From the NCBI GenBank assembly GCA_947177115.1, contig CAMWTG010000002.1, positions 1 through 32,148 of the forward strand: DNA of 32,148 nucleotides, given 5' to 3'. The position numbers were made by a program, and so were the translations under genes. Source of the stretch: an uncultured Clostridia bacterium (GTDB taxonomy: Bacteria; Bacillota; Clostridia; Oscillospirales; Oscillospiraceae). How positions within the stretch are numbered: the stretch's first letter is position 1; every line of letters begins with the position of its first letter. This document shows positions 1 to 32,148 of this stretch, in pieces. A model generated the notes under the pieces. The model was not told where the DNA came from, made no database searches, and saw nothing but the letters and a program-made list of their open reading frames with translations.

Positions 1-59
1 GTACCGATAGAACCCGTGGGTAGCCGCAGAAGTCCGGCGCATCTGGGTGCGCACCGCCG

Positions 60-243
60 TCAGAACAGACCAGCCAGGTCGTAGCGTAAACAAAACAAAC
101 ATATGCCAGGGATTCTCAAGGGACTGAAAGTCCCTTGAGGGTGCTTTTGCTTCTTTTCCCACAAGGGAAAAGAAGGCCCCGCGCCGGCGAGGCGCGATGC
201 TAAGATAAGAAATAGAGGAGCCTTCGCGCCCGCAGGGCGCGAA
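60..243 (+). repeat. Multi-hairpin dispersed repeat, copy 1
   Basis: Successive perfect inverted repeats: CTCAAGGGACT-GAA-AGTCCCTTGAG (115-139), CTTCTTTTCCC-ACAA-GGGAAAAGAAG (150-175), GCGCC/GGCGC (181-195), TTCGCGCCC-GCA-GGGCGCGAA (223-243). Same order of elements as at 15041-15294. Confidence 0.7.
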
Positions 244-252
244 AGAAAAACC

Positions 253-516
253 ATGTATCTCCATATCGGCAATAATATCTCCATCCCAACCGATGATATC
301 ATAGGTATCTTTGATCTTGACAACGCCACCACATCAAAAATAACACGAAATTATCTGAAAGCAGCCGAAGACGAGGGCATGGTCGCCGCCGTCAGCGGCG
401 ATCTGCCAAAATCCCTTGTTGTCTGCTGCCCCAGGGGCAGCTGGCAGCGGGTCTATATATCCCCCCTGGCCCCGGCTACCCTTATAGGGCGGCTGGAAAC
501 CAACCGTATCCACTGA
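253..516 (+). CDS. remB: DUF370 / RemB-like extracellular matrix regulator
   Basis: [35 protein letters not shown]... matches the DUF370 N-terminus; located directly upstream of gyrB as in many Bacillota. Confidence 0.85.
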
Positions 517-536
517 CTGGAGGTCAAAAAAATCAT

Positions 537-2495
537 ATGACAGATATGAAGGAAATGAACGAACTGAACGAAACCGCCACCCAGGTGGACCACGCCTACG
601 GCGGCAGCGAGATCCAGGTCCTGGAGGGCCTGGAGGCCGTCCGCAAGCGCCCCGGCATGTACATCGGCTCCACCAGCGAGTCCGGACTGCACCACCTGGT
701 CTATGAGATCGTTGACAACTCCATCGACGAAGCCCTTGCCGGCTTCTGCGATGAGATCACTGTTACCATTAATGAAGGCGATACCATCACCGTTACCGAC
801 AACGGCCGCGGCATCCCCGTGGACATCCAGCCCCAGACCGGCCTGCCCGCCCTGGAGGTGGTCTTCACCGTCCTCCATGCCGGCGGAAAGTTCGGCGGCG
901 GTGGCTATAAGGTGTCCGGCGGCCTCCACGGCGTGGGTGCCAGCGTGGTCAATGCTCTGAGCGAATGGCTGGAGGTCCAGGTCCATAAGGACGGCCAGAT
1001 CTATGAGATGAAATTCTCCCGGGGCGATATTACCCAGTCCATGAAGATCGTTGGTCCCACTGATAAGACCGGCACCATCGTCACCTTCAAGCCGGACCCT
1101 GAAATGTTCGATGTCACCACCTACAGCTATGACATTATCCATACCCGTATGCAGCAGCAGGCGTTTCTGAACGCCGGCCTGAAGATCAGCACCTTCGACA
1201 AGCGTGAGGGCAGGGAAGAGGCCGACTCCATGTGCTACGAGGGCGGCATCCGGGAGTACGTGTCCTGGCTCAATCAGAACAAGACCCTTATCCATGAAGA
1301 CGTGATCTATATGCGCGGCATGAAGGATGACTCCTCCGTGGAAGTGGCCCTCCAATATAACGATAATTATAACGAGACCATCGTTTCCTTCGCCAACGAT
1401 GTCCGCACGCCCGAGGGTGGTATGCATGAGGAGGGCTTCCGCCGCGCCCTGACCACCGTCCTGAACAACTACGGCAAAAAGAACAATATCATCAAGGGCG
1501 ATGACAAGGTATCCGGCGAGGACTGCCGGGAGGGCCTGACCTGCGTTATTTCCGTCAAGCTCACCGAAGCCCAGTTTGAGGGCCAGACCAAGGCCAAGCT
1601 GGGCAACGCCTCCATCCGCACCCTGACATCGGCGGTGGTCAGCGAAAAGCTGGAGGAATATCTGGAGGAAAACCCGAAGGTAGCCCGTCTGATTTTAGAT
1701 AAAGCCATGATGGCCAACCGCGCGCGGGAGGCGGCCAAAAAGGCCAGGGAATCCATCCGGCGCAAGACCGCCCTGGGCGGAGCGGCCATGCCCGACAAGC
1801 TGCGGGACTGCAACGAAAACAATCCAGAGCTGACAGAGATCTATATCGTTGAGGGCGACAGCGCCGGCGGCTCGGCCACCCAGGGACGGGACAGCCGTTT
1901 CCAGGCCATTCTCCCCCTGTGGGGCAAGATGCTGAACGTGGAAAAGGCCCGGGTGGACAAGGTATACGGCAACGACAAGCTCCAGCCGGTCATTACCGCT
2001 CTCGGCGCGGGCATTGGCGAGGACTTCGATGTCAACAAGCTTCGCTACCATAAAGTCATCATCATGGCAGATGCGGACGTGGACGGCAGCCATATCCGTA
2101 CGCTGCTCCTCACCTTCTTTTTCCGTTTCATGCGCCCCCTGATCGAGGAGGGCTATGTCTACTCCGCCGTCCCGCCTCTGTTCAAGCTGACCAAGGGAAA
2201 GACGACCCGTCTGGCTTTCTCCGAGCCGGAGCGGGACGCCATTTCCGCTGAACTTCGCGGCGACAACCCCAACGCCAAGATCGACATCAGCCGCTTCAAG
2301 GGCCTGGGCGAGATGAACCCCCACGAACTCTGGGAGACCACCATGGACCCGGAGCGCCGCACTCTCCGCCGCATCGAGCTGGACGATGCCGTCCAAGCGG
2401 ACGCCATTTTCACCCTCCTTATGGGCGAGAAGGTGGAGCCCCGGAAGGAGTTCATCGAAAAAGAGGCCAAGACTGCGGTCAATCTCGACTATTAA
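537..2495 (+). CDS. gyrB: DNA gyrase subunit B
   Basis: [75 protein letters not shown] ggagg upstream. Confidence 0.98.
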
Positions 2496-2507
2496 AGGGA
2501 GAATACA

Positions 2508-5015
2508 ATGAGTAAAAAACCCCAATACGATCCGGAAGAGATCCGCTACCCGGATCAAAAGATAACCACATCCCCCCTGGTGCCGGAGATGAAGCAGTCC
2601 TTTATTGAGTATGCCATGTCCGTCATCAAGGGCCGTGCCCTGCCCGACGTCCGGGACGGCCTCAAGCCCGTCCACCGCCGCATCCTCTACGCCATGTACG
2701 AGGACAACCTGACCAGCGACAAGCCCTTCAAGAAGTCCGCCACCTGCGTGGGCGATGTGCTGGGCCGCTACCACCCCCACGGTGATCAGTCCGTCTATGA
2801 TGCCCTGGTCCGTCTGGCTCAGGATTTCTCCACTCGCTATCTGCTGGTGGACGGCCACGGCAACTTTGGATCCGTTGACGGCGATCCTCCGGCAGCTTAC
2901 CGTTATACCGAGGCCCGCCTGAGCAAGCTTGCCAACGAGATGCTTCGGGACATCGACAAGGATACCGTCAACTGGGACCCCAACTTCGATGAATCCCGGA
3001 AGGAGCCCAGGGTCCTTCCCAGCCGCTTCCCCAATCTTCTGGTAAACGGTTCCGTGGGCATTGCCGTGGGCATGGCCACCAACATCCCTCCCCACAACCT
3101 CCGGGAGGTCATTGGGGCCTGTATCCGCGTTCTGGAAGACCCGGAGGCGACACTAAGCGACCTGATGGAGTACATCAAGGGTCCGGATTTCCCCACCAAG
3201 GGCATCATCATGGGCCGGGCCGGCATCCGTCAGGCCTACGCCACCGGCCGGGGCCACATCAAGGTGCGGGCCAGGACGGAATTTGAAGAGTTCGGCCAGA
3301 ACCGCATCCGGATCATTGTTACCGAGATCCCCTACCAGGTCAACAAGCGGATGCTCATCAAGAACATGGCGGAGCAGGTGGAGGACAAGCGGCTGGAGGG
3401 GATCTCCGACATCCGGGACGAGTCCGACCGCAATGGTATGCGCATCGTCATTGAGCTGAAGCGGGACGCCAACCCCCAGGTGGTTCTGAACCGCCTCTTT
3501 GCCCAGACGCAGCTCCAGACCACTTTTGCCATCAACATGCTGGCCCTGGTGGACGACCAATCCCAGCCGAAGATCCTTTCCCTGCGCCACATCATCGATG
3601 AGTACCTGAAACACCAGGAGGAAGTGCTTGCCAGGCGTACCCGGTATGACCTGAAGAAAGCCCAGGAACGAGCCCACCTGTTGGAGGGCCTGCTGATCGC
3701 CCAGGACAATATTGATGAGGTGCTTCGCATCATCCGCGCCAGCTATGACAACGCCCGGGACCGTCTGATGGAGCATTTTGGTCTGGACGAGATACAGGCC
3801 CAGGCCATCTGCGACATGCGGCTCATCGCCCTGCAGGGTCTGAACCGGGAGAAGCTGGAGGCGGAGTACAAGGAGTTGGAGGAGCGCATTGCCTATTACC
3901 AGAGCCTTCTTGCCGATGAAAACCTTCTCAGGGGCGTCCTCAAGGAGGAGCTCCAGGAGATCGCCGCCAAGTACGGCGATGACCGTGTGACGGAAATTGG
4001 TTTCGATGAGGACGACCTGGACGTAGAGGATCTGATCGAGGAGGAGCAGTGCGTCTACACCCTCACCGACGGCGGCTACATCAAGCGCACCCCCGCCAGC
4101 GAGTATCGTCTCCAAAGCAAGGGCGGCAAGGGAAACAAGTCCATGTCCACCAAGGAGGAGGACAATGTGAACACGGTGTTCACCGCCTCCACCCATGATT
4201 ATATTCTTTTCTTCACCAGCATGGGCCGGGTCTACCGCCGGAAGGGCTACCAGATCCCCGCCTCCGGCAAGACCGCCAAGGGCACCAACATTGTAAATAT
4301 CCTTCCCGTGGAGTCCGGCGAGCGTATCAGCGCCATGATCTCCACGGATGACATCTCCACCGGCGAGAGGTTCCTGACGATGGTCACCCGCAACGGCACA
4401 GTCAAGCGCTTGCCGGGCGAATCCCTGAAAAACCTCCGCAGCAACGGTATCCGTGCCATTACCCTGGAGGAGAACGATGAGCTGATCTCCGTCCGCGAGA
4501 CCAACGGCTCCATGAAGCTCCTCATCGCTACCCACGATGGTTCCGCCGTCTGCTTTGACGAGACCGATGTCCGTCCCACAGGACGTGGTTCCATGGGCGT
4601 GCGCGGCATCCGCCTCCGTGACGGAGATTATGTTGTCGGCGCGGCCCGGGCCCTTCCCGGCAAGAACGTCCTCACCATCACCGAAAAGGGATACGGCAAG
4701 CAGACCCCGGTGGAGGAGTACCGTATCACCGCCCGTGGCGGCCTCGGTATCAAGAACTACGGCCTCACCGATAAGACCGGCAAGGTCGTAGGCATCAAGG
4801 TCGTAGACGGTAGCGAGGACCTGATGGTCCTGACGGAAAAGGGCATTCTCCTGCGTACCGCCGTGGACACCATCAAGACCTGCGGCCGCTCCACCCAGGG
4901 CGTTATTGTCATGCGCTTTAAGGAGGAGGACGACCGCGTCATTTCCATTGCCCTTGCCGACCGCGAACCGGAGGAGGAGAACACGGAGCAGGAAAGCACG
5001 GAGACTAAGGAATAA
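2508..5015 (+). CDS. gyrA: DNA gyrase subunit A
   Basis: [55 protein letters not shown]; GyrA-box-like QSKGGKGN; acidic C-terminal tail. Confidence 0.98.
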
Positions 5016-5021
5016 GCGCCC

Positions 5022-5837
5022 ATGAAGTATATGACCTTCAACTCCTCCTGCTCCTACGCCGGACTTGCCAATCTTTTGTCGTTCCAAGGCATAGAGACGG
5101 AGGACCGCGCCATCGCTTTGCAGATCTGCCTGCCATATCTGTTTGACAGGGGGGATGGCCGGTATCTCTCCGGTCCTATGCTCCAGGGGGAGAAGTGGTT
5201 TAACCTGTATCTGCGCCCCCGAGGATTTGCCTTCATTGAACGGGAGCTAGGCAGGGAAGAGGCCATCTCATATTTGCAGGCCAATTTTCCCGCCATGTTT
5301 GGCCTTCACGTTACTCAGGCCAGCAAGCACGCTGTGATCTGCACCGGAATCAGGGGAGAGGAGTACTGTTTTCTCAATAACAAGCATCAGACGTCCCCCG
5401 AGCCGGAAACTTTTTCTTTGACAGAACCTAACCTTTTTTCCCGTCTGGATAAAATCGTCACAGTAGGCATCCTGGAAAAGGCGGAACCGGTCCCCGTTGA
5501 TCTACGGCCCCATATGGAGCGGTCTCTGGACACTCTCCGTTCCCTGCAATCAGATATTGTTAGCTTCTGCTCCCGGCAGCAGTCCCCCGCCGCCCAGCAG
5601 CAGGCAATGGAAACGCTGTTCCGTCCCATTCTCCTGGATGGCGTCACTATGTTGGAGCTTCTGGAGAAAGAGCGGCTTGCATCCTCCCTGCGTACCATTC
5701 GCACCCAGTTTATGGAGACAGTCAAAGAAAATTGCCCGGCGGTGCTGGCGTCCCAATTGGATATGCCCCTGCTGGCGGCGTCCATGGCCGAATACGCGCA
5801 GCTTATAGCCGCAGAAATGGAAACTATATGCCCATGA
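5022..5837 (+). CDS. Uncharacterised protein, possible C39-like (papain-fold) cysteine peptidase-like domain
   Basis: Starts 6 nt after gyrA; N-terminal SSCSYAGLANLLSFQGI, then KHAVICTG and NNKHQ spacing resembles Cys/His/Asn of C39-like folds. Family assignment by eye only. Confidence 0.5.
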   Translation: MKYMTFNSSCSYAGLANLLSFQGIETEDRAIALQICLPYLFDRGDGRYLSGPMLQGEKWFNLYLRPRGFAFIERELGREEAISYLQANFPAMFGLHVTQASKHAVICTGIRGEEYCFLNNKHQTSPEPETFSLTEPNLFSRLDKIVTVGILEKAEPVPVDLRPHMERSLDTLRSLQSDIVSFCSRQQSPAAQQQAMETLFRPILLDGVTMLELLEKERLASSLRTIRTQFMETVKENCPAVLASQLDMPLLAASMAEYAQLIAAEMETICP

Positions 5838-5887
5838 AAACCATCACCATCCACACCGGCGGTGCCGAAGAACAGAAACAGGAGTAA
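5834..5887 (+). pseudogene. Truncated duplicate of the rnhA 5' end (17-codon mini-ORF MKTITIHTGGAEEQKQE*)
   Basis: atgaaaaccatcaccatccacaccggcggtgcc is 29/33 identical to the rnhA start at 6187; overlaps the upstream stop as ATGA. Confidence 0.7.
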
Positions 5888-5892
5888 ATCGT

Positions 5893-6183
5893 ATGGCAAG
5901 CATGATTATTTCCACTTATGCAATGTTTTTACCGGAAACGACTTATCTGTTCTGTTTAGTTGTTCTTTGTGTAGGTTTTTTTGGAATATTCATTCCTTAC
6001 CAGGAGCACAAGAAGAAAAAGAAGCAAGCACAGAAGTGCGCACCCAAACAGCCCGATAAGCCCAAACACACCATATCCGAGAAATCGGAAGACCGGAAGC
6101 AGTTGGAGCAGCTGAAAGTTCTGAAAACTGCCGGTATTATCTCCGAGGAGGAATACCAGGAGAAAAAACGGGGGTTGCATTGA
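5893..6183 (+). CDS. Small single-TM protein with C-terminal SHOCT-like domain
   Basis: N-terminal hydrophobic segment TYLFCLVVLCVGFFGIFI, Lys-rich linker, then QLEQLKVLKTAGIISEEEYQEKKRGL typical of SHOCT. Confidence 0.75.
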   Translation: MASMIISTYAMFLPETTYLFCLVVLCVGFFGIFIPYQEHKKKKKQAQKCAPKQPDKPKHTISEKSEDRKQLEQLKVLKTAGIISEEEYQEKKRGLH

Positions 6184-6186
6184 TCT

Positions 6187-6622
<436 letters not shown>

Positions 6623-6624
<2 letters not shown>

Positions 6625-6659
6625 AAAAACAAGAGCTATTGCGTTCGCAATAGCTCTTG
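6623..6659 (-). terminator. Rho-independent terminator (strong on minus strand for hepT; hairpin shared with rnhA)
   Basis: CAAGAGCTATTGC-GTTC-GCAATAGCTCTTG perfect 13-bp stem (6630-6659), followed on the minus strand by TTTTTTT. Confidence 0.9.
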
Positions 6660-6661
6660 CT

Positions 6662-7009
6662 TTATTTCCCAAGAATAGAGCGGCAATACTTTTTTAGTAC
6701 GGGAATATCTTCCATAATGATTTCCCAAGTGGTTTCCGGGTCAACGGAACCATAGCTGTGCGCAACGATATTCCGCATAGCCTTGATTTGCCGCCAGGGG
6801 ACAGCCGAATACTGTTCCCGAAATTCGTCTGTCAGTTTTCCAACCAATTCGCCGATTTGCAGGATACACAATGCGGCGGCGTTCCGGTAGATTTGATTTA
6901 CGGAAAAAATAGTATATTCATGACCAAAATGCTCCACTGTCTGATCAATTTGCTCACAATAGGAAATGATGTGCCGTAATATACAGATATCCCGCTCAAG
7001 AGGCTTCAT
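6662..7009 (-). CDS. hepT: HepT-like HEPN ribonuclease toxin
   Basis: MKPLERDICILRHIISYCEQI...; RNIVAHSYG matches the HEPN RX4HXY motif; overlaps the upstream nucleotidyltransferase. Start reassigned from the longer ORF. Confidence 0.88.
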   Translation of the reverse strand: MKPLERDICILRHIISYCEQIDQTVEHFGHEYTIFSVNQIYRNAAALCILQIGELVGKLTDEFREQYSAVPWRQIKAMRNIVAHSYGSVDPETTWEIIMEDIPVLKKYCRSILGK

Positions 7010-7292
7010 ACAGCAGCACCTCATCATCTCGAATAGAAGAAAGAAAATCCATATCCAGACTGCCGGTTGGGACAAGATCAACTGGTACGCCCAAAGCCTC
7101 TTCCAAATCCAAAAGCAGTCCCGCCAATTCGAAACCTCGAATAGATCCCTTGTCAATGCGCAGGTCAATATCACTGTGTTCCGCTGTGTCTCCTCTGGCA
7201 TAGGAACCAAACAGGAAAATCCGTTGTGCGCCGTATTTTTGCGCAAGACCTGCAACAATGGATTGGATATCTGCGATTGTGTATGCAGCCAT
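6996..7292 (-). CDS. mntA: MntA-like minimal nucleotidyltransferase antitoxin
   Basis: IFLFGSYARGDTAEHSDIDLRI contains the GSX10DXD motif; SD aggaggtggg upstream. Confidence 0.88.
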   Translation of the reverse strand: MAAYTIADIQSIVAGLAQKYGAQRIFLFGSYARGDTAEHSDIDLRIDKGSIRGFELAGLLLDLEEALGVPVDLVPTGSLDMDFLSSIRDDEVLLYEAS

Positions 7293-7314
7293 GGTCCCAC
7301 CTCCTGTTGAGGTT

Positions 7315-7344
7315 AGTATACCACATTTTGGTTAAAGCAATCAA
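7315..7344 (-). promoter_or_regulatory. Putative promoter of mntA-hepT
   Basis: Minus strand TTGATT-18 nt-TATACT immediately upstream of the mntA RBS. Confidence 0.55.
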
Positions 7345-7374
7345 CCTGGTTTTAGCAAAAACGAGAAGAAGCGG

Positions 7375-7560
7375 TCAATCTTCCTTCTCAATTATAATTT
7401 CCCCGAACTTCTGCTCAAAAGCGCTGATCCTGGCCTTCACCATTTGCTCCAGCTCCTTATTTTTCGTACGGCCATTGTAAGCTGCGATATAGCCCAATTT
7501 ACCTAAAAATTCTTTAGGGACCCGCAATGTAAACCGGGCCATATCTTTTTTTTCCATCAT
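7375..7560 (-). CDS. Arc-like ribbon-helix-helix DNA-binding protein
   Basis: MARFTLRVPKEFLGKLGYIAAYNGRTKNKELEQMVKARISAFE: RHH/Arc pattern. Confidence 0.75.
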   Translation of the reverse strand: MMEKKDMARFTLRVPKEFLGKLGYIAAYNGRTKNKELEQMVKARISAFEQKFGEIIIEKED

Positions 7561-7579
7561 ATTCTCCTCTGACGTTCTA

Positions 7580-7640
7580 TTGACACTATAATAGCGTCAA
7601 TTCAACAAATTGTGCAGATTTGACGATATAATGACGCAAT
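7580..7640. promoter_or_regulatory. Divergent regulatory region with tandem operator-like repeats
   Basis: TTGACACTATAATAGCGTCAA (7580-7600) and TTGACGATATAATGACGCAAT (7620-7640), 15/21 identical, exactly 40 bp apart; TGACG also at 7570. Confidence 0.5.
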
Positions 7641-7660
7641 ACAAAAAAGGAGGACATTTT

Positions 7661-7828
7661 ATGGAAATTTATAAAAAAGCATACGCCTACCTTGTAGACA
7701 AAGTAGACGAAGCCCTGACCATTTTGGATACGCATGATCTTTTGGAGTTTGACCATGTCCGGGACATTCTGGCCCAGGCTTTACTGGAGGCAGAGGACAT
7801 GGTCATAACCAGCCAGGAACCGCTATGA
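7661..7828 (+). CDS. Small conserved-looking acidic protein, unknown function
   Basis: MEIYKKAYAYLVDKVDEALTILDTHDLLEFDHVRDILAQALLEAEDMVITSQEPL; SD aaggagg upstream. Start reassigned to 7661. Confidence 0.7.
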   Translation: MEIYKKAYAYLVDKVDEALTILDTHDLLEFDHVRDILAQALLEAEDMVITSQEPL

Positions 7829-7972
7829 TCCGGCAAAAACCGCGTAAACGTTCATAGAATGTTTACATGGCGTACATGATTTCTTCTTAAAACTGCTGTA
7901 ATATCATAATCAGCAAAGGGGTAACACCCGATGCGATTTCTCCCTCCTAAAACACACACAACACACACCAGG

Positions 7973-7996
7973 AAACCCCGCCATCCGGCGGGGTTT
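7973..7996. terminator. Terminator hairpin downstream of lrgB
   Basis: AAACCCCGCC-ATCC-GGCGGGGTTT perfect 10-bp stem with A/T flanks, just past the lrgB stop. Confidence 0.75.
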
Positions 7997-8019
7997 CTTG
8001 GCGTTTTCATATATATCGA

Positions 8020-8715
8020 TCAGACCAGTCTTGCGAAGACCGGCGCCGCCACCACCGTCAACAACCCTGTGACGACGATTGCCAGCGAGCTGGCCGCGCC
8101 CTGGATCTCGCCCAGCTGCACGGCTCTGGACGTCCCTGCCGCGTGGGAGGAGGTCCCGATCGCCAGCCCCTGGCTCACCGGCTCCGTCACCCGGAAGAGC
8201 TTCAGCAGGGGAGGGGCGGCCACCGCCCCGAACAGGCCCGTCAGCATGATGGTAGCCATCGTAATGGCCGGGAACCCGCCCAGCTCCTCGCTGAGCCCTT
8301 TCCCGATGGCGGTAGTGATCGATTTCGGCAGCAGCGAAATATACTCCGCCGCCTCCATATGGAAGATGAACAGCATCAGCGCACACCCCGCCATATGCGC
8401 GGCCACACCCGCCACACATCCGGCCAGCACCGCCCCCGCGTTTTTCTTCAGCAGCTTAAACTGCTTGTACAGCGGGATAGCCAAACAGATGGTAGCCGGG
8501 GTCAGTAGAAACTCCAATATTTTCCCGCCGTTCTCATAAAAAATATCATACTCCGTCCCTGTTCCCAGCAAGACCGCCCCGCACAGCAGCGTTGCGAACA
8601 GCAGCGGATTGCAGACCTCTTTCCCGACCCGCTTGTTGATCGCTCTTGCCAGCTGGTACGTCCCCATAGCCATCAGCAGTCCGAAGCAGGAGCACGCCGC
8701 AAAGATCTCACTCAT
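8020..8715 (-). CDS. lrgB: LrgB/CidB family membrane protein
   Basis: LLTPATICLAIPLYKQ, LPKSITTAIG, GTSSHAAGTSRAVQLGEIQGAASSLAI motifs typical of LrgB. Confidence 0.92.
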   Translation of the reverse strand: MSEIFAACSCFGLLMAMGTYQLARAINKRVGKEVCNPLLFATLLCGAVLLGTGTEYDIFYENGGKILEFLLTPATICLAIPLYKQFKLLKKNAGAVLAGCVAGVAAHMAGCALMLFIFHMEAAEYISLLPKSITTAIGKGLSEELGGFPAITMATIMLTGLFGAVAAPPLLKLFRVTEPVSQGLAIGTSSHAAGTSRAVQLGEIQGAASSLAIVVTGLLTVVAAPVFARLV

Positions 8716-9073
8716 GTCCCTTCTCCTTTCCGCTCCTCCGGATGATCCACTGGGAGACGGACCCTGTTACGATCATCACAACGGTAGTCCCGATAAATCC
8801 CATGATCAGCACCGGCAGCAGCATCCCCTGAATGGTGTCCAGCACAGTCAGGAAGCTGACTGAAGCCGGTACCAGCAGCAGCGGCATCAGCTCCAGCAGC
8901 AATCCCCCCACGTCCTCGATCTGCCCCAGCTTTAATAGCCCTGTTTTCAACAGGACAAACAGCAGGATCAGCCCATAGATACTGGCCGGGACCGGCAGCG
9001 GCACAAAGTACTTGATGATCTCCGCCGCGAAGGTAATGGCGGCAATAATAACAGCCTGTTGTAAATACTTCAT
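8708..9073 (-). CDS. lrgA: LrgA/CidA family membrane protein
   Basis: Four-TM small protein, PLPVPASIYGLILLFVLL..GLLLELMPLLLVPASV; overlaps lrgB start. Confidence 0.9.
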   Translation of the reverse strand: MKYLQQAVIIAAITFAAEIIKYFVPLPVPASIYGLILLFVLLKTGLLKLGQIEDVGGLLLELMPLLLVPASVSFLTVLDTIQGMLLPVLIMGFIGTTVVMIVTGSVSQWIIRRSGKEKGHE

Positions 9074-9077
9074 ATGA

Positions 9078-10226
9078 TTACAACTCTCTCAGAAAGAATT
9101 TCCGGATCTCATCCTCACTGGTCTTCACGCTGCCCTGTACGAACTCCGGCTTTCCGCCGCCCCGTCCGTTCAGCCTGGCGTTCAGATTTTTTGCCAGTCC
9201 CCGCAGGTCCTCTCCATCCTGTCCGATAGCGTACTGATAGACCCCGTCCGCCCCTGCGAAGACCGCGCACCGTCCGCCGCATTTTTCCTTCACCAGGCCG
9301 CACAGCTTTCGCAGCGATTCCCCGGACATAGGCCCCTCGATCAGCAGTACATCGCCCTTTCCGGCAGACGCCTCCGCCTTTCTGACAAAGTCCGATTCCT
9401 CCAATTCCGCCACCCGGCCCCGCAGGGCATAGACATCCTTCTGCAGCCGCTCCACCGCCGCTGCCGTCTCACCCGGCTTGGCGGACAGCAGCTGGGACAC
9501 TTTTGTATTCTGTCCCGCCACCTGGTTGATCCACCTCAGCGCCCGCCCGCCGGCGGCCATCTCGATCCTCACGCCGTCCCGGAATTTCTGACAGGAGATC
9601 AATTTGATGATCCCCACCTGTCCGCTGGACTTCACATGGGTCCCGCAGCAGGCGCAGCAGTCCGCCTCCGGCCAGCTGACGATCCTGACCGCCCCGCTCA
9701 GCGCCTTTTTGCTCCGATACTCCAGCGCCTCCAGTTCAGCAGGGGAGGGCCACCCAATCTGAATATCCCGGTCCTCCCAGATGTACCGGTTGGCCGCGTT
9801 TTCCACAAAAATCACGTCATCTGTGGATAACTCCGCGTTAAAATCGATGGTCACCAGCTCATGTCCGATGTGAAATCCCACATTGTCGCAGCCGAATTTC
9901 CTGCACAAGATCCCGCTGACGATGTGCTCTCCGCTGTGCTGCTGCATAAAATCGAACCGTCTCTCCCAGTCAATGACCCCATCGGCCACGGTCCCGATAT
10001 CCACTTTTCCGTCGCAGAAGTGCAAAACCTCTCCGTCCTTCTCCCGCACGTCCACCACGTTCACGCCCCCCAGGGTCCCATGGTCCGCCGGCTGTCCGCC
10101 TCCCTCGGGATAAAAGGCGGTCCGGTCCAAAACCACGACCCACTGCCCTTTCTCATCCCGGCAGTCCAGTACGGTGCCGGAGAATTCCTTCAGGAACGCA
10201 TCCTGGTAAAATAATTTCTCTGTCAT
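9078..10226 (-). CDS. Alanyl-tRNA editing protein (AlaX-like, DHHA1 domain)
   Basis: YPEGGGQPADHGTL, HSGEHIVSGIL, CCACCGTHVKSSGQVGIIK; C-terminal GRGGGKPEFVQGSV (DHHA1). Confidence 0.93.
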   Translation of the reverse strand: MTEKLFYQDAFLKEFSGTVLDCRDEKGQWVVVLDRTAFYPEGGGQPADHGTLGGVNVVDVREKDGEVLHFCDGKVDIGTVADGVIDWERRFDFMQQHSGEHIVSGILCRKFGCDNVGFHIGHELVTIDFNAELSTDDVIFVENAANRYIWEDRDIQIGWPSPAELEALEYRSKKALSGAVRIVSWPEADCCACCGTHVKSSGQVGIIKLISCQKFRDGVRIEMAAGGRALRWINQVAGQNTKVSQLLSAKPGETAAAVERLQKDVYALRGRVAELEESDFVRKAEASAGKGDVLLIEGPMSGESLRKLCGLVKEKCGGRCAVFAGADGVYQYAIGQDGEDLRGLAKNLNARLNGRGGGKPEFVQGSVKTSEDEIRKFFLREL

Positions 10227-10241
10227 AACGACCCTTTCTCC

Positions 10242-11093
10242 TTACAATGAGATTAACCCATGGAAGACCAGCTCCACCGCAGCCCACCCCAGCGCATAGG
10301 ATGCCGCATTAGCGGTGATGCCGTACCAGAATGCCCGCCGCCTGGAGCATCCTTGAAATTGGTGCTTGTAGATGTTAGCCTCCACCACTGCGATCAGCAG
10401 TTCCACTGGGATCATTATTAGCAGCGCGAAGGACATTACATAGAAAAAGTCTCTCTGGATCAGATTGCTGGCAAGGAAGGCCGACAGCGCTCCCTGTGTT
10501 ATCAGATTCACCACCAGGAACACCAGCCAATTCCTTTTGGAGGACAGGCCGAACGCCAGCAGTGCCAGTCCTTCGATCATCAGCGTAGGGAGCAGCGTTG
10601 CCAAAAGCTGCGTCCCGAAGGCGACCCATACAGGGGACATTTTCGCGGTCCCTTTCTCCCAATCCACCGTTACAGCGGATTGAAAGACCTTCCGCTCCAG
10701 CGGTTCCGATACCCAGCTCTCTCCCGACTTGGTGACGATCAGAATACGGAAAACCTTCGGAGTTTCCATCCCGTGGAATACATGGACGCCATTTTCACCG
10801 GCCATGTCTCCCATGAAGTGGTCCCCCATGCCGGATAGCGTGCAGGCCAGCCAGCCCTCCGGCTCCGCCTGTTCCATAGCTTCCAACAGCTCCTGGTCCA
10901 GTTCTTCCGGCGCGGGACCTAGTCTGCCGCCGTCCGGCTGTTTCAGCAGATCCAGGTAATACAACTCTTCCGGCCCGTTGATGACCTTCACCTCTACCCG
11001 GTAATCCGGCGGCGCGGAGTTAGCCGAGGCCGCAGAGCTCAATAAAACTGCAAAAAGACAAAACAACGCAAAACATCTTCCAAACCTTTTCAT
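10242..11093 (-). CDS. Hypothetical secreted/multi-TM membrane protein
   Basis: Signal peptide MKRFGRCFALFCLFAVLLSSAASA, extracellular domain, then several C-terminal TM helices. Start reassigned to 11093. Confidence 0.7.
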   Translation of the reverse strand: MKRFGRCFALFCLFAVLLSSAASANSAPPDYRVEVKVINGPEELYYLDLLKQPDGGRLGPAPEELDQELLEAMEQAEPEGWLACTLSGMGDHFMGDMAGENGVHVFHGMETPKVFRILIVTKSGESWVSEPLERKVFQSAVTVDWEKGTAKMSPVWVAFGTQLLATLLPTLMIEGLALLAFGLSSKRNWLVFLVVNLITQGALSAFLASNLIQRDFFYVMSFALLIMIPVELLIAVVEANIYKHQFQGCSRRRAFWYGITANAASYALGWAAVELVFHGLISL

Positions 11094-11121
11094 GCCAGAT
11101 CCTCCAATCCTCCATGCCGCG

Positions 11122-11156
11122 CCGCCCCCGCAGGCAAACGCCTCACGGGGGCGGCA
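11122..11156. other. Intercistronic hairpin after aspS
   Basis: GCCGCCCCCG...CGGGGGCGGC 10-bp stem plus inner AGGC/GCCT; no U-tract after the stem. Confidence 0.6.
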
Positions 11157-11163
11157 AAAAGCG

Positions 11164-12948
11164 TTACGCCTCTTCCTCTTCCTTTTGGGTGATAGCAATA
11201 TGCAGCTCATCCAGCTGCTTCTGCTCCACGAAGGACGGTGCGCCCATCATCAGATCCTGTGCGTTCTTGTTCATGGGGAAGGGGATGATCTCACGGATGG
11301 ACTCCTCGCCTGCCAGCAGCATGACCATCCGGTCCACGCCCGGCGCGATCCCCGCATGAGGCGGCGCACCATAGCAGAACGCGTTATACATCGCCGGGAA
11401 CTTAGATTTAACATCGTCCTCGCCCAGCCGTACCATCTGGAACGCCTTGATCATGATCTCCGGATCATGGTTCCGAACCGCCCCGGAGCTTAGCTCCACG
11501 CCGTTGCACACCAGATCGTACTGGAACGCCGTAATACTCAGCGGATCCACTTCCCCGGCAATAGCCTTCTCCAGGATCTCCTTCCCGCCGTTGGGCATAG
11601 AGAACGGATTGTGGCAGAACTCCAGCTCCCCGGACTCCTCGCCGATCTCATACATGGGGAAGTCCACGATCCAACAGAACTCATACCGCTCCTTGTCGAA
11701 GTGGTTGGGGCACAGCGCACCCAGCTTGTTCCGCAGCACGCCCGCCGTCTTCTGCGCAGCGCCTTTCTTTCCAGCGGTGAGGCCCACGAAGCACCCCGGC
11801 GTCAGCCCCAGCTTCTCAATGACCTCCTCTTTCTTGTCCGCCACAAACTTGGCGATGCCGCCCACGATCTCGCCCTTCTCATCCAGCCGGAACCAATAAG
11901 CTTTCTCACCCGCCTGCACTTCCACATCGGCGCACAGCTTGTCGATCTGTTTCCGGGCAGCGGTAAAGTCCGTCACAACAATAGCCTTGACCACATTCCC
12001 CTCAAAGGGCCCGAATCCGCACCCGCTCAGCAGCTCCGTAGCGTCCTGCACCGTCAGGTCGATCCGCAGGTCCGGCTTGTCGGATCCGTAAGTCTCCATA
12101 GCCTCCACAAATCCGATCCGCTTGAATGGCGCGCTGGACGCCACGTTATACAACCCGTACTTGGCAAAGATAGGCGGGAACACGTCCTCGATCACCCCGA
12201 ACACATCATCCTGGGTGGCAAAGCTCATCTCCATATCCAGCTGATAGAACTCACCCGGCGACCGGTCGCCCCGTGCGTCCTCGTCCCGGAAACAGGGAGC
12301 GATCTGGAAATACCGGTCAAACCCGGAGGCCATCAGCAGCTGCTTGAATTGCTGGGGCGCCTGGGGCAGGGCGTAGAACTTCCCCGGATGCTTTCTCGCC
12401 GGCACCAGATAATCCCGCGCTCCCTCCGGGGAGGAAGCGGTCAGGATAGGCGTGGTGATCTCCAAAAATCCATGCTCCGTCATAGCCGCCCTTAACGCGG
12501 ACACCACATTGCACCGCAAAATAATGTTCTTCTTGACTTCCGGATTCCGCAGATCCAGATACCGGTACTTCAGCCGCAGCGTCTCATCGGCGTCCCGGCT
12601 CCGGTTGACCTGGAAGGGCAGCTCGTTGTACTGGCAGCGTCCCAGTACCTCGATCTTCTCCGGCACCACTTCAATTTCCCCGGTGGGCAGGTTGGCGTTC
12701 TTGCTGCTCCTCTCCCGGACCGTGCCGTCTACGGCAATGACCGTCTCTTTATTGAGCCCATGGACGATGTTCATCATATCCTCAGTCTCGATGACCACCT
12801 GGGTCGTCCCATAGAAGTCCCGCAGGATCACGAAAGCGAAATTCTGCCCCACTTCCCGTACATTCTCCATCCATCCGGAGAGCCTGACCTTCTGTCCCAC
12901 ATGCTCCACCCGGAGTTCATTGCAGGTATGCGTTCTGTTTTGCGTCAT
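11164..12948 (-). CDS. aspS: Aspartate--tRNA ligase
   Basis: Class II aaRS: GWMENVREVGQNFAFVILRDFYG, YRYLDLRNPEV, FLEITTPILTASSPEGARDYLVP, GIAPGVDRMVMLLAG. Confidence 0.97.
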   Translation of the reverse strand: MTQNRTHTCNELRVEHVGQKVRLSGWMENVREVGQNFAFVILRDFYGTTQVVIETEDMMNIVHGLNKETVIAVDGTVRERSSKNANLPTGEIEVVPEKIEVLGRCQYNELPFQVNRSRDADETLRLKYRYLDLRNPEVKKNIILRCNVVSALRAAMTEHGFLEITTPILTASSPEGARDYLVPARKHPGKFYALPQAPQQFKQLLMASGFDRYFQIAPCFRDEDARGDRSPGEFYQLDMEMSFATQDDVFGVIEDVFPPIFAKYGLYNVASSAPFKRIGFVEAMETYGSDKPDLRIDLTVQDATELLSGCGFGPFEGNVVKAIVVTDFTAARKQIDKLCADVEVQAGEKAYWFRLDEKGEIVGGIAKFVADKKEEVIEKLGLTPGCFVGLTAGKKGAAQKTAGVLRNKLGALCPNHFDKERYEFCWIVDFPMYEIGEESGELEFCHNPFSMPNGGKEILEKAIAGEVDPLSITAFQYDLVCNGVELSSGAVRNHDPEIMIKAFQMVRLGEDDVKSKFPAMYNAFCYGAPPHAGIAPGVDRMVMLLAGEESIREIIPFPMNKNAQDLMMGAPSFVEQKQLDELHIAITQKEEEEA

Positions 12949-13004
12949 GATAAATATATCCTTTCTGTATAATAGAATCTAAAAATTACGCAACAGTCTA
13001 TATA

Positions 13005-13454
13005 TTACCCAATATATTTCACGAAAAGCTGATCCACAGCCCCATATATCGTCTCATAGTCACCCAGCTTTGTAAATCCATATTTCTCATAGAGCCCGAT
13101 CTCTCCGCTCATGATATAGATTTTTTCATATCCAAGTCTACGAGTATATGCCGCCGCATTTTGGATCATCATTTCCGATAATCTCTTTCCCCGATATGTC
13201 TCCTCAACAAAAACAAACCCGATAAACGGCGTGAAAGCATATTCCTCCGGCAATTCATCCTTTTCCGCGACCGTGCAGAATCCCACCACCTTTCCATCCA
13301 TATAGGCGGCGCAGACCCGTTCCCACTCCTTGAATTCATTTTTCCTCATTTTTTCTGCCAAAAAGGGTCCCGCTCTCCACGAGCAGTGTTCGGCCAGCGA
13401 AATTGTCTCTTCCCAATACGGGTGCCCCTGCGTCATCAAATACAGCTTCGTCAT
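13005..13454 (-). CDS. GNAT family N-acetyltransferase
   Basis: GFVFVEETYRGKRLSEMMIQNAAAYTRRLGYEKIYIMSGEIGLYEKYGFTKLG. Confidence 0.88.
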   Translation of the reverse strand: MTKLYLMTQGHPYWEETISLAEHCSWRAGPFLAEKMRKNEFKEWERVCAAYMDGKVVGFCTVAEKDELPEEYAFTPFIGFVFVEETYRGKRLSEMMIQNAAAYTRRLGYEKIYIMSGEIGLYEKYGFTKLGDYETIYGAVDQLFVKYIG

Positions 13455-13486
13455 TCCATCTCCTTTTTGCCAGGGCAGGGGAGACT

Positions 13487-14836
13487 CTACCCCAGGATTA
13501 CGTATCCCTCATTCTTTTTTGCCAGCCCTTCCCGGACCCGCTCCAGCGTCTCCTCAAATCCCATCTTCGTCTGTTCTCCGGACTTCATATCCTTGCAGGC
13601 CACCACGCCGTCTCGTATTTCATCCTCGCCCAGAAACACCACAAAGGGCACACCGATCTTGTCGGCATAATTCATCTTGGCCTTAAACTTCTTCTGCTCC
13701 CCATACAGCTGTACCCGGACCCCCGCGTTCCGGAACCTGGTAGCCAGCTCCACAGCAGGGGAGAGGTCCTCCACCATAGGCAGCAGCAGCACATCCGCGG
13801 GTGCAGTGTTCCGCTCCTCATTGAGCATCCCCTGTTCATTGAGAATATAGAACAGCCTGGTCAACCCAATGGAAATACCGACTCCCGGCAGTATTTTATC
13901 CGTATAATATTCCGCCAGATTATCATACCGTCCACCGGAGCAGATGGACCCGATCTCCGGATGTTCCACCATAAACGTCTCATACACCGTCCCAGTGTAA
14001 TAATCCAGCCCTCGGGCAATGGTCAGATCCACCGCAAAATTCTCCTGCGGCACGCCAAACCCGCCCAGATACTTCACCACAGTTTTCAGCTCGTCCAACC
14101 CCAGATCAAAGAGCTCATTCCGCCCCCGGTAGCCCTCCAGAGCCTCCAAAACCTGCTCATTAGAACCCTTGATCCCAATAAACGCAAGGATTTCTCCGGC
14201 CTTCTCCTCCGGGACCCCCAGCTCCACCAGCAGACCCTTGACCTTTTCCGCCCCGATCTTCTCCAGCTTGTCCACGGTGCGCATAATGTCCCCGGCCTTT
14301 TCACTGAGCCCCAGCATCCCATAGAACCCGTTCAGGATCTTCCTGTTGTTCACCCTGATCTGGAATTTCCGCAATCCCAGCCGGTTAAATACCTGATAGA
14401 TGATGGCGGGCATCTCCGCCTCATTGGAGACATCCAGCTTGCCGTCTCCGATCATATCGATGTCGGCCTGATAGAACTCCCGGAACCGCCCTCTCTGGGC
14501 CCTCTCTCCCCGGTATACCTTACCGATCTGATACCGCCGGAAGGGAAACGCCAGCTCCGCGTAGTGCAGCGCCACATACTTCGCCAGCGGCACCGTCAGA
14601 TCGAACCGCAGGCTGAGATCGCTGTCCCCCTTGCTGAACCGGTAGATCTGCTTCTCCGTCTCTCCGCCGCCTTTGGCCAGCAGTACCTCGCTGGCCTCGA
14701 TGGCCGGCGTATCCAGCGGTGTAAATCCATACAGGGAATAGGTCTCCCGCAGCGTCTGCATGATGTTTTCCATCAGGATCTGCTGTCCTGGCAATAACTC
14801 CATAAACCCCGATAAGGTCCTCGGCTGAACTTTCAT
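13487..14836 (-). CDS. hisS: Histidine--tRNA ligase
   Basis: SLRFDLTVPLAKYVA, GKVYRGERAQRGRFREFYQADIDMIG, ARGLDYYTGTVYE; SD aaaggag. Start reassigned to MKVQPRTLSGF. Confidence 0.96.
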   Translation of the reverse strand: MKVQPRTLSGFMELLPGQQILMENIMQTLRETYSLYGFTPLDTPAIEASEVLLAKGGGETEKQIYRFSKGDSDLSLRFDLTVPLAKYVALHYAELAFPFRRYQIGKVYRGERAQRGRFREFYQADIDMIGDGKLDVSNEAEMPAIIYQVFNRLGLRKFQIRVNNRKILNGFYGMLGLSEKAGDIMRTVDKLEKIGAEKVKGLLVELGVPEEKAGEILAFIGIKGSNEQVLEALEGYRGRNELFDLGLDELKTVVKYLGGFGVPQENFAVDLTIARGLDYYTGTVYETFMVEHPEIGSICSGGRYDNLAEYYTDKILPGVGISIGLTRLFYILNEQGMLNEERNTAPADVLLLPMVEDLSPAVELATRFRNAGVRVQLYGEQKKFKAKMNYADKIGVPFVVFLGEDEIRDGVVACKDMKSGEQTKMGFEETLERVREGLAKKNEGYVILG

Positions 14837-15040
14837 AATAAATAATCTCCTTTGTAAACCGACCCGCAAAGACCGGATCATTTAATTGTCTTGTTGAATA
14901 TTGTAAATACCATAACCCGCGCCTCCCCAGAACACCGCGCCTCATCACCCACCTCGGGAGATCCATCGCGTAAAACGGTAGGGACCAAACCAAACATTCT
15001 AAAACAGACGCTTCGACCGATACACATACCGCAGCCCGGT

Positions 15041-15294
15041 TCAGACCAAACAGACTACAGGACAAGCGCAAAAACAAATCAAACCATAAGGTGTCACGCT
15101 TCGCGTGACGCCCAAGGGAATCCAAAACCGTAGGTTTTGGCGCGCTTTTGTTACTTTTCCCGCGCGGGAAAAGTAAGCCCGCCGCGGCAGCGGCAAATCT
15201 TCGATAAGAAACATCTCCCCGCCGCCGCATAGCGGCGGAACCTCCTGCCTGCAAAGAATACAAAACACCCAGGAGCGCGAGGGCTTCGCCCTCG
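15041..15294 (+). repeat. Multi-hairpin dispersed repeat, copy 2
   Basis: GTCACGC-TTC-GCGTGAC (15093-15109), CCAAAACC-GTA-GGTTTTGG (15122-15140), TTACTTTTCCC-GCGC-GGGAAAAGTAA (15151-15176), shared GATAAGAAA, CGAGGGC-TTC-GCCCTCG (15278-15294); flank ACAGAC..AGG.C.AGCG.AAACAAA.CAAAC resembles 60-103. Confidence 0.7.
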
Positions 15295-15295
15295 T

Positions 15296-15588
15296 AAAAA
15301 AACAATGCTCCCGTCCCCTGTCCAAGCGGGACGAGAGCATGACGAACCAATGTCATACTTCCGTGGTGCCACCCACATTCGGCCCCGCCGCCCCTGCGGC
15401 GCAGCCCTTTGATCCCCTTTCCCCTGCGGCGGGATAAGACCGCGGACGTCTCCGTCCCCGCTCCGGCGCTGTCGTTCCCCAACCCAAGACCCGCAGGCCG
15501 CTTCCAGCCGGGAAGAAAAACTTCCCGACGGCCCTCTCTGTCCGGCAGGGAAGGGTACTCTGTCGCCCTCCACGCGGTATTGCCAATG
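15296..15588 (-). ncRNA. T-box leader (tRNA-responsive) of the hisS-GNAT-aspS operon
   Basis: Minus strand: Stem-I-like CAGAGTACCC...GGGGAACGACAG, T-box GGGTGGCACCACGG (plus 15361-15374), terminator ATGCTCTCGTCCC...GGGACGGGAGCAT (15305-15340) + TTTTTTT (15296-15302). Confidence 0.92.
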
Positions 15589-15618
15589 ATTATAGCCTGA
15601 AGTCCCGGAAAAAGTCAA
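15589..15618 (-). promoter_or_regulatory. Promoter of the T-box/hisS operon
   Basis: Minus strand TTGACT-18 nt-TATAAT. Confidence 0.75.
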
Positions 15619-15626
15619 TAGAAAAT

Positions 15627-16049
15627 CTACTGCCGGTTGTACTTCTGCTTCGGATTCACGATATTCCGCCAATCCAGGTCGCCCCGGTCCATGCCCAGCA
15701 CCAGCATTTCCGCCGTAGCCACGTTGGAGGCGAAGGGGATATTGTTCTGGTCGCAGAGCCGGGAGATGTACAGCAGCTCCTTCTCCATGGACGAATCATT
15801 GGGGTCCACAAAGAACAGAACCATATCCATCTCATTGTAAGCGATCCGCGCCCCGATCTGCTGACTGCCGCCGTGCTGGCAGGTCAGGAACCGGTGTACA
15901 TGCAGCCCCGTGGCCTCCATCACCATCTGGCCGGTGGTACTGGTGGCGCAAAGGTTGTGCTGTGATAAGATCCCCGCGTAGGCCGTGCAGAATTGGACCA
16001 TCAGATCCTTTTTGTTGTCGTGGGACATTAAAGCAATATACATGGGCAT
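15627..16049 (-). CDS. mgsA: Methylglyoxal synthase
   Basis: IALMSHDNKKDLMVQF, ATSTTGQMV, GGSQQIGARIAYNEMDMVLFFVDP. Confidence 0.93.
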   Translation of the reverse strand: MPMYIALMSHDNKKDLMVQFCTAYAGILSQHNLCATSTTGQMVMEATGLHVHRFLTCQHGGSQQIGARIAYNEMDMVLFFVDPNDSSMEKELLYISRLCDQNNIPFASNVATAEMLVLGMDRGDLDWRNIVNPKQKYNRQ

Positions 16050-16134
16050 CCCTTCCTTTCTCTGTTGCCTTTATGTCTATTTACAGCCTTAAAGGTACAG
16101 GCGGTATTGAATTAAAATAAAAATACAGATCGTA

Positions 16135-16878
16135 CTAGCGTATTCGCATCAGCGCCGCCCGCCGCCCATCGATCCGTTTGGCAATGTTCCGATAGGCCAT
16201 AGCGGCGCAGTTGTTGTTGGTGCGCAGCAGAGCCACGCCCCGTCCCGCGTACAGCGGCATAGTCTCATCCTCCGGGATCACACCCAGCAATGGGAGCCCC
16301 GCGCTGTCGATCGCATCGTCAATGGTCTGGTGCAGGCTTTTCAGCAGTTTTCTTTTGCATCGGTTTACCACCAGATGCACCTGTCCCCGGCCCAGTCCGC
16401 CCAGCTCCATTACAGTCCGCTGCGCGTCCCGTAAACTGCTGGCTTCCGTTGTGGTGACTACTACCGCCCGGTCCGCTCCCGCCAGAGCCAGCTGAAAGCC
16501 ACTTCCCAGTCCTGCCGGCGCGTCCACCAGGCAGTACGCAAATTTGTCCTTGATTTCCGGAAACAGCTTTTGAAATCTGTCCCGGTCGATCTCCGGCGCT
16601 CCCAGCCTGGTGGGCGCGGTCAGCAGAAAGAGATTGTTCTGCTCCGGGTGCTTTACCGCAGCCTCCTCCAGGGAACACCGCCCGTTCATGACATCGGTGA
16701 AATCCATGACCGCCCGGTCGGTCATAGCCAGCGCAATGTCAAGATTTCTCAGGCCCACATCGCAGTCCAGACACAAGGTAGGATGTCCCATCTGTGCCAG
16801 CGCCATGCCTACGTTTGCCGTAAATGATGTTTTCCCCGTGCCGCCCTTGCCGGACACCACGGTGATCACTTGGCCCAT
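16135..16878 (-). CDS. MinD/ParA-like P-loop ATPase (MinD-like)
   Basis: ITVVSGKGGTGKTSFTANVGMALA deviant Walker A; DCDVGLRNLDIALAMTDRAVMDFTDV typical of MinD. Confidence 0.88.
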   Translation of the reverse strand: MGQVITVVSGKGGTGKTSFTANVGMALAQMGHPTLCLDCDVGLRNLDIALAMTDRAVMDFTDVMNGRCSLEEAAVKHPEQNNLFLLTAPTRLGAPEIDRDRFQKLFPEIKDKFAYCLVDAPAGLGSGFQLALAGADRAVVVTTTEASSLRDAQRTVMELGGLGRGQVHLVVNRCKRKLLKSLHQTIDDAIDSAGLPLLGVIPEDETMPLYAGRGVALLRTNNNCAAMAYRNIAKRIDGRRAALMRIR

Positions 16879-16962
16879 TGGAAACGCCTCCCTTCTCCGC
16901 CGCCCTCTGGGGCGGCGCTGTCTGACTGCGAGGACTTTCTTTCCATGCCGCCAGGCGGCGGA

Positions 16963-17658
16963 TCATAGCGGCTGTTTTTTGATCTGCGCAAATCTTCTGG
17001 GGTATTTTCCCGGCGTAGGGGAGGCCTTCCTTATGCAGATCACCCGATGCACCACATCCGTGGTGGGGATGGTGTAATCCTTCACCCACTGGATTTTCCC
17101 GCCCAGGATCTTGATAGCGTTTTTGGCGCTGTTGATCTCATCCTCACAGTTGGCCGATTTCATGGCCAGCATCATGCCTCCCGTTTTCACCAGCGGCAGG
17201 CACAGTTCACACAGCACCGGCAATGCTGCCACCGCTCTGCTCACAGCGAAATCGAAGTCCTCTCTGTGATCCGCCGCGAATTCTTCCGCCCGCCCGTGGA
17301 CGCATGCCGTGTTTTCCAGTTCCAGCGCTTCACATGCTTCCCGCAGGAAGTCCACTCGTTTTCCCAGACTGTCCAGCAGCGTCACCTTTATTTCCGGCAT
17401 GGCAATGGCAACAGGCGCTCCCGGGAACCCGGCCCCGCACCCCACGTCCACCCGCGTTCCTCTCTCCAGTCCCGCCGTCTTCACCAGCTCCAGGCTGTCC
17501 AGCAGATGGAGCGTTGCCACGTCTTTCGGTTCTGTGATCGCGGTCAGGTTCATGACCTGATTTCGTTCCAGCACCATTGACCCGAATTCCGCCAGTCTGG
17601 GAATAAGGTCCGTCCCCATCCCCAGCGACTGCAGTCCGCGTTCCAGCGTATCTAGCAT
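16963..17658 (-). CDS. rsmG: 16S rRNA (guanine527-N7)-methyltransferase
   Basis: NLTAITEPKDVATLHLLDSLEL, VDVGCGAGFPGAPVAIAMP, VHGRAEEFA, FAVSRAVAALPVLCELCLPLVKTGG. Confidence 0.95.
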   Translation of the reverse strand: MLDTLERGLQSLGMGTDLIPRLAEFGSMVLERNQVMNLTAITEPKDVATLHLLDSLELVKTAGLERGTRVDVGCGAGFPGAPVAIAMPEIKVTLLDSLGKRVDFLREACEALELENTACVHGRAEEFAADHREDFDFAVSRAVAALPVLCELCLPLVKTGGMMLAMKSANCEDEINSAKNAIKILGGKIQWVKDYTIPTTDVVHRVICIRKASPTPGKYPRRFAQIKKQPL

Positions 17659-18056
17659 GATTTCCGCTCTTTCAGCAGATCCCGGATCTCCGTCAGCAGC
17701 TTTTCCTCATTGGAGGGCTCCGGCGGGGCCGGGGGAGTGGGGTTCTCTTCTTTTTTCCGCGCGAGCCGGTTGATAGCCTTCATCATGCAGAACACCACGA
17801 AAGCCATGATCAGGAAGTTGATGACGGCCTGAATGAAATTACCGTAGGTGATGACGGCCTGGCCCACCTCCAGCGTCAGGTCGGCAAAGCTGGCCGCGCT
17901 GACAAAGATTCCAATAATGGGCATCAAAATGTCATTGATCAGTGAAGTCGTGATCGCGCTGAACGCGCCTCCTATAATCACGCCAACGGCCAGATCCATC
18001 ACGTTGCCCCGCATGGCAAACTTTTTAAATTCCTGCAGAAATTTTTTCATTTCCAA
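17652..18056 (-). CDS. mscL: Large-conductance mechanosensitive channel
   Basis: MKKFLQEFKKFAMRGNVMDLAVGVIIGGAFSAITTSLINDILMPIIG. Confidence 0.97.
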   Translation of the reverse strand: MEMKKFLQEFKKFAMRGNVMDLAVGVIIGGAFSAITTSLINDILMPIIGIFVSAASFADLTLEVGQAVITYGNFIQAVINFLIMAFVVFCMMKAINRLARKKEENPTPPAPPEPSNEEKLLTEIRDLLKERKSC

Positions 18057-18086
18057 CTGGTTCCTTTATCTTTGGCAGTCAGCTGA

Positions 18087-18485
18087 TCACTCCGCCTCTG
18101 GCTCCTCAGCTTCAGTCTCCTGAACTGCGGCTTCAACGGCTTCTTCCGCTGCCTCAGCGGTTTCCTCCGCCTTTTCCTCTGCTTCTTCCTCTGCCTCTGC
18201 CGCGCTTTCCACATCGGCCCCGGCGTACTCCACGCACAGCTCATCGCTGAAGAGATGAGGTTCCTCCGCATTCCCGGCGGCGCCCATCAGCTTGGAGGTC
18301 AGCGTGCCCTCGCCCAGGTTGATGCCGATCTCCCGCTTATCCCCGTTCTGGCCGGGAGCGCTGGTGATCCGCCACAGGAGCGCCTGATAGCTGCTCTCAC
18401 CGGTTTCCTCATTCTTTTCAACCTTGTAGGGGGTCAGACCAACTGCCAGCGCGCCCAGACCCAGGATCTTCCAGAACTTTTTCAT
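18087..18485 (-). CDS. Hypothetical protein with Glu/Ala-rich C-terminal tail
   Basis: MKKFWKILGLGALAVGLTPYKVEKNEETGESSYQALLWRITSAPG...; low-complexity E/A tail. Start reassigned to MKKFWK. Confidence 0.7.
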   Translation of the reverse strand: MKKFWKILGLGALAVGLTPYKVEKNEETGESSYQALLWRITSAPGQNGDKREIGINLGEGTLTSKLMGAAGNAEEPHLFSDELCVEYAGADVESAAEAEEEAEEKAEETAEAAEEAVEAAVQETEAEEPEAE

Positions 18486-18564
18486 ATCATGCTCTCCTTT
18501 ATAAAATATTGTTGGCATACATCCTTTTTCTTAAAAGAAAAAGGATCAAAAAGAATTTTTGTCC

Positions 18565-18585
18565 GGCAGCTAAAGCTGCCTTTTT
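18565..18585. terminator. Hairpin/terminator downstream of serS
   Basis: GGCAGCT-AA-AGCTGCC then TTTTT on plus; on minus followed by an A/T-rich tract. Adjacent hairpins at 18521-18546 and around 18548-18562. Confidence 0.65.
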
Positions 18586-18589
18586 CTTC

Positions 18590-19894
18590 TTAATGTTTGG
18601 GGACCAGCACTTCCGTCCCGCCCATGTAGGGCCGCAGCGCCTCCGGCACCCGCACGCTTCCGTCCGCCTGGAGATTGTTCTCCAGGAACGCAATGAGCAT
18701 CCGCGGCGGAGCCACCACGGTGTTGTTCAGGGTGTGGGGCAGATAATTCTTCCCGTCTCCGCCTTTGACACGGATCTTCAGCCGTCTTGCCTGGGCGTCT
18801 CCCATATTGGTGCAGGAGCAGACTTCGAAATACTTCTTCTGTCTGGGGCTCCAGGCTTCGATGTCACAGCTCTTGACCTTCAGATCCGCCAGATCTCCGG
18901 AGCAGCATTCCAGCTGCCTTACGGGGATGTCCAGGCTACGGAACAGATCCACGCTGAACCTCCACATTTTCTCGTACCAATCCATGGACTCTTCGGGCCT
19001 GCAGACCACGATCATTTCCTGCTTCTCAAACTGATGGATCCGGTATACGCCCCGCTCCTCGATCCCGTGGGCCCCCTTTTCCTTCCGGAAGCAGGGGGAG
19101 TAGGAGGTCAGCGTCTGGGGCAGCTGCTCCTCCTTGAGGATCTGGCCGATAAACTTCCCGATCATGGAGTGTTCGCTGGTACCGATGAGATAGAGATCTT
19201 CGCCCTCGATCTTATACATCATGGCGTCCATGTCCGTCTGGCTCATGACGCCTTCCACCACGTTGCCATGGATCATAAAGGGGGGGATGCAGTAGGTGAA
19301 CCCCTTATTGATCATAAAATCCCTGGCGTAAGCCAACACTGCCTCGTGGAGCCGGGCGATATCCCCCATCAGGTAGTAGAAACCGTTTCCGGCCACGCGG
19401 CCGGCCGCGTCCATGTCGATCCCATCGAACCGCTCCATGATCTCGGTGTGGTAGGGGATCTCAAAGGCCGGTTCCATCGGTTCTCCGAACCGCTCCAGCT
19501 CCACATTGGCGCTGTCGTCCGGGCCAATAGGCACCGATGGATCGATAATATTGGGGATCACCAGCAGCAGCTTATGGATCTCGGCTTCCAGCTCTTCCTC
19601 ACGCTTTTCCAGTTCTGCCAGCCGCTCGGCATTGGCCTTGACCTTTACCTTGGCTGCCTCGGCCTCCTCCAGCTTGGAGGGATCTTTCTTGGCCTGCCCC
19701 ATCAGTATACCCACTTGCTTGCTCAGGGTATTCCGCTGGGCCCTCAGTTCGCTGGCTTCAGTGATGGAGCGCCTGTTTTCCTCATCCAGCTCCAAGACCT
19801 TGTCCACCAGGGGGAGCTTTTCATCCTGGAACTTTTTCTTAATGTTTTCTTTGACCGCTTCGGGGTTTTCACGGATAAATTTAATATCTAACAC
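18590..19894 (-). CDS. serS: Serine--tRNA ligase
   Basis: (GTG)LDIKFIRENPEAVKENIKKK, TSEHSMIGKF, SPCFRKEKGAHGIEERGVYRIHQFEKQEM, LNNTVVAPPRMLIAFLENNLQADGSV. GTG start assigned at 19894. Confidence 0.95.
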   Translation of the reverse strand: MLDIKFIRENPEAVKENIKKKFQDEKLPLVDKVLELDEENRRSITEASELRAQRNTLSKQVGILMGQAKKDPSKLEEAEAAKVKVKANAERLAELEKREEELEAEIHKLLLVIPNIIDPSVPIGPDDSANVELERFGEPMEPAFEIPYHTEIMERFDGIDMDAAGRVAGNGFYYLMGDIARLHEAVLAYARDFMINKGFTYCIPPFMIHGNVVEGVMSQTDMDAMMYKIEGEDLYLIGTSEHSMIGKFIGQILKEEQLPQTLTSYSPCFRKEKGAHGIEERGVYRIHQFEKQEMIVVCRPEESMDWYEKMWRFSVDLFRSLDIPVRQLECCSGDLADLKVKSCDIEAWSPRQKKYFEVCSCTNMGDAQARRLKIRVKGGDGKNYLPHTLNNTVVAPPRMLIAFLENNLQADGSVRVPEALRPYMGGTEVLVPKH

Positions 19895-19952
19895 AGGATA
19901 TTTTCTCCTTTTGCTGCGACTTTTATATCTGTTTTGGTTATGTGAAGAAAAA

Positions 19953-19968
19953 TGTTTCACATGAAACA
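19953..19968. promoter_or_regulatory. parS site (one-base variant)
   Basis: TGTTTCACATGAAACA vs canonical TGTTTCACGTGAAACA. Confidence 0.85.
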
Positions 19969-19970
19969 CT

Positions 19971-20837
19971 CTATTTCCCCAGTCCTTCCAGTGCCTCCAG
20001 CAGGTCGTTGAGATCGTCCATTCCATAGTACTCGATCTCAATTTTCCCTTTTTTCCTGCCCTGGGAGATCCGGCAGGCTCTGCCCAGCCGGGTGGAGAGG
20101 GATTTAGCCGCCTCCGCGGCGTAATCCACTTCTGCCGGAGCTTTTTTCTCCTGAACTGGATCATCCTTGCCCTGGGCCAGGAGTGTTTTTACCAGCTTCT
20201 CCGTCTGCCGTACGTTCAGCCCATTCTTTTCGATCTCTCCCACAGCCTTTACCCGCAGGGGAGGGGAGAGGGGCAGGATCGCTCTGGCATGACCGGCGGA
20301 GATTTTCCCCTGCTCGACCAGGCGCTGAATGGAAAAATTCAGGTCCAGCAGCCGCAGCGCGTTGGCTACGGCGCTGCGGGATTTCCCTACGCGTTCCGCC
20401 GCCTGTTCCTGGGTCATGCCGTAGGTCTCCACCAGCACCCGGAAACCCTCGGCCTCCTCAATGGGGTTCAGGTCTTCCCGCTGCAGGTTTTCAATCATGG
20501 CCAGCTCCATGGCCTTCTGGTCATCGGCCTCGATAATGACCGCCGGCACCTCGTCCAGTCCGGCCAGTCTTGCCGCCCGCCACCGGCGTTCCCCGGCAAT
20601 GATCTGGTAATACCCGCTGGCCAGTTTCCGCACCGTCAGCGGCTGGATCAGCCCATGCTGCCGGATGGACTCCGCCAGCTCCTCCAGCTTATCCTGATCG
20701 AAGCTCTTTCTGGGTTGGTTTTGACAGCTCTCAATTTGAGAAATGGGCAAAGTGGAGGACGGTGTGGAAAAATCAGCGGAAAAATCCTCCCCCAGCAGGG
20801 CGCTCAGCCCCTTGCCCATTCCTTTTTCTTTTGCCAC
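19971..20837 (-). CDS. parB: Chromosome partitioning protein ParB
   Basis: (GTG)AKEKGMGKGLSALLGEDF, IAGERRWRAARLAGLDEVPAVI, MIENLQREDLNPIEEAEGF; GTG start at 20837. Confidence 0.95.
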   Translation of the reverse strand: MAKEKGMGKGLSALLGEDFSADFSTPSSTLPISQIESCQNQPRKSFDQDKLEELAESIRQHGLIQPLTVRKLASGYYQIIAGERRWRAARLAGLDEVPAVIIEADDQKAMELAMIENLQREDLNPIEEAEGFRVLVETYGMTQEQAAERVGKSRSAVANALRLLDLNFSIQRLVEQGKISAGHARAILPLSPPLRVKAVGEIEKNGLNVRQTEKLVKTLLAQGKDDPVQEKKAPAEVDYAAEAAKSLSTRLGRACRISQGRKKGKIEIEYYGMDDLNDLLEALEGLGK

Positions 20838-20980
20838 AGGAAATTTCCTCCTTCCGGCTGAAAACCTGTATATCCATGGCCATCGCATATTTCCGGCGCG
20901 GGATTCTTCCCGCCGTTGACTGATGCCTGCCGGGAAAACTTGGCGCTTATCCGGCATTCTGCCTTTATGGATACAGGTCT

Positions 20981-21739
20981 TTATTTCTGATTCTTTCTTA
21001 AAAACTCCTGCGCCAGCGCGGCGTAAGCCTCGCAGCCCCGGCTGGTCCGGTCATAGGCGCTGATCGGCTTGCCATGGCTGGGGGCTTCGCTGAGCCGGAC
21101 ATTCCGGGGGATTACCGTGCTGTATACCTTTCCGGGGAAAAAGCGTTTGACCTCCTCCGACACCTGAAGGGCCAGATTAGTCCGGCTGTCGTACATTGTC
21201 AGCAGCACGCCCTCCAGCTCCAGATGGGGATTCAGACTCCGCCGTACCGCGCGGATAGTATACATCAGATCACTGAGGCCCTCCAGGGCAAAATATTCGC
21301 TCTGCACCGGTACCAGCGCGCTGTCTGCGGCGCACAATCCGTTCAGCGTCAGAAGCTCCAGGGACGGCGGGCAGTCCACGAATATGTAATCGTATTTGGG
21401 AGCCAGCTTTTCCAGCGCTTTCCGAAGCAGATGCTCCCGGTCCTGGATGGCCACCATCTCCACACCGGCTCCGGCCAATCCCTTGGAGGAGGGAAGTACA
21501 TCGCCGTACCGGGTGGAGACCACCCGCTTTTCCGGTTCCACATCGTTGAGGAGTACATCGTAGACCCCCAGGGATAGGGATTTGTCCACGCCCATACCGG
21601 AGGTGGCATTGGCCTGCGGGTCAAAGTCGCAGAGCAGGACCCTCTGACCCATCTCCCGCAGGGCGGCTGTCAGGCTGACACAGGTGGTTGTCTTTCCAAC
21701 GCCGCCTTTTTGATTTACAACGGTAACGATCTTGCCCAT
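20981..21739 (-). CDS. parA: Chromosome partitioning ATPase ParA/Soj
   Basis: MGKIVTVVNQKGGVGKTTTCVSLTAAL, DFDPQANATSGMG, IFVDCPPSLELLTLN. Start at 21739. Confidence 0.95.
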   Translation of the reverse strand: MGKIVTVVNQKGGVGKTTTCVSLTAALREMGQRVLLCDFDPQANATSGMGVDKSLSLGVYDVLLNDVEPEKRVVSTRYGDVLPSSKGLAGAGVEMVAIQDREHLLRKALEKLAPKYDYIFVDCPPSLELLTLNGLCAADSALVPVQSEYFALEGLSDLMYTIRAVRRSLNPHLELEGVLLTMYDSRTNLALQVSEEVKRFFPGKVYSTVIPRNVRLSEAPSHGKPISAYDRTSRGCEAYAALAQEFLRKNQK

Positions 21740-22083
21740 AAACCGCCTCCGGGGAAGGGGCATGCCGCCCCGTTTTTGTCTTTATAATAGTCAACACAGT
21801 GGCAAAAACGCAAATACATTTTGCAATTCCTGCGCACACCGGTATGAGATACATGGCGCTTCGCCGGTGCTGAAGTCTTCCGCTGAAACCGCTTGTGCAG
21901 TTTCCTGCGGCGTATGCATCGCAGAGCCGAAAAGAAGTAAAAAGTTTCCTTTAACTACTTCGACTATAGCATATAATGGTAGTATATCACAAAAAATCCG
22001 CATTTCAACAGGAAAATAGAAATTTTTTTACGAATATTTTCAGATTTTTGTTTCCCGTGTCCAAAAACCCCGGCGGGCGGGAA

Positions 22084-22099
22084 TGTTTCACGTGAAACA
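22084..22099. promoter_or_regulatory. parS site (perfect consensus)
   Basis: TGTTTCACGTGAAACA inside a 24-bp perfect palindrome GGAATGTTTCACGTGAAACATTCC (22080-22103). Confidence 0.95.
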
Positions 22100-22211
22100 T
22101 TCCGTATCAACCTGTTTGCATTGTGGCATATACGGCGTTGCAAGTGGATTTTCTGACCGAAAAAGCAAAAATCCGCCGCCAGATCCTGGGCAGGGAGGGA
22201 CCGGATGCTTC

Positions 22212-22814
22212 TCAAACTGTTCCGCCTGCCAAAAAGCTGCGGACTGCTTGCAGCAGCGCCTCATGATCGATCTGGGCGGGGTCGGATGCATCCACCACGA
22301 TCCGGGGCTCGCCTGCTGAAAAGCGGTCCATGCCCCGGGCAGCGATCCCATGGGTAAAATCTTCAAATGAGACCGGTGCCAGAGGCGCGGTACGCGTCTC
22401 TTCCGGGTACCGGTCGTTAACCACATGGCCGCGGTGACGGTCCGGACTTTGATCCCGCGCCAAAAAACGGCGGTATATGATCTCGTAATCTCCGGTGAGG
22501 GAGATCGTGAGAGCCTTGCAGCCGTACCGCTCCAGAATTTCCATCAGACCCTGCCGGGAGGCATCTTCAAAGTTGTTTTCCATAATGAATGCCTGACCGC
22601 AGGCCATCAGCTGTTCCGCCGCGTAATACATGATCTCCATGCTGGCGGCGCCTAGTCGGACCTTTTCGGCGCGGGACTGGAATCCGACCGTGTCATAGAG
22701 CAGCTCCTTGATCCGGTCTTTGGAAAGAACGGGCAGGGTCAGCTGCTCTCCGAGAAAATGTGCCAGGGTGCTTTTTCCGGCGGCAGGAATGCCGGCAATT
22801 AAAATACAGTACAT
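22212..22814 (-). CDS. P-loop kinase/AAA family ATPase (zeta-toxin / small-molecule kinase-like)
   Basis: MYCILIAGIPAAGKSTLAHFL Walker A; LSKDRIKELLYD; LARDQSPDRHRGHV lid-like segment. Confidence 0.82.
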   Translation of the reverse strand: MYCILIAGIPAAGKSTLAHFLGEQLTLPVLSKDRIKELLYDTVGFQSRAEKVRLGAASMEIMYYAAEQLMACGQAFIMENNFEDASRQGLMEILERYGCKALTISLTGDYEIIYRRFLARDQSPDRHRGHVVNDRYPEETRTAPLAPVSFEDFTHGIAARGMDRFSAGEPRIVVDASDPAQIDHEALLQAVRSFLAGGTV

Positions 22815-22856
22815 GAGTTGCCTCCATAAAATGCAGATGGTCAGGCAGGCCGGGAA

Positions 22857-22872
22857 TGTTTCACGTGAAACA
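22857..22872. promoter_or_regulatory. parS site (perfect consensus)
   Basis: TGTTTCACGTGAAACA inside a 34-bp perfect palindrome GGCCGGGAATGTTTCACGTGAAACATTCCCGGCC (22848-22881). Confidence 0.95.
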
Positions 22873-22900
22873 TTCCCGGCCCCAGCTGTTTACTGAGATT

Positions 22901-23671
22901 TTATCCCGGTTTTTGTGCAATCAGCAGATACCGGTGGATGGATCCCTCTATAACGCCGTTCCGCTCCAGCACGGATTGGGCCCGGTAAAGACCCTCCAGG
23001 CAGCTCTCCACGGAAAATCCTGGAAATTCCCATGCAATAATCCTGGAGAACCAGACCAGCGCGCCGACATCCCGGAAACGGATGGGGCGGAAAGCCTCCT
23101 GACCCTCCAGAATGGTCAGACCGCAGCCGGCCAGATCGGCCTGCGCGATCGCCAGATACTGCCGGGGAAAGGGAAGGGGCGGCTCCTTCGGGAGAAGAAG
23201 CCTGACCAGCTCCCGGTCGTTTTCCGCGCCGACCTGCTCCGTGAGGAAAATTCCGCCGGGCTTCAGCAGGCGGGCGATCTCCCGGGGGTCATAATCCCCA
23301 TGCCGGTTGAGGATCAGGCCGAAGGCATGGTCTGGGAAAGGCATGGGGCCGCCGCCTTTCGCCTCCCGGAAATCGATTCCAAGCGGCGGCAGCGTCCTGC
23401 GGCAGAGAGCCGCATTGGGCGGGTAGCCCTCGGTGGCGCTGGTGAGAGAATATGGGTGGCCCAGGGAGAGGAGAAATTCCCCGCCGCCGGTGTCTATGTC
23501 CAAAATGCGGATTTCCGGATGAAGGTACCGTTGGACCAGCCGGCGATAGCTCCAGGGAAGGTCCTGCTCTTCCTCGTAACGGCCATGGATATGGGAAAAG
23601 TCCCAGCCGTGAATGTGGGCGGCTTGCTCTTCCGCCAGCCATTGGGTCAAGAGTTCGTTTTGATCTGCCAT
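22901..23671 (-). CDS. Class I SAM-dependent methyltransferase
   Basis: RILDIDTGGGEFLLSLGHPYSLTSATEGYPPN (motif I region), FPDHAFGLILNRHGDYDPREIARLLKPGGIFLTEQVG. Substrate unknown; no Erm/KsgA NPPY-type motif seen. Confidence 0.88.
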   Translation of the reverse strand: MADQNELLTQWLAEEQAAHIHGWDFSHIHGRYEEEQDLPWSYRRLVQRYLHPEIRILDIDTGGGEFLLSLGHPYSLTSATEGYPPNAALCRRTLPPLGIDFREAKGGGPMPFPDHAFGLILNRHGDYDPREIARLLKPGGIFLTEQVGAENDRELVRLLLPKEPPLPFPRQYLAIAQADLAGCGLTILEGQEAFRPIRFRDVGALVWFSRIIAWEFPGFSVESCLEGLYRAQSVLERNGVIEGSIHRYLLIAQKPG

Positions 23672-23783
23672 AACTGCTCCTTTCTCGTATCAAAGTGATG
23701 GTACGGTCCGGCGCAGTCAACTGACAGCATAGCGTTCACTCGGTGCGGCTGCTGTCAGAATTCTGACCGCGCCGAGCAGTTAT
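23670..23783 (-). promoter_or_regulatory. Putative translation attenuator of the methyltransferase gene
   Basis: ATAACTGCTC (RNA, 23783-23774, within the uORF) is perfectly complementary to GAGCAGTTAT (23679-23670, RBS/start). Nested pairings 23763-23774 with 23709-23720 (12 bp, 2 G-U) and 23750-23758 with 23721-23729 (9 bp); competing hairpin 23739-23776. Confidence 0.65.
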
Positions 23784-23802
23784 CTCGAACAAAGGGCAGC
23801 AT
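23755..23802 (-). CDS. Putative leader peptide MLPFVRDNCSARSEF*
   Basis: ATG at 23802, stop TGA at 23757-23755; SD AAGGAG (plus 23812-23817) 9 nt upstream of the ATG. Confidence 0.65.
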   Translation of the reverse strand: MLPFVRDNCSARSEF

Positions 23803-23835
23803 GGCCTTTCACTCCTTCGACAGTGAATCGGGTAA

Positions 23836-23864
23836 ATCATAGCACAAACTGCGGTTATTGGCAA
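23836..23864 (-). promoter_or_regulatory. Promoter of the leader/methyltransferase transcript
   Basis: Minus strand TTGCCA-17 nt-TATGAT. Confidence 0.7.
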
Positions 23865-24283
23865 GCGTGCGAAAGTCAGATATCATATTTTTCTTGAAAA
23901 GACAATATCAAAAAGAACTTTTATCTTGGGATTACAGCAATCTTCAACATTCCTGCCGGCGGTCTGCAGAGGAGGGAGGACCCGTCCGCTCTGCCGGTAG
24001 GCACCATGTGACGGCACGGGACAGGGCGGCCTGCCTGTCCAAATACCACCGGCATCTGACTTTTTAATAAATAAGATCGATTTTTAGGGCTTCAATTTGT
24101 GTAATAGTACAAAATATATTTTTGAAAATTAGGCATTAATACTATTTAAGAAACAAAGTAACTTATTTATACTGTGAACCACTTAACCGGAAAGCGCCGC
24201 TTCTTTTGTGGGGGAAATATCCCGCTTTTTCCTGATTATAGCAAAGAATACCGGCACATGCACCTGTCTATGGAGGAGACACT

Positions 24284-25294
24284 GTGAAAGCTACCATTGA
24301 GGAAATCGCCCGCATTGCCGGTGTCTCAAAAACAACCGTGTCACGGGTATTGAATAATAAAACGGAAGGCGTGGGGGCTAAGACGCGTCAGCGAATAGAA
24401 CTATTATTGGAAGAAATGTACTACTGCGGTCATTCCGCGTCCCATCCGCTGCAGGCGCCCCGAAGCAAAACGGTGGCATTGATCCTGCCGGATATCACCA
24501 ATCCATTCTTTGCGGAGCTGGCCAAGGCGGCGGAGAATTATCTCAGCAACAGCGGATATATGCTGTTTCTTGGCAATACGGATTTTTCATCGGAAAAAGA
24601 GGCCCAGTACCTGAAAAGCTTCATATCCAAACGGGTGGATGGCATCATGCTGATTTCTACGGCCCAGGTTTGCACTACCAGCCACCGGATGCCCGCTAAG
24701 TATGGTACGCCGTGTGTGCTGATGGACCGGAAACTGAGCAGCATGCCCTATACCGCAGGCGTCTTTACAGACAACGAATACGCGGTGTTCCGTTCCTGCG
24801 AGCTGCTTATCCGCAACGGTTCTACCTCGATCGCGTTTATCTCCGGGCCGGCTAACGTCTCCACTTCTCTGGAGAGGGTGGAAGGGTATAAGGCATCCAT
24901 TCAGCATTATGGGCTGGAGTTTGACGAACGATTGATCAAATTCGGCAATTATACGCTGGATGGCGGCTATAACGCCATTATGGAACTGGCCAGCGAGGGG
25001 ATCCGCTGCACCGGCATTATTGCCGCCAATGATACGATGGCTATCGGCGCGATGAAGGCGCTGTCCGAATTATCCTATCGCATTCCCCAGGATGTGGAAG
25101 TGATTGGGTTTGACAATATCGGCTACTCCCGTATGTGTACGCCCCCCTTGACCACCATTCAGCAGCCGATCATTGAGATGGGCCGTACCGCTTCACAGCT
25201 CCTTCTGGATGCGATTGCTGGGAAAAAAATAAAGGACAGGCGTATCTATCTCCAGCCAAAGCTGCTGATACGGGAATCCACCAAGAAAGTGTAG
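24284..25294 (+). CDS. LacI family transcriptional regulator
   Basis: ATIEEIARIAGVSKTTVSRVLNNK HTH; periplasmic-binding-like effector domain; GTG start with ggaggag SD. Confidence 0.96.
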   Translation: MKATIEEIARIAGVSKTTVSRVLNNKTEGVGAKTRQRIELLLEEMYYCGHSASHPLQAPRSKTVALILPDITNPFFAELAKAAENYLSNSGYMLFLGNTDFSSEKEAQYLKSFISKRVDGIMLISTAQVCTTSHRMPAKYGTPCVLMDRKLSSMPYTAGVFTDNEYAVFRSCELLIRNGSTSIAFISGPANVSTSLERVEGYKASIQHYGLEFDERLIKFGNYTLDGGYNAIMELASEGIRCTGIIAANDTMAIGAMKALSELSYRIPQDVEVIGFDNIGYSRMCTPPLTTIQQPIIEMGRTASQLLLDAIAGKKIKDRRIYLQPKLLIRESTKKV

Positions 25295-25304
25295 GAGGAC
25301 TTTT

Positions 25305-26234
25305 ATGAAAAAAATACTCGTAATAGGGAGTACCAACACAGACTTTGTACTCAAAGTCGGGGCGATACCACAGGTGGGTGAGACCGTAATGAGCAGATCC
25401 TTTCAGCAGCTGCCGGGCGGGAAGGGCGCTAATCAGGCGTACGCCTGCGGTATGCTGGGCGGACGGGTTACCTTCCTCTCCGCCATTGGCGAGGACGGCC
25501 TGGGCGGTGTAGTGATGGAAAATATGCGCCGCGCCCATGTGGAAACACGGTACATCCGCACAACGAATGAGGACAGCACGGGAATGGCCGTTATCTGCGT
25601 TGATGAGACCGGCAACAACTCGATTGTTGTGGTTCCCGGCGCAAATCTTTACTGTGACTGCGGATATCTGATGGACCACAGGGATGCCATCGATATGTGT
25701 GACATCCTCCTGGTTCAGCTGGAGGTACCGGTAGAAGGAATTTTCTCCGCTGTTGAATACGCGCATAAAAGGGGAAAAACGGTCATTCTGAATCCCGCGC
25801 CCTGCCCGGATTCTATTCCGGACGATGTTTTGCAAAACGTTGATTACATAACTCCCAACGAGACCGAGCTTCAGAAGCTGACCGGCTGCCGGATGGACTG
25901 CCCGGAGGGGGTCCGGGAGGGCGCGGAGACTCTTTTGCGCCGGGGCGCCGGACAAGTCATAGTCACGCTGGGCAGCAAAGGCGCGATGTTTTGCAATGAC
26001 AGCAAAACGGAGCATTTTCCGGCCTGGCAGGTCCCTGTTGCGGATACAACGGCGGCTGGCGATACGTTCAATGGGGCGATTGCCGTAGCGCTTGCCGAGG
26101 GGAAGGGCATTGAAGAGGCCATCCGCTTTGCCAACGCGGCGTCCAGTCTTGCCGTATCCAGAAAAGGTGCGCAAACCTCAGTTCCATCCCGGGCTGAAGT
26201 AGATAAATTTATGAATGACAGAGGTGGCATATGA
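25305..26234 (+). CDS. rbsK: Ribokinase (PfkB family)
   Basis: GSTNTDFVLKVGAIPQVGETV, LPGGKGANQAYACGMLGG, DTTAAGDTFNGAIAVAL. Confidence 0.93.
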   Translation: MKKILVIGSTNTDFVLKVGAIPQVGETVMSRSFQQLPGGKGANQAYACGMLGGRVTFLSAIGEDGLGGVVMENMRRAHVETRYIRTTNEDSTGMAVICVDETGNNSIVVVPGANLYCDCGYLMDHRDAIDMCDILLVQLEVPVEGIFSAVEYAHKRGKTVILNPAPCPDSIPDDVLQNVDYITPNETELQKLTGCRMDCPEGVREGAETLLRRGAGQVIVTLGSKGAMFCNDSKTEHFPAWQVPVADTTAAGDTFNGAIAVALAEGKGIEEAIRFANAASSLAVSRKGAQTSVPSRAEVDKFMNDRGGI

Positions 26235-26626
26235 AAAACAGAGGGCTGTTGAACGCGGATATTATCCGGGAAATCGCGGCGGCGGGGCATACGCAGATGA
26301 TCGCTATCGGTGATGCGGGACTTCCCATACCGTGCGGCGTGAGGCGGATCGACCTTTCCGTTGTGCAGGGGGTTCCTGCTTTTGCAGATGTCCTGGGCGC
26401 GGTTTGCAATGAATTAGTAGTGGAAGCCTATACTTATGCCGAAGAAGCCGGTCCGGAAAATCCGGAGGTTGTCAAGGTCATGACGGAGATGATGCCCGGC
26501 ATCCCCGGCAGGACAGTGGCCCACGAGGATTTCAAAATTCTGCTGCAGCGGGCGAATGTGGTGATCCGCACAGGGGAGTGCTCCCCCTATGCGAACGTGA
26601 TCCTTACCGCCGGTGTAAATTTTTAG
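26231..26626 (+). CDS. rbsD: D-ribose pyranase
   Basis: MKNRGLLNADIIREIAAAGHTQMIAIGDAGLPIP; ATGA overlap with rbsK. Confidence 0.94.
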   Translation: MKNRGLLNADIIREIAAAGHTQMIAIGDAGLPIPCGVRRIDLSVVQGVPAFADVLGAVCNELVVEAYTYAEEAGPENPEVVKVMTEMMPGIPGRTVAHEDFKILLQRANVVIRTGECSPYANVILTAGVNF

Positions 26627-26643
26627 AAAAAGGAGTGATCGAA

Positions 26644-27663
26644 ATGGAAAACATGAAAGCCGCCGTATTTGAGGGTGTGGGAAAGCTTGTGATCAAGGAG
26701 GTTCCCGTCCCAAAGATCACAAGGCCGGATCAAGTGCTGATCGAGGTGGAGGCGTGCAGCATCTGCGGCACCGATGTCCACATCACAGCCAACCCGCCCG
26801 GCTATATTGCCACCCCGAATACGATCCTTGGCCACGAGTTCTGTGGGATCATCCGGGAAAAGGGCAGTCAGGTGGATCAGGTGGACATTGGCGACCGGGT
26901 AGTGGTCAACCCCAACAACTACTGCGGCAAATGTGCGTATTGCCGCAAAAACCTCCCCAACCAGTGCGAGCATATTGAGGCCCTGGGGATTGACTACGAT
27001 GGCGCCTTTGCCAAATACTGCGTTGTAAGCGACAAGGTGGCCTATAAAATCTCCAAGGATATCGATCCCGCCATTGCGGCCTGTGCCGAGCCGCTGGCCT
27101 GCGCAGTCAACGGGCTGAACAAGGTGGACGTCAAGCCGGGTGATTCTGCGGTGGTGATCGGCTCCGGCCCCATCGGGCTGATGATCGCCATGCTTCTGCA
27201 CAAGTCCGGGATCGACAAGCTGTACCTGCTGGAGACCGCGGCCAAACGGGTGGAATTTGCCAAGGGGCTGGGCATCGCCAAGGTCATCAATCCCATTGAG
27301 GAGGATGCCAAGGGGATGATCGCTCATGAGACGGGAATTGGCGCGGACTTTGTCTTCGATGTAACCGGCTCCCAGATCGTTACCAGCGTTGATCTGGCGA
27401 GAAAGGGCGGGACGGTCGTTCTGTTCGGCGTCAATAAACAGGCCCGCCGGGAGATCGCGCAGTGCGAGATCACCACCAAGGAGCTGCGCGTTCAGGGGAC
27501 ATGGCTGGCGAACGCCACATTCCCCCAGGCGGTCAAGATCATTGAGAGCAAGGCGATCGACCTGCGCGCGCTGATTACGGATGAGATCGGTCTGGATCAG
27601 CTCCATACCGGGTTGGAATCTCTTGCCCGGGGAGAAGGCATCAAAATCATTGTGCGGCCATAA
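26644..27663 (+). CDS. Zinc-dependent medium-chain alcohol/polyol dehydrogenase
   Basis: CSICGTDVHI, GHEFCGIIREKG, NNYCGKCAYCRKNLPNQCE zinc ligands, GSGPIGLM. Start reassigned to 26644. Confidence 0.92.
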   Translation: MENMKAAVFEGVGKLVIKEVPVPKITRPDQVLIEVEACSICGTDVHITANPPGYIATPNTILGHEFCGIIREKGSQVDQVDIGDRVVVNPNNYCGKCAYCRKNLPNQCEHIEALGIDYDGAFAKYCVVSDKVAYKISKDIDPAIAACAEPLACAVNGLNKVDVKPGDSAVVIGSGPIGLMIAMLLHKSGIDKLYLLETAAKRVEFAKGLGIAKVINPIEEDAKGMIAHETGIGADFVFDVTGSQIVTSVDLARKGGTVVLFGVNKQARREIAQCEITTKELRVQGTWLANATFPQAVKIIESKAIDLRALITDEIGLDQLHTGLESLARGEGIKIIVRP

Positions 27664-27680
27664 CCGGCAGAGGGGAAGAC

Positions 27681-28751
27681 ATGAAGAAAAAATTAAAAAT
27701 CGGTATCATCGGCTGCGGTCAGATCGCCCAGATCGAGCATCTGCCCTATATCAGGGACTCTCTGGACTTTGAGCTGTACTCGCTCTGCGATCTCTCCAAC
27801 CAGGTGGTACAGGCGGTAGGGGAGATCTACGGTATCCCGGCGGAACGCAGATATACGGACATGGACGCGCAGCTGGCCGACAGCCAGCTGGATGCCGTCA
27901 TCATCTGCACACGGGACCACTATGAGCCGGGGCTCAAGGCCGCCCGTGCAGGCAAACATATGCTGATCGAAAAGCCCTTGGCCTACAGCCTCGAACAGGC
28001 CGATGAGATGATTGATGCGGCGCGGAAAAGCGGTGTAGTCATGATGGTGGGCTACATGAAGCGGTATGACCCCAGCTATGCGTATTTCAAAAAAGAAATT
28101 GAGAAGCTGAAGGATATCACCCTCGTGCGCGTGCATGATTACGGCGGCTCTTTTGACTTCACCGGATCCCTGTTCAATATCTGCCGCGGGTCGGATATCC
28201 CCAAGGAGGTCATGGACGCCGGCGCACAGCAGATTCAGGACGCGATGGTCCGGCAGCTTGGACAGCAAAGGGCGCAGCTGGCTCCGGCCTACAGCTTCAT
28301 GCTGGGGATTTCCACCCATGACTCGATCCTGATGCGGCACGCCTTCGGTATGCCGGAGGTCCTGTTTGCCGATGTTCACCAGAATGGTTTTCTGACGTCC
28401 GTATTGGATTACGGTTCCTTCCGGGCGGTGTTTGAATCCGGATTTCTGCCGGCCCGGCGGGTGTGGGATGAGAAGATCTGGGTGTACGCACCGGAGAAAT
28501 CCCTTACTCTGGAATTTCCCTGGCCCTATCTGAAAAACGCGCCGACCAAGCTGACCGTCAACGAAAATGAGCCGGGCAGCATGGTCAATGTGGACAAGGT
28601 CGTGGTCAATGGATTTGAAGAAGCCTATCGGGCGGAGCTGCAGCATTTTTATGACTGCATCACCAACGGCGCCGCGCCCCTTACGGCGGGCGAGGATGCC
28701 CGCCGCGATATCCAGCTTGCATACGACATGATATGCAAGGTAAAACTGTAG
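27681..28751 (+). CDS. Gfo/Idh/MocA family oxidoreductase
   Basis: KIGIIGCGQIAQIEHLPYI Rossmann motif; GKHMLIEKPLAYSLEQADEMIDAARKSGVVMMVGYMKRYDPSY. Confidence 0.93.
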   Translation: MKKKLKIGIIGCGQIAQIEHLPYIRDSLDFELYSLCDLSNQVVQAVGEIYGIPAERRYTDMDAQLADSQLDAVIICTRDHYEPGLKAARAGKHMLIEKPLAYSLEQADEMIDAARKSGVVMMVGYMKRYDPSYAYFKKEIEKLKDITLVRVHDYGGSFDFTGSLFNICRGSDIPKEVMDAGAQQIQDAMVRQLGQQRAQLAPAYSFMLGISTHDSILMRHAFGMPEVLFADVHQNGFLTSVLDYGSFRAVFESGFLPARRVWDEKIWVYAPEKSLTLEFPWPYLKNAPTKLTVNENEPGSMVNVDKVVVNGFEEAYRAELQHFYDCITNGAAPLTAGEDARRDIQLAYDMICKVKL

Positions 28752-28761
28752 GGAGGACATT

Positions 28762-29754
28762 GTGGAATACTTCTCTCAGCCAACCGCCCTGGTTCTCCTC
28801 ATCCTGACAACGCTGATGTGGGGAAGCTGGTTTCAATTCAGCAAGCGATTGAACGGTTACCCGGTTTCGGCATTCATGCTGCTGCTGTACTCCTTCTCCG
28901 TTGTTCTGGTCTGGATCATTATCGCCATTTTAAAGCCGTATTTCTTTACCGAACCGATTGCGCAGATGTTCCGGGACAATACCGGGATCTGTCTCGGCGC
29001 GGTCCTGTGCGGAATGATGCAGGCCGCCGGAACGCAGATCAATATGAAGGTCATCAAAAATGTCGGCATGATCCTGTCCACCTCTATCACGTCCACCACC
29101 GGCATCCTGCTGGGCACCGCCATTTCGGTTCACTTTGGTGGCCTGCGGGCAGGGCAGTCCGTGGGGAAGATCTTCGGAGGAGCCGCTGTTTTGCTGGCGG
29201 CCACGATCCTCAGTCAGTATGCCGCGCTGCTGCGGGACAGGGACACCGGCGCCGCAGACGATAAGCAAAGCTATCGGAAGGAGCTTCATTTCCGTACCAA
29301 GGAGCTGCTGACGCTGCTGGTCAGCGCCTCTCTGCTGACGCCGGCATATTCTTTTGCACAGAGCGCCTTTGTCAGGACGGATCTGCGTACGGATGGGATC
29401 CCGCAGCTGTTGTGCATCGGGTTCCTGTCTATCGGAGGCTTTCTTGGCACGCTGCTGATCTCCGGCGTTCAGCTGACCCTGCGCAGGCAATGGAGCCTTC
29501 TCTTTTCCAGCAAAAGGATTCTGGCTATGAGTATGGCATCGGCGGTCTGCCACTATGGCGGAAACGTCCTGTACACTTTCTGCGCTCCAATTCTGAGCCA
29601 TGCCGTGGCATGGCCCATCGGTACCTGCCACAATTTTTGGCATTACGTATGGGGAATCGGCTATGGAGAATTCAAAGGAACCACCCTGAAAACCAAAATC
29701 GCGCTGGGCGCCGGTATGGCGGGATTTGTGCTGGGTGTCCTGGTCCTGTGCTGA
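28762..29754 (+). CDS. DMT-superfamily sugar transporter (GRP/RhaT-like)
   Basis: About 10 TM segments; TTLMWGSWFQFSKRL..; C-terminal GTCHNFWHYVWGIGYGEFKGT; GTG start. Confidence 0.75.
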   Translation: MEYFSQPTALVLLILTTLMWGSWFQFSKRLNGYPVSAFMLLLYSFSVVLVWIIIAILKPYFFTEPIAQMFRDNTGICLGAVLCGMMQAAGTQINMKVIKNVGMILSTSITSTTGILLGTAISVHFGGLRAGQSVGKIFGGAAVLLAATILSQYAALLRDRDTGAADDKQSYRKELHFRTKELLTLLVSASLLTPAYSFAQSAFVRTDLRTDGIPQLLCIGFLSIGGFLGTLLISGVQLTLRRQWSLLFSSKRILAMSMASAVCHYGGNVLYTFCAPILSHAVAWPIGTCHNFWHYVWGIGYGEFKGTTLKTKIALGAGMAGFVLGVLVLC

Positions 29755-29788
29755 TTCACGGACAAAATATATAAAATAGGAGGAAAAT

Positions 29789-31216
29789 ATGATGAAAAAG
29801 GTTCTATGCGCACTGCTGGCGGCGATCCTGACATTCTCCTGCCTCGCGGGCTGCGGCGGTCCGCAGAAATCCACTGACGCAAATCCTCCCTCTTCGGGAC
29901 AGCCGGAGGGGACCGCCCCCTCCACTGCGGAAAAGAGGACGCTGCATATCGCAGGCCATACCCGCATGTATCCCAATGAGGAGACGTATTGGCAGGAGCT
30001 TGCCGACAAGTTCACCGCGGAAAACCCTGATATCGAGGTAGAGATCAATTGGAACGGGACCTTCGAGGATTCTATTGAGGGCCTGCAGGCCGCCCGGCTG
30101 GCGGGAGAAGAGATCGATATTTTCTCCGTTGGTGCAAAAAACATCCGGGGCGGACTGATCCAGGCAGGGCTCTGCACAGATCTGACAGAATTGATCGCGC
30201 CTTATGCGGACCGCTGGGTGGATGGTCAGATCGATGGCTGCACGGTCAATGGACGGGTCTGGTATTTGCCTATGGGTTCCATCGGTACAGTTACATTCTA
30301 TTATAACAAGGACCTGTTTGATGAGCTGGGCCTGGAGGTTCCCCAGACCTATGAAGAGCTGGTGGAGATATGCGGGGTCATCCGCGAGAAGAAGGGGATC
30401 ACTCCCATTCTGCAGCAGGGCAGCCTGCCCACATATTGGCCTATGTGGTTTATGGAAACCTACGCGCAGACCAGCGGAAACCGTTCGGCGGAATTGACCA
30501 GGGACTTCCTGGCCGGAGAGTATGATTTCAATACGGACGCCGAGGTGGAGGCATTCCGTCTGCTCCGCCAGTTCTATGAGGACGGGCTGCTGGATTCCGA
30601 CAGTCTCAACACGGACGCCGATGGCATGCGCGCCGCCTTTGCCCAGGAGAAGTCCGCCATGTTCTTCGGCGGGACCTGGGAGTACACCAATGCCGAGGCT
30701 GCGGTGGACGGCGCCTTTGAAATGGGAGTATTTGAGTTCCCGCTGATGGTTGCGGGGGCGGAGGTGCAGCATGGTTCCGGCTCTGGGCAGAGTCTGATCG
30801 TCCCCTCGTTCTGCAACAAGGACAATTATGACATTATCATGCGTTTCCTGGAATTCTTCTCCCGTCCGGAGAACTGCGCGGATATCGTTACCGCAGCGGC
30901 GGATCTTCTGCCCTGCATAAAAGGGGTCGAGACGGAGAGCAACCCGGTCTATGAGTATATCAACACCCACCACGTTGATCATCTGGCGCCCTATCTGGAT
31001 TGGATCTGGCCTGCGGAGCTGACGAACATTTTCGCTTCGGATATTCCCGCTGTGATGGCCGGCTATATGACCCCGGAACAGGCTGTGGAAGACATCCGCA
31101 CCAACTATGCCCGCATGCAGGCGGAGGGCTATGTCTATAAATGGTGGGATGAGTGGACCGATGCGGATTGGGACAATGTGACGCCTGCCTATATTCCCGA
31201 GAACTACGCATCATAA
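29789..31216 (+). CDS. ABC transporter sugar-binding lipoprotein (family 1 extracellular SBP)
   Basis: Lipobox LTFSCLAGCGG; DKFTAENPDIEVEINWNG, MGSIGTVTFYYNKDLFDELGLEVPQTYEELVEI, MFFGGTWEY. Confidence 0.93.
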   Translation: MMKKVLCALLAAILTFSCLAGCGGPQKSTDANPPSSGQPEGTAPSTAEKRTLHIAGHTRMYPNEETYWQELADKFTAENPDIEVEINWNGTFEDSIEGLQAARLAGEEIDIFSVGAKNIRGGLIQAGLCTDLTELIAPYADRWVDGQIDGCTVNGRVWYLPMGSIGTVTFYYNKDLFDELGLEVPQTYEELVEICGVIREKKGITPILQQGSLPTYWPMWFMETYAQTSGNRSAELTRDFLAGEYDFNTDAEVEAFRLLRQFYEDGLLDSDSLNTDADGMRAAFAQEKSAMFFGGTWEYTNAEAAVDGAFEMGVFEFPLMVAGAEVQHGSGSGQSLIVPSFCNKDNYDIIMRFLEFFSRPENCADIVTAAADLLPCIKGVETESNPVYEYINTHHVDHLAPYLDWIWPAELTNIFASDIPAVMAGYMTPEQAVEDIRTNYARMQAEGYVYKWWDEWTDADWDNVTPAYIPENYAS

Positions 31217-31247
31217 GTTTCCGTCTGTATCTGTCAACCTCGTGTCA

Positions 31248-31291
31248 ATTGCCTGCGCGGCGCCGGCCGGAGGCCGGGCCGCGCAGGCAAT
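31248..31291 (+). other. Long intercistronic hairpin between SBP and permease genes
   Basis: ATTGCCTGCGCGGC (31248-31261)/GCCGCGCAGGCAAT (31278-31291) plus inner CCGGCC-GGA-GGCCGG: 20 bp with a single G bulge; no U-tract. Confidence 0.85.
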
Positions 31292-31300
31292 CAATGGAGA

Positions 31301-32074
31301 ATGCCTATGATCAAAAAATTGAGACAAAAAGACGCTCTGTTCCCTTATTATATGACGGCTCCGGCTATCATACTTTTCACTGCTTTTATCGTCTGCCCGT
31401 TTATCTATGGCGTATATACCAGTTTTTTTCGGTGGGACGGTCTGTCGGAGATGAAATGGCTGGGCATCCAGAACTATCTGTTTGTTTTGCAGGACGGCGC
31501 ATTCTGGGCGGCGCTGAAAAACACCTTTGTCTATGCCATCGTGATCACCGTATTCAAAAATGGGATCGGGCTTGCGCTTGCCCTGCTGCTGGTAGGGCAG
31601 AAGCGGGGAAAAGGGTTTTGCAGGACCTCCCTTTATATGCCGGTCACCTTTTCCTACGTGGTGATAGGCGTTCTGTGGACGTGGATCTATAACCCGACCT
31701 TCGGCATACTCAACGGCCTGCTGGCAAAGCTGGGGCTGTCCGGCCTGATCCAGGGATGGCTGAGCGACCCCAACATCGCCCTGTATTCCGTTGCCTGGGT
31801 CGATATCTGGAAGTGGATCGGTTTCCACATGGTGCTGTATCTCTCGGCCATTCAAGCGGTGCCCGAGGAGTTGTATGAAGCCGCGCGGATCGATGGCGCC
31901 AGCAAGTTCCGGGAATTCATTCATATCACGGTCCCCCAGATCAACAGCACAATTGTCCTCAACGTACTGCTTGCAATCACCGGCGCTTTTGTAAACAACT
32001 ACAACCTGGTTAACGTCATGACCGGAGGCGGTCCGTTCGGATCTACCCCGAGGGGGATTTGCCGATGGCTGTGA
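31301..32074 (+). CDS. CUT1-type sugar ABC transporter permease (MalF/UgpA-like), apparently truncated at its C-terminus
   Basis: YYMTAPAIILFTAFIVCPFIYGVYTSFFRWDG; EAA loop EELYEAARIDGASKFREFIHITVPQI; ends aberrantly after MTGGGPFGST. Confidence 0.85.
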   Translation: MPMIKKLRQKDALFPYYMTAPAIILFTAFIVCPFIYGVYTSFFRWDGLSEMKWLGIQNYLFVLQDGAFWAALKNTFVYAIVITVFKNGIGLALALLLVGQKRGKGFCRTSLYMPVTFSYVVIGVLWTWIYNPTFGILNGLLAKLGLSGLIQGWLSDPNIALYSVAWVDIWKWIGFHMVLYLSAIQAVPEELYEAARIDGASKFREFIHITVPQINSTIVLNVLLAITGAFVNNYNLVNVMTGGGPFGSTPRGICRWL

Positions 32075-32148
32075 AGCCGGCGTTTGTATCTTTCAATTAA
32101 ACACATCACCGACCCCACGACACTAGGCATGAGGGCGTATGCCGTCTT

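Follow-up and report, generated by a model that had tools for sequence, protein, structure and literature searches.

The window analysed here, a stretch of 32,148 nucleotides from an uncultured Clostridia bacterium, carries upstream of a methyltransferase gene a structured leader which we read, with a probability of about 70%, as a translational attenuator controlled by a short upstream open reading frame (uORF) and opened by a ribosome pausing at a CGA codon. In the family of leaders to which it belongs the frame of the uORF is conserved, two mutually exclusive folds covary, a segment named 3b has co-evolved with the ribosome binding site (RBS), the Shine-Dalgarno sequence (SD) is computed to open at a single ribosome position, and the codon standing there is in most leaders CGA. 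A translation attenuator of the erm or cat type upstream of a non-Erm methyltransferase had been proposed in the first-pass annotation, and a comparison of homologues for conservation of the uORF and of the complementarity left that idea standing, as 99 of the 102 leaders have the uORF in frame and both folds covary.

Organization of the Leader and Its Locus

All elements of the leader lie on the minus strand. Its sigma-70-type promoter (23836–23864) is composed of a -35 box TTGCCA (23864–23859), a spacer of 17 nt and an extended -10 box TATGAT (23841–23836), and scores 10 of 12 consensus matches with the extended TG present. There follow the SD of the uORF, AAGGAG (23812–23817), and the uORF itself (23755–23802), which has 15 codons, encodes MLPFVRDNCSARSEF, starts with the ATG at 23802 and stops with the TGA ending at 23755. 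Its sixth codon, corresponding to codon -4 of the family numbering, is the CGA for arginine (23785–23787) which we propose as the stall codon. Downstream of it, segment 1a (AUAACUGCUC, 23774–23783) pairs perfectly over 10 nt with GAGCAGUUAU (23679–23670) in the RBS of the methyltransferase, which is made up of AAGGAG and segment 4 (23671–23682). Segment 1b (23764–23776) has two possible partners, since it can pair through 23767–23776 with segment 2b (23739–23748) to form the competing hairpin, or through 23764–23774 with segment 3b (23709–23719) in a stem of 11 bp, or 12 counting a terminal G-U. Segments 2a (23750–23758) and 3a (23721–23729) form a further stem of 9 bp, and between 3b and the RBS a small hairpin CGUA...UACG (23686–23705) is predicted which is also visible by eye in many of the methyltransferase leaders. 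The promoter, uORF, 10-nt complement, 12- and 9-bp stems and competing hairpin named in the first-pass annotation are thus all present in the sequence. The RNA from 23829 to 23650 folds to -68.4 kcal/mol, far better than its shuffles (-50.8 ± 4.0 kcal/mol; z = -4.4; none of 200 as good). In the minimum-energy fold the RBS is paired with the first uORF codons, or alternatively with codons 7–10. No terminator-like site was found at the leader of the window.

The gene behind the leader (22901–23671) encodes a class I SAM-dependent methyltransferase of 256 residues belonging to an unnamed family. Its Pfam match is weak (Methyltransf_11, 22.3 bits); it matches no family in NCBIfam, Erm included, and no sequence in the PDB, and it was absent from phages. 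An AlphaFold2 model with a pLDDT of 95.9 has the class I methyltransferase fold. Its best structural neighbours are generic class I small-molecule methyltransferases and RlmA(I), with TM-scores of about 0.5–0.67, a range of proteins too general to point to a substrate. Directly 3' of the methyltransferase lies a small AAA/Zeta-toxin-like kinase (Pfam AAA_33 and AAA_18; 22212–22814, minus strand), possibly its operon partner. Divergent from this unit, a LacI/RbsR-type regulator (24284–25294, plus strand) looks like the head of a plus-strand sugar-utilisation cluster with open reading frames at 25305, 26231, 26578, 27681, 29789, and 31301.

Distribution of the Leader and Downstream Genes

A homologue search with the methyltransferase produced 80 loci from many Clostridia, together with further copies in close relatives, and at about half of the homologue loci the same leader could be recognised. 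Genomes sampled from the phylum, the class, the order and three families were scanned with a covariance model of the leader and with a second model of broader scope. Together these searches located the leader in many Bacillota families, with about 80 covariance-model matches and about 45 leaders found via the methyltransferase, counts which are inflated by related sequences. In the three families the models matched 31 of 397, 36 of 215 and 6 of 32 genomes, respectively, and in the broader samples a few per cent of genomes or less; with a sample of about 1,700 genomes searched through fast filters, these frequencies are lower bounds. No match to the methyltransferase-type leader was found on plasmids, the single 37-bp plasmid match to the ABC-type leader was dismissed as meaningless, and an exact 23-base pattern found no leader in viral contigs.

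The link of the leader to the methyltransferase, as initially described, holds for the window and is only part of the picture, as the leader is found upstream of no fewer than four unrelated gene families: the methyltransferase, ABC exporters, MFS transporters, and radical-SAM proteins. The methyltransferase makes up the majority of these genes, ABC exporters, about 500 residues long or longer, follow in about 20 cases, and the radical-SAM proteins are of two kinds. The second, unrelated radical-SAM type (CPNRCKHCWLGAAPNGKM) is found at a locus, L102, whose uORF has no CGA at the usual place. The wording of the uORF also varies with gene class, most methyltransferase leaders reading TCG GTG CAG and the ABC and most radical-SAM leaders TCA GTA CAG, with the RNA partners altered to match. 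Some genomes (G671, G1448, and G1039) have two copies of the leader; in G1448 two ABC exporters of differing sequence type (L185 and L192) each have a leader copy of their own, which suggests a small regulon.

Two weak matches, L168 (about 1692–1837, minus strand) and L169 (about 1632–1770, minus strand), were excluded from the family as they have a different structured uORF leader, with peptides ending in AAAPCRV and AEAPCKG. The genes behind them are MFS transporters resembling Mef macrolide efflux pumps (L168 matches the Mef(A) profile with 112.7 bits), and their leader looks like another attenuator family.

At the gathering threshold no Rfam family was detected in the window, nor did any Rfam match, at E up to 5 or 1, overlap a leader in eight relatives. 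The portions consulted of two large structured-RNA surveys do not mention such an element. The first-pass annotation had not recognised the leader peptide, and the peptide strings of the uORF were likewise found in no paper by a literature search with subscription papers and supplements outside its reach; neither the macrolide nor the phenicol arrest context is conserved in them.

Two Mutually Exclusive Folds

Of 102 leaders, 99 have the uORF start codon and SD in a single frame, and the other two frames give 4 and 0. The consensus of the peptide is M-x-x-x-R-[GDI]-N-Y-[SPL]-V-Q-[LF], with the stop after [LF], and the length of the uORF ranges from about 8 to 30 codons across the family.

Both folds of the leader are supported by compensatory changes. 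For the long-range fold (1a:RBS, 1b:3b, and 2a:3a), 44 methyltransferase leaders show 90.5% of cells paired, two-sided changes in 16 of 27 pairs and a covariation score reached by no shuffle, and their 1b:2b hairpin is paired in 96.2% of cells with 22 two-sided cells. Across 94 leaders of all gene classes, 1b:3b plus 2a:3a is paired in 96.9% of cells, with two-sided changes in 15 of 18 pairs, and 1b:2b in 97.8% with 48 two-sided cells; in neither case was the score reached by any of 500 shuffles. The shuffles keep relatedness in play, and the sliding controls, which retain it, collapse for every covarying helix tested; the changes span several families. Since both folds covary, the bases of 1b must hold two partners at once, as is expected of a switch.

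Strong covarying structure across gene families, matching no known Rfam class, would also be expected if the leader were an undescribed riboswitch, or bound a protein, and the uORF were incidental. The confinement of start codon and SD to one frame argues against this, as does the distance from the start to the CGA, which remains a whole number of codons despite the variable length of the uORF; moreover, the reading frame runs through conserved structure, and the CGA itself lies outside the covarying pairs. We regard such a leader as very improbable.

The Helix That Hides the Shine-Dalgarno Sequence

Several partners for the RBS are available in the window, and the one conserved among homologues is 23719–23710. 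The duplex between 3b and the RBS has an energy of -10.3 kcal/mol with the leader's own RBS, against -8.2 with swapped and about -5 with shuffled RBS, and the own RBS is the better partner in 84 of 102 leaders. For the duplex of 1a with the RBS this holds in just 54 of 102, indicating no co-evolution, and radical-SAM leaders do not have this pairing. In the conserved arrangement the SD is therefore hidden by 3b:RBS (23719–23710 with 23680–23671) and not chiefly by uORF:RBS. The uORF:RBS pair first put forward for this role is perfect over 10 nt in the window without being part of the conserved core; as both pairings are present there, the RBS of the window is doubly guarded.

Position of the Ribosome and Opening of the Leader

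The cost of opening the SD was computed with a ribosome placed at successive points along the uORF, for 102 leaders and 56 positions of its front edge, using nearest-neighbour estimates of the RNA alone that ignore kinetics and proteins. The median cost was about 3.5 kcal/mol before, 1.5–2.3 at edges 0 to +3 (counted in nucleotides of the S codon of the family), and 6.8 after; 70 of the 102 cost minima fall within these 4 of the 56 positions, and the minimum lies there in all four gene classes. The MFS leaders share the minimum, yet remain fairly closed at their optimum (4.5 kcal/mol), and in one MFS fold that was drawn a partial RBS helix persists at the open position. Opening is likewise modest in the leader of the window, which has its own valley of 2.9–3.6 kcal/mol over edges -4 to +3. 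With no ribosome, or with one early on the uORF, the SD is computed to be closed. In the structure predicted for the open position the stems 1b:3b and 2a:3a are stacked, with the RBS outside them, whereas beyond this position or at the stop codon 3b takes the RBS and the SD is closed. Scrambling 1b raised the opening cost to 5.2 kcal/mol, with an increase in 94 of 102 leaders, while scrambling a loop produced no rise (1.8). A ribosome on the uORF, which the first-pass annotation expected to free the RBS, is thus predicted to do so at one narrow position; a stall just anywhere is insufficient, as further along the SD closes again.

These results bear on the classical erm-type attenuator, in which drug-dependent arrest of the peptide anywhere over codons 7–10 would mask the anti-SD and free the RBS. 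Such a scheme fits a conserved uORF and the perfect 10-nt match of the window, and several methyltransferase leaders use the uORF:RBS match or its neighbours in their ribosome-free folds. Against it, with a ribosome over codons 7–10 or further on, 3b remains available to close the RBS, and the uORF:RBS pairing that it requires shows no co-evolution (54 of 102) and is lacking in the radical-SAM class. Among the peptides, the +x(+) macrolide motif is found in only 13 of 99 and a penultimate Ala, Ser, or Thr, following the phenicol/oxazolidinone rule, in 3–4 of 99. We consider this scheme quite unlikely. The re-closing of the SD once the ribosome has passed 1b means that the stall must lie upstream of 1b, which is where this leader departs from covering of the anti-SD in the manner of erm.

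In the attenuator that we favour, with no ribosome on the uORF the SD would be hidden, in the window by RBS:uORF pairing stacked on 1b:3b and in other members by 1b:2b plus 3b:RBS. A ribosome paused with its leading edge at the boundary of 1a and 1b would mask 1a and break 1b:2b while sparing 1b; the freed 1b could then pair with 3b in a stem stacked on 2a:3a, which would expose the SD, at that pause position only. Once the ribosome had moved past 1b or was terminating, 3b would pair with the RBS and keep the SD shut. The open position would place the CGA in the decoding centre, in the A site with a standard footprint.

A Conserved CGA Codon at the Predicted Open Position

If the footprint is assumed to extend 16 nt from the first base of the P site, a ribosome at the open position holds codon -5 in its P site and codon -4 in its A site; a shorter footprint would move the CGA into the P site. 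Of 101 leaders, 87 have CGA as codon -4, and arginine, where it occurs at this position, is always encoded by CGA (87 of 87). By comparison, CGA accounts for 8 of 85 arginine codons elsewhere in the same uORFs and for 6–9% of those in the downstream genes. The loci found with the second model mostly keep it. Ten of the 14 leaders without CGA retain A as the third base of the codon, perhaps a sign of some constraint at the nucleotide level. None of the pairings tested explains the conservation of the CGA, which is in no covarying pair; a local CGAG:CUCG hairpin was rejected as the cause, as it does not covary and changes of CUCG to CCCG are uncompensated.

CGA is decoded by the inosine:adenine wobble of tRNA-Arg(ICG). 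In one complete genome, G671, which has two leaders, the arginine tRNA anticodons are ACG, CCG, TCT, and CCT, and the lack of TCG means that CGA depends on tRNA-Arg(ACG) and this wobble. In Salmonella CGA is poorly read by its tRNA (PMC4046918). The pause at CGA would be the signal, with the wobble as a built-in slow step, and would probably last longer in the presence of a translation inhibitor or when charged tRNA-Arg(ICG) is lost; the methyltransferase, exporters, and radical-SAM enzymes would then serve to counter that translation stress. A more specific and tentative version, to which we give clearly less than even odds, is that the leader reports the decoding of CGA by tRNA-Arg(ICG), a single modular element of Bacillota switching on unrelated detoxification and export genes against a natural translation toxin.

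A different signal would be at work if uncharged or cleaved tRNA-Arg(ICG), and not a ribosome-binding drug, caused the stall at CGA, a possibility that in its RNA mechanics is a sub-case of the CGA-gated attenuator and a rival as to the signal only. The exclusive use of CGA for arginine at codon -4, which a peptide motif would not need, and the sole CGA reader of G671, tRNA-Arg(ACG), speak for such an arginine or tRNA sensor. The genes downstream, however, are not arginine genes but exporters, a methyltransferase and radical-SAM enzymes, and amino-acid attenuators usually have runs of codons in place of a single conserved arginine codon; on balance we think it rather unlikely.

Comparison With Known Attenuators

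The erm leaders (ErmCL, ErmBL, and ErmDL) have a short uORF and exclusive helices that sequester the SD until a ribosome stalls, with a SAM methyltransferase downstream. The leader described here resembles them in its short uORF with an SD of its own (99 of 102) and in exclusive helices that govern access to the SD. It differs in that its methyltransferase is not an Erm and other gene families also occur downstream; in that the peptide has no conserved RLR-type arrest motif, K/R-x-R at the predicted stall being present in 13 of 99, and one rare codon stands out in its place; and in that the 3' half of the uORF (1b) is the anti-sequestor, which requires the stall to lie upstream of 1b. In contrast to cat-type phenicol/oxazolidinone leaders, only 4 or 3 of 99 uORFs have Ala, Ser, or Thr penultimate to the stalled P site. 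Amino-acid transcription attenuators differ by their codon runs and terminators, the leader having a single conserved arginine codon and no terminator-like site.

Clostridial and bacillar attenuators in which stalling exposes the SD are known from the uORFs of ARE-ABCF genes, such as C. difficile cplR, with the uORF MR[I/M], and B. subtilis vmlR (PMC10201436; PMC9226507). Their uORFs have about 3–4 codons and are combined with an intrinsic terminator, in contrast to the longer uORFs seen here and the leader, at which no terminator was found, and no ABC-F gene was found downstream of the leader in any locus examined. Occlusion of the SD under uORF control also occurs at E. coli toiL-topAI, where several antibiotic classes stall the ribosome at different codons (PMC12121999). 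That system is a toxin-antitoxin locus of E. coli, while the present element serves several gene families. We know of no CGA rule for toiL-topAI. In Bacillales, uORFC-6-1 (the hflX leader) is a structured uORF candidate upstream of a translation-stress gene in Firmicutes (PMC8632094), and is distinguished from our leader by the gene that follows it and by a peptide with an Arg-Leu-Arg motif. The leader works like the erm, cplR/vmlR, and toiL attenuators but, as far as testing could show, is without the traits that set each of them apart. Its architecture and proposed codon-gated stall are new relative to the erm and ARE attenuators and, with no Rfam family or describing paper found, apparently undescribed.

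Implications

As a class of ribosome-sensing RNA switch, the leader is widespread among Clostridia and their relatives and has apparently gone undescribed. Its presence marks the genes downstream as a likely regulon of translation-stress or drug response, and the pause of the ribosome at CGA provides a rule that is directly testable. With the covariance model more such genes can be found, some of which may be unrecognised factors of intrinsic resistance.
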